From: Leptolyngbya sp. NIES-2104
Lineage (GTDB): Bacteria > Cyanobacteriota > Cyanobacteriia > Leptolyngbyales > Leptolyngbyaceae
DNA: 64,000 nucleotides
Direction of reading: 5' to 3'
NCBI RefSeq assembly: GCF_001485215.1
Contig: NZ_BBWW01000001.1
Span: 4,960,001 to 5,024,000 of the forward strand
This document shows, piece after piece, positions 1-64,000 of the stretch (position 1 is its first letter; every line of letters starts with the position of its first letter). The notes beneath the pieces were generated by a model. The model worked only from the letters and a program-made list of their open reading frames with translations. It searched no databases and was not told the origin of the DNA. A program made the position numbers and the translations under genes.

Positions 1-213
1 AGTATTGTCGGTTCTGGAATGGTCGGACAGCCTGGGATCGCGGCTCGGATGTTTGAGGCGCTATTTAAGAAGGAGATTAATATTCAGATGATTGCGACCT
101 CTGAGATTAAGGTCAGTTGTGTAGTGGCAGAAGATCAAGGTGTGATGGCACTTCAGGCGATTCATGCTGCTTTTGAACTGGCGGGAACTCAGCGAATTCA
201 GGTTTCTGCGTAG
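1..213 (+). CDS. lysC: Aspartate kinase, C-terminal fragment (ACT domain)
   Basis: Only the last 70 residues are in the window; the reading frame is open from base 1. The segment SIVGSGMVGQPGIAARMFEA followed by a stretch with IQMIATSEIKVSCVV is the typical end of the second ACT domain of aspartokinase, the allosteric domain that binds lysine or threonine. The enzyme phosphorylates aspartate in the first step of lysine, threonine and methionine synthesis. The catalytic domain lies outside the window. A type A repeat begins 15 bp after the stop codon. The identification is confident for the domain; the full gene cannot be judged. Confidence 0.85.
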   Translation, partial: SIVGSGMVGQPGIAARMFEALFKKEINIQMIATSEIKVSCVVAEDQGVMALQAIHAAFELAGTQRIQVSA

Positions 214-228
214 CAGGATGCTGTTTCA

Positions 229-435
229 GAGGATGTTTGAAAAGTTGTCGTTCGGTGCAATGTTCCGCCCTGAAATGAATTTCGGGCTAATCGGCGCAAG
301 TCCTTTGAAATGGACTAAGAATCTGAAACTGGCTCCCAGTCTACTTCAGTAGACTTTCCACGATTAGCCCGAAATTCATTTCAGGGCGGGAGGCAACCGA
401 AGCGAAGAAACTTTTTATACTTTTCAAACACCCTC
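229..435. mobile_element. MITE-like repeat, type A copy 1
   Basis: A 207-bp non-coding element with imperfect terminal inverted repeats (left GAGGATGTTTGAAAAG, right end CTTTTCAAACACCCTC) flanked by TCA on both sides (226-228 and 436-438). Inside is a long inverted repeat: CGCCCTGAAATGAATTTCGG on the left is mirrored near 365-390, and the centre holds short palindromes of the form AGTCTACTTCAGTAGACT. The termini match those of the IS5-family element at 5913-6827, so it is probably a non-autonomous derivative. The TNA-type duplication is seen directly; mobilisation by that IS is inference. Confidence 0.8.
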
Positions 436-498
436 TCACACCAATTCGAGCATTTAATGCAACAGATCGAACGATCATCGTTCCACCGCAAAATCCCT

Positions 499-549
499 GT
501 AGAGACGCGATTAGGAGCTTCGCTGCACCTTCGGTGTTCGCATCTCTAC
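499..549. repeat. Type C palindromic repeat (GTAGAGACGCG family)
   Basis: GTAGAGACGCG is followed by a GC-rich loop and CGCATCTCTAC, an imperfect hairpin. The preceding bases CCGCAAAATCC also precede the second copy of the family at 42595-42622, which is a perfect palindrome. The rest of the gap between 436 and 758 contains no gene I can support; its right part must hold the promoter of the gene at 759. Confidence 0.55.
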
Positions 550-626
550 GTCGTCGGGTAAACGCGAAATCCGTCGGGTTGATTGCATCGCTATCACACC
601 AGATTTCTGTCTTTAGTTAGAAAGTA

Positions 627-654
627 TTGCAATTAGCTTTACTATTCTTAATCA
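627..654 (+). promoter_or_regulatory. Possible sigma-70 type promoter for the gene at 759
   Basis: TTGCAA (627-632) and TAATCA (649-654) are spaced by 16 bp in an AT-rich stretch about 105 bp upstream of the start codon. A short palindromic sequence, TTGTAAACAA, follows at about 667. Both hexamers are imperfect, so this is a weak call from sequence alone. Confidence 0.25.
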
Positions 655-758
655 TAAGGTTACTGTTTGTAAACAAGTCTCAGAATCCTCTGTCTGCGTT
701 TTGGCTTTCATACTCACCCAGTTGATTCTGATACCCAAGCAAACCCTAATTTACGAGA

Positions 759-1094
759 ATGATGAAAGTTAAGCAATTCGCTCCCGTGTTTGTCGCTCTA
801 GTCAGTTGTCTTCTCTTCTTCGTCATTAATCTTGCTGCGCCTCGGAGTGCTGCAAGTTCTCCTCAAACGCATTACCTGATCAAGCCTTTACACGCCGATC
901 GAGTCCTTTATGTGCAACCTCGATTAGCACTCGGCAATCTAGCACCCGACTCGCTCATGAGTGCATTAGACGAAATCTCACAGCAGTACACTGTTAAAGG
1001 CTCCAGATTGTACACTCGGCATGTCAATGGTCGGGAGATTCCTGGAATGTTGGTGTTTACTGAACCGATGATCGCTCAGGTTGCAGAAGAGTAA
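759..1094 (+). CDS. Small exported or membrane-anchored protein of unknown function
   Basis: A 111-residue protein that I do not recognise. Residues 5-30 form one strongly hydrophobic segment (FAPVFVALVSCLLFFVIN) followed by AAPRSAASS, which reads as a signal peptide or a single N-terminal anchor. The remaining 80 residues are soluble and contain no cysteine pair or known catalytic motif. Two adjacent ATG codons could serve as start (759 or 762). The gene has its own upstream gap and ends at a hairpin terminator shared with the convergent histidine kinase, so it is probably monocistronic. A periplasmic or thylakoid-lumen role is possible but cannot be shown. Confidence 0.65.
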   Translation: MMKVKQFAPVFVALVSCLLFFVINLAAPRSAASSPQTHYLIKPLHADRVLYVQPRLALGNLAPDSLMSALDEISQQYTVKGSRLYTRHVNGREIPGMLVFTEPMIAQVAEE

Positions 1095-1118
1095 GTAACA
1101 CCCAACTGATTTGATATC

Positions 1119-1150
1119 AAATGACGTGGGCGATCGCTTGCGTCATTTTT
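1119..1150 (+). terminator. Hairpin terminator between convergent genes
   Basis: AAATGACG (1119-1126) pairs with CGTCATTT (1141-1148) across a 14-base loop that contains a GCGATCGC-like sequence, followed by further T residues. It lies 25 bp after the stop at 1094 and overlaps the last codon of the convergent kinase gene. The A-run on the left arm makes it plausible in both directions. Confidence 0.6.
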
Positions 1151-2261
1151 GCAATGGAATCTCGATCGTAAAAGTCGTTCCCACTTGCAGTGCACTTTCA
1201 ACGGTGATTTGCCCATTCAATCGATCGACGCATTGTTTCACGATCGCGAGTCCGAGTCCGGTTCCCGCAATCTGAGCGGTATTCGAGGCACGATAAAATG
1301 ATTGAAATAATCGAGATTGTTCTGCGATCGGAATTCCAATTCCAGAATCTTGAACGGTTAACGTGAACTGATGCGGCTTGATCGACAATCGACACTCAAT
1401 CTTTCCACCTGCTGGAGAGTACTTAATACTATTCGAGAGTAGATTCACAAGAATACGCTGAAGTAGGTTCGCATCAGTAACAATCAACGACTGATCTGCT
1501 ATCAATCTGATTTCATGGCGATCGCTGCTCATCTGTGCTTCTTCGACACATTCTGCACAGGCTTGCACCGGATCAATTTCGCTCATCACTGGGGCGGCTT
1601 GTTCTCCTCGACTCAGGACGAGAATGTCATCGAGCAGTTGTCCCATTTGCTGTACTTTCGATCGCAGTCGGCGAAAATGTTTCTGTTTGCGCTCGATCGA
1701 GAGCTGCTCATGATCGAGTAAATCGATCGAGGTCGCCATCACTGCCAACGGCGATTTCAATTCATGTGCTGCATCTGCTAGAAAGCGCGTCTTCTCGGCT
1801 GAATCACTTTCCGGAGCAGGTGGCTCAATGTTGCGGCTCATCGTTGCAAATCCAAGCGGCTGATTGCTAAACGGATCGCGCAGTAAAAACCATTGACTTT
1901 CAAACCACATCGGCTCAGAGTCTCGCAACATCGAAAACTGTCCGCGCCAGTGTCCGCACTCTAGCAGTTGAGGCAAAACGGTTTGATTCCAAAGCTGCTG
2001 CATCGATTCGCTGAGCATCGCTGCAAACGGTAAGGTTTCAGTAAAACTTAAGATCTCTCTGCCACTAGGATTGAGACAAAGCCAATCTCCCTCGATCGAA
2101 ATGGCTCCGATCAAATCGGTGCTCTGTTGTGCGATCGTCGAAAACCAGCCCGATTCGATCCAGGACAAGTCCGTTTGTTGAGATGAACCGACCTGAACCG
2201 TTGGACACTGTATATTAGCCGAGAGCGTACAGACCTTCGTTGCTTGATGAGTAGACTTCAT
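1143..2261 (-). CDS. Sensor histidine kinase with PAS-like sensor, soluble
   Basis: An orphan two-component kinase. The N-terminal 150 residues look like a PAS fold and have no membrane segment. The H-box is FLADAAHELKSPLA (phospho-accepting His near residue 167), the N-box is RILVNLLSNSIKYSP, and the G-boxes are DSGIGIP and GTGLGLAIVKQ, so the kinase core is complete. I chose the ATG at 2261 because GAGGAAGG lies just upstream of it; a longer GTG-initiated frame begins at 2312. No response regulator gene is adjacent, so its partner is elsewhere. It converges on the small gene at 759. The cytoplasmic signal it senses cannot be read from the sequence. Confidence 0.88.
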   Translation of the reverse strand: MKSTHQATKVCTLSANIQCPTVQVGSSQQTDLSWIESGWFSTIAQQSTDLIGAISIEGDWLCLNPSGREILSFTETLPFAAMLSESMQQLWNQTVLPQLLECGHWRGQFSMLRDSEPMWFESQWFLLRDPFSNQPLGFATMSRNIEPPAPESDSAEKTRFLADAAHELKSPLAVMATSIDLLDHEQLSIERKQKHFRRLRSKVQQMGQLLDDILVLSRGEQAAPVMSEIDPVQACAECVEEAQMSSDRHEIRLIADQSLIVTDANLLQRILVNLLSNSIKYSPAGGKIECRLSIKPHQFTLTVQDSGIGIPIAEQSRLFQSFYRASNTAQIAGTGLGLAIVKQCVDRLNGQITVESALQVGTTFTIEIPLQK

Positions 2262-2312
2262 TTCAGCCTTCCTCGCTGTCACATCACAGGGAACCGAACC
2301 CAACGAAACCAC

Positions 2313-3093
2313 GTTCGTTAAAAGGCTCAGTATTTTCTATTAGCTAGTTTCCCCCGTTGCAAGCCTTTATCCGTACAATCGCGGTTCTCTTTATTAATTC
2401 TTTATTTTACGGTGCTATCGATTTCAGTTGCCAATCAAAATAAATCTGTCCTTGCGATCGCTCAAAATTTCTCCGTATTTCACACGCAAGTCGAGAACGA
2501 TCGTGCCTACATTGCGTGTTTCACGCAATCCTGATCCGTATGTTTAGCCCAAAATTGGGATGAGTGAGGTGACTTTTAAAGTTTTCTTGCATACATAAAG
2601 GGTGAAGCTGAATAAGTGATAGCCGTATGATCTCGTAGAAGGTCAAGGTTAAATTTGCGTAATTCAACGATTCGCGATCGTTGAATGATTCGCATAGCGT
2701 AGATGGAAACCTTACCAGTTCTCTCTAATTCTACGGAGTAAATGATCCTTTTCTTGAGTTTGCTCGACCGTGACCCTCTACATTTTGTGAACTTAGACTT
2801 AAGCAAAGTTTATCTTGGGTTCACACAATAGCTTGATACTTACTCATTTCTTTAAGCACCGACTCCTTAAAAAGTAGTATTTTCACTAAGAGTCTACGTA
2901 ATATTTGTTAGTAATGAGTTTTTATCTCATTGCGTAATATACGGTACTTAGACACTTAGACCCAGGGATCTCTACCATCTTTCAGTTCATTACAACACCA
3001 GGGCTGTCCTGAAATCGCGGTCATCATCTACCCCTTTCCCTTCCGACCCGATTTCAACGATTAGACGCGACTGATGTAGGAACGAGATTCTCT
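2313..3093. other. Long intergenic region with hairpins, no supported gene
   Basis: This 780-bp gap separates two divergent genes and holds no convincing coding sequence. A perfect stem ATTGCGTG-TTT-CACGCAAT lies at 2511-2529. A second small hairpin, AATGAG / CTCATT, lies at 2913-2931 and is bracketed by direct repeats CGTAATAT at 2897-2904 and 2933-2940. The region is AT-rich towards 2820-2950 and probably contains promoters for both flanking genes. An untranslated RNA is possible but unproven. Confidence 0.4.
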
Positions 3094-5076
3094 ATGCGTG
3101 CGACCTTTTCTATTTCTTCTACTCTGCTTCGGCTCTGTCAAACAAGCGTGCCCCTGAAAACGATCAAAGCTGTTTTGGCTTTACCGAGACGATTGCGACG
3201 CTATCTATTATTCGCGATCGATAGCGCCATTTTTCTGATTGCTACCTGTGTCGCTGTCAATCTCCGATTTGAAGAACTGCCGTTCTTAGAACAGATCCAG
3301 CATTATCAAGATGCACTTGTTCTCGTAATCCCAGTGAAATTTTGCACCTTTTATTTTCTGGGAATGTATCGTCCTCTACTGCGGCATACCGGGGCGGAGG
3401 TGTTGTGGTTAGCGTTCAAGTCGGTGACCTTAAGCGAGGCGGTTTTGGTGGCGATTAGCTGGCTCGTGAGTGCGCCCGTTCTGCCCCGATCGGTGCAGAT
3501 TATCTCCGCTCTCATTACCTGGATTGGTGTCGTTGGCATTCGATTTTCAGTGCGGCAATTTCTCGTTCTGGTCGATACTGCACCGAAACTCACGCAAAAA
3601 CTTCCCCGCCGCGTTCCGATTCCCGATGAGTTGAAACCCCAGCGAATTATTGTCTATGGGGCGGGATCAGCGGGGTTTCAGCTTTCACAGGCGTTGTTGC
3701 GCGAATCGGCGTATGAAGTCGTAGCTTTTATCGATGACAATCCTGAGATTCATGGACGAATGCTCGATCGCATTCCGATCTATAGTCCCGTGATGCTGAG
3801 AGCCTTGATTGATCAGCATCAAGTCACGATGATTCTCTTAGCGGTTCCATCGGCAAAACCGCATGAAAAACGCCATATTCTCCGGACGCTGAAAGGATTG
3901 CCAGTCAAAGTCAAAACTGTGCCATCGGTGCGCGAAATCGTAGCAGAACGAGTGTCGATCGGGCAAATTCGCAATGTCGATATTTCTGACTTGCTAGGGC
4001 GCGAGGAAGTGCTGCCTGATCCAAGTTTGCTGCGCGTGAATATTACGGATAAGTGCGTTTTGGTTACGGGTGCGGGTGGCTCGATCGGATCAGAACTCTG
4101 TCGCCAGATCGCTCAGCAGAATCCGAAATTATTGGTGCTGTATGAGTTGAACGAATTTGCGTTGTACTCGATCGATGCAGAACTAGCGGAAACCTATCCA
4201 GACATTCCCCGCAAAGCTCATTTGGGATCGGTGACGGATGGCGATCGACTAGCTGAAGTGTTTCAGAGATACGAAGTCGAAACGGTTTATCATGCGGCGG
4301 CTTACAAACATGTTCCACTCGTCGAGGGCAATGCGGCTCAGGGCATCATTAACAATGCGTATGGCACAATGGTCACGGCGCAGACTGCCGATCGCTGTGG
4401 AGTCGATACCTTTGTTTTGATTTCGACAGATAAAGCCGTTCGTCCGACGAATGTGATGGGCGCAACTAAGCGAATTGCAGAACTGGTGTTACAAGCCTTG
4501 GCTGCCAAACCAGAGACGCATACGCGATTTGTGATGGTTCGGTTTGGTAATGTGTTAAACAGCAATGGTTCTGTCGTGCCTCGATTCAAACAGCAGATCG
4601 CAGCCGGAAAGCCGATTACGTTGACGCATCCAGAGATGACCCGCTACTTTATGTCGATTCCAGAAGCTTCACGCTTGGTGATTCAAGCGGGAGCAATGGG
4701 AGAGGGCGGCGATGTGTTTCTGTTAGACATGGGCGAACCTGTTCGCATCTATGATTTAGCCGTGCAGATGATCGAACTGAGTGGACTGGTTCCGGGTGAA
4801 GACATTGAAATTGAGATCACAGGGCTGCGACCGGGTGAGAAGCTGTATGAGGAACTGCTGATTGGTGGGGATGCGATGCCGACCAATCATCCGAAGATTT
4901 TTGCAGCACGAGAAGCGATGATGCCTTGGGAAAAGCTAGAACCATTGTTAGATCAGCTTTTTGTGACGGCATATCAGAAGAATCCAGTGAAACTACGATC
5001 GCTGCTCAAAACCCTAGTTCCTGAGTACGCGCCCGCTGTGAAATCTGCTTCTTCGGTGGTGCATCCTCACAATTGA
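3094..5076 (+). CDS. Membrane-anchored nucleoside-diphosphate-sugar 4,6-dehydratase/epimerase (CapD/WbpM family)
   Basis: A 660-residue polysaccharide-precursor enzyme. Residues 30-150 contain four hydrophobic segments; residues 185-290 are a first Rossmann domain (IIVYGAGSAGFQLSQALL); residues 320-600 are the SDR catalytic domain with VLVTGAGGSIGSELCRQIA. The usual YxxxK is replaced by the Met-Gly-Ala-Thr-Lys form seen in ISTDKAVRPTNVMGATKR, characteristic of large UDP-GlcNAc 4,6-dehydratases of this family. The GLRPGEKLYEELL signature is near residue 585. The family modifies UDP-sugars for capsule, O-antigen or exopolysaccharide. The length is normal. It stands alone, abutting the convergent stress-protein gene with no spacer. 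The exact sugar substrate is not determined. Confidence 0.9.
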   Translation: MRATFSISSTLLRLCQTSVPLKTIKAVLALPRRLRRYLLFAIDSAIFLIATCVAVNLRFEELPFLEQIQHYQDALVLVIPVKFCTFYFLGMYRPLLRHTGAEVLWLAFKSVTLSEAVLVAISWLVSAPVLPRSVQIISALITWIGVVGIRFSVRQFLVLVDTAPKLTQKLPRRVPIPDELKPQRIIVYGAGSAGFQLSQALLRESAYEVVAFIDDNPEIHGRMLDRIPIYSPVMLRALIDQHQVTMILLAVPSAKPHEKRHILRTLKGLPVKVKTVPSVREIVAERVSIGQIRNVDISDLLGREEVLPDPSLLRVNITDKCVLVTGAGGSIGSELCRQIAQQNPKLLVLYELNEFALYSIDAELAETYPDIPRKAHLGSVTDGDRLAEVFQRYEVETVYHAAAYKHVPLVEGNAAQGIINNAYGTMVTAQTADRCGVDTFVLISTDKAVRPTNVMGATKRIAELVLQALAAKPETHTRFVMVRFGNVLNSNGSVVPRFKQQIAAGKPITLTHPEMTRYFMSIPEASRLVIQAGAMGEGGDVFLLDMGEPVRIYDLAVQMIELSGLVPGEDIEIEITGLRPGEKLYEELLIGGDAMPTNHPKIFAAREAMMPWEKLEPLLDQLFVTAYQKNPVKLRSLLKTLVPEYAPAVKSASSVVHPHN

Positions 5077-5912
5077 CTAGCGCGGTACAGGAAAAAACAA
5101 AACAGGGTGCATACTTCGTCGTAATAGTTCTGCGGCAAAACTTGGAACCGAGATGACTCCGCGATTTCCATTATTCGATGAAATCGCGATCGCGCTGACA
5201 TCTTTTTCTTGTGCGGCTTGTAGAATTTGCGTGATTGCGTTTCCGCGTCGCAGTTCGATTTCAGCGTTGATGCCTGCGGCTTGTAGTTGCGCTTGAGTGG
5301 GTTTCAACGTGTCCGCAATGAGTCGCTGTTCTTCAGCCGCTGACAGTTCATATCGCCCACCCTCATCGAGCACGCGGCAGAGATAGCAAGTTTGAGCGGT
5401 TCCGGGCTGAGCATGTTTCGCAATTTCAGCCACCGTATGCTTTGAGGCTTGACTGTCATCATACGGAACTAATAATCCTCGAAAAAGATGATGACAGCGT
5501 AAGTTGAGTTCTTCAGTGGTCAGGGCAGAAATCAATTGGGGGCGAACGGTCATGAGTGGAATCGTCGATCGCGTAGACAGTTCTGCGGTGGTACTGCCGA
5601 ACAATTTTTCTGTGAATAGATTGCGGCTTTGCGTTCCCATCAGAATCACATCGCAATTGTATTGGTTCGCTGTGCGAAGAATGACATCGAGTGCGCGTCC
5701 CGCTTGAACTTCAGTTTTGACATCAATGCCAGAAGGAACCGTTTTTAGAGCAGTCGCAAATTGGGTTTGAGCGCGATCGATTTTTTCGGCATCCGGTTTA
5801 GGAACACCGACCTTTTCACCGAAGGGCACAACGTGGAGAAACACAATTTGCTGCATTCCACTTGCTGCGAGTTGAGGCACAAAGTTGACCAATCGTTGGA
5901 GTCCGTCGCTAA
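5077..5912 (-). pseudogene. Universal stress protein (tandem USP domains), 3' part, interrupted by IS
   Basis: These 836 bp encode the last 277 residues of a two-domain UspA-family protein. The first domain ends with ILMGTQSRNLFTEKLFGSTT, a degenerate form of the ATP-binding G-2X-G-9X-G(S/T) motif; the second begins VPYDDSQASKHTVAEIAK. The start is missing because an IS5-family element sits at 5913-6827. Removing the IS and one copy of the TAA duplication joins this part to the 5' piece at 6828-6861 and restores an uninterrupted 288-residue protein beginning MFQRILICTDFSDGLQR. A frame from inside the IS continues into this segment by chance, so a chimeric product cannot be excluded. USPs bind ATP/AMP in stress responses. 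Confidence 0.88.
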
Positions 5913-6827
5913 GAGGGTGTTTGAAAAGACAATCAAGGGGGTAAAAAAGCTCTCCGGTTATACGCTGTAGATACATAAAACACACAGCACCGAGAGAGCA
6001 ACATGAGTAAATCATATCCGAGTAATTTGAGCCATGCTCAATATGAACTGTTGCGAGATTTGCTGCCCGAAGCAAAACCGGGCGGACGACCGCGAGAAGT
6101 GGATTTGTGGGAAGTCCTGAATGCGATCTTCTACATTCTGGTTGAAGGGGTGCGTTGGAGATCGTTGCCTGGAGACTTTCCGGCATGGCAAACCGTCTAT
6201 ACCTACTTTCGCAACTGGCGCAAAGATGGAACCTGGATCAACGTTCATGATTGTCTGTATCGTTGCAGTCGGATTGAACAGGGACGGATGCCCAGTCCAT
6301 CGGAAGCCGTGTTGGATAGTCAGTCGGTGAAAAGCGCTGCGGGTGTCCATGAAGCCGTGGGCTTCGATGCCGGAAAGATCATTAAAGGACGCAAGCGATT
6401 TATCACCGTCGATACGCTGGGACTGGTTTTGCGCGTGTTTGTGACTGCTGCTAGCACCCCAGAACGCGAGGGCGGCAAAACGGCGCTGCAACGAGTCCGA
6501 AAACAAGGCAAAGCCGTATCTCGATTGCACACGATCTGGGTCGATGGCGGATTTGATGGCGCACCGTTCATGCAGTGGGTCATCAGTATCTGCTATTGGC
6601 TTGTCCAGGTCGTCTTACGTCCTGAGCAAACCAAAGGTTTCGTCTTGCTCAAAAAGCGCTGGGTGGTGGAGCGGACAAACGGTTGGATCATGCACTGTCG
6701 TCGCTTAGTGCGAGACTATGAGCTACTGCCGGAAACTTCGGAGACTTTTATTTATCTGGCGATGATTCGCATCATGGTGAGGCGTTTGGCATAAAATTTG
6801 ACCCGATTCAACTTTTAAAACACCCTC
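5913..6827 (+). mobile_element. Complete IS5-family insertion sequence (IS1031/IS427-like)
   Basis: A 915-bp element with inverted ends GAGGGTGTTTGAAAAG (left) and, at the right, the complement of CTTTTAAAACACCCTC, 15 of 16 positions matching. It is flanked by TAA at 5910-5912 and 6828-6830, the TNA duplication typical of this IS5 subgroup. One intact transposase gene occupies most of it. Insertion split codon 12 of a universal-stress-protein gene. Intact ends, a clean duplication and an open transposase suggest a recent event. It is the likely source of transposase for the type A repeats in this window. Confidence 0.93.
6003..6794 (+). CDS. IS5-family transposase
   Basis: A 263-residue DDE transposase in one continuous frame. 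The N-terminal DUF4096-like part (residues 10-80, with GGRPREVDLWEVLNAIFYIL and GVRWRSLPGDFP) is a DNA-binding region typical of the subgroup. The catalytic triad is visible as D in VLDSQSVKSA (near residue 105), D in IWVDGGFDG (near 181) and E in RWVVERTNGW (near 223), with the Y-(2)-R-(3)-E-(6)-K region replaced by the WVVERTNGW form. No frameshift or stop is present, so the protein is probably active. Long ORFs on the opposite strand are shadows. Confidence 0.93.
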   Translation: MSKSYPSNLSHAQYELLRDLLPEAKPGGRPREVDLWEVLNAIFYILVEGVRWRSLPGDFPAWQTVYTYFRNWRKDGTWINVHDCLYRCSRIEQGRMPSPSEAVLDSQSVKSAAGVHEAVGFDAGKIIKGRKRFITVDTLGLVLRVFVTAASTPEREGGKTALQRVRKQGKAVSRLHTIWVDGGFDGAPFMQWVISICYWLVQVVLRPEQTKGFVLLKKRWVVERTNGWIMHCRRLVRDYELLPETSETFIYLAMIRIMVRRLA

Positions 6828-6861
6828 TAAAGTCGGTACAAATTAAGATCCGCTGAAACAT
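6828..6861 (-). pseudogene. Universal stress protein, 5' fragment cut off by IS
   Basis: The ATG at 6861 begins MFQRILICTDF, the characteristic first strand of a USP domain, and then runs into the IS end and stops after 17 codons (TGA in the IS). It is the missing start of the gene at 5077-5912. The promoter and leader of the original gene must lie between 6862 and the end of the helicase gene at 6943. Confidence 0.85.
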
Positions 6862-6942
6862 AAGAGGATGATCGACGCGCTGTTCTCCTTTACTGTGCAA
6901 TATCGCGGGCGTTCTCACAAGTCGATCGCACGACATCAAGAC

Positions 6943-9126
6943 TTAAAACAGGTGTCTCAAGCCTTCCAGGTCTAGATAATCTTCAACGAAACTCTTCCTC
7001 AACAGTTCAGGCGAAATAAACTCGTCGTATTTTTGCAGCTTCAGAATTTCTTCAGCGTTGATCAAATCTTCCGCACTTAATCGACGATGTGACAACGATC
7101 GCAATTCATTCTCCAAACTCTCAACCTTACATTTACCCAATCGCACTGTAATGAAATAAGGCGACCTAGCTCTCAAACTTTTCAAGCCTAAAGCGTCTTT
7201 GACATAAAACCGCAAAAATCGCTCTGAGGTGCGAAACGCGATCGTCCCTATCCAAGGAAAAATACAGCAAAACTCTTCATCTAATACTTGAATCGGATTT
7301 TGCAACAGTCCCGTTGATTTCGCCAATTCTCTTGCGTCTTGTAAGCGTTGTTTTGCGCCTGGTTGTAAATAAGAATAAATCGTTGTTTCTTGTAAGACCT
7401 GTTTCATTCGCTGAAGGACTCGTGAGTGAATTTCTCCTGTATTTCCGCGCCATGAACTTGATGTGACTGATTTCTTACTGGGTTCAACCACGATCACCTT
7501 TTTCTTTGCGTTCACTTCGATGACTTCCCAGGTTTGTCCTGCCAGTGAAAATCGATCGCCCTCCATCGGTGGAACGATAATACTCCCGATCGCTTTTCCT
7601 TTGTGCTTGACTAAATACTCTTCTGTGTCGGGAAAGATTGCGTAGAACTTGAAATTGTTAATCAATCTTTCGGCAGCAATTCCAACAATTAAGCCACCTT
7701 CGGGCGTTCGTTCTAGATGATCAATTTCGATTAGATAACGCAAAAAAGATCGAAAATCATCCTGAGAAATTGCGGCAAACGGCGGCAACTTGAGGACATT
7801 TTGAGCGATCGCGCTCGGTGACAATTCTCCTAATGATGCCAGTGTGCTCATCGTTTGGTGGTAGAGCAAGCTGAACGGATAGCGCATGATTTGAGCAGGT
7901 TCGATCCATTGTTCTTCTAAATAAAGTTGAATAATTGCGATCGATTGAAGTAACTGCCACGGAATTTGTTCAGGTAAGATTTCTTCCCCGGTTGGCTTGT
8001 CTTCAGCGCAAATGAATCGCATTTCTGCGGTGTCTCCTCGTCTTCCCGATCGTCCTAATCGCTGTAAAAAGCTGGCAACTGAAGACGGCGCTTCGAGTTG
8101 CAAAACGCGATCGAGATGTCCTAGATCGATTCCCATTTCAAAGGTCACAGTCGCGGCTGTCACTGCCATTTTTTCTGGATCGCGCATGGCTGCTTCTGCG
8201 GTTTCTCGCAGCGCTGCCGAAATACTGCCGTGGTGAACGTGATAGATATCCGGTGCGCCTTTCGCTTGAGCAATTTCTCTGAGAGCCGCGATCGCTTCCT
8301 CGGTCGCCGTTCGACCATTCGCAAAAATTAAACTTTTCCGCCCCTCAGTTTGGCGATACAAATATAAATGATAAGGATTGAATACTTTGTCGCGACTGTC
8401 CCCTTTTGCACGCACGATCAAACCCGGATCATAGAAATGCTCGATCGACAATTGAATCTTTCTCGCTGCTCCAGAAATTTTAGGGGTAATGACAGATCGA
8501 GAAGTGTCTGCCTGTAACCATGATTCCGCTACCGAATAATCGCCAAGCGTCGCAGATAGCCCAATTCGCCGAGGCTCATTCCCTGTAAGCTTTGCAAGCC
8601 GTGAGAGCTGACAGAGGATCTGACAACCTCGATCGCTCCCCACAAACGCATGAACTTCATCAATAATCACAAATCGCAAGTCACCAAAGATACGATCGAT
8701 TTCTGCACTTTTATTAATCAGCAAACTTTCGAGTGATTCGGGGGTAATTTGCAGAATCCCCTGCGGGTCAGCGAGTAGCTTTTTTTTCCGACTTTGCGCC
8801 ACATCTCCATGCCATGCCCAAACCGGAAAATCTGCATACTGTAAGAGATCCGTTAATCGATCGAACTGATCATTGATCAAGGCTTTAATCGGGCTGATAT
8901 AAATTGCGCCAACGGTTCGAGCAGGATTTTCATGCAGCAAAGTCAGCACCGGGAGAAACGCCGCCTCAGTCTTCCCGGATGCTGTCCCTGCTGCAATAAG
9001 CAAGTGATTGTCTGTTTCAAACAAAATCCGGCAAGTTTCTGCTTGAATCGGGCGTAAATCAGTCCAGCCTTGTTTGTAAATATACTCCTGAATAAATGGA
9101 GCTAGTCGGTTATACGGATTCTGCAT
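6943..9126 (-). CDS. DEAD/DEAH-box superfamily 2 helicase with Lhr-like core
   Basis: About 727 residues. Helicase motifs in order: Q-like RPIQAET, Walker A AAGTASGKTEAAFLP, Walker B DEVHAF, SATLGDYSVAE (motif III), then the C-terminal helicase domain with VTFEMGIDLG and RLGRSGRRGD (motif VI). The last 300 residues form an additional winged-helix/beta-barrel-like region as in Lhr-type helicases. I chose the ATG at 9126 (MQNPYNRLAPF), preceded at a distance by AGGA; a longer frame starts at 9261 but its extra 45 residues look non-coding. ATP-dependent unwinding of nucleic acid is expected. No defence-system partners flank it, so a repair or RNA role is more likely than immunity. Confidence 0.85.
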   Translation of the reverse strand: MQNPYNRLAPFIQEYIYKQGWTDLRPIQAETCRILFETDNHLLIAAGTASGKTEAAFLPVLTLLHENPARTVGAIYISPIKALINDQFDRLTDLLQYADFPVWAWHGDVAQSRKKKLLADPQGILQITPESLESLLINKSAEIDRIFGDLRFVIIDEVHAFVGSDRGCQILCQLSRLAKLTGNEPRRIGLSATLGDYSVAESWLQADTSRSVITPKISGAARKIQLSIEHFYDPGLIVRAKGDSRDKVFNPYHLYLYRQTEGRKSLIFANGRTATEEAIAALREIAQAKGAPDIYHVHHGSISAALRETAEAAMRDPEKMAVTAATVTFEMGIDLGHLDRVLQLEAPSSVASFLQRLGRSGRRGDTAEMRFICAEDKPTGEEILPEQIPWQLLQSIAIIQLYLEEQWIEPAQIMRYPFSLLYHQTMSTLASLGELSPSAIAQNVLKLPPFAAISQDDFRSFLRYLIEIDHLERTPEGGLIVGIAAERLINNFKFYAIFPDTEEYLVKHKGKAIGSIIVPPMEGDRFSLAGQTWEVIEVNAKKKVIVVEPSKKSVTSSSWRGNTGEIHSRVLQRMKQVLQETTIYSYLQPGAKQRLQDARELAKSTGLLQNPIQVLDEEFCCIFPWIGTIAFRTSERFLRFYVKDALGLKSLRARSPYFITVRLGKCKVESLENELRSLSHRRLSAEDLINAEEILKLQKYDEFISPELLRKSFVEDYLDLEGLRHLF

Positions 9127-9402
9127 TTCACGTTTCAATCCTGGTGTATCGCCTACTTTAATGCTGAAATTCGCGATCGCAACAGTAATTTTCCACGATG
9201 TATCGCTCCACTGTGCCAATACAGAATCTGTCTGGTGTTGAGTTGAGTGCTTGCCCCCCACTTCGGTACGGTTTGGCTGTCTAAAGCTTCTCTATCCGCT
9301 TTCCAAATACCCGAAGATAGACAATTTCTGATTCCCCAGGTGTGAATCATCGGTGCCTGCCGCACTCGTATTGTGACCTTTTACTAAAATTTGGAGATGA
9401 AC

Positions 9403-10515
9403 GTGAGCAAACTGAAACAGATTGCCATCATTGGCGTGGCAACAGTCCTCGCAGGATCAGCCCTTCCTACGATCGCTCAGTCTGTCAAGAAGCCCCTCAA
9501 AGCGACTCCGACTGAGCCTGCTGCTTCTCCAACCCTGACGACTCCTTCGACTCCGATGCTGGCTCCAGTCTCCGCACCCGTAACTCCAACCGCATCGCCC
9601 CTCAATTCTCAAATTAAACCGATCGAGACTGGCTCAACTCCCATGGCTCCGGCATCCCCGACGATGACCACTCCATCGAGTTCGACTCCGTTGATGACCA
9701 CTCCGACAGGTTCAACGCCTTCGACCAGCCCAATGAAGCCTACGGAGTCAACTACTCCCGCTTCCCCCACGTCTTCAGATCCAGTGAAGCCGACCGAATC
9801 CACAACCCCAGGAACGACTCCGATCGTTCCATCGGCAACGCCATACACCCCGACAACGCCGGAATCTACGACGACTCCGACAAATGTCCCGATCGCGCCT
9901 AGTTCTCCCACTACACCGGATTCGACCACACCTTCGACTCCAACAACTCCAGAGTCTACGACGACTCCTTCAACTCCAAGCACCACCCCAGATTCGACCA
10001 CACCTTCAACTCCGACCACGCCGGATTCGACGACTCCTTCGACTCCAACGATTCCAGAATCTACGACTCCTTCGACTCCGAGCACTACACCGGACTCGAC
10101 CACACCTTCGACTCCGACTGCTCCAACCACCGCGCCGATTCCAACCACGCCAACACCGACTGAGCAATCTACCGCTCCTGGTACTCCGACCACAGCGAAA
10201 ACGATGGTGCTCGAAGAAGAAACCCTCACAGGAATCACAGAAACGACTTTACCAACCACAGGGAATGCTCCTGCAAAGTTCACGTTACCGATCGAGGTTG
10301 CAGTGGTACAAGAACCGAGCGTCACCAGCGACACGCCGATCACCGATAAAAGTTCGAGAGATCTAGCGGCTTGGGGTGCTGCGGTGAGTGCGTGTTTGCA
10401 AGACAAACCTGCATTTGTGCGGGTGGTTGAAGATCAGAAAGTTCCATTCATGATCAATGGAACCGAAGGTAAGATCCGACTGAATGCAAATGGTAAGCCT
10501 GTTTGTCCGAGCTAA
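9403..10515 (+). CDS. Exported Pro/Thr/Ser-rich repeat protein
   Basis: A roughly 370-residue secreted protein. The first 26 residues (KLKQIAIIGVATVLAGSALP, then TIAQ) form a signal peptide. Residues 30-260 are a low-complexity region built from short Pro-Thr-Ser units such as TTPDSTTPSTP, an extended linker or wall-spanning arm. The last 100 residues are a small globular domain with two cysteines (SACLQDK and KPVCPS). GGAG at 9393-9396 gives a six-base spacing to the GTG at 9403; an ATG at 9397 and a TTG at 9391 are in the same frame. The function is unknown. Its stop overlaps that of the convergent glycosyltransferase. Reverse-strand ORFs here are caused by the repeat. Confidence 0.75.
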   Translation: MSKLKQIAIIGVATVLAGSALPTIAQSVKKPLKATPTEPAASPTLTTPSTPMLAPVSAPVTPTASPLNSQIKPIETGSTPMAPASPTMTTPSSSTPLMTTPTGSTPSTSPMKPTESTTPASPTSSDPVKPTESTTPGTTPIVPSATPYTPTTPESTTTPTNVPIAPSSPTTPDSTTPSTPTTPESTTTPSTPSTTPDSTTPSTPTTPDSTTPSTPTIPESTTPSTPSTTPDSTTPSTPTAPTTAPIPTTPTPTEQSTAPGTPTTAKTMVLEEETLTGITETTLPTTGNAPAKFTLPIEVAVVQEPSVTSDTPITDKSSRDLAAWGAAVSACLQDKPAFVRVVEDQKVPFMINGTEGKIRLNANGKPVCPS

Positions 10516-11507
10516 CGGGAACTGAGTTTCTTTTGCACTTTTGAAACCAGTCGCTTGATTGTGAGAGTAGCCAAGCGCGATCGCGTTAAAGATGCGATCG
10601 TGGCTGGCTGTTTCTCTTTGTGATCGAAAAACTCGTTCAATTCGCTTAAGATCACTTGCCAGCGATCGAGAATGTTAGGCGATCGATATTCGTCGAAAAA
10701 GCTGCTTGGAAGTGGCGATTTTGGATTGTCGATCGCTTTTAAAATTCGCTGTACATCGAATTCGGTTGAATAGCCTGCGATTTTGTAACAGTTAAATCCA
10801 GGATCTAAATAGTCAGAGAGTCCACCATTCACGCTCGAAAACACTTGACAACCACAAGCCATCGCTTCCATCGGTTGCAGTCCGAATCCTTCACTGACTC
10901 GCTGTTGTGCCCAATATTCCGCAGAGTCGTAAAGGTAGACTTTCGTGCAGTTGAACGCTGTGGAGAGACTATCGACAAAACCAGTGATTACCTCGACTTT
11001 GCACTGTTGCTTAAGTGCAGGAATCAATTGATTTAAGAGATACTCAGAAGACTTTCGCGTATGAACTAGAACATCAATATCGCGGTTCAAGCCTAAAATG
11101 CTGAACTCATCTGAGATTTGATTGGGAAGATAGTAGATCAATGAATTCGGCGATAGCTGTCCCCAGTAGCCTAATGTATTGCGGCTGACCGTCACGATCG
11201 GGGTACTCGGCGGCAATGTAAAACCATAACCGGAACTATGCGCGTGATAGATCGCGTGATGGTACTTCAATCGTTTAGCTAACTTCGCGACATCAAAGCC
11301 CCAACTCATTACGAAGATGACATTGCTTAAATCTGGTTGCCCAAGCACATCGTCGAGAAACAACGTATCTTTTTCGCGCTGTTTGTAAGTCACCACTTTT
11401 GCGGAACAGATTTGTTTTGCCAGTTCAAAGGCTTTCAGTTCTGCGAACAATCCGCCACAGGCAAAACGTTTTCCAGTTCCAGGCAGCAAAAAATACAGCG
11501 ATCGCAT
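10512..11507 (-). CDS. Glycosyltransferase (GT4-like, GT-B fold)
   Basis: A 331-residue protein beginning RSLYFLLPGTGKRFACGGLF. The C-terminal half has EGFGLQPMEAMACGCQVFSS, the E-x7-E nucleotide-sugar-binding signature of family 4 glycosyltransferases (residues 225-245). There is no signal peptide, so the enzyme is cytoplasmic or membrane-associated and transfers a sugar to an unknown acceptor, probably for envelope polysaccharide. It is a single gene that ends four bases into the convergent exported protein. The N-terminal half is weakly conserved, so donor and acceptor cannot be named. Confidence 0.8.
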   Translation of the reverse strand: MRSLYFLLPGTGKRFACGGLFAELKAFELAKQICSAKVVTYKQREKDTLFLDDVLGQPDLSNVIFVMSWGFDVAKLAKRLKYHHAIYHAHSSGYGFTLPPSTPIVTVSRNTLGYWGQLSPNSLIYYLPNQISDEFSILGLNRDIDVLVHTRKSSEYLLNQLIPALKQQCKVEVITGFVDSLSTAFNCTKVYLYDSAEYWAQQRVSEGFGLQPMEAMACGCQVFSSVNGGLSDYLDPGFNCYKIAGYSTEFDVQRILKAIDNPKSPLPSSFFDEYRSPNILDRWQVILSELNEFFDHKEKQPATIASLTRSRLATLTIKRLVSKVQKKLSSR

Positions 11508-11582
11508 CTTTACATTCCCCGTCGAGTGTCGGTATTCTACCCTGCGATCGCAACAAATTTTCTGGGATCAATCATGACGCGC

Positions 11583-11588
11583 TACAAT
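11583..11588 (+). promoter_or_regulatory. Possible -10 box for der
   Basis: TACAAT lies 37 bp upstream of the der start codon, which would give a short leader. No good -35 hexamer is present at the expected distance; the nearest candidate, TTTTCT, is 19 bp away. Confidence 0.3.
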
Positions 11589-11625
11589 GGGAAGCTGCTT
11601 CAGTCAATCCCCCTCCGCGAAAATT

Positions 11626-12990
11626 ATGTCATTGCCGATCGTTGCCATTATTGGTCGCCCAAATGTGGGCAAGTCTACGCTCGTGAATCGTCTGGCTCAA
11701 GTCCAAGATGCGATCGTGTTCGATGAACCGGGTGTCACCCGCGATCGTACGTATAAGCGAGCATTTTGGCGCGATCGTGAATTTCAAGTCGTGGATACGG
11801 GTGGATTGGTGTTTGATGATGACACTGAATTTTTGCCGTTGATTCGAGAGCAAGCAATGGCGGCATTGTCGGAGTCGAAGGCGGCGATTTTTGTGGTGGA
11901 TGGACAGACGGGACTGACGCAAGCAGACCAAGAAATCGCGCAGTGGTTACGGCAGCAACCTGTTCCGGTGGTGCTGGCGGTGAATAAGTGCGAATCGCTC
12001 GATCAGGGTCTGATTCAAGCGGCGGAATTTTGGGAGTTGGGATTGGGTGAGCCGTATCCGGTTTCGAGTATTCACGGCAGCGGGACAGGAGATTTACTCG
12101 ATCTGGTGGTCGAACATTTGCCGCCGACCGATGAGATCGAAGATACGCCTGAAATTAAAGTCGCGATCGCAGGTCGTCCGAATGTCGGTAAGTCGAGCTT
12201 GTTAAATGCGTTTGTGGGTGAGAATCGCTCGATCGTCAGTCCGATTTCAGGAACGACCAGAGACGCGATCGATATGTTGGTCGAACGCAATGAGAAGCAG
12301 TATCGATTGATTGATACGGCGGGAATTCGTAAGAAAAAGAATGTCGAATACGGTCCTGAATTCTTTGGAATTAACCGGGCATTCAAAGCAATCGATCGAT
12401 CGGATGTAGTGCTGCTGGTGATTGATGCTTTAGATGGTGTGACCGAGCAAGATCAGAAGCTGGCAGGACGAATTGATGACGAAGGGCGCGGCTGTGTAGT
12501 GATCATCAATAAATGGGATGCAGTCGAGAAAGACTCTCACACCATTTATGAATATGAACAGCAAATCCGCGATCGCTTGCATTTCGTAGAATGGGCGGAA
12601 AGCATTTTTATTAGTGCGAAAACAGGTCAGCGTGTCGAAAAGATTTTTGAACTTGTCGATCGTGCCGCAGAACAACACAAGCGCCGAGTTTCAACTGCTG
12701 TGATCAATGAAGTGCTTGAAGATGCGCTTTCCTGGCACACACCACCGACGACACGACAAGGGCGACAAGGAAAAATCTACTACGGCACTCAGGTGAGTAC
12801 GGCTCCCCCCACGGTTGCGCTGTTTGTGAACGATCCGAGCTTGTTTAACGACAACTATCGAAGGTATATCGATCGTAAATTCCGCGAATCCCTCGGTTTT
12901 CAGGGAACACCGCTTCGGCTACTGTGGCGGGGTAAGAAAGTGCGGGAAGCCGAACGCGGTAGTAACGCGAATCGGGCAACTAAGGTCTAA
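11626..12990 (+). CDS. der: Ribosome biogenesis GTPase Der (EngA)
   Basis: A 454-residue double GTPase essential for 50S subunit assembly. Domain 1 starts [20 protein letters not shown] with DTGG and NKCE; domain 2 has [34 protein letters not shown] and NKWD; the C-terminal KH-like domain has [20 protein letters not shown]. All G motifs are intact. I used the ATG at 11626 ([10 protein letters not shown]), as the family start demands, rather than an upstream ATG at 11587. It is followed after three bases by the ecfT-like gene, so the two are cotranscribed. Confidence 0.96.
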
Positions 12991-12993
12991 GTC

Positions 12994-13974
12994 ATGGATT
13001 TATTGCGATCGCTGCCGTTGGGTTTGTATCTTGAACAGCCGATTACCTGGATGCACCGACTCGATCCACGGGTAAAACTCGCGTGGTTGATGAGTTTTCT
13101 AGCAACTCCCTTACTGGCAAATGCAGAATGGCGACTGGCTCTAGTGGCGGTTTTGATTCTGTTGACGATCGCGGCTCGAATTCCGCTGCGGGTATGGCGG
13201 CAACAAATGGGTTGGCTGTTGTTACTGGCGATTTATGTGTTCTCGTTAGTGGCGATCGCTCCGGATGGTTTGAGCGTTGAACCTCGTCCGAGACTGCCTG
13301 AGAACGAAATCGCCTTTGTGCAGCAACCGAATACGATTCCAGAACCTGCGCCGTCTCGCCCCTGGTACAATCCATTTCAACCTCAACCCAAATCAGAAAC
13401 AGTCAATCTGCTGAAACGACCGGAATTAAAGCAACCGACTGGATATCAGTATGTAGTTTTTCAGAGAGGTCCAATTCGGGTCACTCGTCGATCGATGGAT
13501 CTTGCCATTCGCGTCAGCACTTTATTGTTCACCCTGATCTACAGTACGAATTTATTTTTACTCACGACTGCACCCGAAGAAGTCACCGCAGGCTTGGAAG
13601 ATTTGATGCGTCCGTTGCGGCGATTTGGTCTTCCGGTGACTGAGATTGCATTGACGTTAACGTTATCGCTGCGATTTATTCCGCTGGTGCTAGAAGAATT
13701 TCAGAACTTGATTCGATCGATTCGGACTCGTGCGATTAATTGGAAGAAATTAGGATTTCGTCGGACGGCACAGATTGCATTGTCGATCGCGGAACGATTA
13801 TTGCAAAATTTGTTACTCAGAGCCGAACAGATAGCAAGTGCAATGAAGGTTCGAGGATTCACCAGTCCGAATCGACACCGAGTGGAATGGCATCAATTGA
13901 TTTTGAAGCGATTAGACTGGATTGCGCTGATGATCTTGGGCGGATTTTGGGCGGCGCGAGTCGTTTTGGGTTAA
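12994..13974 (+). CDS. Energy-coupling factor transporter transmembrane protein (CbiQ/EcfT family)
   Basis: A 326-residue membrane protein. MHRLDPRVKLAWLMSFLATP is the family's N-terminal signature, and there are about six hydrophobic segments (residues 25-90 and 165-215 among them, plus a C-terminal one). An Ala-rich coupling helix region, with RSIRTRAINW and RAEQIASAMKVRGF, contacts the ATPases. Between residues 90 and 160 there is a Pro-rich hydrophilic insert not found in standard 265-residue CbiQ proteins. No S-component or ATPase gene is adjacent, so it may serve shared ECF ATPases encoded elsewhere. Gene order after der with a three-base gap suggests cotranscription. The substrate is unknown. 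Confidence 0.85.
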   Translation: MDLLRSLPLGLYLEQPITWMHRLDPRVKLAWLMSFLATPLLANAEWRLALVAVLILLTIAARIPLRVWRQQMGWLLLLAIYVFSLVAIAPDGLSVEPRPRLPENEIAFVQQPNTIPEPAPSRPWYNPFQPQPKSETVNLLKRPELKQPTGYQYVVFQRGPIRVTRRSMDLAIRVSTLLFTLIYSTNLFLLTTAPEEVTAGLEDLMRPLRRFGLPVTEIALTLTLSLRFIPLVLEEFQNLIRSIRTRAINWKKLGFRRTAQIALSIAERLLQNLLLRAEQIASAMKVRGFTSPNRHRVEWHQLILKRLDWIALMILGGFWAARVVLG

Positions 13975-14453
13975 ATTTTTCGTCCTAAGATAATCACATC
14001 TCGATCGCACTCCCACGATCGGGCCACCTGCGGCAAATAACCCCATTGTTCAAAGCCGAATTTTTTCAATAGAGCAACACTCGGTAAATTCTCAGCAAAC
14101 GCGATCGCGAGTAAGGTGTGAATTTCCAGAGTCGGACACTGTGCGATCGCGTGAGTTAACAAGGTTTGTCCGACTCCTTGCCGCTGAAAATGTGGGGATA
14201 CATACAAGCTAATTTCAGCCGTTGATCGATACGCTTCCCGTCCGTAGAACATTCGCAATCCAAACCATCCAGCAATCATTGATTCTTGCTCTAACACCCA
14301 CAAGGGATAACGGCTCGAATGGCTATGAAACCAGGCTAAACGGCTTTCAACGGTGACAGGTTCAACATCAGCGGTAATTGTTTTTGTGGCAACCGCATGA
14401 TTGTAGATTTCGACGATCGCGGGGAGATCGGATTCAACAGCGTTTCGGATCAT
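13971..14453 (-). CDS. GNAT-family N-acetyltransferase (phosphinothricin acetyltransferase-like)
   Basis: 160 residues covering a complete GNAT fold: IRNAVESDLPAIVEIYNHAV at the N-terminus is typical of the Pat/YwnH subgroup, and SPHFQRQGVGQTLL (near residue 95) is the acetyl-CoA pyrophosphate loop. It acetylates an amine substrate, often an amino-acid analogue such as methionine sulfoximine. The start codon overlaps the stop of cutA by four bases, so the two are translationally coupled. The end overlaps the ecfT-like gene by four bases on the opposite strand. Confidence 0.88.
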   Translation of the reverse strand: MIRNAVESDLPAIVEIYNHAVATKTITADVEPVTVESRLAWFHSHSSRYPLWVLEQESMIAGWFGLRMFYGREAYRSTAEISLYVSPHFQRQGVGQTLLTHAIAQCPTLEIHTLLAIAFAENLPSVALLKKFGFEQWGYLPQVARSWECDRDVIILGRKI

Positions 14454-14782
14454 TCGGATGTGACTTGTTGAGAAATCCAGTTTAGGTAGGGGTGCGAACC
14501 TGCCACGATTGGAAGCGCGATGATTTCGGGCACTTCGTAAGAATGGAGTTCGCGAATTTTCGCTTCAAGCTCAGAAAAGCGATCGAGATCGGATTTGATC
14601 ATCAGTTGCCATTCTTCAGCTTGCTCGATTTGGTTTTGCCAAGTGTAGATCGATTGCACCGGGAAGAGTGTTACACAAGCCGCTAACTTGAGTGTGATTA
14701 GCGATCGGGCAATGTGTTCTGCTTCTGATTTTGAAGCAGCGGTGACAAGAATTACGCCATACTGTTGAATTTCCTCAGTCAT
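14450..14782 (-). CDS. cutA: Divalent-cation tolerance protein CutA1
   Basis: A 110-residue protein of normal CutA length. The conserved core is present: LAACVTLFPVQSIYTWQNQI, then EEWQLMIKSDLDRFSELEAK, and HSYEVPEIIALPIVAGSHPYL with the signature YEVPEI. CutA1 forms a very stable trimer similar to PII proteins; a role in metal tolerance is reported but its molecular job is unsettled. It is the first gene of a two-gene operon with the GNAT gene, and is divergent from the membrane protein gene at 14828 with 45 bp between them. Confidence 0.93.
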   Translation of the reverse strand: MTEEIQQYGVILVTAASKSEAEHIARSLITLKLAACVTLFPVQSIYTWQNQIEQAEEWQLMIKSDLDRFSELEAKIRELHSYEVPEIIALPIVAGSHPYLNWISQQVTSE

Positions 14783-14827
14783 TGCCTCGTTAAAATAAAG
14801 CCATTGATTTCAGTTTATCGTGACGTT

Positions 14828-15502
14828 ATGAGCAAAAAAATTCTATTGGCACTCGTTTGGATTGGGTTTGTCGGGTATGCGTTTACACTTGCACCACCTG
14901 ATCAACCGGATACGTTTGATCTGATTAAGAATCTATCTACTGGAAATGTTGCAGGGATTAACCCGCTGATCGTGGCACTGTTCAATATTATGGGTGTGCT
15001 ACCGATGGCGTATGGCTGCATCACGTTTCTGGATGGTCGATCGCAGAAAATTCCCGCTTGGCTATTCACGACGTTTTCTTTTGGTGTGGGTGCGTTTGCA
15101 TTATTGCCTTATCTGATTTTTCGTCAACCGAATCCAACCTTTACCGGACAGAAGGACTGGTTTCTGAAGTTACTTGATTCGAGAATTACCGGAGGCGCGA
15201 TCGCACTCGGTGGCATTGGTTTATTTATCTATGGTGTGACCAATGGCGATTGGAGTAATTTTGTGCAACAGTGGCAAACGAGCCGATTCATTCATGTGAT
15301 GAGTTTGGATTTTTGTCTATTGTGTGCACTGTTTCCGGTTCTGTTGCAGGATGATATCAAACGCCGTGGTTTAGAAAATTCTCAAGCGTTTAAGATTCTG
15401 TCATTTGTTCCATTCTTCGGAGCATTGATTTATTTAGTCTTGCGTCCACCGACGATCGAACAATCAAACGCTGTTTCTCCTGAGCAAGTTCCCGCGACAT
15501 GA
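14828..15502 (+). CDS. Conserved integral membrane protein, unknown function (cyanobacterial/plastid type)
   Basis: About 224 residues with five or six hydrophobic segments, beginning MSKKILLALVWIGFVGYAFT. The conserved-looking block TFDLIKNLSTGNVAGINPLI and the motif FNIMGVLPMAYG resemble an uncharacterised family shared with plants; I would place it near DUF2834-like proteins with caution. The ATG at 14828 is chosen over an upstream frame start at 14765, whose extra residues overlap the divergent cutA start. The stop overlaps the next start codon (ATGA), so it heads a three-gene operon with a phosphopantetheinyl transferase and a Rieske oxygenase. Confidence 0.75.
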   Translation: MSKKILLALVWIGFVGYAFTLAPPDQPDTFDLIKNLSTGNVAGINPLIVALFNIMGVLPMAYGCITFLDGRSQKIPAWLFTTFSFGVGAFALLPYLIFRQPNPTFTGQKDWFLKLLDSRITGGAIALGGIGLFIYGVTNGDWSNFVQQWQTSRFIHVMSLDFCLLCALFPVLLQDDIKRRGLENSQAFKILSFVPFFGALIYLVLRPPTIEQSNAVSPEQVPAT

Positions 15503-16206
15503 TTTGGCAGAAACCCCCGGAGCACTTGAACTTAGGACAGTTCGACGTGCATATTTGGCAAGTGAATTTAGACGCGATAGCTTCGCTACACGGGCACGCG
15601 ATCGCAGTTTCCGAAGATTGGCTTTCAAGCGATGAACGATCGAGAGCTGATCGCTTCAAATTCGAGCATCTCAAGCAGCGATTTATTGCAGGACGTGGAT
15701 TTCTGCGATCGCTGCTTGCCCGCTATTTGCACACCAATCCTGAAGCATTAGAATTTCAGTACGCATCACACGGCAAGCCGTTTCTCAAGGATTCAGCAAT
15801 TCAGTTTAACTTGGCACATTCTGAACATCTTGCTTTGTATGCAGTGACACTCGATCGAGCAGTTGGCATTGATATCGAGCACAGGCGGACCGTCGATCAA
15901 CTTGAAAAGCTAGTACAGCGATTTTTTCGACCTTCCGAAGCTCGGACGATTGAGGCAGAGCCGGAATTGTTCTTTGAGTATTGGACATGCAAAGAGGCGT
16001 TTTTGAAAGCAACTGGAACCGGGTTATCGAAGCTGCAAGAGTTGGAAATTGATCGAACCCGATTGAAAACAATTCCAAGAGAAGCGCGATCGCAACAATG
16101 GCATCTTGAAAAAGTTCCGATTAACGATCAATTTGTAAGTGCGATCGTAGTTGAGAAAAATTGTTCTAAGCTCGAATTGAGCTACTTTCTGGAGCAAAGC
16201 GAATGA
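15499..16206 (+). CDS. 4'-phosphopantetheinyl transferase (Sfp/HetI type)
   Basis: A 235-residue enzyme that attaches phosphopantetheine from CoA to a serine of acyl or peptidyl carrier proteins. The Sfp signature is visible as AVGIDIEHRR (near residue 117, Mg-binding Asp) and FEYWTCKEAFLKATGTGL (near residue 160, catalytic Glu and Lys). Length fits the Sfp class rather than AcpS. It overlaps both neighbours by four bases, implying translational coupling. In cyanobacteria this class activates fatty-acid, polyketide and nonribosomal carrier proteins; which of these it serves here is not shown. Confidence 0.92.
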   Translation: MIWQKPPEHLNLGQFDVHIWQVNLDAIASLHGHAIAVSEDWLSSDERSRADRFKFEHLKQRFIAGRGFLRSLLARYLHTNPEALEFQYASHGKPFLKDSAIQFNLAHSEHLALYAVTLDRAVGIDIEHRRTVDQLEKLVQRFFRPSEARTIEAEPELFFEYWTCKEAFLKATGTGLSKLQELEIDRTRLKTIPREARSQQWHLEKVPINDQFVSAIVVEKNCSKLELSYFLEQSE

Positions 16207-17174
16207 TCGATACGGTGTTGCTAAATGATTGGTATCCGGTAGCGCGATCGAGTGAACTAGAACCCGGAACGGTTCGATCAATTCGATTGTTTGAAACAGA
16301 TCTCGTGCTCTGGCGTGGAGAAAATACATCGGTGATGGCATGGCTCGATCGCTGTCCTCATCGCAGTGTCAAACTCTCGGCCGGAACCGTCGAAGCAGAT
16401 ACTTTAGTTTGTCCGTATCACGGTTTAGCGTTTGATGCGACGGGTCACTGTGTCAAAGTTCCAGCCCATCCGAACTATGTTCCACCTAAACAAGCTTGTA
16501 CAAAGAGCTTTCCAATAATCGAACAGTATGGAGTCATCTTTGTTTCATTAGGCAATCCCACTGTTGAAGTCGCACCGTTTCCAGAATGGGACGATCCAAA
16601 CTATCGAACCTATCTCAGCGGGGGACATCGATTTCGCTGTAGTGGATTAAGAGCGATCGAGAATTTTCTAGATGTTGCACATTTACCCTTTGTTCATGCT
16701 GGTATTCTCGGTGTTCCAGATCAACCCGCGATCGAAGACTATGAAGTCAAAGTGATCGACACTGGAATCTATCTCAAAGACATTCAAATCTGGCAGCCTG
16801 ACCCAGATGGGACAGGTCAACCCGGCGTTGCGCTCTATGATTATTGGACACTTCGACCGTTAGTGGTGGCACTGAAAAAAGCGCGATCGGATGGACAAAC
16901 AATGGTATTACTGTACTGTGTTACACCCGTTTCCGAAGAAGAATGCATTGGCTGGATGTGGGGCGCATTGAACTACGCTCATGACATTCCTGAAGCGGAT
17001 CTCGTTGCCTTTCAGGACACTGTAGTTTTGCAAGATGTCGCGAACTTAGAATCTCACAACCCCAGACGGCTACCGCTTGATCCGCAGGCAGAATTTCACT
17101 TACCCAGCGATCGAGCTTCGTTAGCTTATCGAAAATGGCTCAAACAGCTTGGGGTAACTTACGGAACGATGTAA
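16203..17174 (+). CDS. Rieske [2Fe-2S] non-haem iron oxygenase, alpha subunit type
   Basis: A 323-residue oxygenase. The Rieske cluster ligands are CPHRSVKLSAG and CPYHGLAFD (C-x-H, then C-x2-H, residues 45-75). The mononuclear iron motif is ENFLDVAHLPFVH (D-x2-H-x4-H, near residue 160). The protein is shorter than pheophorbide oxygenases and has no C-terminal membrane segment; it is closer to vanillate demethylase-type monooxygenases. It is the last gene of the operon and is followed 14 bp later by a type A repeat. The substrate cannot be inferred. Electrons would come from a ferredoxin or reductase encoded elsewhere. Confidence 0.88.
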   Translation: MIDTVLLNDWYPVARSSELEPGTVRSIRLFETDLVLWRGENTSVMAWLDRCPHRSVKLSAGTVEADTLVCPYHGLAFDATGHCVKVPAHPNYVPPKQACTKSFPIIEQYGVIFVSLGNPTVEVAPFPEWDDPNYRTYLSGGHRFRCSGLRAIENFLDVAHLPFVHAGILGVPDQPAIEDYEVKVIDTGIYLKDIQIWQPDPDGTGQPGVALYDYWTLRPLVVALKKARSDGQTMVLLYCVTPVSEEECIGWMWGALNYAHDIPEADLVAFQDTVVLQDVANLESHNPRRLPLDPQAEFHLPSDRASLAYRKWLKQLGVTYGTM

Positions 17175-17188
17175 AGAATTCTCTCTTA

Positions 17189-17395
17189 GAGGATGTTTGA
17201 AAAGTAATCGTTGTTGCCGCAACCCGCCCTGAAATGAATTTCGGGCTAACCGGCGCAAGTCCATTGAAATGGACTAAGAACTTGAAACTGCCTCCCAGTC
17301 TACTTCAGTAGACTTTCCACGGTTAGCCCGAAATTCATTTCAGGGCGGGAGTCAAACGAGAGCGAAGAGACTTTTTATACTTTTCAAACACCCTC
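17189..17395. mobile_element. MITE-like repeat, type A copy 2
   Basis: 207 bp, the same length as copy 1 and nearly identical in its arms (CGCCCTGAAATGAATTTCGG and its mirror) and its central AGTCTACTTCAGTAGACT palindrome. The ends are GAGGATGTTTGAAAAG and CTTTTCAAACACCCTC, flanked by TTA at 17186-17188 and 17396-17398. It is inserted just downstream of the Rieske gene. Confidence 0.82.
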
Positions 17396-17504
17396 TTAGG
17401 ATGCAAGACAGTCTCATCCTTTATTCGGTGATGTCAAATGCGGTTTGTACTGCTCTGGGATAACATCGATCGCTAAAATCAATGTCAATTCGATGGTTCT
17501 CTGC

Positions 17505-17560
17505 GTTGTTCACCCGCCCCGGAATAGAATTCGGGGCGAGACAGCATCGAAGCAGAAAGA
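17505..17560. repeat. Partial type B repeat (single arm)
   Basis: CACCCGCCCCGGAATAGAAT continues into CGGGGCGAGAC and a GAAGCAGAAAGA tail. This is the left arm of the type B family joined directly to right-flank sequence, as if the centre had been deleted. It lies just after the cysK stop codon on the minus strand. The rest of 17399-17573 shows nothing recognisable. Confidence 0.5.
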
Positions 17561-17573
17561 CTCGTCAAACTTA

Positions 17574-18548
17574 CTAATCCGGCAACAATCCTTTCGCTGC
17601 TAACCATTCACGGTTATATAACTTCGATTGATAGCGACTCCCACCATCACACAGAATCGTCACGATCGTATGTCCGGGTCCCATCTGTTTCGCCAGTGCA
17701 ACAGCGGCTCCAACATTGATTCCGACTGATCCACCTAAGAACAATCCATCTTTTTCGAGCAGTTGGTATAAGACTCGGAGCGCTTCTCGATCGTCAATCC
17801 GAATCGCATCATCGGCAGGTGCGCCTTCCATGTTCGCAGTCACCCGACTGTTTCCAATCCCTTCGGTAATCGAGCTTCCTTCAGACTTCGTTTCTCCAGT
17901 TTTGACATAGCTAAACAATGCACTCCCCATCGGATCAGCCAGAACACATTTAATGTTTGGATTCTTTTCTTTGAAATACATCGAAACGCCCGCATACGTT
18001 CCCCCGGTTCCGGTTGCGGTTGTCCACGCATCAATTTTTCCATCAGTCTGTGCCCACATTTCCGCCGCAGTGGTTTCATAGTGAGCGCGACGATTGGCTA
18101 AGTTATCGAACTGATTTGCCCAGATTGCATTTTCCAGTTCTGACGCGATGGTGCCGGACAGTCTCACATAGTTATTCGGATCTTTGTAGGGAACAGCAGG
18201 AACGGTACGAACTTCTGCGCCTAATGTTCGGAGTAAGTCGATTTTCTCTTGTGATTGAGTTTCAGGAATGATAATGAGGCATTTGTAGCCTTTGGCATTA
18301 CAAATGTGTGCAAGTCCGATTCCTGTATTACCTGCGGTTCCTTCAACGACGGTTCCACCCGGTTTGAGTAACCCTTGGCGTTCTGCTTCTTCGATGATGT
18401 AAAGGGCAGCCCGATCTTTCACAGAGCCACCTGGATTTAAGAATTCTGCTTTACCAAGAATTTCGCATCCGGTTTCATCACTGAAACTATTGAGGCGAAT
18501 TAATGGAGTGTTTCCGATCGCGCCGACAAATCCATGCTTAATATCCAT
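17574..18548 (-). CDS. cysK: Cysteine synthase A (O-acetylserine sulfhydrylase), PLP-dependent
   Basis: A 324-residue fold-type II PLP enzyme. GNTPLIRLNSFSD at the N-terminus, FLNPGGSVKDRAALYII with the Schiff-base lysine (near residue 45), EGTAGNTGIGLA binding the PLP/substrate carboxylate, and TGTGGTYAG binding the PLP phosphate are all intact. The enzyme makes cysteine from O-acetylserine and sulfide. The length suits CysK; the C-terminal regulatory domain of cystathionine beta-synthase is absent. It is a single gene, downstream of and in the same direction as the aldolase gene but 93 bp away, so either arrangement of promoters is possible. Confidence 0.92.
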   Translation of the reverse strand: MDIKHGFVGAIGNTPLIRLNSFSDETGCEILGKAEFLNPGGSVKDRAALYIIEEAERQGLLKPGGTVVEGTAGNTGIGLAHICNAKGYKCLIIIPETQSQEKIDLLRTLGAEVRTVPAVPYKDPNNYVRLSGTIASELENAIWANQFDNLANRRAHYETTAAEMWAQTDGKIDAWTTATGTGGTYAGVSMYFKEKNPNIKCVLADPMGSALFSYVKTGETKSEGSSITEGIGNSRVTANMEGAPADDAIRIDDREALRVLYQLLEKDGLFLGGSVGINVGAAVALAKQMGPGHTIVTILCDGGSRYQSKLYNREWLAAKGLLPD

Positions 18549-18641
18549 GCCTAGTTATCCTGTGAGTTCCCTATTGCCATTTTGACGGATTGTGACGCGA
18601 TGTGGTTTGTCGATCGCGTTTTCTACCTAAAGCCTGAGTGC

Positions 18642-19283
18642 TCAAGGGTCGGATCGCAAACGATTCATCAAAGTTTGAATCTGTTGTTGAATCAACGACC
18701 AATTTCCTGATGCGATCGCTGATTTTGAAAATAAACTGCCACCGATTCCAACTGCGATCGCGCCCGCTTGAATCAGAGCGTGAGCATTATCAATGGTGAC
18801 TCCCCCGGTTGGAATCATCGGAATCTGTCTCAATGGTGCTTTTAGTGCCTGAAGATAATTTTCATAGCCAACAGATTGAATCGGAAATACTTTGACGCAA
18901 GACGCTTTTGCATTCCAAGCAGTCATAATTTCGGTCGGAGTTAATGCACCCGGAATGATCGGAACTTCTCGACGTTTCGCGATCGCGATCAAATCAAAAT
19001 CCGTATGTGGCATAAAAGCAAATTGTGCGCCTGCCGCGATCGCATTTCTCAAATCCGCAACAGTAAGAACGGTACCAACCCCGATCGTACAATTCGGAAA
19101 CACCGATTTCAAATGTGTGATTAATTCCGCAGCACAATCACTGTTCCAGGAAATTTCGAGCAAAGACATACCGCCCTCGATCGCGGTTTTTGCGAGTTGC
19201 GTCCCGATTTCTAGGTTGGGAGCGCGGAGAATTGCGATCGCTTTTTCTTTTTTAATTAAGTCTAACCAGGCTTGATCGTTCAT
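18642..19283 (-). CDS. eda: 2-dehydro-3-deoxy-6-phosphogluconate / 4-hydroxy-2-oxoglutarate aldolase (KDPG aldolase)
   Basis: A 213-residue class I aldolase of the Entner-Doudoroff pathway. LLEISWNSDCA carries the catalytic Glu, GVGTVLTVADLRNAIAAGA is the phosphate/substrate region, and SCVKVFPIQSVG carries the Schiff-base lysine (near residue 130); PTGGVTIDNAHALIQAGA binds phosphate. The position normally occupied by FIVSPG reads FAFMPHTD, a sequence variation seen in some cyanobacterial homologues, so substrate preference is not certain. It is divergent from the PRC-barrel gene with 146 bp between them. Confidence 0.88.
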   Translation of the reverse strand: MNDQAWLDLIKKEKAIAILRAPNLEIGTQLAKTAIEGGMSLLEISWNSDCAAELITHLKSVFPNCTIGVGTVLTVADLRNAIAAGAQFAFMPHTDFDLIAIAKRREVPIIPGALTPTEIMTAWNAKASCVKVFPIQSVGYENYLQALKAPLRQIPMIPTGGVTIDNAHALIQAGAIAVGIGGSLFSKSAIASGNWSLIQQQIQTLMNRLRSDP

Positions 19284-19340
19284 TAGAAAATGTTTTGTTT
19301 TTCTAGTTCCAGGGAAATTAATTCTAGCTGATTTCTCTCG

Positions 19341-19372
19341 TTAGAAAGAGTCGTTTCGGTCATTAGAAAGAG
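19341..19372. promoter_or_regulatory. Direct repeat TTAGAAAGAG in a divergent promoter region
   Basis: TTAGAAAGAG occurs at 19341-19350 and again at 19363-19372, starts 22 bp apart (about two helical turns), between the divergent aldolase and PRC-barrel genes. A partial third copy (CATTAGAAA) overlaps the aldolase start codon at 19281. The arrangement fits an operator for a dimeric regulator, but no regulator is identifiable. Confidence 0.35.
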
Positions 19373-19429
19373 GGAAAAGAAAGCTTAACTTTCTAAAGTA
19401 AAAAGGTCACCAAACTTGGAGATAAAAAG

Positions 19430-20422
19430 ATGGCTTTATACAGAATTAAAGATTTCGATCCCGACTACCGCAATCATTTTGATGGCGACGATGTAAAGGA
19501 TTTGGATCTGTACAGCAGCGAAGAGAAAATTGGTTCGGTTAATGATGTGCTCGTTGACGAAGACGGACGCTTCCGTTACCTCGTGATCAGCACTGGCGCT
19601 TGGATCTTCGGTAAGAAAGTCTTGTTGCCGATCGGTCGTGCTCAGATCGATTACAATGCTCGTCGCGTTTATGCTCAAGGTTTGACGAAATCTCAAGTTG
19701 AACAACTGCCTGAATTCACCGATGATCTGAAAATGGATTATCACAAAGAAGAAGAAGTGCGGAACGTGTACCGTTCTGGTGCAACGACGGGTATGGCAAG
19801 CGGTATGGCGGCTGATCCTTACACCACTGCCCCGATCGAAAGCTCGGCTGCTCTGGATGCTGAAGGAACCGCATACACAGGTTCTTCGATGGGTGCTGAT
19901 ACTCCGATGAGTGCAGCTTCGATGAGCGGCGTGGAAACGGGTGCAGCAGCAGCGGCTCCGACCTACACCCCAGATACTTATGACTACGACTTGGATCGCG
20001 ATCTGTACAAGATGGATCAACATGACGATCGCATTCGCTTGTATGAAGAGCGCCTGATCGCGAACAAGCGCCGCATGAAAGCGGGTGAAGTCACAGTTGG
20101 TAAGCATGTTGAGACTGAAACAGCGCGGGTGAGTGTGCCGATCGAGAAAGAGCGCGTTGTTGTTGAGCGGGTTGCTTCGACGGATACGACTGCGGTTCCG
20201 GTGGGTGCAGATGCCTTTAATGAAGGTGAAGTTGCTCGGATGGAAGTCTACGAAGAAACGCCTGACATTCACAAAGAAGCGTTTGTGCGTGAAGAAGTCC
20301 GCGTGAAGAAGGTGGTTGACCAAGATGTCGTTAGCTCTGAAGAGCAAATCCGCCGTGAAGAGCTGGATATCGATACTCAAGGTCGTCCGGTGATTGATGA
20401 TGGATCGGTTCGCAAGGTGTAA
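19430..20422 (+). CDS. PRC-barrel and DUF2382 (YsnF-type) stress-associated protein
   Basis: A 330-residue protein of two domains. Residues 15-85 are a PRC-barrel (IGSVNDVLVDEDGRFRYLVI). Residues 195-330 are a DUF2382/YsnF domain with RLYEERLIANKRRMKAGEVT, the ETARVSVPIEKERVVVER repeat and HKEAFVREEVRVKKVV. A Gly/Ala/Ser/Thr-rich linker joins them. A good ribosome binding site (GGAG, nine bases upstream) supports the start. In cyanobacteria such proteins are often linked to desiccation, osmotic or light stress; that is family knowledge. It is transcribed alone and ends at a strong terminator. A long reverse ORF inside it is a shadow. Confidence 0.87.
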   Translation: MALYRIKDFDPDYRNHFDGDDVKDLDLYSSEEKIGSVNDVLVDEDGRFRYLVISTGAWIFGKKVLLPIGRAQIDYNARRVYAQGLTKSQVEQLPEFTDDLKMDYHKEEEVRNVYRSGATTGMASGMAADPYTTAPIESSAALDAEGTAYTGSSMGADTPMSAASMSGVETGAAAAAPTYTPDTYDYDLDRDLYKMDQHDDRIRLYEERLIANKRRMKAGEVTVGKHVETETARVSVPIEKERVVVERVASTDTTAVPVGADAFNEGEVARMEVYEETPDIHKEAFVREEVRVKKVVDQDVVSSEEQIRREELDIDTQGRPVIDDGSVRKV

Positions 20423-20452
20423 TTGAGCTTTGTCGGATTAGATAGAGCTTTG

Positions 20453-20484
20453 AAACCCTCTGGAGTGATCCGGAGGGTTTTCGG
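20453..20484 (+). terminator. Rho-independent terminator after the PRC-barrel gene
   Basis: AAACCCTCTGGA (20453-20464) pairs with TCCGGAGGGTTT (20469-20480) across a GTGA loop, followed by TTCGGG. It is a 12-bp stem with one mismatch, 30 bp after the stop codon, and is probably the strongest terminator in the window. Confidence 0.85.
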
Positions 20485-20509
20485 GTTCAATTTAACGCGA
20501 ATTCGATGG

Positions 20510-20645
20510 GTTATTCACGTCGAACGAAGTCCACGGGCATGGGACTGGAGAGAAAGCATGATGCGGCTTCGTAGTCCCTCTTCAGGGACTTCGCACTGTT
20601 AGCCCCGGAATTCGGGGCTAACTTCCAACGAAGCGCAGAAATCAT
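20510..20645. repeat. Degenerate type B repeat
   Basis: The right half is clear (GACTTCGCACTGTTAGCCCC, followed by GGAATTCGGGGCTAAC); the left arm has decayed to CGAACGAAGTCCACGGG. It lies between the terminator of the PRC-barrel gene and the end of the ABC-transporter operon. Its GTTAGCCCCGGAATTCGGGG-type palindrome could form a strong hairpin and may act as a terminator for the operon ending at 20668. Confidence 0.55.
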
Positions 20646-20667
20646 CAAATTCACGTTTTACAAACGT

Positions 20668-21510
20668 CTACTCATCCGATTCAAAGTTGGAATCCAAAAA
20701 GTTCAACGCATGATTTCTCAGTTGATAGTACTCAGGAGAATTGCGAATCTTAGCTCGATCGCGGGGATGAGCAAACGGAACCTCCAGAATTTCGCCGATC
20801 GTGGCTTCGGGTCCATTCGTCATCAACACAATGCGATCGCTCATGTAAATCGCTTCATCTACATCATGCGTAATCATCATCACCGCTTGCCGCTGATTCT
20901 CCCAAATTTCCAAGACTTGCCGCTGAAGTTTGCCACGAGTTAACGCATCTAACGCACCAAACGGCTCATCCATTAAAAGCATCTTCGGACGGGTTGCTAA
21001 TGCGCGGGCAATTCCTACCCGTTGCTTCATCCCGCCAGAAATTTCATCAGGATACTTATCAGCAGCAGCCGTGAGGTTGACCATTGCGAGATGTTCACTC
21101 ACGATTTGCTTTTTCTCAACGGGTGAAGCGTCTTTTAGAACTTCGTCGATCGCGAGTCGAATATTTTGGCTTACGGTCAGCCAAGGCAGCAGTGAATATT
21201 GTTGAAACACCATCATTCTTTCGGCTCCAGGCTTGCGAATTTCTCGACCTTCGAGCCGCACTGATCCCGATGTTGCGTTCTCTAATCCCGCTACAATCTT
21301 CAGCAACGTAGACTTACCACAGCCAGAGTGACCAATGATCGAAATAAATTCACGATCGCCGATCGTAAAGTTGATGTCCTTGAGAATCACCGTTTCACGG
21401 TCGCCCGTTTTATAAGCTTTGTGCACATGACTAATTTCCAGAAATGCTGGAGTCGAAACCGCAGGAGAAACGGCTTGAGCGCGATCGTTAACCATGTTGA
21501 ACTGAGACAT
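20668..21510 (-). CDS. ABC transporter ATP-binding protein (NrtD/CmpD/TauB/SsuB family)
   Basis: 280 residues. Walker A GHSGCGKSTLLK, Q-loop in MMVFQQYSLLPW, signature ISGGMKQRVGIARALATRPK, Walker B LLMDEPFGALDA and H-loop MITHDVDEAIY are all intact. It energises the permease encoded upstream. The length matches NrtD-type single ATPases; there is no NrtC-like fused regulatory domain and no second ATPase here. It is the last gene of the three-gene operon; the ribosome binding site lies inside the palindrome GAGGAATTCCTC immediately before the start codon. The substrate is nitrate, bicarbonate or cyanate. Confidence 0.9.
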   Translation of the reverse strand: MSQFNMVNDRAQAVSPAVSTPAFLEISHVHKAYKTGDRETVILKDINFTIGDREFISIIGHSGCGKSTLLKIVAGLENATSGSVRLEGREIRKPGAERMMVFQQYSLLPWLTVSQNIRLAIDEVLKDASPVEKKQIVSEHLAMVNLTAAADKYPDEISGGMKQRVGIARALATRPKMLLMDEPFGALDALTRGKLQRQVLEIWENQRQAVMMITHDVDEAIYMSDRIVLMTNGPEATIGEILEVPFAHPRDRAKIRNSPEYYQLRNHALNFLDSNFESDE

Positions 21511-21532
21511 GAGGAATTCCTCTACGATACTG

Positions 21533-22927
21533 CTAAGAGAGATAAATGTTTGTCGATCGACTCACCCGAATATCGAAGCTGTTGAGGTATCCGACCGGAT
21601 CACTCGGATCAAAAGCTTTCTTATCAATAAATGCTTCAGCAGGTTCGACTTTGTAATCGTCACTCGGACAGGCAATCCCTAATTCGGCAGCAACTTCGCG
21701 ATAAATATCGGTTCGCCAAGCTCGGTTTGCCAGATCCTCGGCATCTTTGGGAATTTCTTTAATTTGTCCCCAGCGGGCAGCTTGCGTCATCAACCAAACA
21801 CTGCGCGATTGCCACATAAACGTGGAATGTTCATTTGCGACTTGTGGAACTTCTTTCGGCAAGTTAAAGAACAATGTCGTCGCATCCGATTTCACGATAC
21901 GATCCTTGCCGTCAAAGCCTCCATAGTTGTACTCACCCACGATCGCAGGTTTTGTAAGTTTCGGTTTTGCTCCGGTGTACGATCGACCAGAAATAATCTT
22001 GGCAACTTCCTCGCGATTTTCATCACAGTAGCGACAGGACTCGATCATCGCTTTGAGCAATGCCCGATAGGTTTTCGGATTCTCATCGATGAATGATTGC
22101 ATTACACCGAGTAAGCGATCGGGATGTCCATTCCAAATCTCTCGACCCTGAGCAAAGGTAAATCCAATTCCTTCATTGCCAGTAATAGCGCGAGTATTCC
22201 AAGGTTCTGCCACCATGTAAGCTTGCATGGCTCCGATTCGCACATTCGTCACCATCTGCGGTGGCGGAATGATGATCACGCGGAACTCTTCTAAAGGATT
22301 AACACCCGCAGCAGCAGCAACATACCGCACAAAGTATTCATAAATCGCAGAACTAAGAACGACTGCCCAAACACGACGTTCTGAAGGTAGCGCCTCAAAG
22401 TAGCGGCGAAAGTCTTGTCCGAATGCTTCTAAGTTACCGTTGTACTCGAACCAGGGACGCAATCCCGCATCCCACATCGATCGATTCATCGTCATCGCAT
22501 TGCCATGATGATGAATCGTCATCCCTGCACACATCGGCGCATGACGCGCTCCTTCCGCCCCGATTCGAGCATTTGTAATCGCACCCGCAACCACAGGCGA
22601 AGCATCTAATCGACCGAATATCAAACCATCGCGAGAAGTTGCCCAGCTTGCTTCACGGCTCAATCGCACATTCAAACCATACTTGCGAAAAAAGCCTTTT
22701 TCCCAAGCGATCGCAAACGGCGCACAGTCATTTACCGGAACATAGCCGATCGTTAAATTCGGCTTCTCTAATTCGCTCGATTTAATTACCGGAGTAATCG
22801 ACATCGCCGCTTCAGACAGTCCTTGAGGTGCACGATTCGCATTAATCGCACACGAAGAAAGTGAAGTCGCGATCGCAGAAGCACCCATGCCCGCAAGAAA
22901 TTCGCGGCGAGTCCATTGATTCGTCAT
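21533..22927 (-). CDS. NrtA/CmpA-family substrate-binding lipoprotein
   Basis: A 464-residue periplasmic binding protein. The N-terminus WTRREFLAGMGASAIAT has a twin-arginine-type RR motif, and LSSCAINA is a lipobox placing the lipid-anchored cysteine near residue 27. The mature part starts LTIGYVPVNDCAPFAIAWEK, as in the nitrate/bicarbonate-binding NrtA/CmpA family, with HHHGNAMTMN and WNTRAITGNEGIGF further on. The ligand (nitrate, nitrite, bicarbonate or cyanate) cannot be fixed without comparing binding-site residues. It sits between the permease (10-bp gap) and the ATPase (22-bp gap) genes. Confidence 0.9.
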   Translation of the reverse strand: MTNQWTRREFLAGMGASAIATSLSSCAINANRAPQGLSEAAMSITPVIKSSELEKPNLTIGYVPVNDCAPFAIAWEKGFFRKYGLNVRLSREASWATSRDGLIFGRLDASPVVAGAITNARIGAEGARHAPMCAGMTIHHHGNAMTMNRSMWDAGLRPWFEYNGNLEAFGQDFRRYFEALPSERRVWAVVLSSAIYEYFVRYVAAAAGVNPLEEFRVIIIPPPQMVTNVRIGAMQAYMVAEPWNTRAITGNEGIGFTFAQGREIWNGHPDRLLGVMQSFIDENPKTYRALLKAMIESCRYCDENREEVAKIISGRSYTGAKPKLTKPAIVGEYNYGGFDGKDRIVKSDATTLFFNLPKEVPQVANEHSTFMWQSRSVWLMTQAARWGQIKEIPKDAEDLANRAWRTDIYREVAAELGIACPSDDYKVEPAEAFIDKKAFDPSDPVGYLNSFDIRVSRSTNIYLS

Positions 22928-22937
22928 CGGTTTACCT

Positions 22938-23786
22938 CTACGATGCGCGACGGCGATGAGTCACCCAGACTTCGATCTGAGCCAGAGCAAAATCAAGTAA
23001 CAATCCGGTTAGTCCGATCACTAACACAGCTAAAAACACCGAACTAAGATTTAATCGGCTCCATTCGTCCCAGACAAAGAAGCCGATTCCCACACCTCCT
23101 GTAAGCATTTCAACAGCAACAATGACAAGCCAAGCCACTCCCAGACTAATTCGCAAGCCTGTGAAGATGTACGGCAAACTAGCAGGGAGAACAATCTTGA
23201 GTATCCGTCTCCAATAAGGCATTTCCAACACTCGCGCCACGTCTAGATAGTCTTTTGGCACACTGGCGACTCCCAGAGCGGTGTTGATGATGGTTGCCCA
23301 TAGAGAAGTAATGAAAATCACGAAAATCGCGGAAGGATCAGCTAAGTTAAAAATCGCTAATGCGATCGGTAGCCAAGCGAGCGGTGAAACGGGTTTGAAA
23401 ATCTGAATCACTGGATTAAGAGTCAGCATCGCCTTTTTAGACATGCCGATCAAAAATCCGATCGGGATCGCTACGATCGCGCCCAATCCAAACCCCAGTA
23501 AGACTCGTCTTAGGCTTGCTAACAACAGCCATCCTAACCCCAAATCACCCGGACCTCGACGGTAAAACGGATTGAGAATATAGTCCAAATTTGCCATCAA
23601 TGCTTCCGGGGGCGTGGGCATCAATTCATGTTTGTTTAGCGCAATGATCCACCAGAGTGCAATCACTCCAGCGAAACCAAGAGCGGGATAGATAAAGCGA
23701 TCGCTTGATACGATCGGTTTTGCCCGGCGCATTGTAGCCTGACCGACAGCAGCAAATACCGCTGCTAAATTGAGTTGCGGGATCAT
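22938..23786 (-). CDS. ABC transporter permease (NrtB/CmpB-like)
   Basis: 282 residues with six hydrophobic segments and the cytoplasmic EAA-type loop (ASVPKDYLDVARVLEMPYWR, then RILKIVLPASLPYIFTG, residues 175-210). It is the membrane channel of the nitrate/bicarbonate/cyanate-type importer and the first gene of the operon. Unlike the classical nrtABCD or cmpABCD order, the permease precedes the binding protein here. No nitrate reductase, cyanase or carbonic anhydrase gene is linked. The leader contains a riboswitch candidate of the ydaO class, so control at the RNA level is likely. Confidence 0.9.
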   Translation of the reverse strand: MIPQLNLAAVFAAVGQATMRRAKPIVSSDRFIYPALGFAGVIALWWIIALNKHELMPTPPEALMANLDYILNPFYRRGPGDLGLGWLLLASLRRVLLGFGLGAIVAIPIGFLIGMSKKAMLTLNPVIQIFKPVSPLAWLPIALAIFNLADPSAIFVIFITSLWATIINTALGVASVPKDYLDVARVLEMPYWRRILKIVLPASLPYIFTGLRISLGVAWLVIVAVEMLTGGVGIGFFVWDEWSRLNLSSVFLAVLVIGLTGLLLDFALAQIEVWVTHRRRAS

Positions 23787-23812
23787 AGGGTCTGGTTCTC
23801 CAGAGTCAAACT

Positions 23813-23986
23813 CTCAACGTGCCGACGGAGTTAGCTGACGGGCGAGGACTGAGAGATTGTCCCCGGTTGGATTGCTTAGAAGGTGTCTAAGTTCACAACC
23901 GTAAGCCCCGATTAAACTGGTTCCTCCGCTTCAGAAGATTCTGAATTAGGCTGACCGACTCGAATTAGTAGAACTTTAGCATTGAG
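23813..23986 (-). ncRNA. Candidate ydaO/yuaA-type c-di-AMP riboswitch in the leader of the nrt-like operon
   Basis: Read on the minus strand, the leader contains the conserved cores of the ydaO aptamer in order: GCGGAGGAACCAG, then ATCGGGGCTTAC, then CCCGTCAGCTAACTCCGTCG. CTCAATG (23980-23986) and CGTTGAG (23813-23819) can close the structure, and a hairpin TTCAG/CTGAA precedes the GGAGGAACC block. The aptamer ends about 27 bases before the permease start. Two small alternative hairpins, AGAGT-TTG-ACTCT and TCTGG-AGAA-CCAGA, follow; the second covers the GGAG ribosome binding site. This class binds c-di-AMP and usually turns genes off. Exact aptamer borders are approximate. Confidence 0.85.
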
Positions 23987-24060
23987 GTGCAATTTTGAAC
24001 AATCTTTCTTTTGAAATATTGAGGATTGAGCGATCGGGTTTCATTGAGTAGAAGGACTTA

Positions 24061-24269
24061 GCGGGTATTTGAAAAGTATGACCAGCCTTTTCGCTTCGTT
24101 GCTCACCCGCCCTGAAATGAATTTCGGGCTAATCGACGAAAGTCTACTGGAGTAGACTGAGAACGGATCTCAAGGTCTTAGTTCATTTTTAATGAACTTG
24201 CACCGATTAGCCCGAAATTCTATTTCAGGGCGGGATGCGGCAATGAACAAAGACACTTCAAGCATTCTC
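24061..24269. mobile_element. MITE-like repeat, type A copy 3 (diverged)
   Basis: A 209-bp copy with decayed ends (GCGGGTATTTGAAAAG left; right end CACTTCAAGCATTCTC) but the same internal arms CGCCCTGAAATGAATTTCGG and AGCCCGAAATTCTATTTCAG. TTA flanks both sides (24058-24060 and 24270-24272). It lies upstream of the riboswitch-controlled operon and upstream of the gene at 24410, so it separates two divergent promoters. The divergence implies an older insertion than copies 1 and 2. Confidence 0.75.
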
Positions 24270-24409
24270 TTAGCAACGATCGAGTTTTTTCCAACAACAA
24301 ACACTACCCAAGCGGGCACTGTGTGATCAAGCAACTGCCTCCAAACTGGAATAGAGCGCATCAATCAAAGCAACATTGAGCGTTCGACTACTCACTTTTG
24401 GAGTTCATC

Positions 24410-25240
24410 ATGGAAGTTTCGACTTTTGAATTGCTGGTGAAGCGGATTGCTCCGAGAATGGCACTCCCGCCCGTACAGCAGCCCGTCGCTCGTCGTGTGG
24501 TTCAAGGTTATTTTCTAACCGTTTCTAACTTGGAATCGATCGATCTAAGATATCGCCTAGAGTTTCGCATTAGCTTACCGGACAATCTGACTCAAGCCGA
24601 CGCGATGACCCGACTGCTCGAAGGAAATACCGTTTTAATCATTGATATTGCAGGTGCAAACACGGTACTGACCCTCACTCGCGTTGGTACCACTGGACGG
24701 TATGTAAGCCAAGAATTTATCATTCCAGCCCAGAAAACCGCTTCGATTCAGTTGTTGCCCGATGTCGCTCGATTCGCAGCGCAAGATAATCCGATGTTGG
24801 AAATTCGCGGATTTGTGTCGCTGTTGTTGCCGCGTGTGTTTGGCGGAACCCCGATCGAGAATGTGCTGGGTCGCCCTCAAAGTCCTCGCCCGGTTCGCGT
24901 GTTGCTCAATGCTGAAGTTCGCGGCACGTTTTTACCGAATGACTTTCCTGCAAATTCGGCAAGCACCGACTTTGATCAAATCAATTACTCGCTGGCACTC
25001 GCAAGCGGTCGCGCTTTGAATGAACTGACTTCTGAGCCGCCTCGGATTCTGGTGCCGGGAAGTCCGATCGGAGTCGAAATTGCACCGGGTGCGATCACGA
25101 TGACTCCTGTCGCTTCAGAGACTGCGGACTTAGGCGCAATGCTGGCTGGAATGCTCACCAATGGCAATGGTGCCAGTCTAGAGTCGCTCAATCGATCGCT
25201 GTCTGAGTTGGATTTGCCCATCACGATGAAAAAACTGTAG
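24410..25240 (+). CDS. Conserved hypothetical protein
   Basis: A 276-residue soluble protein that I do not recognise. Starting at MEVSTFELLVKRIAPRMALP, with GGAG eight bases upstream, it has an evenly beta-rich composition (VVQGYFLTVSNLESIDLRYR, FIIPAQKTASIQLLPDV) with no membrane segment, signal peptide or catalytic motif. A beta-sandwich structural protein is a plausible guess only. A TTG-initiated frame 12 bp longer is possible but less likely. It ends just before a strong terminator hairpin. Confidence 0.65.
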   Translation: MEVSTFELLVKRIAPRMALPPVQQPVARRVVQGYFLTVSNLESIDLRYRLEFRISLPDNLTQADAMTRLLEGNTVLIIDIAGANTVLTLTRVGTTGRYVSQEFIIPAQKTASIQLLPDVARFAAQDNPMLEIRGFVSLLLPRVFGGTPIENVLGRPQSPRPVRVLLNAEVRGTFLPNDFPANSASTDFDQINYSLALASGRALNELTSEPPRILVPGSPIGVEIAPGAITMTPVASETADLGAMLAGMLTNGNGASLESLNRSLSELDLPITMKKL

Positions 25241-25264
25241 TTTTGCTCGATCTCATGCCCCTTG

Positions 25265-25294
25265 GGTTGGCGGTGATTGCCGTCAACCTTTTTT
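25265..25294 (+). terminator. Rho-independent terminator or attenuator between two same-strand genes
   Basis: GGTTGGCGG (25265-25273) pairs with CCGTCAACC (25280-25288), nine pairs with one G-T wobble, six-base loop, followed directly by six T residues. It lies 25 bp after one stop codon and only 15 bp before the next start codon (25309), so the ribosome binding site of the DUF1350 gene follows the T-run directly. Either the second gene depends on read-through or it has a promoter inside the first gene. Confidence 0.8.
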
Positions 25295-25308
25295 CTGGAG
25301 AACTGCGA

Positions 25309-26268
25309 ATGATGACTTTTAAACCGTTGTGCCATAGTTGGGTTGCGCTGCATCCTGAACCGAAAGGAATTGTTCAATTTATTGGCGGTGCATTTTTTGG
25401 CTCGTTTCCGACGATCGCTTATCGATATTTGCTCGAACAAATCTTCGAGGCTGGCTATTCTGTGATTGCTTTGCCGTTTCGATTTAGCTTTCGGCATTGG
25501 TCACTTGCGATCGAGCTTTTGAAAGAACAAGAGACGCTTAGACCTGAACTGATCGCACTCGCGAAGCATTTGAACTATGATCACACCGTCTATGAAGACA
25601 AAACGAATTACTCCTGGATCGGTCATAGCTTGGGCTGTAAATACATTGCATTGTTAGAACTCTTAAGCGATCGACAATTAACGGGTATGGATGCGAAGCA
25701 GATTCGAGAAATCGAACAAGCGATCGCACGTTTTTCAATCTATTCCGTCTCGATTAAAGGTCAGCCTTCCCTGTTACTTGCTCCGGACATTTCCGATACT
25801 GAAAGTGCAATTCCGATTCGAGCTTTAGCACAGTTACTCGATAAGCTAAAACTAGGGGTGTTACCCACTCGCGCTCAAACTCAAGACTTGATCGAACAGA
25901 GTCAGTTGTTTAATTTAACGGGATTAATCTCTTTTGATCGAGATACGATCGCGGGCAGTGTTACCCAACCCTCAGCTAAAAATGATGTACTGTGGTTTCT
26001 CACTCAACTCAAACAGCGGCGTTATTCTCTATTGCACCAAGAACTATCTGGTAAACATTTAGAACCTGTTGGAATTCGGCTAGGTCGCTGGATTGTAGAC
26101 TTTAACCCATTGGATAAATTTGCAGAATTGATCAGCGATCGACCATTAGAAACCGTTGTGATTCAATTTCTCGATCGACTCCAACAACGTCAGCAGAATA
26201 TCGTACAAACCGCACCAACGGAGTCGGAAGAATACGCTATCGTTTCTACGCTCGATCGTCGATACTAA
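25309..26268 (+). CDS. DUF1350 family protein (alpha/beta-hydrolase-like)
   Basis: A 320-residue protein of a family found in cyanobacteria and plastids. The start is placed at 25309 (MMTFKPLCHSWVALHP) because GGAG lies eight bases upstream; the longer frame from 25243 would run through the terminator hairpin. GAFFGSFPTIAYRYLLEQIF near residue 35 and WIGHSLGCKYIALLEL (a GxSxG nucleophile elbow, residues 105-120) point to an alpha/beta-hydrolase fold; lipase or esterase activity is inferred from that motif only. No signal peptide. Confidence 0.8.
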   Translation: MMTFKPLCHSWVALHPEPKGIVQFIGGAFFGSFPTIAYRYLLEQIFEAGYSVIALPFRFSFRHWSLAIELLKEQETLRPELIALAKHLNYDHTVYEDKTNYSWIGHSLGCKYIALLELLSDRQLTGMDAKQIREIEQAIARFSIYSVSIKGQPSLLLAPDISDTESAIPIRALAQLLDKLKLGVLPTRAQTQDLIEQSQLFNLTGLISFDRDTIAGSVTQPSAKNDVLWFLTQLKQRRYSLLHQELSGKHLEPVGIRLGRWIVDFNPLDKFAELISDRPLETVVIQFLDRLQQRQQNIVQTAPTESEEYAIVSTLDRRY

Positions 26269-26466
26269 AGAGTAGAGCCGTTTAACGTCCTATGTCTCCC
26301 CTCGCTTCATCTTGTACAGGTTCGATCAGCGTTTTGTTAAGCGATCGACAAACCGCAATTCAGCATTGTGAATCAGCAGAGTGTTCACAGGAAAAACTTC
26401 ATGCAAAATCTCATAAACTCTGTACGGTGGTCGAAAACGGTCGCGTGGTCGTTCGTCCGGTGGCTG

Positions 26467-27387
26467 CTAAGGAATCGGTTCAGTATCGTGAAAATGCTTG
26501 TAATCAATAATTCGATGACCCTCTGGCGTTCGATGAACGAGATCGATAAAGCGGTAATTCCATAAAATTTCTTGCGGCGCATACACATGTCGATCGTGTA
26601 ACACCTGCGCTACTGTTTCATCGATTCCACTTAGCATCACTTGAATCAGACAATTCGCTTCTACGAGTGATTCTGGAGTCATGCCATAAAGCGGACTATT
26701 TTCATCGATCGAGTGCACCACCAACCAAGTCAAAGCAAATGCCGGACTCTGACTTCGCACGAGTGCTAGATCATGAATCCGACGAATGTAGTGACCTTCT
26801 GAGGTCATCTCGTCACGCAAGAGGTAGACGCGCATTTGAGCTTCTAGAATTTGATTACGACGCTTATTTGCCGCCCGGAAACAAAGAGTCGGGACTCCTT
26901 CATGCGGTGCGATCGTTGCCACTTCGCTAAAGGCAACTCGTGCAGTTGGGCGGGAGAATCGAGCAAACGTAAATCCGGTAAGAATCGCGATCGCTAACAG
27001 CGAAGACACAGCCTCGATCGTCATAATCGACTGAGCATAGTACGTTTTCGGGTACATGGCGCCGTATCCGATCGAGGCAAAGGTTTGAACGCTGAAAAAG
27101 AAGTGATCCCAAAACGATCCCGGTGTCGCATTTGCAATACAATCGCCACCTAAAAGGTACAGAATTGCAAATACAACATTGATTCCTAAATAAGTCGCGA
27201 TGATAATGCCGAAAAATCCCTGCCAAGGAACAGTTAGCACAAGATGATAGGGATCACGCCAGTAGGAGTACCACGCATTCAGTCCAACAATTTGAAAGCG
27301 ACCGTCCTCGACGTGGATTTTAATGCGGCGAGGGCGACGTTTTCTCAATCTTAAAAGTCCAGTCTTAAGGAACGATCGCAGGTTCAT
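26467..27387 (-). CDS. Inward-rectifier potassium channel, KirBac type
   Basis: 306 residues. TM1 is about residues 56-80, the pore helix and selectivity filter read QTFASIGYGAM (residues 100-112, GYG present), and TM2 is about 120-147 (IEAVSSLLAIAILTGF). Residues 150-300 form the cytoplasmic immunoglobulin-like domain with CFRAANKRRNQILEAQMRVY and LTWLVVHSIDENSPLYG, diagnostic of Kir channels. It conducts K+ as a tetramer in the plasma membrane. It is a single gene, convergent with the DUF1350 gene; 198 bp between them hold nothing I can support. Confidence 0.93.
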   Translation of the reverse strand: MNLRSFLKTGLLRLRKRRPRRIKIHVEDGRFQIVGLNAWYSYWRDPYHLVLTVPWQGFFGIIIATYLGINVVFAILYLLGGDCIANATPGSFWDHFFFSVQTFASIGYGAMYPKTYYAQSIMTIEAVSSLLAIAILTGFTFARFSRPTARVAFSEVATIAPHEGVPTLCFRAANKRRNQILEAQMRVYLLRDEMTSEGHYIRRIHDLALVRSQSPAFALTWLVVHSIDENSPLYGMTPESLVEANCLIQVMLSGIDETVAQVLHDRHVYAPQEILWNYRFIDLVHRTPEGHRIIDYKHFHDTEPIP

Positions 27388-27411
27388 ATGAGGTTAGATA
27401 TAGCAAAGGTG

Positions 27412-27439
27412 TGAGGTATGAGGTGTGAGGGGTGAGGTC
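27412..27439. repeat. Heptanucleotide tandem repeat (TGAGGNN)4
   Basis: TGAGGTA, TGAGGTG, TGAGGGG and TGAGGTC follow each other without spacer, 25-52 bp upstream of the Kir start codon (on its 5' side). Heptamer tandem repeats of this kind (STRR) are common in cyanobacterial intergenic DNA. A role is unknown; copy number may vary between strains. Confidence 0.7.
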
Positions 27440-27509
27440 AAATTCATTCACCGCTTAGGTTCGGAGATTGAGAACGTCCTAACCGTTCTGCGTACCGCTA
27501 TAATCTGAA

Positions 27510-28877
27510 TTAACGGATTATAAGCTGATCAAGATTCAACCAGTTTCGACTTCCTTTTGATTGATTAAAAATGATAGAAACTGTATTGTTTCCAGCTTTG
27601 AGCGCAACATTTGGAATCGTGGTCGTGTTCCAAACTGTCCAGTTTCCAGTGCCAGGAAAAATCTGAGCATTTACGATCGCTCTTCCATTCACAAAGATGA
27701 ATCGCGTCGCATTTCCCGCTGCCGCCGCGTACCGCATTACTAAATCAAACCGTCCCGCTTGCGGCAAAGTGAAATTAAAATCGACCCACTGCCCGTCTTT
27801 GTTCCAGTTTGCAATGTAGCCCGCTCCTTCGTATCCGGTGTAAACGGCTTCTAGCACCAAACTATGTAGAACTGCTGTCTCAGCTTGCAACACGATCGGG
27901 CTTCGACTCGCCACGATCGACGCATTTAGCGCATCCATCGCAGCACTTTGACGCGCTGCATCTGCTGCATCAAATTTCTGCCCCCAACACAATCCAAATT
28001 GATTTCTCGGATTGCGACACTGCTCCCAGATTGAATCCGCATTGCGAAGAATGAAATCCCGGTAAGCCAGCTTATTCACGGCGCGGTAGAGATCCGACAA
28101 GTTCCGCATGAAAATCCCTTTAAATTGCGGTCCATCAAGTCCACAATTTGGCTCACAAGGTTCACGGAGCACGCCATTTGGAGCGAGAGATTTCGTTGCC
28201 GCATCAGCAATCGATTGCGCCACGGTTAACAGCGATCGATCATTCGTACATTTCGACAAATCGATCAGCGCTCCCAAAATCACGCCTTGGTTGTAAGTCC
28301 AAGTTGGCTGACCATTGTTCTTACATTGATCATTCAAACCATCATTGATCAGATTATTTTGATTGATCATTCCGGTTTTGCGGAACCAGTTCCAGGTGCG
28401 ATTTGCCCAATCGAGATAGCGCTGATCCTTGGTTCTAAGAAACAATCGAGCCGCGATCGCTAAAAATAGCTCATTCGCGATCGCGTTCTTATACTTGTGT
28501 TCTTTATTCCACCAAATCCCGCCGCCACAAGTGTTATCCCAACCTTTGGTCATGTCGTTAAAGATCACCTGCGCCATGTTCAAATAACGCGATTCTCCAG
28601 TCAGGTCAAACGCTTTAATCCAGGTGAGTGCCCACCAACCCTCATCATCGTAAAATTCATTTAAGAAATTGTTACGTTTGTTCTTCTCAAATGTATTAAA
28701 AATATTGGTGCGATAAGTAAGCGAATCGGTGAACGTACAATAATCGATCGTAGTCTCTAACACGTTTGCACTATTCCACCAGCCTGTCGTGTTCCAAAGT
28801 CCAGTTGCAGTGTTATAGAACGTTTGCAGCGTTGCCATTCCTGCATCTGCTCGTTCTCGATAGGTTGCAGCACACAT
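27510..28877 (-). CDS. Glycoside hydrolase family 76-like enzyme with C-terminal carbohydrate-binding module
   Basis: 455 residues. Residues 5-310 are an (alpha/alpha)6-barrel of the GH76 alpha-1,6-mannanase type, with the paired acidic residues in NEFYDDEGWWALTWIKAFDL (near residue 97), GGGIWWNKEHKYKNAIANEL and WTYNQGVILGALIDL. Residues 335-455 form a CBM6/35-like beta-sandwich (AETAVLHSLVLEAVYTGYEG to SRNWLNLDQLIIR). No signal peptide precedes it: an in-frame TAA lies eight codons upstream of the ATG. The substrate may be a mannan or other polysaccharide. Location in the cytoplasm is odd for such a domain pair. Divergent from the esterase gene at 29036. Confidence 0.8.
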   Translation of the reverse strand: MCAATYRERADAGMATLQTFYNTATGLWNTTGWWNSANVLETTIDYCTFTDSLTYRTNIFNTFEKNKRNNFLNEFYDDEGWWALTWIKAFDLTGESRYLNMAQVIFNDMTKGWDNTCGGGIWWNKEHKYKNAIANELFLAIAARLFLRTKDQRYLDWANRTWNWFRKTGMINQNNLINDGLNDQCKNNGQPTWTYNQGVILGALIDLSKCTNDRSLLTVAQSIADAATKSLAPNGVLREPCEPNCGLDGPQFKGIFMRNLSDLYRAVNKLAYRDFILRNADSIWEQCRNPRNQFGLCWGQKFDAADAARQSAAMDALNASIVASRSPIVLQAETAVLHSLVLEAVYTGYEGAGYIANWNKDGQWVDFNFTLPQAGRFDLVMRYAAAAGNATRFIFVNGRAIVNAQIFPGTGNWTVWNTTTIPNVALKAGNNTVSIIFNQSKGSRNWLNLDQLIIR

Positions 28878-29035
28878 TTGTATCTTCCAATCACATTACG
28901 TGTGTTATAACGCAATCATTCAGATTTGCTCTCCGCCTGCACCAATGCAATTTTCAAAAAAGCAATTTAAATTACGCCCTTCCATTGTTTTCCTCAAGTA
29001 CTGTAATTAAAGAAAGTGACTGTTCGCTTTTACAC

Positions 29036-29992
29036 ATGCCACTCACATTTAAACCAAAAGTTAAACGAAAGCGTTTTCAAGCGACAGTTTTAAGTTTGTC
29101 GATCGTACTCGGTGCGATCGCTGCGGGTGCCTATTGGTATGTTTTCGTGCTCGGTGCTCCTCAACTTGATGCTCCTCCCGTTGAAGAGATTGCTGGACTG
29201 AAGTTTCAAGTCAAAAGCTTTTACAGCGAAGCGATGGGAGAACAACGGCGATACGGCGTAATTTTGCCGCCTGGATATGAAAAACATTCCAATCGTCGCT
29301 ATCCCGTGATCTTTCTGCTTCACGGTGGACATGGAGACGAACGCGATTATTACGAAAAAGCAGCAATTACTAGCACCTTAAAAACGCTGTATAACGAGAA
29401 AAAATTACCCGCTGCACTGATCATCATGCCGGACGGAAACGACGATCGCGGCACGAGTCCATTCTGGGATTCAGATTATTTCGATGGTGAGCATGGCAAA
29501 GTTTCGACTTACATTGGCATGGATCTAGTCAAAGAAATCAGGCAGCAATTTCGCACGATCGAGGATTCACACTATTGGGCGATCGGTGGCTTATCATCTG
29601 GCGGTTGGGGTGCGTTTAACATTGGATTGCGACATGTAGAGCGCTTTACAATTTTCTTCAGTCACACCGGATATTTCATCGATAACAGCGGACCTCAGAA
29701 CAGCCCGCAGATTTTTGTTGAGCAGATTCCACCAAATGAACGCAAACGCATTCGAGCCTACATGGATGCTGGCGAAGCAGATGAAAAATATCTCGATGCC
29801 ACCCGCGATTTTCACAAAGTGTTGACCCAATTAGGAATCTATAACGAATTCTATGTATTTCCCGGTGGGCATGGAATTGTCGGACAAAATGTGGGGTGGA
29901 ATTACTGGAGAACACATCTCGCCGATTCGCTGAGCTTTGTAGGTCGCCAATTCCATCACGTCCAAACTCAGAAAAACCATCGCCACTTTTGA
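29036..29992 (+). CDS. Membrane-anchored esterase (alpha/beta hydrolase, esterase D family)
   Basis: 318 residues beginning MPLTFKPKVKRKRFQATVLS; residues 15-38 are a hydrophobic anchor (LSLSIVLGAIAAGAYWYVFV). The catalytic parts are VIFLLHGGHGDERDYY (oxyanion hole), WAIGGLSSGGWGAFNIGL (nucleophile Ser in GLSSG) and FPGGHGIVGQNVGWNYW (catalytic His). The ATG at 29036 was chosen over a frame start at 28766, which lies inside the divergent gene. The next gene begins five bases after the stop, giving an operon with an MprF-like aminoacyl-lipid synthase; a role in hydrolysing such lipids is inference. Confidence 0.85.
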   Translation: MPLTFKPKVKRKRFQATVLSLSIVLGAIAAGAYWYVFVLGAPQLDAPPVEEIAGLKFQVKSFYSEAMGEQRRYGVILPPGYEKHSNRRYPVIFLLHGGHGDERDYYEKAAITSTLKTLYNEKKLPAALIIMPDGNDDRGTSPFWDSDYFDGEHGKVSTYIGMDLVKEIRQQFRTIEDSHYWAIGGLSSGGWGAFNIGLRHVERFTIFFSHTGYFIDNSGPQNSPQIFVEQIPPNERKRIRAYMDAGEADEKYLDATRDFHKVLTQLGIYNEFYVFPGGHGIVGQNVGWNYWRTHLADSLSFVGRQFHHVQTQKNHRHF

Positions 29993-29997
29993 GTCTC

Positions 29998-31728
29998 ATG
30001 CAGCAGGAATCTCCCAAACTCGGCTGGAATCGCAAACGCCCGGAAACGCTCGATCGTAAAACTCGAATTGGGGTTTGGTCAGCCGCCGTCCTAACTGGAA
30101 TCATGGGACTCGTCAATCTCTGGTCTGCGGTGGCTCCAAGCTATCCAGAACGAACCGTTTGGCTAAAACATTTCTTTCCGTTCTCTGTTCGAGTCGGAGG
30201 TCACTTATTTGCAGCTTTAGCCGGATTTATTCTATTAACATTAGCGGCGAACTTATTGCGGCGAAAACGAGTTGCTTGGTATATCACTGTTGGATTACTG
30301 CTTGTGTCGATTCTGAGTCATTTGATTAAAGGCTTTGATGTTGAAGAAAGTATTCTCGCGACTGTTCTACTTATTCAGTTATTCATATTGCGAAAAGCTT
30401 ACACGGCAAAATCCGATCGACCTTCGATCGCGCAAGGTATTCGCGTTCTGATTGCAGCGATTCTATTCACCCTAGCGTACGGCACGATCGGCTTTTACAT
30501 TCTCGATGGCTACTTCAGCATCAACGGAGTGCCTGTGAATTTCAGTTTCACCGAATCGATTCTGCAAACGCTGGCGATGTTTTTCACGGCGGATAATGCG
30601 GGTTTGGAACCGAGACGACGCTATGCAGACTTTTTTGCGAATTCCATCTATGCAGTGGGTGCAATCACGCTGGCGTATGCGTTACTGATGTTATTGCGTC
30701 CAGTTTTGCTGCGCGATCCCGCAACATTAAGCGATCGACAAAGAGCACGTCAAATTATTGATCAATTTGGGAAAACTTCACTAGCACGATTATCTTTACT
30801 GCCGGATAAGTCGTACTTCTTCAGTCCTTCGGGCAAAAGTGTCGTGGCGTATGTTGCCAAAGGTCGAGCCGCGATCGCGCTGGGTGATCCGATCGGGCAT
30901 CCGGATGATCTCAAAGAAGCGATCGTGTCTTTTCAGCAATTTTGCTATCGAAACGATTGGTTTCCCAGCTTCTACGAAGTGCTACCAGAGACTTTGTCGC
31001 TCTATCAATCGATGGGATACCGTTGGGCACAAATCGGAGAAGAAGCAATCATTGATCTCACCACGTTCAATCTCAAGGGCAAAGCTAATCAAGACTTTAG
31101 AACGGCAATTAATAAATTGACCAAAGCGGGCTATCAATTGCAGGTGTACGAACCGCCGATCGATGAGGGACTTTTCACCTTATTGAAGCCCGTCAGCGAT
31201 GAATGGCTGAAATCGAAGCAGGGATCAGAAAAGCAATTTTCGATCGGATGGTTCGATCGAGACTACTTGAGCACTTGTCATATTGCAGTCATTTACAATG
31301 CAAACGGTAAGATCATTGCCTTCTCGAATTTGCTCTCTGGCTATAACCGCAAAGAAGTCACGGTCGATTTGATGCGCCACCTGAACGATGCCGAAAAAGG
31401 CACAATGGATTTCCTATTCGCGTCGATGATGCAGCACTTCCAGCAAGCAGGCTATGAAAGTTTTAACTTCAGCTTATCGCCATTAGCGGGAGTCGGTGAA
31501 GCTCCGGATTCGCTGCGCGTCGAAAAAGGACTGCACTATTTTTTCGAGCATCTCAACCAGTTCTACAATTTCAAGGGATTGCATCAATTCAAAGAAAAGT
31601 TTCGTCCCCGTTGGGAGCCGCGTTATCTCATTTATCCGAGTTTAACCGTTCTCCCTGATATTGCAGTAGGCTTAGTTCGAGCCGATTCGGGCGATCGCTT
31701 ACTCGATTACCTCAAACCGGATAGCTAA
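29998..31728 (+). CDS. MprF-like protein with DUF2156 (phosphatidylglycerol lysyltransferase) domain
   Basis: 576 residues from the ATG at 29998 (MQQESPKLGWNRKRPETLDR). Residues 25-250 have about six hydrophobic segments, fewer than in full MprF, which has 14. Residues 265-570 are the DUF2156 double-GNAT catalytic domain: SLLPDKSYFFSPSGKSVVAY, GRAAIALGDPIGHPDDL, NDWFPSFYEVLPETLSLYQS, FNFSLSPLAGVG and GLHYFFEHLNQFYNFKGLHQ. It transfers an amino acid from aminoacyl-tRNA to a lipid such as phosphatidylglycerol. The amino acid is unknown. The gene is coupled to the esterase gene upstream (5-bp gap). Confidence 0.87.
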   Translation: MQQESPKLGWNRKRPETLDRKTRIGVWSAAVLTGIMGLVNLWSAVAPSYPERTVWLKHFFPFSVRVGGHLFAALAGFILLTLAANLLRRKRVAWYITVGLLLVSILSHLIKGFDVEESILATVLLIQLFILRKAYTAKSDRPSIAQGIRVLIAAILFTLAYGTIGFYILDGYFSINGVPVNFSFTESILQTLAMFFTADNAGLEPRRRYADFFANSIYAVGAITLAYALLMLLRPVLLRDPATLSDRQRARQIIDQFGKTSLARLSLLPDKSYFFSPSGKSVVAYVAKGRAAIALGDPIGHPDDLKEAIVSFQQFCYRNDWFPSFYEVLPETLSLYQSMGYRWAQIGEEAIIDLTTFNLKGKANQDFRTAINKLTKAGYQLQVYEPPIDEGLFTLLKPVSDEWLKSKQGSEKQFSIGWFDRDYLSTCHIAVIYNANGKIIAFSNLLSGYNRKEVTVDLMRHLNDAEKGTMDFLFASMMQHFQQAGYESFNFSLSPLAGVGEAPDSLRVEKGLHYFFEHLNQFYNFKGLHQFKEKFRPRWEPRYLIYPSLTVLPDIAVGLVRADSGDRLLDYLKPDS

Positions 31729-31779
31729 GCCACCAATGCCTGATAGAATTACGAAGTGTAAAGCAGAGTCAGCGATCAT

Positions 31780-32277
31780 ATGCGAATGTGGCGAGTTCTT
31801 TTCGGATTTCTTCTTGCGGTTCTATTCATGATTGGACTGTCGCAACCTGTTGAAGCAGCGAGTTCTGGAGCAATTCGTGCGATCGATGATTTCGCGGCGC
31901 AGACCAAAGACTATTCTGGACAGAACCTCGTTCGTGCAGAGTTTAGCAATGCAAGACTTGCAGGCAGCGATTTTCACGGTGCGGATTTGCGTGGAGCGGT
32001 GTTTAGCGGTTCAGACCTGAGCAAGTCAAACTGGAAAGGAGTCGATTTTGGAGACGGCATCGCTTACATCAGTGATTTATCCGGTGCGGATTTGAGCGAT
32101 GCGGTGATGACTTCTGCAATGATGATCGGCTCAGTGTTCAAGGGCGCGAATATTACTGGGGCAGATTTTACCTATGCGGTGTTAGATCGATCGCAAGTCG
32201 TCGAACTGTGTAAGACTGCCAGCGGTGTGAATCCGAAAACTGAAATCAGTACTCGTGAATCGTTGGAATGTCCTTAG
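31780..32277 (+). CDS. Exported pentapeptide-repeat protein
   Basis: 165 residues. The first 29 residues (VLFGFLLAVLFMIGLSQPVE, then AAS) form a signal peptide with an Ala cleavage site, so the protein is periplasmic or lumenal. Residues 50-145 carry about 15 pentapeptide repeats of A(D/N)Lxx type (YSGQNLVRAEFSNARLAGSD, ADLRGAVFSGSDL) forming a short right-handed quadrilateral helix. There are two cysteines near the C-terminus (ELCKTASG and LECP). The function is not known for this class. A type B repeat starts at the stop codon. Confidence 0.85.
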   Translation: MRMWRVLFGFLLAVLFMIGLSQPVEAASSGAIRAIDDFAAQTKDYSGQNLVRAEFSNARLAGSDFHGADLRGAVFSGSDLSKSNWKGVDFGDGIAYISDLSGADLSDAVMTSAMMIGSVFKGANITGADFTYAVLDRSQVVELCKTASGVNPKTEISTRESLECP

Positions 32278-32751
32278 AGTGAGTTTGAAAAGAGTGAGTT
32301 TGAAAGCCTTTTCACTGCGTTGTTCACCCGCCCCGGAATGGAATTCGGGGCTAACAGTGCGAAGTCCACTAAAGGGGACTAAGAGGGTATTTGAAAAGTA
32401 TAAAAAGCTTTTTCGCTTCGATTGCCTCCCGCCCTGAAATGAATTTCGGGCTAACCGTAGAAACTCTACTTCAGTAAACTGGGAGGCAGTTTCAGGTTCT
32501 TAGTCCATTTCTAATAGACTTTCGCCGATTAGCCCGAAATTCCATTTCAGGGCGGGACGTAGCAACGCACGACAACCTTTCAAACATCCTCTAAAAGCCA
32601 AAATTAACCTCTTCAGTCCGTTAAAACGGACTTCGCACTGTTAGCCCCGAATTCCATTCCGGGGCGAGGCAGAATCGAAGCGAAAGAGCTTTAAAGCACT
32701 CCCAAGATCAATGATCTATCCTGGAGATAGTCCTGCGATCGCACTTTTACT
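32278..32751. repeat. Type B repeat region split by a type A element
   Basis: A type B palindromic repeat occupies about 32326-32669: left arm ACCCGCCCCGGAATGGAATT, right arm GTTAGCCCCGAATTCCATTC. It is interrupted at 32383-32591 by a type A element. Outside the arms are GAGTGAGTTTGAAAG on the left and CTTTAAAGCACTC on the right, which look like decayed inverted ends. No gene is present; the last 50 bp before 32752 hold the leader of the next gene. Confidence 0.75.
32383..32591. mobile_element. MITE-like repeat, type A copy 4, nested in a type B repeat
   Basis: A 209-bp element with ends GAGGGTATTTGAAAAG and CTTTCAAACATCCTC, flanked by TAA (32380-32382 and 32592-32594). The left half contains TATAAAAAGCTTTTTCGCTTC and the arms CGCCCTGAAATGAATTTCGG / AGCCCGAAATTCCATTTCAG. 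It interrupts a type B repeat whose two halves flank it exactly, showing that insertion came after the B copy was in place. Confidence 0.85.
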
Positions 32752-33054
32752 ATGTTGAAATCGATTCTCGCTGCTAGTGTTTTATTCGCGACGCTGCCAA
32801 CCGTCAGCCTTGCGGCTCCATCTCAATCCGCTCAAGCAACGCCGCAACCCACGACCGAGGAAATCTATCAAGCCTGTACGCAAAATCGGGCTGAAACCTT
32901 GCCCAATCCCTTTGTTGATGTTTCTCCAAGAGACTGGGCATACAAAGCGGTGTTAACGATGCACTATTGTGGTGCGTTTCGTCGGGCGGCTCCGCGAAGC
33001 TTGTTCGAGCGTCCCCAACAGCCCGCACCACAGCCCTCAGTTCCGCAATCGTGA
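32752..33054 (+). CDS. Small exported protein with partial SLH-like motif
   Basis: 100 residues. Residues 1-22 (MLKSILAASVLFATLPTVSL, then AAP) are a signal peptide. Residues 52-75, NPFVDVSPRDWAYKAVLTMH, resemble the first half of an S-layer homology motif, as in cyanobacterial envelope proteins, and two cysteines (residues 42 and 74) could form a disulfide. The C-terminal tail is Pro-rich (RPQQPAPQPSVPQS). The function is unknown; peptidoglycan or pilin-polysaccharide binding is the usual role of SLH. It overlaps the convergent TPR gene by 18 bp at the 3' ends. Confidence 0.7.
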   Translation: MLKSILAASVLFATLPTVSLAAPSQSAQATPQPTTEEIYQACTQNRAETLPNPFVDVSPRDWAYKAVLTMHYCGAFRRAAPRSLFERPQQPAPQPSVPQS

Positions 33055-35286
33055 TTTACGCTCGGTATAACAGGTGACATAGCTCTGAAGCTGTTGTTTT
33101 CGGAGCTTTCCTGCTTCACCGGGTTCAGGATACTTTGCCACTAGCTGACGGGCAGTCTCAATGCGATCGACTTGAGCCAGTAGCCGAACCGTTTGGATAT
33201 AGGCATCAATCGATCGCGTTTCTTTGCTGTTGAAAATCGCCACGGCTTGATCAAGAATTGCGATCGCGTCTGAAGTTCGATTCCGACTGAGATAAGCCTG
33301 AGCGAGTCCAGGCGCGATCGAGAGATACTCATCGGCGGATTGGTTCGCATACATTAATCCTGCGGCTTGTCGAGCAATGTCTAACTGTCCGACTTGCACT
33401 GCTGAAATCACTAGATTGCTAATGTTCGTCTCTTTGTAAGCTGCTTTCGGAATCTCTTGAAATGTTTTCCAAGCAGGTTCAATCTGTTCTTCGTTGAGAA
33501 ACTCTTGAGCGAGCAGAGCCAGAATGTAGTTCGGAGCAATGCCTGTGTTCGGATTGATTGGAATCGTTTTTGCTGATTTTACCGCAGTTTGACGAGCCGT
33601 TTCAGCCGCTTGTTCTTGTCCGACTTCAATGTATCCGCGTGCGATCGCACCATAAGCTACCGCTTTCAAGTTCGGAGCCGTTAAGCTTTCTGCTGCTTTC
33701 GCCGCCAGCGCAAACGCCGATGGATCTTGTGCTCCAATCTGCATTAAAGTTTCAACTCGTGGAGAACGAATTCCATAACTATCTTGCAGTGGAAGTTGTT
33801 GAGCAAGAGAAAGCGCTTTATTGACGTTTTGTTTTGAGTAAGCCACTGCAAATTGCTGTAATACTCGGAGTCGCTCTTCTGGATCAGTGTTTGGAAACCG
33901 CTGAATCGTGGATTCGATCGCGTCTAATGCTTTAAGATTTTGAGCGATCGGAATTACATAAGCACGGGGTGAAATCAATCCTAAACTCGCAAGCCGTCGA
34001 AATACAGTCGTTGCTTCTGGAACATAGCCTTGCTGGAACGCGATCGAAGCGAGAGAAGCGCCATCATAGATATAACCGCCATCGGTCGTGTTCCAATTTT
34101 TTTGAATCGTTTGAATGAATTGGGCGATCGCTTGATTTGATTTCTGAGTTTGATTGCGTTTGCGGTATTCTCCAGCGATCGCTAGTAAATGATTGGCTCT
34201 CAGTTCCGGTGTATTGAGCAATGGAACAATGCGATCGGGGTTTCCACCTGCTTGAAAGTAAGCTTGAAGGGCACGAGGCGCATCAAAATCGAAGCTTGGA
34301 GTCTTGATTAAATTCCAAGCGTAAGTGAGAAGCTTTGGATTGTTAGAAATGGCTGCTAATACAAGATAGCGATCGTCTTCTGGAAAGCCTGGATTTTTAA
34401 GAATCGTATTGAGATAAGGTTGAGCTTTATCGGGGCGTTTTAGTTGCAGATACAATCGAGTGATGTCTGGATTAATTTGAGTAGCTGGAGCGAATTTTGT
34501 GACTCGATCGACGATTTGTAATGCTTTTGCAGGTTGATTTGCTTCAAGATAAGACTGCGCTAGAGCGAGCGGAACTGTAACTTGGAACAAAGTAAGATTC
34601 TGACCCGGTTGCATTGTCGCTACGATCGCGCTTTCAACCTGACCTAACAAGGCTGAAATTTTCGGGGTTTGCTTGAGTTCCGAAGCGGTGACCAGCAATC
34701 CACCCAATTGAGACGTTCGCGATCGAGCATTCGATTGCTTCAGGCTCGATTGAATCGATCGAGTTAAAACCGTAGTTGCTCGGTCGGGTGCTCCTAATTG
34801 CTGATAGTATTTAGCCACTGCCGCCATTAATCGATACTTAATTTGTTGATCAGAAAGCTGATCAATCCGAGCCGCAAGCTTATCTAAGATACCGAGCAAC
34901 TGTGATTTCTCACTTGGCTTTGAAATTTGGGTTAGCAAAACATCGAATTGTGCTGATGTTGGAGAATCAGGACGAACCGCAAACGGTCTGCCGATCAACC
35001 AGCGATCGAGTGTACTCTGCACAATTGGATTCTGCGCTACCGGAGATTGAGCAATCTCATTCAATTCAGCAAAGGCACGAGAAACGGAATTTGTCGCAAC
35101 GATCGCAGGTAAGGGTTGATTCGGGTAGGGAATTCGCCGCACAATGTCTTCTGCGAACACTTGAGGGCAGCTTGAATTGACTTGACCTTGGGCGGGGACA
35201 ATGGGGAGCGAAGTCGTCAAAAATAGACTGAAAAGAGAAATAAAGAGTAAGCGTTGCCTTTGGCACACGTAAGCGTGTTCGCGCAT
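33037..35286 (-). CDS. Exported helical-repeat (TPR-like) protein
   Basis: About 749 residues starting MREHAYVCQRQRLLFISLFS; a signal peptide with hydrophobic core LLFISLFSLFLTTSLPIV ends near AQGQ. The rest is almost all alpha-helical in TPR-like pairs (QSYLEANQPAKALQIVDRV, EVGQEQAAETARQTAVKSA, AYLSRNRTSDAIAILDQAVA), a solenoid for protein binding in the periplasm. A GTG-initiated frame begins at 35334, but the shorter start gives a better signal peptide. No enzymatic domain is visible. Paralogous proteins of this type are common in cyanobacteria with unknown function. Confidence 0.75.
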   Translation of the reverse strand: MREHAYVCQRQRLLFISLFSLFLTTSLPIVPAQGQVNSSCPQVFAEDIVRRIPYPNQPLPAIVATNSVSRAFAELNEIAQSPVAQNPIVQSTLDRWLIGRPFAVRPDSPTSAQFDVLLTQISKPSEKSQLLGILDKLAARIDQLSDQQIKYRLMAAVAKYYQQLGAPDRATTVLTRSIQSSLKQSNARSRTSQLGGLLVTASELKQTPKISALLGQVESAIVATMQPGQNLTLFQVTVPLALAQSYLEANQPAKALQIVDRVTKFAPATQINPDITRLYLQLKRPDKAQPYLNTILKNPGFPEDDRYLVLAAISNNPKLLTYAWNLIKTPSFDFDAPRALQAYFQAGGNPDRIVPLLNTPELRANHLLAIAGEYRKRNQTQKSNQAIAQFIQTIQKNWNTTDGGYIYDGASLASIAFQQGYVPEATTVFRRLASLGLISPRAYVIPIAQNLKALDAIESTIQRFPNTDPEERLRVLQQFAVAYSKQNVNKALSLAQQLPLQDSYGIRSPRVETLMQIGAQDPSAFALAAKAAESLTAPNLKAVAYGAIARGYIEVGQEQAAETARQTAVKSAKTIPINPNTGIAPNYILALLAQEFLNEEQIEPAWKTFQEIPKAAYKETNISNLVISAVQVGQLDIARQAAGLMYANQSADEYLSIAPGLAQAYLSRNRTSDAIAILDQAVAIFNSKETRSIDAYIQTVRLLAQVDRIETARQLVAKYPEPGEAGKLRKQQLQSYVTCYTERKSRLRN

Positions 35287-35352
35287 ATCAGGAGATTCAA
35301 AGCGAGTAGTATCTTTGAATACGATAAGGCTCACAATGTTTCCAGACGAATG

Positions 35353-36117
35353 CTAATCCAATTCACCGCAGCGGTCACTATCGAGTGTGCCGAAGGCATC
35401 GCGATATCGCTGAAGCATTTCCTCTAGTTCGTCTGCACGTTGGCGTTCTTGTTCTGCACGTTGGCGTTCTTGTTCTGCACGTTGGCGTTCTTGTTCTGCA
35501 CGTTGGCGTTCTTGTTCTGCACGTTGGCGTTCCTCGTCGCGCTGGGCAGCGAGTTCAACTGGAGTCAAAAAGCGATCGCCATTCGGTGCGTACAGATTCA
35601 GAGTGGTGTCATCCACAACAAATCGCACTCCTAATCGTGGACTGATCCACTCTTGAATTTCAGGAATTTCGACCAAATGCTGATCGACTCGTTGTGAACC
35701 GACAAGCTCGTTGCGCTCCGGATCATAAATGTAGTACTCTTCGACTCCATACTGCTGATAAAACAACAGCTTGCGAGACATTTCTGTTGCTGTATTGCTC
35801 GGAGATAGAATTTCAAAGACGACTTGGGCTGGAATGTTGTCTTCTTTCCATTGTTGATAGGAACCTCGATCGCCTTTTGGTCTGCCAAACACAACCATTG
35901 TATCCGGAGCTTGACAGAGCCGATTGTTTCCCTCGACTGGATACCACAACAAATCGCCAGCAATAAACACATTTGGATCGGAAGCGAAGATAATTTCTAA
36001 ATTCTCTTTGATTGTAACAATCCAGCGAAATTGCTTTGTATTATCGGACATCGGCTGACCGTCAGACTCTGGGTAAACAACTTCTGAGGAGGCAGAAATT
36101 CCAGGTTGTACCACCAT
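35353..36117 (-). CDS. Uma2-family (DUF820) PD-(D/E)XK-type nuclease-like protein with coiled-coil tail
   Basis: 254 residues. The restriction-endonuclease-like core spans residues 25-195: FASDPNVFIAGDLLWYPVEG, PDTMVVFGRPKGDRGSYQQW, PAQVVFEILSPSNTATEMSR, then YQQYGVEEYYIYDPERNELV, as in Uma2 proteins that are greatly expanded in cyanobacteria. Residues 200-245 are a coiled-coil tail of EQERQRA heptads coded by a 21-bp tandem repeat. The biological role of the family is unknown; many copies per genome suggest mobile or selfish behaviour. Confidence 0.87.
   Translation of the reverse strand: MVVQPGISASSEVVYPESDGQPMSDNTKQFRWIVTIKENLEIIFASDPNVFIAGDLLWYPVEGNNRLCQAPDTMVVFGRPKGDRGSYQQWKEDNIPAQVVFEILSPSNTATEMSRKLLFYQQYGVEEYYIYDPERNELVGSQRVDQHLVEIPEIQEWISPRLGVRFVVDDTTLNLYAPNGDRFLTPVELAAQRDEERQRAEQERQRAEQERQRAEQERQRAEQERQRADELEEMLQRYRDAFGTLDSDRCGELD
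35434..35536 (-). repeat. 21-bp in-frame tandem repeat in the Uma2 gene
   Basis: The unit TGCACGTTGGCGTTCTTGTT plus C (plus-strand view) is repeated nearly perfectly almost five times (four full copies and one partial). Each encodes EQERQRA, a coiled-coil heptad. Near-identity of copies indicates recent expansion by slippage and makes copy number variable between isolates. Confidence 0.88.
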
Positions 36118-36271
36118 GATGTGAAGTGACCCCCATCTTGCAAGTTCTTTCAGCGTAACATAGCTGCTCGTTCTCGCTTGGCATTTTCGATCGACATTCT
36201 ATTTCTCAGGGTTTTCTGAAACAAATAAGTCGGGCACATTAGGGCTAACCCTATTCACTCCAAAACAACCT

Positions 36272-38680
36272 ATGTGGCGATCGCTTTTGTATCTCAGCTT
36301 GATTGGAGCTTGCATCACTCTCTTCAGTGAGGCACAAGCGCAGATTGTTCCGGACGCAACTTTGAATACTCAAGTCACATCAAACACAATTACAGGCGGC
36401 ACTCGATCCGGGAATAATCTATTTCACAGCTTCCGCGACTTTTCAGTTCCGACCGGCGGTTCAGCCATTTTTGACAATGCGATCGAGGTTGAAAATATCT
36501 TTAGCCGCGTCACCGGAGGAAACATCTCTAACATTGATGGCGTGATTCGGGCAAATGGCACTGCAAATCTATTTTTGCTCAATCCCAATGGCATTATTCT
36601 CGGCAGTCAGGCACAACTCAACATCGGTGGTTCATTTATCGGCACAACAGCACGAGCGATTCAATTTGCGGACGGTAAAAAGCTGAGTGCAGATCCAAGT
36701 GAGCCGCCTTTACTCACGATTAGCGCGCCTGTTGGCTTACAGATGGGACAACAACCCGGAGCAATCCTAATTCAAGGTCAAGGTCACTCGATGCAAATTC
36801 CGAGTACTTTTGCTCCCGTTATGGGTGCTGGACAGGAAACAACTGGATTGCGAGTTAATCCAAATCGCACCTTAGCGCTAATCGGGGGTGAAATTAACCT
36901 AAATGGCGGAATTCTCAGTGCTCCATCCGGTCACATCGAGCTAGGGAGTGTTGCCGATGGTGTTGTGAACTTCACGCCGACTCAGTTTAGCTATGCTGCG
37001 ATCGCATCATTTCGAGACATTCGACTGACCGATAGAGCCGCGATCGATACTACAGGTTTTGGGAATGCGACTGTACAACTTGTAGGGCGCAAAATTGCAA
37101 TCAACAATGGTTCGATCGCGCTCATCGTAAACCAATCACAGCAACCCGGCGGCAATCTGAGGATCATTGCTTCAGAAGCAGTAGAGCTATCCGGTCGCTC
37201 ATCGACTAATCTAGAATTCGGCAGTTTCTTAGTGAGTGATGCCTTTGCTGGATCAAGTGCAAATCTCAGCATTACGACTCCTCGACTTTCCATGTTCGAT
37301 CGTGGAATCGTGCTTGCTCGAACATTCGCGCAGGCAAGCGGAGGCAACATCAGCATCAATGCTTCAGACATTCAAATCGATGGCAAGCTTGACAATTCGC
37401 TTTCACTGCACAGCGGCTTTCTCCCGTCCGCAATGGGCAGCAGTAATATGGGCGAGTTTGTGCTGGCTGTACGTCAGCTTAATTTAACCAACGGTGGCTA
37501 TATCAATGCGTCTACTTTGGGCAGCGGCAGCGGGGCAGGGGTGAGAATTCAAGCCGATACGGTTCAAGTGGATGGAGTCAATTCGCTTGGACAATCGAGC
37601 ATCATCGCAGCAGCGGCATTTTCGAGTGGCAATGCTGGCAACTTGACGATCGAGGCGCGGCAAATTGGTGTCACCGATGGCGGCACTGTGAGTACTGCGA
37701 CTTTCTCAAGCGGTAAAGCTGGAAACGCAACGCTCAACGCCGCAGAATCAATCACCATTACAGGTCGAATCATTCCCAGTCTGTTTTCAACGACCGATGG
37801 CGTGGGTTCATCAGCAAATATCTTACCGCTTGCAGTCCGGCAACTGATTGGACTTCCCGATCGACCCAGCGGAGATTCAGGCGATGTGATCATCACCACA
37901 AATCAACTCACCATCAGAGATGGGGGCGAAATCAAAGTAGACAATCAAGGAACAGGCAATGCGGGAACTATCCGCATCAATGCAAATTCGATCGACCTCA
38001 AGCATCGAGGTGCAATCACAGGTGAAACCACTGCTGGAGTCGGAGGCAACATTTCGCTAGAAGCGCGATCGCTACTATTACGCGATCGTAGTTCGATCAC
38101 AACGACAGCGGGCGGAACCGGAAACGGCGGCAATATCAACATTCAGGTTCCAGTGATTGTAGGGCTTGAAAACAGTGATATTGTTGCAAATGCGATTCAA
38201 GGTCGAGGCGGCAATATCAATATCACGACCGAAGCACTGCTAGGATTGCAATATCGCGATCGCTTAACTGCCGACAATGACATTACGGCGAGTTCCGAAT
38301 TCGGACTCAGTGGCACTGTTCGAGTGAACAATCTTGGGGTTGATCCAAGCAATGGTTTAACTGAGTTAGCAACCAATCTAGTCGATGCCAATCAACAAGT
38401 CGCAGAAGGTTGTTCAACGCATCAAGAAAGTAGTTTTGTAGTGACCGGAAGAGGAGGCATTCCGCAAAACCCAACCGAGCAAGTGAACTTCGATCGACCT
38501 TGGGTGGATTTACGTGATGTTGCCATTAGTGGTCGATCGACTGTTCCTTTCACTCAGCCTAAGCCATTACTTGAAGCAACTTCCTGGTATCGCAATGCTC
38601 AAACTGGAAAAATCGAACTGATCGCTGCTCAGACAATTCAGCCTAACTCTCTTCCTACTTGTGTTGGGATTGCGCCTTAA
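36272..38680 (+). CDS. Two-partner secretion exoprotein (filamentous haemagglutinin N-terminal domain)
   Basis: 802 residues. Residues 1-23 (SLLYLSLIGACITLFSEAQA) are a signal peptide. Residues 25-150 are the TPS domain: [60 protein letters not shown] and NIGGSF, with the NPNG signature. The rest is a long right-handed beta-helix with Asn/Gly-rich turns (GNAGNLTIEARQIGVTDGGT). It would be exported through an outer-membrane TpsB pore not encoded here. It is about half the length of the exoprotein at 58661, with which it shares domain order and a C-terminal VVTGRGGIPQNPTEQ block. Confidence 0.9.
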   Translation: MWRSLLYLSLIGACITLFSEAQAQIVPDATLNTQVTSNTITGGTRSGNNLFHSFRDFSVPTGGSAIFDNAIEVENIFSRVTGGNISNIDGVIRANGTANLFLLNPNGIILGSQAQLNIGGSFIGTTARAIQFADGKKLSADPSEPPLLTISAPVGLQMGQQPGAILIQGQGHSMQIPSTFAPVMGAGQETTGLRVNPNRTLALIGGEINLNGGILSAPSGHIELGSVADGVVNFTPTQFSYAAIASFRDIRLTDRAAIDTTGFGNATVQLVGRKIAINNGSIALIVNQSQQPGGNLRIIASEAVELSGRSSTNLEFGSFLVSDAFAGSSANLSITTPRLSMFDRGIVLARTFAQASGGNISINASDIQIDGKLDNSLSLHSGFLPSAMGSSNMGEFVLAVRQLNLTNGGYINASTLGSGSGAGVRIQADTVQVDGVNSLGQSSIIAAAAFSSGNAGNLTIEARQIGVTDGGTVSTATFSSGKAGNATLNAAESITITGRIIPSLFSTTDGVGSSANILPLAVRQLIGLPDRPSGDSGDVIITTNQLTIRDGGEIKVDNQGTGNAGTIRINANSIDLKHRGAITGETTAGVGGNISLEARSLLLRDRSSITTTAGGTGNGGNINIQVPVIVGLENSDIVANAIQGRGGNINITTEALLGLQYRDRLTADNDITASSEFGLSGTVRVNNLGVDPSNGLTELATNLVDANQQVAEGCSTHQESSFVVTGRGGIPQNPTEQVNFDRPWVDLRDVAISGRSTVPFTQPKPLLEATSWYRNAQTGKIELIAAQTIQPNSLPTCVGIAP

Positions 38681-38795
38681 CATCCTCTGTTCTCGATCTC
38701 AAGTTCCAAATTTGAGCAAACTCAATGCAGCACTATTGGATCTAGCGTACTGCTTTAAGTTACTTCAATTGATGAATACTACAGATTGGAGTCCT

Positions 38796-39113
38796 TCATT
38801 CTCCAATTAAGGTTGGAACTCGATCGTATTCCGTATGGTGACTCTGGATCGCATCCCAAACATCAACTTTCTGCTGTAAATTCAACCAGAGCCGATGCCC
38901 ATTGCCAAACGCTCTCCCAATGCGAATGGCAGCATCGACCGTAATCGGCTCTTCACCTCGAATAATTTCATCCACTGTCTCTTGGGAAAGTCCCAACACT
39001 TCAGCAAACTGAGACTGACTCATCTCAAGCTCATCCAACAGATCTAAAATCACTTCTCCTGGCTGAACAGGTCTTGCCTTTCTGTCATTCATGAGAGTTT
39101 GTGAATCATTCAT
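38796..39113 (-). CDS. higA: HigA-family antitoxin (XRE helix-turn-helix), orphan
   Basis: 105 residues: RPVQPGEVILDLLDELEMSQ, then SQFAEVLGLSQETVDEIIRG and EEPITVDAAIRIGRAFGNGH are the HigA-type helix-turn-helix. In type II systems HigA neutralises the HigB mRNase and represses the operon. No HigB/RelE toxin gene is adjacent: the 79 bp upstream separate it from hicA, and nothing downstream encodes one. It may be a solitary regulator or the remnant of a module. A second Met eight residues in is an alternative start. Confidence 0.85.
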   Translation of the reverse strand: MNDSQTLMNDRKARPVQPGEVILDLLDELEMSQSQFAEVLGLSQETVDEIIRGEEPITVDAAIRIGRAFGNGHRLWLNLQQKVDVWDAIQSHHTEYDRVPTLIGE

Positions 39114-39192
39114 AACCTGAGCTTAGTGAGCGTTCTTTAAATTCAACGTCATAGACACTACTAGAAAGCCACAATCAACACTGAATTTGCGC

Positions 39193-39438
39193 TTATTCGC
39201 TGGTGTAGAAATAAAGAAATAGCTCTTCTTCAGGAATATATTGGCTTGCTTGTCGAAGAATTGTCCTACAGGTTCCGGTATCGAGTTGCTTGTGATTGGG
39301 AACGATCAGCGTTTCGTTTCCCGTCTCTCCAACCCGACGCAGTTTAATGTGGCTTCCTTTCTGACTTTTGACCTCAAATCCAAACGATTCAAGAATTGCA
39401 ATCACATCTGCCGCAGACAACCGTTTCAGTTTAGGCAT
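39193..39438 (-). CDS. hicA: HicA-family toxin, copy 1
   Basis: 81 residues with the HicA double-stranded-RNA-binding-like fold: RLSAADVIAILESFGFEVKS, then QKGSHIKLRR containing the catalytic His of the family, and QLDTGTCRTILRQASQYIPE. HicA cleaves mRNA and tmRNA. The start overlaps the end of hicB by eight bases, as expected for a coupled antitoxin-toxin pair. Confidence 0.9.
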   Translation of the reverse strand: MPKLKRLSAADVIAILESFGFEVKSQKGSHIKLRRVGETGNETLIVPNHKQLDTGTCRTILRQASQYIPEEELFLYFYTSE

Positions 39439-39664
39439 ACTGCGGCACTAGCTCGAACGTCACAATGATTGAAGGTTGAGCCACAACTTGTAACTGATTC
39501 AAATCCTCATCTTCCAGGTATAAAGCAATAGCTTCGCTCAGATTTTGCATGATTTCATCCAAAGTCTGTCCTTGAGTCACGATCGCAAATTCCTCACACT
39601 CTGCAACGTATCCACTTTGATCACCGGGATAAACAGTTGCGTGAATTTTTTCTCGAAGAGTCAT
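39431..39664 (-). CDS. hicB: HicB-family antitoxin, copy 1
   Basis: 77 residues from the ATG at 39664 (MTLREKIHATVYPGDQSGYV). The HicB fold is seen in AECEEFAIVTQGQTLDEIMQ and NLSEAIALYLEDEDL. It neutralises the downstream HicA. There is no C-terminal DNA-binding extension, so repression of its own promoter is doubtful. A longer frame begins at 39745 but overlaps the neighbouring permease gene. Confidence 0.9.
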   Translation of the reverse strand: MTLREKIHATVYPGDQSGYVAECEEFAIVTQGQTLDEIMQNLSEAIALYLEDEDLNQLQVVAQPSIIVTFELVPQYA

Positions 39665-39719
39665 CGATGCTTGCAAGAATTGGATGAATTTAGCGTAGCA
39701 CTTGAATCTTAAACAGGCT

Positions 39720-40538
39720 CTAATTCTTAATTCCAGTCGTCGCAATTCCTCGAATTAGTTGACGCTGACCGATCGAGAAAATGATCACGATCGGAATCGT
39801 CGCAATCACGATCGCAGCCATCAACAATGTCCAACTATTGGTAAACTGCTCTTGAAAACTCGCTAACGCTAACTGCACCGTTCTCAATTCCGGTCGCGTC
39901 GTAAACACTAGCGGCTTAAACAAATCGTTCCATTCCCCGATAAACGTAAACAGAGATAGCGTCACTAGAGCAGGACGAGACAGCGGTAGCATCACTTTCC
40001 AGAGAATCGATAAGCGATCGGCTCCGTCTAACATCGCGGCTTCTTCAAGCTCGATCGGAATTCCCTGGAAAAATTGCCGCATCAGAAAGATTCCGAAACC
40101 GTTGACCGCAGTGGGCAGAATTAACGCGCCATATGTATTAATCAAGTGCCCCCATTTCAGCACGAGAAAAATCGGAATCACCAAAATTTGAAAGGGAATC
40201 ACCAACGTCGCCAGCACAATGAGGAGAATCGCTTGCTTGCCCTGGAATTTTAATCGAGCGAGGGCGTAACCTGCGAGAGCGGAGGTGAAAATTTGGAACA
40301 GCGTCACCGCGATCGCGACCCCGATCGAATTTGCAAACGCCAGCAAGAACTGTCCCCGTTCCCACGCTTCGCGATAATTTTCAAATGACCAACTTGGAGA
40401 ATTGAGGGAACTTCCCGGCGGCTTAAACGACGTAATAAGTACCACAACGAGCGGCAGCAGTATCACTCCTGCCCCGAAAAACAGCAAACTCAGGCTGAGT
40501 GCGCCTTTTAGACTGGGAAACTGCTCTCTATCCTCCAT
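39720..40538 (-). CDS. Carbohydrate ABC transporter permease (MalG family)
   Basis: 272 residues with six membrane segments (first at 15-37) and the binding-protein-dependent transport signature IELEEAAMLDGADRLSILWK, then VMLPLSRPALV (residues 150-180). It would pair with a MalF-type permease, a sugar-binding protein and a MalK ATPase; none of these is linked, as is often the case for sugar transporters in cyanobacteria. The substrate cannot be inferred. The stop codon lies 56 bp upstream of the hicB start used here. Confidence 0.88.
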   Translation of the reverse strand: MEDREQFPSLKGALSLSLLFFGAGVILLPLVVVLITSFKPPGSSLNSPSWSFENYREAWERGQFLLAFANSIGVAIAVTLFQIFTSALAGYALARLKFQGKQAILLIVLATLVIPFQILVIPIFLVLKWGHLINTYGALILPTAVNGFGIFLMRQFFQGIPIELEEAAMLDGADRLSILWKVMLPLSRPALVTLSLFTFIGEWNDLFKPLVFTTRPELRTVQLALASFQEQFTNSWTLLMAAIVIATIPIVIIFSIGQRQLIRGIATTGIKN

Positions 40539-40713
40539 CCCAAACCCCTAAAGAATCGGTCATTTTAGCGCCTCAATGCCCTCTAGTGCAGATATTTTAT
40601 CGATTCTTAGCGTCAACCTCAACCGAAGACGGTAAAGTGAGGAGGGGAAAGAATGGAAAAACCGTACCCAAATCTAACCCTAATTGTTGTCATGACCAGG
40701 AGAAATCGGATCT

Positions 40714-41409
40714 ATGCCCCAACTTGAGGCGACCCCAGAGATTGACTTCCACAGTGAACAATACAAAGATGCCTATAGTCGAATTAACGCGATCGTCATC
40801 GAAGGCGAAGAAGAAGCGCATTCTAATTATCAAAAATTGGCAGAACTCATGCCCGATGACACCGATCAGTTAATGAGTCTGGCACGCATGGAAAACCGCC
40901 ATAAAAAAGGCTTTCAAGCCTGTGGCAAAAATCTAAGCGTTGAGGCAGATATGGATTTTGCCCGCGAGTTTTTCTCCGAGTTGCACAACAATTTCCAGGT
41001 TGCCGCAGCCGAAGGAAAGATCGTCACCTGTCTTTTGATTCAATCGCTGATCATCGAATGTTTCGCGATCTCGGCGTATAACATCTACATCCCGGTTGCG
41101 GATGATTTTGCTCGCAAGATCACCGAAGGCGTAGTGAAAGATGAATATCTGCACCTCAACTACGGCGAAGAATGGCTCAAAGCAAACTTCGAGGCATCGA
41201 AAGCCGAATTGGAAGAAGCAAATAAAGCAAATCTTCCTTTAGTGTGGAAAATGCTGAATCGGGTGGATGCAGATGCTTCGGTGCTCGGCATGGAGCGCGA
41301 AGCGTTGGTCGAAGATTTTATGATTCAATACGGTGAAGCGCTGACGAATATTGGCTTTACGACCCGTGATGTTATGCGGATGTCGGCTCACGGATTGGCA
41401 GCGGTATAA
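40714..41409 (+). CDS. ado: Aldehyde-deformylating oxygenase (cyanobacterial alkane synthase)
   Basis: 231 residues of the ferritin-like di-iron family. Ligands are visible as [19 protein letters not shown] (first Glu), [16 protein letters not shown] (Glu and His), [16 protein letters not shown] (Glu) and [16 protein letters not shown] (Glu and His). The enzyme converts fatty aldehydes from Cn to Cn-1 alkanes and formate using O2 and ferredoxin. It is directly upstream of the acyl-ACP reductase that makes its aldehyde substrate. AGGAG upstream supports the start. It is unique to cyanobacteria. Confidence 0.97.
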
Positions 41410-41433
41410 ATGCGATCGCTCACACAAATTTCA

Positions 41434-41468
41434 GACGATGGACTCTGGAATCCCTTGTGTCCATCGTC
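41434..41468 (+). promoter_or_regulatory. Perfect 10-bp hairpin between ado and aar
   Basis: GACGATGGAC (41434-41443) pairs exactly with GTCCATCGTC (41459-41468) across 15 bases, 25 bp after the ado stop. The tract after it (GATTTGTGGCATTTTCTCTT) is only moderately T-rich, so termination would be partial. It may set the ratio of the two enzymes or be a processing site. Confidence 0.5.
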
Positions 41469-41553
41469 GATTTGTGGCATTTTCTCTTTTAAATTCGTTT
41501 ACTTGTTTCGTTATCCATTTCGCCGCCTGGTATCGGGCTTCTTCATACGATCG

Positions 41554-42573
41554 ATGTTTGGTCTAATTGGTCATCTTACAAGCTTGGAACACGCTCAGTC
41601 GGTTGCACGAGAGCTAGGGTATCCTGAATACGCGGATCAAGGGTTAGATTTTTGGTGTAGTGCTCCGCCTCAGATTGTCGATACAATCCGGGTCAAAAGC
41701 ATTACAGGTCAAGAAATCGAAGGGCGTTACGTTGAATCGTGCTTTTTGCCGGAAATGCTGGCAACACGTCGAATTAAAGCTGCGACTCGCAAGATCATTA
41801 ATGCGATGGCTCACGCTCAGAAACACGGCATCAATATCACTGCATTGGGCGGATTTTCTTCGATTATTTTTGAGAATTTCAATCTGGCGCAGATTCGCCA
41901 AGTGCGAAACGTGATGCTGGAATTTGAGCGATTTACGACAGGAAACACGCACACGGCTTATATTATTTGCCGTCAGGTCGAGCAAGCTTCTAAACAGTTG
42001 GGGATTGAATTATCGCAAGCTACCGTAGCGGTCTGTGGGGCAACGGGTGACATTGGTAGCGCAGTGTGTCGCTGGTTGAATTCCAAGACCGATGTGGCGG
42101 AATTGCTGTTGATTGCTCGAAATCAGGAACGATTACAGGAACTCCAAGCAGAATTGGGACGCGGTAAAATTCAAAGCTTAGAGGAAGCCCTACCGCAAGC
42201 CGATATCATTGTTTGGGTTGCTAGTATGCCAAAGGGTGTGGAGATTGAACCAACTCAGTTGAAACAGCCTTGTTTAATGATTGATGGGGGCTACCCGAAG
42301 AACTTGGGCAGCAAGGTGCAGCATCCAGGTGTGACTGTTCTCAATGGTGGCATCGTGGAGCATTCGCTAGATATTGACTGGCGGATTATGAGCATCGTCA
42401 ATATGGATGTTCCGGCACGTCAGTTGTTTGCGTGTTTTGCAGAATCGATGCTGTTGGAATTTGAGAAATGGCACACCAATTTTTCATGGGGACGCAATCA
42501 TATCACCGTGGAAAAAATGGAACAGATTGGTGGGGCATCGGTGAAACATGGGTTTCGTCCATTGTTGATTTAA
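41554..42573 (+). CDS. aar: Long-chain acyl-[acyl-carrier-protein] reductase
   Basis: 339 residues starting [20 protein letters not shown], the usual family start; the longer frame from 41410 would pass through the intergenic hairpin. The Rossmann motif is [17 protein letters not shown] (near residue 165), and the family's [13 protein letters not shown] and [11 protein letters not shown] blocks are present. The enzyme reduces acyl-ACP to fatty aldehyde with NADPH, feeding the deformylating oxygenase. It stands 145 bp downstream of ado. No good ribosome binding site precedes the start. It ends before a type C palindrome. Confidence 0.95.
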
Positions 42574-42594
42574 TTGTTTTACCGCAAAATCCGG

Positions 42595-42622
42595 GTAGAG
42601 ACGCGATCGATCGCGTCTCTAC
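42595..42622. repeat. Type C palindrome (perfect 28-bp inverted repeat)
   Basis: GTAGAGACGCGATC is followed directly by its complement GATCGCGTCTCTAC. It lies between two convergent genes (aar and the gene ending at 42680) and could terminate both. A relative of it with a longer loop is at 499-549. Confidence 0.75.
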
Positions 42623-42679
42623 GTTTGGGTTAACGATCAATCGATCGCGAAAAATTTCATTGTTGTGCCGCCGCGCATC

Positions 42680-43078
42680 TCAAAATTTCAACACCTCATC
42701 GAGCAAATCTCTTGCCGCCTGCGCTTTCGTCAATGCTGACTGATGATCGCTGTGAGCACGAACTAATTTCGTCAGTCCACCGACTCCGGTTTTGAGTTGT
42801 TCTAGATCTTCGCCACTAACTAACTCTCCATCGAGCATTCGGAGCAATAACGGTTTAATATCTCCGACTTCTTGCCGAACTTTTTGCAGTTTCTCAACAG
42901 TACTCAGCAAGGTTTTCAGCGAATTCAAGATTTCATCAATGTCTTGACTGTCTTTTGCTCCATTCGACGCAGCTTCAGGTGTAGTCTCGACTTCTACCGC
43001 TTCTAATTCTTCTACAGGTTCTAACTCTTCATCGGGAGTGGCTTCGGAATCGGCAATTTGCGCTTTGGTACGTGGCAT
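42680..43078 (-). CDS. Small acidic protein, unknown function
   Basis: 132 residues. Residues 1-45 are strongly acidic and disordered (ATPDEELEPVEELEAVEVET); residues 47-130 are predicted helical with a coiled-coil flavour (EILNSLKTLLSTVEKLQKVR, LLRMLDGELVSGEDLEQL). There is no signal peptide or known domain. I do not recognise it. It is monocistronic and divergent from the exported methyltransferase at 43266. Confidence 0.65.
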   Translation of the reverse strand: MPRTKAQIADSEATPDEELEPVEELEAVEVETTPEAASNGAKDSQDIDEILNSLKTLLSTVEKLQKVRQEVGDIKPLLLRMLDGELVSGEDLEQLKTGVGGLTKLVRAHSDHQSALTKAQAARDLLDEVLKF

Positions 43079-43265
43079 CTGTGTGATCTCAATGATTATC
43101 TATGTGCGATCGATATCTAATTCTCGATCCAGTTCATTAAAACATTAGAGCTGCTTTGAGAATAAATTTCATCATTAGATTCACAAAATTGATCTCTATT
43201 TCGGTAGATGTGTTGAGAATGTCGATCGCGCTAAATCTTCCGAGAGTTGTAGTGAGGAAGTTGCT

Positions 43266-44153
43266 GTGCGTCGATCGCTTAAATTTCTGAGTGTTCTCGC
43301 TGCGCTGACGGTGGTTGCAGCCCCCATTCCCAAAATTCACGCTCAAGATGCTGAAAAGCCTGGATTGGGGAGTCCTGCGGTTCCTTATGTTCCCACGCCT
43401 GAAGAAGTCGTGATGGGAATGTTAGAGCTTGCGAATGTCGGACGCGATGACGTGGTTTACGATTTGGGATCGGGTGATGGCAGATTAGTGATTACGGCGG
43501 CTCAGAAGTTTGGAGCCAAAAAGGGAGTTGGAATTGAGATTAATTCGGGATTGGTGAACAAAAGTCGCGAGAATGCGAAAGAAGCGGGAGTTGGCGATCG
43601 CGTTCAATTTCTCAATCAAGATCTCTTTCGATCGGACTTCCGAGAAGCGACAGTCGTCACGCTTTACTTATTGCCGCGAATCAATCTAGAACTGCGTCCG
43701 AAGCTTTTGAGCGAACTCAGACCGGGAAGCCGCGTTGTGTCTCATGCCTTTTCGATGGGCGATTGGCAGCCGGACAAGCGAGTGACGGTAGATAATCGCA
43801 CTGCCTATCTCTGGATTATTCCGGCACAAGTTGAAGGTGCTTGGACAGGAACGCTTTCGACGCAATCGGGACAATCAATTCCTTATCGAATGCAGATTAA
43901 GCAATCGTTCCAAAATGCAAGAGCGACCGCAGAAATCGGAGGCACAACGGTGAGTTTGCCGCAGATTAAGTTAGTGGGCGATCGCTTATCGTTCGAGCAT
44001 CGTCAGAAAGTGAATGGTCAAGAGATGCGCGTTCGTGTGAATGCTCAAGTGGTGAACAATTCACTACAAGGGACGGCTGAAGTGTTGAGTGCAAATTCAA
44101 CCGAAACCTTTGCAATGACTGGAACACGAGCTTCAACCAATCAAGGCGGATAA
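43266..44153 (+). CDS. Class I SAM-dependent methyltransferase with signal peptide
   Basis: 295 residues from a GTG start with GAGGAAG upstream. Residues 1-25 (LKFLSVLAALTVVAAPIPKI, then HAQ) form a signal peptide. Residues 45-190 are a Rossmann methyltransferase: VVYDLGSGDGRLVITAAQKF (SAM-binding motif I), GVGIEINSGLVNKSR (acidic residue for the SAM ribose). Residues 200-290 are an added beta domain that I do not recognise. A methyltransferase exported out of the cytoplasm lacks an obvious SAM supply; whether it binds SAM there is open. It overlaps the convergent gene by 21 bp. Confidence 0.8.
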   Translation: MRRSLKFLSVLAALTVVAAPIPKIHAQDAEKPGLGSPAVPYVPTPEEVVMGMLELANVGRDDVVYDLGSGDGRLVITAAQKFGAKKGVGIEINSGLVNKSRENAKEAGVGDRVQFLNQDLFRSDFREATVVTLYLLPRINLELRPKLLSELRPGSRVVSHAFSMGDWQPDKRVTVDNRTAYLWIIPAQVEGAWTGTLSTQSGQSIPYRMQIKQSFQNARATAEIGGTTVSLPQIKLVGDRLSFEHRQKVNGQEMRVRVNAQVVNNSLQGTAEVLSANSTETFAMTGTRASTNQGG

Positions 44154-45119
44154 ATCGATCGTGCCTGCAAAGTTGCCCTCTGGCGTGATCAAATTGCTGG
44201 TGACAATTCCTCGATCGAAGCTGATTGTGCCTTGGGTGTTAGCTAAGACTGTTCCGAAGTCTTGAACGAACTGCGGGAGGTTTAGAGTCGTTCTAACGGT
44301 TCCTAGACCTCCTGACGTGTCGATCGAGGCGATTCCATTTGTAAATGTCACCGTTCCAGAGCCACTTAGAGCATCTGTTACCGTTTCGGTCGCTAATGTA
44401 GATAAATCAAAGTTTGTGGCAAATGATCCAAGCGGAGTCGGAATGCTGAGAGTCGCTTGCCCATTATTGAATCCGATGTTTCCACTAAGAGCATTAATCG
44501 GCACTGCGATTTCTTCACCCTGTGACTGAGGAACGAGATCGAGAATGACTAGACCGTCATTGAAGTTCACCGCCCCAGGAATGCCGTTAAACGTGAAAGG
44601 AAACTGATCTTGTTCGCGAAAGTCGATCGACGAAAAATAGCTCCCTAGCGGTGTGGTCAAATTCGTGACTAAAGCACCATTGCCGAACTCGATCGTGCCA
44701 TCGATCGCACCAAACGGCGTTGGAATATCAACATCTAATTTGCCATCTGAAAACGGAACATTACCTGAAATGCTTTTAACAATGCCATCAGCAAAGCTGC
44801 TCACCGATTGCGAAAAAGAAGCCGTTCCGGTTAACGTTCCAGACGGTGTGGTGAGATTGCTCGTTACATTGCCTTGATCGAAGACCAGTGTACCTTGAAG
44901 CTGCTCAAGAGCCGTCGAAAGATCGGTTGTCAGTTGTGAAATTGAAACGGTATTATTTGTTTCTCCGTTTGGAGTATTAAAACGACTGGTTAACTGTCCA
45001 TTGTCAAACGTCAAAGTACCGCTGGACTGCCTCAGGGTGGGGAGACTCGGAAAAAGTGGAGCCGCGATCGACAACACTTCAGCCGTAAGCGGTGTAGCTA
45101 AAGTAGATGAATCTAACAT
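44133..45119 (-). CDS. Repeat protein of about eight beta-rich units, unknown function
   Basis: 328 residues made of repeats of roughly 35-45 residues, each with a core like GTLTFDNGQLTSRFNTPNGE: QGTLVFDQGNVTSNLTTPSG, SGNVPFSDGKLDVDIPTPFG, GTIEFGNGALVTNLTTPLG, GNIGFNNGQATLSIPTPLG and QGTISFDRGIVTSNLITPEG. No signal peptide is visible. The regular F-x-x-G and TP-x-G turns suggest a beta-solenoid or beta-sheet stack. I do not know the family. It shares its 3' end with the convergent methyltransferase gene. Confidence 0.6.
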   Translation of the reverse strand: MLDSSTLATPLTAEVLSIAAPLFPSLPTLRQSSGTLTFDNGQLTSRFNTPNGETNNTVSISQLTTDLSTALEQLQGTLVFDQGNVTSNLTTPSGTLTGTASFSQSVSSFADGIVKSISGNVPFSDGKLDVDIPTPFGAIDGTIEFGNGALVTNLTTPLGSYFSSIDFREQDQFPFTFNGIPGAVNFNDGLVILDLVPQSQGEEIAVPINALSGNIGFNNGQATLSIPTPLGSFATNFDLSTLATETVTDALSGSGTVTFTNGIASIDTSGGLGTVRTTLNLPQFVQDFGTVLANTQGTISFDRGIVTSNLITPEGNFAGTIDLSALIG

Positions 45120-45203
45120 GCGGAGAAGTTAAAGCCTGCGTCTGTACCTTATCAAGGCGATCCCGCGCAGATCTACCCCTAAAGATGTAGATCAAACCCA
45201 GGC

Positions 45204-46658
45204 TTATTTTGCTTCTGGTAAGGCATCATTCGATCGACGAGTCACAATCCACTCTGTGTTACCGACAATGTGATCATAGATTGCCGTAATTGCAATCACG
45301 CTCTTGAACACACAGTAGAACGGAATAAACAAACAATAGACCCAGAAATCTTTTGCTGATTGCTTCACTGAATCCGTTCGCACAATCCAAGCCGCTAAGG
45401 TTTGCAGCGGACCACTTGCCAGCGTCAAAATTGTCATTGTCCAGATGTATTCCGGGGCAATATTGGGGGCGTTAGAACCTGTCAACGCTAGACTAAACGT
45501 GATTGGAAACGCTTGTAAGGCAATGAAGTGGAAGCCTGCACTATAGACCAAAAGTAATGTCCAATAGAACTTTTGCCACCCATCGAGGCGCATCGTTTTT
45601 AGAATTGTTCCTTGATATTTCAGAGTCACTTCTAGCCAGCCTTGCGCCCATCGTTTCCGCTGGAACCAGAACGATCGCACATCCACAGGCGCGAGTTCAG
45701 TAACAACGATCGTGGGATCATGCACAATGTTATGCCCGCTTAGCAACGTTCTGAAGCTGGCATCAATATCTTCGGTCAACATCCGCGACGAAAACCCGAT
45801 GCGCTTTAGAACCGAAGTTCTCCAGTAGCCATTCGCACCACAAAACACGCCCGTATCTACCAATAGAGACTTGGCAGGGTGACTCACTCCATAGATACAT
45901 TCAAACTCCACCGCGATCATCCGCGTCATGAAGTTCACCTCTTGATTCCGAATCACGTTACGCCCTTGCACTGCACTGTATCGGTAATTCGACAACCAGC
46001 GCCATGCACGAGTAAAACAATCTCCCTGCGGATGATGGTCAGCATCTAGGATTCCGGTGATTTCGCCTGTAACGATTTCTAGGGCTGCATTAATGTTTTG
46101 CGCTTTCGATCGACTTCCCTCAACGCAAATCAATTTCAACGCCGGATATTGTTCTGCCATCCGCTCTAAGCGATCTTCCACGGAGAGCCGCTCCGGTCGG
46201 TTATACGCCAGAATCACCTCTAAACCGTCTTCAGGACGTTCCACCGTCTCTAGAATGTGTTCCAGCGTTTCAAGAATAATCTGCTGCTCATTGGGCAAAT
46301 ACGCCGCCACAATGAGCGAACATTTGGGAATATCACCTGGCGATCGCAATAATGGATAAAGCGGCTGAGTCCGAGGAGAGCGCATAAACCGCTGCACGAT
46401 TCCGAATCTTGGCATCTTGGACACATGACCCCGCCGATACGTCAGCGCGGTAGACACTGCCTCACCGATGACCACGATCGAGGTCACGAGATACAAAACT
46501 GGAATCAAAATGTGGAGAAACGACAGATCCCAGCCATTTTCCAAGATGAAGTAATACAGCACTGTGGGCAGACCGATCACGACCAGGTGCGTCAAAATGA
46601 TTTTGTCGAGGATCGGACCGAAGAGGTGAACGGGCTTGTGCAGCAGTCCCTTACGCAT
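45204..46658 (-). CDS. Membrane glycosyltransferase family 2 (cellulose/hyaluronan synthase-like)
   Basis: 484 residues with two N-terminal membrane segments (residues 15-75) and three or four C-terminal ones (residues 345-470). The GT2 catalytic motifs are present: GILDADHHPQGDCF (DxD), MLTEDIDASFRTLLSG (catalytic ED) and FWFQRKRWAQGWLEV (QxxRW). Such processive enzymes polymerise or extend beta-linked glycans at the plasma membrane. No cellulose-synthase partner genes are adjacent, so the product cannot be named. The promoter must be in 46659-46900. Confidence 0.88.
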   Translation of the reverse strand: MRKGLLHKPVHLFGPILDKIILTHLVVIGLPTVLYYFILENGWDLSFLHILIPVLYLVTSIVVIGEAVSTALTYRRGHVSKMPRFGIVQRFMRSPRTQPLYPLLRSPGDIPKCSLIVAAYLPNEQQIILETLEHILETVERPEDGLEVILAYNRPERLSVEDRLERMAEQYPALKLICVEGSRSKAQNINAALEIVTGEITGILDADHHPQGDCFTRAWRWLSNYRYSAVQGRNVIRNQEVNFMTRMIAVEFECIYGVSHPAKSLLVDTGVFCGANGYWRTSVLKRIGFSSRMLTEDIDASFRTLLSGHNIVHDPTIVVTELAPVDVRSFWFQRKRWAQGWLEVTLKYQGTILKTMRLDGWQKFYWTLLLVYSAGFHFIALQAFPITFSLALTGSNAPNIAPEYIWTMTILTLASGPLQTLAAWIVRTDSVKQSAKDFWVYCLFIPFYCVFKSVIAITAIYDHIVGNTEWIVTRRSNDALPEAK

Positions 46659-46905
46659 AACAGTTTTTTAACAACCTAAAAGGGTTCTTCATAGATAGAA
46701 ACCATGTGTTACAGAAGTTGTCAAATCCACGAAGGAGTAAAATTCGCGATCGAAGTCACTCAAAGCCTTTCTAGAGCTACTTTGAAGCAGACTCATAAAA
46801 ATGCTTAGGATGTAGAGCCGTTCTGATGTTTGATTTCTCTCGTAAACGGACAAATCCGGATCACGAGAGAACTTCACAAAGTTTCGGACAGATTACGGAA
46901 TTTTG

Positions 46906-46950
46906 ACAAACAAAACGGCTTTGCGAACAAAAACTTTTGCCACAAAGCCG
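46906..46950 (-). terminator. Terminator of the FKBP gene
   Basis: On the minus strand CGGCTTTG pairs with CAAAGCCG (46943-46950 and 46916-46923 on the plus strand), followed by TTTTGTTTG. It lies 26 bp past the FKBP stop codon. The remaining gap of 46659-46905 shows no supported gene and presumably holds the GT2 promoter. Confidence 0.65.
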
Positions 46951-46975
46951 CTAATTTTACGATTGATCAGTTTTA

Positions 46976-47404
46976 CTAACCGATTTCGACCAATTGGATA
47001 TCAAAAACTAAATCTTCGCCTGCCAAGGGATGGTTGGCATCCAAGGTAATGTCTGCTTCAGAAATATCTGTCACCACAACCGGAATCGTTTCACCAGAGG
47101 GCTGCCGAATCTCTAACTGCTGTCCGACTTCTGGGTGCATTTCTGGAGGCATTTGAGCGCGATCGACGACGACCACCATTTCTTCGCGATGCTCTCCGTA
47201 TGCTTGCTCGGCGGGAATCACTTCGGTTTTTTGATCTCCCGGACTCATTCCGACCACTGCTTTTTCAAAGCCTGGGATGATATTGCCATCTCCGATCGTA
47301 AATTCTAAAGGGTCGCCATTCGAGGATGAATCGAATACTGTACCGTCATCGAGCTTGCCTGTGTAGTGAACGCGGACGGTATCGCCTAATTTTGCCTGTG
47401 CCAT
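46976..47404 (-). CDS. FKBP-type peptidyl-prolyl isomerase (SlyD-like)
   Basis: 142 residues. KLGDTVRVHYTGKLDDGTVF, the FKBP core IGDGNIIPGFEKAVVGMSPG and then the inserted-in-flap domain (residues 70-125, HREEMVVVVDRAQMPPEM and LDANHPLAGEDLVFDIQLVE) mark the SlyD/FkpA-like class. It catalyses cis-trans isomerisation of prolyl bonds and can act as a chaperone in the cytoplasm. The His-rich metal-binding tail of SlyD is absent. Single gene with its own terminator. Confidence 0.93.
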   Translation of the reverse strand: MAQAKLGDTVRVHYTGKLDDGTVFDSSSNGDPLEFTIGDGNIIPGFEKAVVGMSPGDQKTEVIPAEQAYGEHREEMVVVVDRAQMPPEMHPEVGQQLEIRQPSGETIPVVVTDISEADITLDANHPLAGEDLVFDIQLVEIG

Positions 47405-47474
47405 AGTGAACTCTTTCGCATCGACAATTTACTTTAACAATAATGATTAAAAATGGAAGAACTCTAGGGTAGAG

Positions 47475-48989
47475 ATGATGCAGAATGCGGACGTGATTGT
47501 GATTGGAAGCGGAATTGGAGGACTCGTGGCGGGTGCGCTGTTAGCTCGATATGGAAAATCAGTGATGGTCTGCGAAAGTCATACAATTCCAGGGGGAGCC
47601 GTTCACAGTTTTTCTCGGCAAGGGTTTCACTTCGATTCAGGAGCATCGTTTTACTGTGGATTGAGCGACCCGAATTCTGTGAATCCGCTGCGTCAAGTGT
47701 TAGATGTCTTGGGCGAAACGGTCGAGGCTGTTCGTTACGATCCGTTTGGGCATTATCATTTTCCCGATGCGACGCTGCCCGTGTATGGAAATTTGGAGAA
47801 ATATCGATCGACGATTTCGCAAATTTCACCGCAAGGCGCGATCGAGCTAATCGAACTCGAAAAACGCTTTCTCAGTCTTTACGAGGGCTTGCGAGGCATT
47901 CCCACGTTGGCACTCAGAGCCGATTGGAAGTTAGCCCCGATTCTGATCAGTCGCTATCTGCCATCGCTCCTCAAACTGTTACCGAATCTCGGAATGATTC
48001 AAGCTTCGGTGGGTGACTTGATGGATCAGACTGTTCGTGATCCTTGGGTGCGGCGATTGCTCGATTTAGAATGCTTCTTGCTCTCTGGATTGAAAGCACA
48101 TGGCACGATCGCGCCTGAAGTTGCGTTTATGTTTGGGGAAAGAACGCGATCGATCATTGATTATCCGATCGGTGGAAGTGGTGCGATCGTGGATGCTCTA
48201 GTTCGTGGGCTGAAAAAGTGGGGCGGCACACTGAGATTAGGGACGCATGTTGAGAAAATTCTGATTGAATCTGGCAGAGTTCGCGGCGTTCGATTGCGAA
48301 ATGGAGAAGAATTAGCAGCCTCGATCGTGATTTCTAACGCCACAATTTGGGACACTTATACTCAGCTTTTAGAACCGAATGATCTTCCAAATGCTTATCG
48401 TCAAACTGCGCTGAAGACCCCTGCGATCGATAGCTTTATGCACCTGCACTTAGGCATCCGAGCAGACGGATTAGAACATCTCACTGGACATCATGTAGTG
48501 GTACATGACGATCGAGACATTACCGTCCCTGGAAATACCTGCATGATCTCAATCCCGTCCGTGTGGGATGCAAATCTAGCTCCTGAAGGACATCATGTGA
48601 TTCATGCCTATACATTAGAACCGTTTGAAGGTTGGGCGCGGGATTCGGGATATGAAGAAAAGAAGAAAGAGCGATCGCAATCATTGTTTCGAGCAGTTGA
48701 GAAGGTTATTCCAGATTTATGCGATCGCATTGTTCTAGAACTGATTGGAACACCGTTAACTCATGCTCGATATTTGCGACGGTATCAAGGAACCTACGGG
48801 GCAGGAATTCCAGCCGGACAAGGCTTGTTTCCGAGTTGTCACACGCCGATTCAGAATCTTTATCGAGTCGGAGATAGTACGATGCCAGGAATTGGAGTAC
48901 CTGCGGTTGCGGCTTCTGGAATTCTTTGTGCAAATACGATCGTTGATCCAAATCAACACTTGAATTATTTATTTTGCAAGGCGGATTGA
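47475..48989 (+). CDS. CrtH/CRTISO-like FAD-dependent carotenoid isomerase relative
   Basis: 504 residues. ADVIVIGSGIGGLVAGALLA and CESHTIPGGAVHSFSRQGFH are the Rossmann and FAD-binding motifs of the phytoene desaturase/CRTISO superfamily; the end reads NLYRVGDSTMPGIGVPAVAA, the family's C-terminal FAD motif. In cyanobacteria CrtH converts poly-cis to all-trans carotenoids. Homologues of this sequence class are also annotated as generic oxidoreductases, so I name it by similarity only. Two adjacent ATG codons are possible starts. Divergent from the FKBP gene with 70 bp between. Confidence 0.82.
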   Translation: MMQNADVIVIGSGIGGLVAGALLARYGKSVMVCESHTIPGGAVHSFSRQGFHFDSGASFYCGLSDPNSVNPLRQVLDVLGETVEAVRYDPFGHYHFPDATLPVYGNLEKYRSTISQISPQGAIELIELEKRFLSLYEGLRGIPTLALRADWKLAPILISRYLPSLLKLLPNLGMIQASVGDLMDQTVRDPWVRRLLDLECFLLSGLKAHGTIAPEVAFMFGERTRSIIDYPIGGSGAIVDALVRGLKKWGGTLRLGTHVEKILIESGRVRGVRLRNGEELAASIVISNATIWDTYTQLLEPNDLPNAYRQTALKTPAIDSFMHLHLGIRADGLEHLTGHHVVVHDDRDITVPGNTCMISIPSVWDANLAPEGHHVIHAYTLEPFEGWARDSGYEEKKKERSQSLFRAVEKVIPDLCDRIVLELIGTPLTHARYLRRYQGTYGAGIPAGQGLFPSCHTPIQNLYRVGDSTMPGIGVPAVAASGILCANTIVDPNQHLNYLFCKAD

Positions 48990-49080
48990 AAAATCAATTG
49001 ACAAAATATTCATGTGTAAAGCCGCATAGCCAGATACGCTAAGATCGACACTGCAAGCTTCTTCAGCACAGATTAAAGGT

Positions 49081-49281
49081 ATGAAAATCAAAGCAGTTAT
49101 TTGGCAAGAAGATGATGTGTGGTGTGCTTCTGTACCTGCTCTCCCTGGTTGCCATACTTGGGGAGAGAGTTACGAGCATTTATTAGAGATGCTTGAAGAT
49201 GCGGTTCAAGGCTGGTTAGAAGTTGCAACTGAACGAGAAGAACTTGAGCCAGAAAAGCGATTGATCGAGCTAACTCTATGA
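49081..49281 (+). CDS. hicB: HicB-family antitoxin, copy 2
   Basis: 66 residues: KAVIWQEDDVWCASVPALPG, then CHTWGESYEHLLEMLEDAVQ and GWLE are the compact HicB fold. It overlaps hicA by four bases (ATGA), so the pair is translated together. A TTGACA (48998-49003) lies upstream with no good -10 partner. It is only 27% or so alike to copy 1 by eye, so the two modules are not recent duplicates. Confidence 0.88.
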   Translation: MKIKAVIWQEDDVWCASVPALPGCHTWGESYEHLLEMLEDAVQGWLEVATEREELEPEKRLIELTL

Positions 49282-49487
49282 AATCAATTTCTGGCAAAAC
49301 GCTTTGTAAGATTGTTGAGCGAAATGGCTGGGAGCTAAAGCGAGTCACTGGTAGCCATCATATTTACGCTAAAGAAGGAAGCGATATTATTCTTTCTATT
49401 CCTGTTCATAGTAATCGAGATTTACCGAAAGGCGCTTTGAGAAGCATTATGAAAGATGCTGAACTCGCAGAAGAAGATTTGGAATAA
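49278..49487 (+). CDS. hicA: HicA-family toxin, copy 2
   Basis: 69 residues: SISGKTLCKIVERNGWELKR, VTGSHHIYAKEGSDIILSIP (SHH contains the catalytic His) and NRDLPKGALRSIMKDAELAE. It is an mRNA-cleaving toxin. The order antitoxin-first is as in copy 1, but on the opposite strand. Confidence 0.9.
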   Translation: MKSISGKTLCKIVERNGWELKRVTGSHHIYAKEGSDIILSIPVHSNRDLPKGALRSIMKDAELAEEDLE

Positions 49488-49539
49488 CGGTTTACTCATT
49501 GAACAAGATCGCTTGCTATTTAATTAAGAGCAACCAACA

Positions 49540-50001
49540 TTAGATGGATTCAGGATTGAAATCAATGAGTTCACGAGTGGCATAAGTCCCGATCGGACTC
49601 CACAACAAGTAAGGCACCAACAACACAGCCGCCAGCGGAGAAATGGGAAAAACCACGATCGCTAATCCATATCCCAACACCGCGCCCAACCCGCCGATCA
49701 CAGTCCCGATCGCTAAACTCTGAAGCCGTAACGTAACCGGAATATAAGCAACTGTGACCACTTCCACAAGCAGGTAGAATCCTAGAATCAACCAAGTCTT
49801 GAAGCTTCCTGGATCGGCTCTCCACACGAGCCATGCAGAAATCGCGCCACAGGTAAAAATCACCGTCCAAATCACCGGAATCGCAGGCTCAACGATCGCT
49901 AACCAGCGCGGCAAATCCAACCGTTTCACCCAGCGAATGTCTTCTTTAGGTCGAATGAGAAAGCTTCCCAGTGACACCAACAGGGTGACGATCGCAATCA
50001 T
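49540..50001 (-). CDS. TspO/MBR-related membrane protein
   Basis: About 153 residues with five hydrophobic segments, the TspO topology. WLAIVEPAIPVIWTVIFTCG and LLVPYLLWSPIGTYATRELI near the C-terminus resemble the translocator protein family that binds tetrapyrroles and cholesterol. The ATG at 50001 (MIAIVTLLVSLGSF) is chosen over a TTG 15 bp upstream. It is adjacent to, but 88 bp upstream-separated from, the APC permease gene on the same strand. Function in porphyrin or stress response is family knowledge. Confidence 0.7.
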   Translation of the reverse strand: MIAIVTLLVSLGSFLIRPKEDIRWVKRLDLPRWLAIVEPAIPVIWTVIFTCGAISAWLVWRADPGSFKTWLILGFYLLVEVVTVAYIPVTLRLQSLAIGTVIGGLGAVLGYGLAIVVFPISPLAAVLLVPYLLWSPIGTYATRELIDFNPESI

Positions 50002-50088
50002 GATTCCAGCGTTCAATGAATGATTCCTAACTCTGCGCCTTGACGATAACGAACTAATCGTCAGCGCTTCTTGTATCCACAGGCAGAA

Positions 50089-52017
50089 CTATCCACCGAC
50101 ATGAATGCGAGGACGGTACTGCGGGTTCTTTTCCGCTTTGCGTAATACTTCACGAGTCAGAATCGCGATATCACCCTCACCTAGTAGAATAAACCGCATC
50201 AAATACTGAATCGGATTACCTTCGATCCAGCCGAAGTAGACGTGTGGCAGTCTACCCGTTTCATCTCGAATCGCCAACGCGATCGCCGCGATCGCATTCG
50301 GGACCGCTGCACTTCTCGCCCGCAAAATCCGGTATTGTCCCACCTGAGCGCCTCGAACTTGAATCGTATCTGAGAACTGTGACGCATCTAAGATCTGAAT
50401 TTCGAGAAACAGAATGGTTTCATCGGCTGGAATGTGAGTATCTTCGCGTACCTCTTGTTCTTTGAGAAAATACTCACGCTCATCGCCCGAATTAATGCGA
50501 TTTGCAACCAGCCGCACGGCATGATGATTTTCCTGCGCTAGAAACTGTTGTGACACTTCATCAAATTCCACTCGTTCGGCTCTGAGTTCCGTTGATCGCA
50601 ACACCCGCGAAATCAACGAAGTCACAATAATTGCACCAATAAACATCGAAGCAATCCGAATGCCTTCGGGTCGTTCGATGATGTTGACGATCGTTGTATA
50701 GATGAACACTAACGTAATAACACCAAACATAATCGTCAGTCGCTTCGATCGACGATTTCGAGTCGAGAGCGTCACAGCAAACGCAGCAGAACTCATTAGA
50801 ACTAAAACCCCGGTCGCGTACGCTCCACCTTGAGCTTCAACGTTCGCCTCGAAAATGATTGTGACCACAAACGCGATCGCAGTGTAGATCAGCACTAATG
50901 GACGAATCATTAATGTCCAACTCGGAGCCATTCCATAGCGCGGTAAGTATCGAGGCACAATGTTTAACAGTCCTGCCATCGCAGAGGAACCCGCAAACCA
51001 TAAAATCGCGATCGTGCTTAGGTCATAAACTGTTCCAAACCCATCTCCTAAGTAAAGATGAGCGAGATAAGCAAGCGCCCGCCCATTCGCTCGACCGCCT
51101 GCTTGAAACTCTAGGGGTGGAATCAGCAAAGTCGTAATCAGACTACTGGTAATGAGAAAGAAACTCATGATAATTGCAGCAGTCGCCAAGAGCTTGTGAG
51201 TATTGCGAATTCGACCAGTTGGAACTTCTTCGGTATCCGATCGCCGACCTCGCACTAACGGCATGACTGCAACACCCGTTTCAAATCCAGAAAGTCCCAA
51301 AGCTAATTTTGGAAACAACAAAGCAGCAATCCCGATCATTAACACCGGATTCGAGTGCTGTGCGAATAAAGCTTGTCTCCAGTTGCTAATCACAGAGAGA
51401 TTCTGAAAGACTTGAACTGTGCCAACAGAGATCGTTACTAAGTTCAATAACAAGTAAGCTCCGACCAAAAAGACAGCAATCCCGATCGCTTCTTGGAAGC
51501 CTCTGAGAAAAACTGCTCCTAATAAAGTAATCAATACCAGTGTGATTGCGACGCTCTGACTATGCAGAAAGTCAGGAACAAAGGGATTTTCAATAATATG
51601 CGCTGTCGCGTCCGCAGCAGAAAGCGTGATTGTGATAATAAAATCAGTGGCAACGAAGCCGAGTAAACACAGAACAAAGAGCTTTCCTTGCCAGCCTGGT
51701 AGTAGATGTTCAAGCATCGCGATCGAGCCTTCTCCATGCGGACTGATCGCCGCGACTCGTCGATAGATCGGTAATGCTCCAAATAGTGTTAGCAACACGA
51801 GAATCAAAGTTGCGATCGGAGAAAGTGCGCCCGCTGCTAATGCTGCAATTCCTGGCTGATAGCCCAAGGTCGAGAAGTAATCCACCCCAGTCAGACACAT
51901 CACCTGCCACCAAGGTTTTCTTATATGATGCTTTTCTGCCTCGCTACGATCGGCGTTCAGTAGCCATTGAGCAAACTGCTTGCGATACTGTTTCGGCGGA
52001 ACGATCGGACCAACCAT
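50089..52017 (-). CDS. APC-superfamily permease with cytoplasmic C-terminal domain
   Basis: 642 residues with about 12 hydrophobic segments (residues 50-460). Residues 45-75 carry [20 protein letters not shown] and the amino-acid/polyamine/organocation fold follows. The last 170 residues are cytoplasmic, ending RPRIHVGG. The arrangement resembles KUP/KimA-type potassium or amino-acid importers, but the substrate is not determined. A clear ribosome binding site TTAGGAG lies upstream of the ATG. No ydaO-type riboswitch is visible in its leader. Single gene between TspO-like and GT2 genes. Confidence 0.82.
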
Positions 52018-52149
52018 GAAGTACTCCTAAAGACCTAGAAAGCCGATGCCAACAAGATATTAATATTAATTGATCACGCTACACAGTTACACATCACCGC
52101 GATTCAGCATCACTATCCAAAGTTAAAGATTTCTCTAGATCAAAGGGGT

Positions 52150-53070
52150 TCAACTGCGATTCAGAAATGATTTTGCATAGTTGTAGAAGATTTTTGGACT
52201 GCATGACAGCCAGGACTTGAGCGAGAAAAACTCTTTGAGATAACCATTCGACTCTGGAATTTGAGCCAGTCGATCGAATCCCGATCGTCCAGCAATTTGC
52301 CCGTATGAATGGGAAAATAGCTGATCCGTAAACGCTTTAGTTTGGGGAAATCGTTTTCTCAAATGGTAGGAAGTTTGAATATTCGTTTCTGCGTGGAGAT
52401 AAGCAGTATCTTTGCGAGACTCGTAAGAATTCGATCCGTGAATCCGGTGAACTGCGAGTTCTGCTGCTAACAGCAATCCAGGAGCTAAATGAATTGCTGA
52501 CAGTCTGAGAAAATTATCGGCTGAAATCCGTAACGATTCAGGCATTGGTAAAGTTTGCTGCAAGATTTCTCGACGAAAACATAGACCACTAGTAGCGGGA
52601 AAAATCGGACGCACGGGCTGACCGGTTTGAATGCTCGATCGAAAATCAAACGCCCCAAAGTCTTTCATTTCATGGTTCGGTGGCAGCGCTTCACCGACCG
52701 CATCCACCCGCTTCAATCGATGAAACATCCAGCCTGAATCGGGATATTTCTCAAATGCTTCAACGATCTGAGCGGCTTTTTCTGGAAAACAATAGTCATC
52801 TGCATCTAAGAAACAAATCAAATCTCCATGACTTGCGGCAAATCCAGCATTAAACGCCGATCCCTGACCTCCATTGGGTTTGAACACCGAGACAATACGA
52901 TCGCCATATTTTGCAATCGCATCGCGTGACTGATCTTTAGAACCATCATCCACGACGACAACTTCAACGCGATCGTACGTTTGATTCAAAGCGCTATCGA
53001 TGGCTTGAGAAACGTACTGCTCATAGTTGTAATTATTAATCAAAATACTGACAAGCGGGGATTGATTCAT
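52150..53070 (-). CDS. Glycosyltransferase family 2
   Basis: 306 residues starting MNQSPLVSILINNYNYEQYV. The GT-A motifs VEVVVVDDGSKDQSRD (DDGS) and GDLICFLDADDYCFPEKAAQ (DxD) are intact. No membrane segment, so it is a soluble enzyme transferring a sugar to a polysaccharide or lipid acceptor. The same-strand permease gene begins 132 bp downstream. Its 169-bp upstream region is shared with the divergent histidine kinase. Confidence 0.88.
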   Translation of the reverse strand: MNQSPLVSILINNYNYEQYVSQAIDSALNQTYDRVEVVVVDDGSKDQSRDAIAKYGDRIVSVFKPNGGQGSAFNAGFAASHGDLICFLDADDYCFPEKAAQIVEAFEKYPDSGWMFHRLKRVDAVGEALPPNHEMKDFGAFDFRSSIQTGQPVRPIFPATSGLCFRREILQQTLPMPESLRISADNFLRLSAIHLAPGLLLAAELAVHRIHGSNSYESRKDTAYLHAETNIQTSYHLRKRFPQTKAFTDQLFSHSYGQIAGRSGFDRLAQIPESNGYLKEFFSLKSWLSCSPKIFYNYAKSFLNRS

Positions 53071-53239
53071 ACGGATTTAACTCAGGTCAGATTTGCATTC
53101 GGTATAGATGCCAGTTGCCTCCACAAATATATCCGGTGAAAGGTGAACATCAATACAGTTTTATAACGGTTTGCTTGCAATTCACGCGGTCTTTAGGCAA
53201 AAGCTTAGAATAATTGAGCGCCTTTCTCGTTTTTTTCTC

Positions 53240-55126
53240 ATGTCTTCCGAAGAGATATTCGATCGCACTTTAGTTTTAGAAGCGATATTCCAGCAGCGAA
53301 CGCGCTTTATGGCGATTTTGGCGATCGATGGTACCGTTCTGGATGTGAATAATTTCTGCCTTGAATTTACTGGCGTGTCGCGAGAGCAGGTCATCGGAAA
53401 AAAGTTCTGGCAAGCTCCCTGGTGCGATACTTTGGTCGTCACTCAGAAATTAGTTCAGGAAGAAATTGGTCACACTCTTCGTACTGGAACCGTGATTCAA
53501 GGAGAAGCAGAATATACGATCGCGGATGGCAGTGTGAGATATGGAACTTATGCGATTACACCGTTAAAACAGAATCATCAAATCACGCATTTGCTCGTGG
53601 AAAGTGAAGATATTACCGATCGTAGACAGCACGATGTGACGATTCAACAACGACTTTTAGAGCTTGAAACGATCTACGACACTGCCCCGATCGGCTTATG
53701 TTTTCAAGACACGAATTTGAGATATGTGCGAATTAATGGCACTCTTGCTGAGATTAACGGTGTATCGATTGAAGATCATCTAGGACGCACCTTACACGAA
53801 GCGATTCCTGTCGTTGCTGATGCGCTAGAACCGATTTTTCGCCGCGTTCTGGAGACGGGAGAACCTTTACTAAATCAAGAATTGCGACTGGCAACTCAGG
53901 GACAGCCCGATGTGTTACGAGATTGGCTGGCGAGTTATGTTGCCGTAAAAAATTCTAGCGGTGAAGTGTTGGGTGTGAATGTGACGGTGCAGGAAATGAC
54001 TCAACTGCGGAGAGCCGAAGCGGATCGCGATCGCTTTTTCACTTTATCGCTCGATATGTTAGCGATCGCAAATTTCGACGGGTATCTGCTTAAAACAAAT
54101 CCCGCTTGGACAGAAATACTCGGTTGGTCAGAAGCAGAACTCACGAGCCAACCTTATCTTAATTTTGTGCATCTAGAAGATGTCGAATTGACGATCGCCG
54201 AAGCCCAACGCTTGAGTGAAGGACAGCCCGTGATCGAGTTTGAGAATCGCTACCGATGCAAAGACGGCTCTTATCGCTGGCTATCCTGGACGGTCGGATC
54301 GTTTCCTGAAGAACAGCGGTTGTATGCTGTGGCGCATAACATTACGGAGCGCAAACAGATCGAACTCGCACGCTTGCGCGTCGCAGACGAACGAGAAGCA
54401 CTATTACGTCAAGAACAAGCGGCACGGGAAGCGGCGGAAACTGCCAACCGGATCAAAGATGAGTTTCTCGCGGTGCTGTCTCACGAATTAAGAACACCGC
54501 TAAATCCGATTTTGGGCTGGTCGAAACTGCTTCAGCGCAATGTAACTGATCCAAATCTGATGCGAGGACTAGAAACGATCGAGCGCAATGCCAAACTACA
54601 GGTGCAATTGATCGATGATTTGCTGGATGTCTCGCGAATTCTGCGGGGCAAATTAGTGCTGCATCAAACTCCAGTTTCTTTGGCTGCGGTGATTCGAGCC
54701 GCACTGGAAACTGTTGAACTGGCAGCACAAGTCAAATCGATCGACATTACGATCGAGATGGCTCCCGACCTGGGAACTGTGCTCGGAGATGCAGGACGAT
54801 TACAGCAAGTGGCTTGGAACCTGCTGACGAATGCAGTGAAATTTACTCCAGAAGGTGGAAAGATTACAGTTCGATTGGCGAGATCCGAATCAATGGCATT
54901 TCTACAAGTTAGTGATACTGGAAAGGGAATTTCGTCAGATTTCGTACCGTTTGTGTTTGAGTCGTTTCGACAGGAAGATAATGCTACAACTCGGAAATTT
55001 GGGGGATTGGGTTTAGGGTTAGCGATCGCACGTCAGCTCGTGGAAATGCACGGGGGCACGATTAAGGTGGAAAGTTTGGGAGAGGGACAGGGCGCAACGT
55101 TTACGGTGATATTGCCGTTAAATTGA
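53240..55126 (+). CDS. Hybrid-free sensor histidine kinase with three PAS domains
   Basis: 628 residues from the ATG at 53240 (MSSEEIFDRTLVLEAIFQQR). Three PAS domains occupy roughly residues 10-125, 135-255 and 260-375 (MAILAIDGTVLDVNNFCLEF; GRTLHEAIPVVADALEPIFR; LLKTNPAWTEILGWSEAELT), the last with a PAC-like ITERKQIE. The kinase core has FLAVLSHELRTPLNPILG (H-box), WNLLTNAVKFTPEGG (N-box) and GGLGLGLAIARQLVE (G2). No receiver domain. A coiled-coil of EQAAREAAE joins sensor and core. No regulator gene is adjacent. Confidence 0.9.
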   Translation: MSSEEIFDRTLVLEAIFQQRTRFMAILAIDGTVLDVNNFCLEFTGVSREQVIGKKFWQAPWCDTLVVTQKLVQEEIGHTLRTGTVIQGEAEYTIADGSVRYGTYAITPLKQNHQITHLLVESEDITDRRQHDVTIQQRLLELETIYDTAPIGLCFQDTNLRYVRINGTLAEINGVSIEDHLGRTLHEAIPVVADALEPIFRRVLETGEPLLNQELRLATQGQPDVLRDWLASYVAVKNSSGEVLGVNVTVQEMTQLRRAEADRDRFFTLSLDMLAIANFDGYLLKTNPAWTEILGWSEAELTSQPYLNFVHLEDVELTIAEAQRLSEGQPVIEFENRYRCKDGSYRWLSWTVGSFPEEQRLYAVAHNITERKQIELARLRVADEREALLRQEQAAREAAETANRIKDEFLAVLSHELRTPLNPILGWSKLLQRNVTDPNLMRGLETIERNAKLQVQLIDDLLDVSRILRGKLVLHQTPVSLAAVIRAALETVELAAQVKSIDITIEMAPDLGTVLGDAGRLQQVAWNLLTNAVKFTPEGGKITVRLARSESMAFLQVSDTGKGISSDFVPFVFESFRQEDNATTRKFGGLGLGLAIARQLVEMHGGTIKVESLGEGQGATFTVILPLN

Positions 55127-55145
55127 TGTGAATTCGATGAATCAT

Positions 55146-58100
55146 CTACTGTGAATCATCTCCCAACTGAGTCAAGAACTGCATCGCTTTCGCGACAAAG
55201 CTGGCACAATCGTACGGTGAAGTTTCATAAAACGATCGCCAAGCCGAACTCTTAAACTCATCATAGCGATCGCGGTGTTCTGGATGGTTGTCTAACCAAG
55301 CAAGTCTCACCGCATGACCGATCAGAACATCCATCACAATGTATTCCTCGACTTTGAAGTCTGGGTTGCGTTCTGCGATCGCGTTGAGTTCCATCAAGGC
55401 TTCAACATTGACTTGGCGATATTCTGGAGCTTGAATCTTGTTCAATAAATGCTCAATCTTTAAGGCAAAGTTCTTTTCGCCTGCGGTCATTTCCGTGGTG
55501 AGAAATTCACTTTCTAATCGATTCCGCCGTTCTAGTTTGTCGCCAATCACTAGACCTTTACAGTGGTGCAATAGCTTCCAAACGCTCGGATAAAAGTCTT
55601 TCGGAACGCGATTGAGTGCGCCGTCTAACTGCCGTTTGCGCCACCAGTTTTGGGAGGCAGGTTCGATCTCAGCTTTATCAACCAGGATGACCCAATCGAT
55701 CGCACGATTCGGCAGTTTCACCTTCAGCGATTCTTGTTTGAACAATGCTTTATTCAAGTCTGCATAGCCGACTACAATTTCACGCAGACGGGTTTTAATC
55801 TCAAACGGGCTTAGGCTCATTAGTTTCTCATAAGCCTCATCTTGAGTGAGATCCAACTCTCGTGCTAGATCAGTCGTAATCAACAAGATCAAGTAACCGA
55901 CTCGCAATGTGAGCAATCCTTTGAATAGATTCGGTTCACCTTTGATCAGTAAGCTGAGATAGATAATGACTTCCTGAGTTAGAACGCGATCGCGAATATC
56001 TTCCCGGCAAAACTCGCGAATTTTTTCTAAGACCTCAGTGTGCGGTAGTGGCTGCACGATCAGAGAATCTTCGCTATAAGCACGCCCGATCGCAATCTGT
56101 TTCTGCCTGACGATGATGTCTGTGACCGCATCCGATAGACCCACATCAACCTTATCTAGCAACCCTGCACAACGCCGTAAAATGCTCCAGTAAGGCGATC
56201 GAGTAGAATCCCCTTTACTTGCTCTGGTGTACAGTTCATTTAGCAAATCTCGAACAGTTACGGATGAATTTGCTCCGGATAGTCCAGTTTCAAACTCTAG
56301 ACCCTGCAAGCGAGTTAACATCGCTAATAGTTCAACTTGCTCATACAAGTTTTCAGACGATCGCAAACTATCGAGTAGCACTTGAACATCAGTTTCATAC
56401 TCTAGCTTGAACTCTTGAGAAATACTGAGCGGATGAGTGCGATCAGGGTCAAATGCTAAATGATAGCAAGACACACCCACCTGAGCCACTGATCTTGATT
56501 CAAACTGAAAATCGTGCAGCGAATCAATGCGCTCAGTTCCAGCCGTTCGCACAAACTGTTTAAGCTGTCCTAACTGAACTGGAATTTCTCCACATCGTCC
56601 TGCTTGAAGCTCTTGAACGAGATCGAGTAAGGCTTCTCGACCGAGTTCGTACATTTCTTTTGTGAGGAGTAGCGTTACGATCGGTCTTCCTAATTGTTGC
56701 CAGTGACGCTGAATGTAAGAGAGTTCACTTTTAATGTTTGACACTAAAAAGTGATAGTCCAAGGTGAGATAAAACCGTTCGGGTTCGAGGAATGAGGGGA
56801 GAAATACGATCGTATCTCCCTTGATTCTGTAAACTCTGGCGGTGGTTAGACTCCGCATTCTGCGCTGTGGTCGTCCAGTCAGTGAGAGTTTTTCATTTCG
56901 TCCGACTTGAGTATAAGCAGCAGCAAGCTCTCGTGCATGACGCACAGAAATTGGCTCAACTTGTTCCAAAGTTTGTGTCGTGACGTTATTCGCTTCTAGC
57001 TTGACTTGTAGCGCTTCATCTTCCGCGAGTAAAGCAATCTGAATCGTCGCTTTTCGGCGTTGTCCTCGGCGCAGATATCGCCCACACGGATCAATGTCAC
57101 CCACCGAGATCAATCCTTCATGCAGCATTTTTGCCAGCAGATACAAGCTCTGTGCCCAAACTAACGGAATGTTTTCGTTTGGAATGCGTTTTTGAGTATG
57201 AGGATTCGCTTTTTCAGCTTCAATTGCCTTTTCTGGAACAATGTACAATTCTGGCAGCAGCTTTACACCATCGCGCTCAACGGTCAGTGCATCTAAGCGA
57301 TCGAGATAATTCTGCGCCTGAGTGCGATCGCCGCGAAAAATTCCATCTAATGCAAGATAAGTAAAGAAAAGCGGCCATTCACACTCAACATGTTCAAACT
57401 GCTTCAATTCAAATGGTTCATAGTGCAAGCGCGTTGTATCTTCAATCACGGTCTGATGTCCATCTCGTAAAAATCGCTTACAGCCATAGCGACCTTCTAA
57501 GAGATCAACAATCTTGTTGCGAGTTCGATCGACGAGTTCAATATCTTCGACTGCAAAGGCGGGAAATGCGATCGCGCTTAACAATGCCGCATCGACTTCT
57601 TTTGAACTGGATTCCCGTGGTAGCAACGATTCTAAAGTGGTTCGACAGCGAGCAATCTCATCCGGCAGCACATGAATCACCGAATTCTGTCCGCCTTGTG
57701 TTCCAAATAGATTTAATCCATTCATCGCTTCAAGGGCTGCTTTCGCCATTCCCACAGAGCTACCATTCAATTCTGGATTTCCGTGATTGATCTTGTTGCC
57801 CCGCTCCCAGATGCCATAATCTGGAGTGCGATACGTGCGACCGATGTAGTAAATCAGGTTTTGAACAAAATTCACTTCATCGATTGTGTATACGATCGAC
57901 AATCCCGAAGCTGTCATCTGTGCCAACATCAACAAAAACACTGAAGTAGCATCAAGCTGCAAATGTCCCCATTCATCGTCACCGACCACCGTTGAGCCGG
58001 TTGCAGTATCGTACTTTGCATGAAGCGCTTCTAGAGGATTTTGGCTCTCTTTGAATTTCTCCACTTTCTGTGCTTGCTGCATCATTGAAAACAACAAACC

Positions 58101-58370
58101 GCGCATCAATTTCACGACGCTGTGTTCTAGCTCGTAGGTGCGCCCGCGATCGTCGTCTAATTTCCGATATGCCAGTGCCAGTCCCCACACTGCCAGAATG
58201 CTGTAAACGTTGTCTCGTACCCAAGCATCTGTATAATCTCCATGAGCATTCACCGCTGTACTCGCAGGCAGTAAACCAGAGATAGGATTCTGACGGCTCA
58301 GGATAATCGATCGAACTTCTTCGTAATAGCGATCGAGCCGAGTTGCGAGATCAAGTGCTGGAGTTGCCAT
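55146..58370 (-). CDS. Phosphorylase-kinase alpha/beta-like glycoside hydrolase family 15 protein
   Basis: 1074 residues. Residues 1-450 are an (alpha/alpha)6 GH15 domain: DYTDAWVRDNVYSILAVWGL, EWGHLQLDATSVFLLMLAQM and YGIWERGNKINHGNPELNGS resemble the N-terminal glucoamylase-like domain of the eukaryotic phosphorylase kinase alpha/beta subunits. The C-terminal half is helical (residues 700-1070) and includes SLSPFEIKTRLREIVVGYAD and WKLLHHCKGLVIGDKLERRN, also like PHK. Cyanobacteria carry this protein without any phosphorylase kinase catalytic subunit; its role in glycogen metabolism is unproven. Confidence 0.88.
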   Translation of the reverse strand: MATPALDLATRLDRYYEEVRSIILSRQNPISGLLPASTAVNAHGDYTDAWVRDNVYSILAVWGLALAYRKLDDDRGRTYELEHSVVKLMRGLLFSMMQQAQKVEKFKESQNPLEALHAKYDTATGSTVVGDDEWGHLQLDATSVFLLMLAQMTASGLSIVYTIDEVNFVQNLIYYIGRTYRTPDYGIWERGNKINHGNPELNGSSVGMAKAALEAMNGLNLFGTQGGQNSVIHVLPDEIARCRTTLESLLPRESSSKEVDAALLSAIAFPAFAVEDIELVDRTRNKIVDLLEGRYGCKRFLRDGHQTVIEDTTRLHYEPFELKQFEHVECEWPLFFTYLALDGIFRGDRTQAQNYLDRLDALTVERDGVKLLPELYIVPEKAIEAEKANPHTQKRIPNENIPLVWAQSLYLLAKMLHEGLISVGDIDPCGRYLRRGQRRKATIQIALLAEDEALQVKLEANNVTTQTLEQVEPISVRHARELAAAYTQVGRNEKLSLTGRPQRRMRSLTTARVYRIKGDTIVFLPSFLEPERFYLTLDYHFLVSNIKSELSYIQRHWQQLGRPIVTLLLTKEMYELGREALLDLVQELQAGRCGEIPVQLGQLKQFVRTAGTERIDSLHDFQFESRSVAQVGVSCYHLAFDPDRTHPLSISQEFKLEYETDVQVLLDSLRSSENLYEQVELLAMLTRLQGLEFETGLSGANSSVTVRDLLNELYTRASKGDSTRSPYWSILRRCAGLLDKVDVGLSDAVTDIIVRQKQIAIGRAYSEDSLIVQPLPHTEVLEKIREFCREDIRDRVLTQEVIIYLSLLIKGEPNLFKGLLTLRVGYLILLITTDLARELDLTQDEAYEKLMSLSPFEIKTRLREIVVGYADLNKALFKQESLKVKLPNRAIDWVILVDKAEIEPASQNWWRKRQLDGALNRVPKDFYPSVWKLLHHCKGLVIGDKLERRNRLESEFLTTEMTAGEKNFALKIEHLLNKIQAPEYRQVNVEALMELNAIAERNPDFKVEEYIVMDVLIGHAVRLAWLDNHPEHRDRYDEFKSSAWRSFYETSPYDCASFVAKAMQFLTQLGDDSQ

Positions 58371-58660
58371 AGAAATGATCCAGGGTGGGGAGTGTGGGTA
58401 GTTTACAACCGTTCAGGGGGTGGATCTGAAGATCTTAACCGAAGTCGATCGCATTCGCTGATTTTCCGTTTGATCTGACAGAGCTTCAAACTTCCGCCAT
58501 TTATCTTGTATCGACTCAGCATAAACAACGATATCGCTTTAAAAGATGACTTTTGTTACTTTTCCCACCTTGTAGTTTTTCCGGTTTTTAACGGATAAAG
58601 GCTGTAGGAAGTGCTTGTGTGTAAACTGACACACCCGAAAGTACACTGCCCCCTGTTGAG
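58371..58660. other. Divergent promoter region of the GH15-like and TPS genes
   Basis: 290 bp with no gene. GTGTGT (58617-58622) and ACACAC (58629-58634) form a six-base inverted repeat just upstream of the TPS start. The plus-strand part from 58540 is T-rich and probably contains the promoter. No ribosome binding site stronger than TTGAG precedes the ATG. Confidence 0.35.
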
Positions 58661-61600
58661 ATGAACCGTTCAAAACTGAGAGACATCTTACTAAGAAACT
58701 CTGGGATCGCGCTGTTTGCTCTAACTCAGCCTGCGATCGCTCAAGTGATTCCAGATGCAACGTTACCCAATCCATCCGTTGTCGAAACTCAAGGAACACG
58801 ATCGAGCATTATTCAAGGTACTGAAATTAACGGCAATCTATTTCATAGTTTCCGTGAGTTCTCGATTCCGACAGGTAGTTCTGTTTTGTTTGACAATGCG
58901 ACTGGAATTCGGAACATCTTTACTCGCGTCACTGGTGGGAATATTTCCTCGATCGATGGTTTGATTCAAGCAAACGGAACTGCGAATCTATTCTTGCTCA
59001 ATCCGAATGGAATCCTGTTCGGTGCGAATGCTCGATTGAACATTGGGGGATCGTTTACGGCGAGTACCGGGGATCGATTGGTGTTTGATAACGGGGAATT
59101 TAGTGCGACGAATCCAGAAGCACCACCACTGTTAACAATCAGTGCTCCAGTCGGATTGGGAACCCCTAGAACAGGAAGCACGATCGCGAATCAAGGACAG
59201 CTTACTGTTCCTGGCAGTTTTACTCTACATGCGGATCAATTGCAGGTAGACGGACAGATCAATGCAGGAAACGATCTAATTTTGCGATCGAACAATGCCA
59301 TTTCTAGTAATGCTCAGTTCAACACAGGTAGCAACTTTTGGATTGAGGATTTCAATGGTGGTTTAGGCACATTGATCAGCTCTGGAGGTTCCCGAATTCG
59401 ATCGCTGGGAGATGTTAATTTCGGTAGCTACCAAGGCGCTTCTCTACAAATCTTAGCAGGAGGATCAATCAGCATTCCCAACGGCATTCAGATTAATAAT
59501 TCAGGCAGTGGAAGTGTTGAAAATGTAACTTTATCAGATGGATCGAATGTCGCGATCGGTCTTCAGGCAGAACCGACGATCGACATTCGAGCAGGGGTAA
59601 AACCAGAGATACTGAACCTGAACGGGAATGCGACCCCAACACGAGCAGATATTCAAATCGGCAGAATCTCGATCGCTGATAGCTTCGGAAATTCACGCAT
59701 TGGCAGTACGCTGATTACGAATCAGTTTGAGCCGAATTTAGTGCTTCCTGGTGACATTAATTTAACGGGTGGAATTAGTGCGATCGCAATCTTTGCAAAT
59801 GGGTTGAATCTTGCGATCGACAGTCGTAATCATGTGAACTTTAATAATATTCTCCTGGGCTTCTCTATCTATGAGAATGGCGGAAACACAAAGATTCTAG
59901 CTCAGGGTGATGTGTATGTTCCTTATATTGATAATGCTAGTAACTTTAAGAATGGCGGAAATATTACGATCGATGCGGGTGGGACACTCAATTTACTTGA
60001 AGGAGTCATCACCGGTGGGCGACAAGACGGCGGAAATGTTCAACTGAGTGCAACAGGGGATATTGAGCTAGGTAGCATTCAAACATTGAGCGGGTTTGGA
60101 AGCGCGGGCAGCGTTCAGATCAACAGTCGTGGAGGTGCGATCAATGCAGGTAACGTTTCAGCTTTTGCAGATCTATCTGGTAGAAATGGTAGTTCTGTCA
60201 CACTGAATGCAGCAGGAGATATCAACGTTCAGAATGTTGGAACGTCTGGCGGCTTTGCGGGTAACAGTAGCGGTGAGATTCAGATCACGAGTCAGAACGG
60301 CAATATCTATCTGACGGATGGAACGTTGTTTAGCGCGAAATTTGGGTCGGGGACTTCGGGAGATATTCGTCTCAATGCTGGACAGAATGTAGAAATTAAT
60401 CAAGGCGATGTTACTTCTAGCATTATTTTTGGCTCTGGTGGCAGAGCGGGAGATTTGTCGATCAGGGCTGGAAATTCAATTTTTCTCAATCAAACTGCAC
60501 TATCGAGTTCGACTGGGCTAGAAAGTTTAGCGATCAGTCATAGCTATGGACTGCGACAACTTAGCTTTGGAGATAGGAGCTTTTATCCAGGGTTTGGCAA
60601 TGCGGGGAACATTCGATTAAATGCAGGGCGAGACATCGTTGGAAGAGATAGCGCAGTCTACAGCACCGTGGTCGATACCAGTGTGGGCAATGCAGGACGC
60701 TTAGAGATGACAGCGGGTAACACTGTGATTTGGCAAAGAAATCCAGGACGCTTTGGATATCCAGGACTTTATGCCTTTAGTCGAGGGCAAGGGAACGCAG
60801 GCGACATCACGATCGATGCGAATTCCCTCAGTTTGTTTGGTGCAGGGATTGAAACGGGTGTCTCGTTTCAAGCGATCGGAGAATCGGGCAACATTACAAT
60901 CAATCTGCGGGACAATCTACTCATGAATGGTGGAGCAGATTGGTATTCACTGATAAGCACCCAAGTTAAGCCCTCAGGCTTTCCGGTCGAAGCACTTGGC
61001 ACAAAAGGAAATATCACCATTCATGCAGGTTCTATCACAATGCGGAACCGAGGCGAAATCTCGTCGGGAGTGGGTGATACGAATGGTGGAAGATTTGCTG
61101 AAACGATCTTAGCAAAAGGCAATGGCGGAAATATTGACTTAAACGTGCAAGGGGACATTGATCTCGATACAAGTTCGATTAGCAGTCAGGTGTTTGCGAA
61201 TGGTAGCGGTACTGCTGGCAAGATCGAGATCGATGCCCGATCGATCTTCATGCGACGATCTGCGATCGCTTCAGGGGTCGCAGGAGAAGGGGGTGCAAAC
61301 ACGATTCAGATCACAGCACAAGAGGCGATCACTCTAGACCTTTCAGATATTACTTCCGCTGTGCAACCAGCCGCGATCGGGCGAGGACAAGACATTGTTC
61401 TCACGGCTCCCTCGATTCGCTTGAGCAATGGTGCTCAGATTAATACGCTAACTTCAGGAAATGGCGATGCTGGAAATGTCTTTGTGAACGCGGACACGCT
61501 CACGATCGCAGGCGTGAATTTAGAAGGTTTTCCGGTCGCACTGTTTAGAGCGCCTCCACCTTACTCTTTCGGCTCTGATATCTCAACGACTGCGCCCCCG

Positions 61601-62794
61601 TTTGTCGGCGGAACTCAGAGCGGCATTTTTAGCAGCACAAATACCCGTGCAAGCGGTGGAAATATTCGGATCACTGTACAATCTCTGACCGTTCGGGATG
61701 GTGCTGAACTCGATGCCATTACGACTCGCAGGAATGGTCAAGGCGGAGTCATTCAGATTACTGCAAATCAAGTGAATCTTCTAGATGGTGGAAGGTTAAG
61801 CGTTTCGAGTACGGCGCAAGGTGCAGCAGGAACAATCCAGATTAATACCGATCAGATCCAGATTCGCGGAGATGATCCATTTTTCTTGGCACGTGCAGAA
61901 AAATTCAACCCGACTGCGATCGATTTCTACGGCAAACCCAGACGGGGAAGCCAGTCGGTGAGTGGAATTTTTGCCAGCACATCACCAGGGTCGAGTGGAA
62001 CGGGTGGAACCATTGCGATCGACACGGGCGATCTAAAAATCTCCGACAATGGGCGAATCTCGGTCGATAGTCAGGGAACTGGAGACGGTGGAAGGATTCG
62101 GATTGATGCGGGCGATGTGTTACTCGATCGGGGAAACATTGTGGCGAAAACGGAAAGCGGCGAAGGTGGAAACATTTCACTCACAGCACAGAACCTTCTC
62201 AGATTGCGGCGTAACAGTCAAATTTCTGCTACTGCAAACGGGACTGGAAACGGTGGCAACATTGATGTCACGGCAAATGGTTTTATTGTGGCAGTTCCGA
62301 ATGAGAACAGTGATATTACTGCGAATGCGGTTCGGGGAAGAGGTGGAAACATTCAACTCACAACCCAGGGAATTTTCGGCATCTCTCCGTCTGCTGCTCT
62401 GACTGAGCTGAGTGATATCACCGCGAGTTCTGAGTTTGGTTTAGACGGAACTGTGAAATTGACGACATTGCAACCTGAGCCACGTGAGCAAGTCCAAGAG
62501 ATCCCCCAGCTTGTGGATACCTCGAATCAGATTGCTCAGACTTGTTCACCTCGATCAAGAGCCAATAGCTTTGTTGTGACTGGAAAAGGAGGTCTTCCGC
62601 CTGATCCAACTGAAGCGTTAAATACCACAGAGATTTGGAACAATTCGGGAACTGCAATCGCTTCTACACTACCAGAATCTAGCGAAGTGATTGAAGCAAC
62701 GCACTGGGTCAAAAATGCGGATGGCTCGATCGCGCTTGTTGCTGAAAAGACCGTTCAGCCGACGGTTCCAACTTGCGAAGGGGTGAAACCATGA
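58661..62794 (+). CDS. Large two-partner secretion exoprotein (filamentous haemagglutinin type)
   Basis: 1377 residues. Residues 1-28 ([15 protein letters not shown]) are a signal peptide. The TPS domain (30-155) contains [40 protein letters not shown] and NIGGSF. The rest is a very long beta-helix of Gly/Asn-rich rungs ([39 protein letters not shown]), ending [20 protein letters not shown] as in the paralogue at 36272. Secreted or surface-displayed adhesin-like protein; the TpsB transporter is not in the window. The stop overlaps the next start (ATGA), so translation is coupled to the TPR protein. Confidence 0.92.
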
Positions 62795-64000
62795 AGCGAT
62801 TTTTAGTGTGCTTTGTCTTGGGTTGGTTGATGGTCTTGGGAATCAATCGATCGACGTTTGGGGTGGTGAAGTCGTTTGAATCGTATCGCTCATCGCATTC
62901 ACCCGCCCCGGAATGGAATTCGGGGCTAATCGAACGAAGTCCACTGAAGGGGACTGAAAGCCGAATTGCATCTCTTCAGTCAGTTTCAACTGACTTCGCA
63001 CTGTTAGCCCCGAATTCTATTCCGGGGCGGGTCAAAAACGCAAGCGAAGAGACTGACTACATCTCCCAATCTTTTTCTAACGCTCAAACCCTCGATTCAC
63101 AAGCCCAACAATTTCTAGAACGCGGAGATGCCGAAAGCGCTCTCAAATCCTGGCAACAAGCCGAAATTCTCTATCGAAAAATCGATCGACGAACCGAAGC
63201 ATTAGGCACCCAATTAAATCAAGCCAAAACGCTCCAAACTCTGGGAGCATTTCGCCGCGCCAAATTGCTATTGATGGAGATCCAAACTTCATTAATGCAG
63301 CAACCAAACACCGCTTTGAAAGTCAATGGCTTACTGACACTCGGCAATATCTTGAGATTAGTCGGAGAATTCAAACAATCTCAAGCAGTCTTAGAACAAA
63401 GCTTAGCGATTAGCACTGAACCCGCAGACATTCAATCAGCACAGTTTCACATCGGAAATACACTCCTTGCACAGCAGCAATTAGAAGCAGCTCTTGATCG
63501 ATTTCAACAAGCCGCGAAACAATCAGGTCATGTTCAGATTCCGGCTCAACTCAGACAGATTAAGCTGTTATTGCAGCTCGATCGACATTCTGAAGCAGAA
63601 AAACTCCTGCCAGCAATCCGATCAAATCTCGAATCTCTTCCACTAAAATCTAGTACCATCTACGCCCGAATTGAATTCGCGGAATGTTTGGCTAAATTCA
63701 CTCCCACTTCAGCAGTAGAACAATTCGCGATCGCAATCCATCAATCTCAGAAACTTAGCAATCCGCGCACAGAATCTTATGCGATCGGTCGATTAGCCCA
63801 CCTCTACGAACAAACGAAACAATGGCAAGAAGCACAACAACTCACACAGAGAGCACTAAAGATCTCAGAGCAAATTAACGCGCCTGATATCTTGTATCAA
63901 TGGCAATGGCAATCTGGCAGACTGTGGAATAAATTAGGCGATCGACAATCTGCAACGATCGCTTACACCGACGCAGTTAAAACACTCGAAAGCCTGCGAA
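62791..64000 (+). CDS. Exported TPR protein (probably CHAT-domain type), 5' part, carrying an in-frame type B repeat
   Basis: The frame is open from the ATG at 62791 to the window end (403 codons) and is cut by it. Residues 1-22 ([20 protein letters not shown]) are a signal peptide. Residues 37-81 are encoded by a type B repeat ([20 protein letters not shown], then [18 protein letters not shown]). From residue 98, [20 protein letters not shown], begins a run of TPR units ([53 protein letters not shown]). The pairing TPS exoprotein followed by signal peptide, TPR and then a CHAT protease domain is common in cyanobacteria, so CHAT is expected beyond the window but not seen. Confidence 0.85.
62901..63032. 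repeat. Type B repeat inside a coding sequence
   Basis: Left arm ACCCGCCCCGGAATGGAATT plus CGGGGCTAA (62901-62929) and right arm TTAGCCCCGAATTCTATTCC plus GGGGCGGGT (63004-63032) are inverted copies with one difference. The 132 bp (44 codons) contain no stop in the frame of the host gene and keep the downstream frame. Similar flanks to the copy at 32326 extend both sides. Confidence 0.88.

Follow-up and report, generated by a model that had tools for sequence, protein, structure and literature searches.

A c-di-AMP riboswitch in the leader of an NrtA/CmpA-type importer operon of Leptolyngbya sp. NIES-2104

In Leptolyngbya sp. NIES-2104, the gene of an NrtB/CmpB-like permease has a genuine ydaO/yuaA-class c-di-AMP riboswitch as its 5' leader. 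The switch lies in a stretch of 64,000 nt (contig NZ_BBWW01000001.1, positions 4,960,001 to 5,024,000) that was analysed as a whole and is referred to as the window; positions are those of the window unless another sequence is named. In our judgement, the riboswitch quite probably controls a dedicated importer encoded by three genes in the order B-A-D, which would serve neither nitrate nor bicarbonate, would be switched off at translation and would form one limb of a c-di-AMP regulon for ion and osmotic balance. The riboswitch class is already known; what is new is its dedicated importer. The main interest lies in the nearly obligate partnership of the switch with a clade of uncharacterised importers, within a regulon for ion balance. 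Among the papers covered by full-text searches, no report of this combination of switch and importer was found.

Identity and conservation of the riboswitch

The whole window was scanned with cmscan against 4227 Rfam families. The only match above threshold is RF00379 (ydaO/yuaA, c-di-AMP riboswitch), which is located at 23962-23806 on the minus strand, spans the full model (positions 1-134) and scores 58.2 bits (E-value 6.5e-11) against a gathering score of 38 bits. An initial annotation of this DNA had assigned the leader to the ydaO class and had named the Rfam covariance model as a check, and the scan bears the assignment out. The three minus-strand motifs that it had listed, GCGGAGGAACCAG, ATCGGGGCTTAC and CCCGTCAGCTAACTCCGTCG, are all present in that order, and the conserved RF00379 core (GGAACC, GGGG and CCCGUCAGCUAAC) is found in full. 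The aptamer sits 20 nt ahead of the permease ATG at 23786.

Across the genome (6.39 Mb, 99.96% complete), RF00379 matches at two sites only, in the window and at C1:2631727-2631851, so the window match does not belong to a chance background. The genome contains one diadenylate cyclase gene (PF02457) and, by analogy with the riboswitch class, the leader RNA is expected to bind c-di-AMP. Just upstream of the leader, a palindromic, MITE-like dispersed repeat is found at 24105-24260 (arms 24119-24143 and 24196-24220). At least 40 copies of it are present in the genome, most of them 83-90% identical.

RF00379 switches are carried by 93 of 386 cyanobacterial genomes. The permease has exactly one close ortholog in 55 of the 386 genomes, with 70-83% identity apart from the window protein itself, and in 51 of these 55 a switch above the gathering score is located directly upstream. 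One further ortholog stands at a contig start, with its switch cut by the contig end (35.9 bits), and another is preceded by a weak yet recognisable switch (CGTCAGCTAAC, 29.5 bits); a homologous switch is found in the same place at at least 53 of the 55 loci. The remaining two orthologs belong to one genus (G048 and G064, loci L164 and L165). Here the switch has decayed to its 5' half and the permease and binding-protein genes are kept, a natural loss of riboswitch control. At L164:4192-4291, a long AT-rich palindrome gives low-E matches to microRNA-precursor families of Rfam that stay below the gathering scores, i.e. false microRNA matches on a bacterial repeat.

A second set was also inspected, which overlaps the first and comprises 79 loci of named genomes. 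The CAGCTAA core is found directly upstream in 77 of them, and the other two sites are a one-base variant (CCCGTTAGCTAACTGCG) and an N-masked sequence. The nearest relatives are FACHB-63, LEGE 13415, Phormidium tanganyikae and Leptolyngbya, with binding proteins that are 85-93% identical. As judged from these loci, the pairing of switch and importer is old and nearly obligate. Cyanobacteria have few known c-di-AMP effectors (PMC10117731). An importer that is preceded by this switch in at least 53 of the 55 genomes offers a direct and testable c-di-AMP target and raises the question of its cargo.

The importer and its nitrate and bicarbonate relatives

The B-A-D operon behind the switch is encoded on the minus strand with intergenic gaps of 10 and 22 nt. 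It comprises the permease (22938-23786, 282 aa; TIGR01183, 239 bits, cut-off 209), a Tat/lipoprotein-type solute-binding protein (21533-22927, 464 aa; PF13379, NMT1_2) and an NrtD-like ATPase without a C-terminal regulatory domain (20668-21510, 280 aa; TIGR01184, 365 bits, cut-off 292). Permease and ATPase exceed the NCBIfam cut-offs of nitrate transport components. The initial annotation had placed the switch ahead of an Nrt-like operon of this gene order, and this placement is both confirmed by the family models and strongly conserved.

The N terminus of the binding protein contains the twin-arginine motif TRREFLAG and the lipobox LSSC, both read from the sequence, so that export as a lipoprotein is probable. 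Among solved structures, the CmpC and NrtC regulatory domains match the binding protein best, with that of CmpC being the closest, followed by NrtA and CmpA. In an unrooted tree, the switch-linked binding proteins form their own, third NrtA/CmpA-type clade (100/100 support), apart from NrtA and CmpA, and the NrtC/CmpC regulatory domains fall between the two. In this unrooted tree, the distance of the exported switch-linked proteins to the cytosolic NrtC/CmpC regulatory domains is thus smaller than that to NrtA and CmpA, an observation that may be relevant to how these domains arose.

From the description of the importer as "nitrate/bicarbonate-type" in the initial annotation it would follow that c-di-AMP directly governs nitrate or bicarbonate uptake, as an RNA link to carbon/nitrogen balance beside SbtB. 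We consider this unlikely, although the family models call two of the three proteins nitrate transport components and the binding protein keeps Trp102 and has Arg at the position of Lys269 in NrtA, so that a small oxyanion is possible as a substrate. However, the same genome encodes both systems elsewhere. A separate nrt cluster at C1:2108-2116 kb comprises NrtA-, NrtB-, NrtC- and NrtD-like genes, preceded by an open reading frame that is taken, from its sequence, to be nirA, and its NrtA-like protein is the one closest to solved NrtA. A separate CmpABCD-like cluster is located at C1:3154-3161 kb. Neither cluster gives an RF00379 match at E-values up to 0.05. The nrt locus does possess an NrtC with a fused regulatory domain, whereas no gene of the B-A-D operon carries an NrtC/CmpC-type regulatory domain. 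In NrtABCD, this domain is the site of PII action, and CmpC is an interaction partner of SbtB (PMC13249358).

The binding pocket differs as well. The binding protein was aligned with solved NrtA, CmpA and CmpC, taking the chain number plus 29 as NrtA numbering. Gln155, His196 and Lys269 of NrtA are replaced by Asn, Tyr and Arg (N155, Y196 and R269), and these three residues are invariant in all 46 switch-linked orthologs compared. In NrtA, His196 and Lys269 balance the charge of nitrate, and CmpA works with Ca2+ (PMC8786288). At the two charge-balancing positions CmpA has Gln and Glu; the CmpA-type Glu, the acidic residue expected for the Ca2+-dependent mode, is missing from the switch-linked proteins, in which the Arg takes the place of Lys269. 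Elsewhere in the genome, an orphan CmpA-like binding protein gene (L153, G000:C1:3534626-3535969) does encode Glu at the CmpA-type position and has no permease match nearby.

In addition, there is no GTA-N8-TAC (NtcA-like) box near the leader, the nearest one within the window being at 29636. Because the pocket differs, a regulatory domain and a nearby GTA-N8-TAC box are missing and the genome has true nrtABCD and cmpABCD operons elsewhere that carry no switch, "nitrate/bicarbonate" is a family label for this importer and not an established substrate. The initial wording thus holds for the family and fails for the nitrate or bicarbonate system itself. The importer belongs to the small-anion importers of the NrtA/CmpA superfamily, yet is distinct from both the nitrate and the bicarbonate system, and a small anion is the probable substrate. 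This suggests one transporter family with two modes of control, namely PII or SbtB acting on a protein domain in the nitrate and bicarbonate branches versus an RNA switch in the third branch.

The regulon of cyanobacterial c-di-AMP switches

The first downstream gene was determined for 137 cyanobacterial switches. It is NrtB-like in 47 cases (49 if two misplaced starts are added), a Usp gene in 41, an slr0753-like gene (CitMHS/ArsB) in 30 and a GT4 glycosyltransferase gene in four. A few further switches precede ExoD, P-type ATPase and cation/proton antiporter-like genes, the latter two labels being read from the sequences by eye. The second switch of the window genome (G000; L116:1501-1625) precedes the gene of a Usp-cluster protein. 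Usp and/or slr0753-like genes are found a few kb or less from the B-A-D cassette at 24 of the 49 surveyed loci and, in the second set, at 57 of 79; a second switch follows in 17 and 29 of these, respectively. Upstream of the window switch, at a distance of about 2.5 kb, lies a gene for a Kir-type (inward-rectifier) potassium channel (26467-27387, minus strand, PF17655).

Among known systems, the switch of Synechocystis slr0753 shares the RNA family (RF00379), the core motifs, the phylum and the regulon with the window switch. It differs in that slr0753, described as controlled by a c-di-AMP-dependent riboswitch, encodes a transporter with a putative role in chloride efflux (PMC10117731), whereas the window switch fronts an ABC importer. 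A Usp domain that binds c-di-AMP is described for the KdpD kinase (PMC8214093), and the riboswitch class has been proposed before to serve ion and osmotic balance in cyanobacteria (PMC5986932).

Since Usp, slr0753-like, GT4 and cation transporter genes are members, the regulon points to ion and osmotic balance and not mainly to carbon/nitrogen control. The initial annotation had suggested a link to carbon/nitrogen balance. The Nrt-like operon itself supports this in part, as do the known carbon-side targets and the daytime peak of c-di-AMP in cyanobacteria (PMC13249358), but the other regulon members fit ionic or osmotic functions and, like the missing NtcA-like site, weigh against direct control of nitrate or bicarbonate uptake by c-di-AMP. 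Whether ion balance or carbon/nitrogen balance is the main role of c-di-AMP in cyanobacteria becomes testable with this operon.

The preferred reading, an importer that forms one limb of the c-di-AMP ion and osmotic regulon, would place it beside the Usp protein and the slr0753-like putative chloride exporter, which in other genomes belong to the same regulon and are often encoded in the same cluster. A more far-reaching version is tentative, and we give it somewhat less than an even chance. Here, the B-A-D cassette would represent a third NrtA/CmpA-type importer class that carries a substrate of its own, the riboswitch would replace PII/SbtB control via the NrtC/CmpC domain, and importer, Usp protein and slr0753-like exporter would together make up a cyanobacterial anion-balance module governed by c-di-AMP. 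An slr0753-like gene is not detectable in the window genome, so a partnership in anion exchange cannot be general.

Pseudoknot, expression platform and level of control

At 23813-23860 on the minus strand, the P4 loop (CUCUCA) forms a predicted pseudoknot of six pairs with the 3' tail (UGAGAG), in a register that is shifted by 2 nt in the window. The pseudoknot is supported by covariation. Of 122 unique cyanobacterial switches, 104 have all six pairs, two of the paired positions show compensatory C-G/U-A changes, and the mean over the 122 switches is 5.84 of 6 pairs compared to at most 5.57 across 200 partner shuffles. The pseudoknot type differs by downstream gene. CUCUC/GAGAG is found in 45 of the 49 NrtB-linked switches and CUUCC/GGAAG in 37 of the 41 Usp-linked ones, with pairing kept by compensatory changes.

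The putative expression platform (CUCUGGAGAACCAGACCCU, 23812-23786, minus strand) includes the Shine-Dalgarno sequence GGAG, runs to the start codon and is common to the four nearest relatives (L172-L175). In the window lineage, which consists of the window and these four, GGAG is located within CUCUGGAG and the distance from aptamer to ATG is about 20 nt, versus 100-140 nt with an extra conserved helix in other lineages. The initial annotation had proposed translational control through a small hairpin around the Shine-Dalgarno sequence (TCTGG-AGAA-CCAGA). This hairpin is present in the window, but its 3' side reads CCAAA or GCAAA in the four nearest relatives. Three of them retain just UGG/CCA of the UCUGG/CCAGA stem, and in the fourth the stem is broken. 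As a conserved control element it was therefore rejected.

Between switch and ATG, no terminator-like site was found in the window leader, and for this reason control at translation is the likeliest mode; the proposed level of control thus stands as likely, on grounds other than the hairpin. Typically, the ydaO class switches import genes off, and this direction is assumed for the window switch. At high c-di-AMP, the aptamer and the tail pseudoknot would fold, and the folded switch would turn off translation of the operon. In G033 and G045, the pseudoknot strand GAGGGGAG is itself located at Shine-Dalgarno distance from the ATG, an arrangement that suggests how ligand binding could mask the ribosome site. 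Folding of the whole window leader was no better than that of shuffled sequences (z -0.83), and no energy argument is used for this reason. Similarly, an alternative ligand-free structure could not be demonstrated for the short expression platform.

That the switch works by transcription termination instead is improbable. In some other lineages, the aptamer is followed by a hairpin and a T run (CCGAGGCTGGTACTGCTCGG-TTTTTTTT in G024, with a near copy in G340), but terminator-like sites occur in only 9 of 47 NrtB-linked leaders compared to 3.6 expected from shuffles, and the 20 nt between aptamer and ATG in the window, where a terminator was looked for and rejected, contain none. A ydaO-class variant with a changed ligand is more improbable still and was dismissed. 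The window does have GGGGCUUAC in place of the Rfam consensus GGGGUGAAU, but GGGGC-N-N-A is common to NrtB-, Usp- and slr0753-linked switches across cyanobacteria, the core shows no group-specific change, and c-di-AMP dependence is described for the slr0753 switch (PMC10117731).

Outside the phylum, the Firmicutes species Bacillus thuringiensis has a switch of the same RNA family ahead of an ion importer operon, kdpFABC (PMC6488665). There, a potassium importer is controlled at transcription, whereas the window switch precedes an NrtA/CmpA-type importer that is probably controlled at translation.
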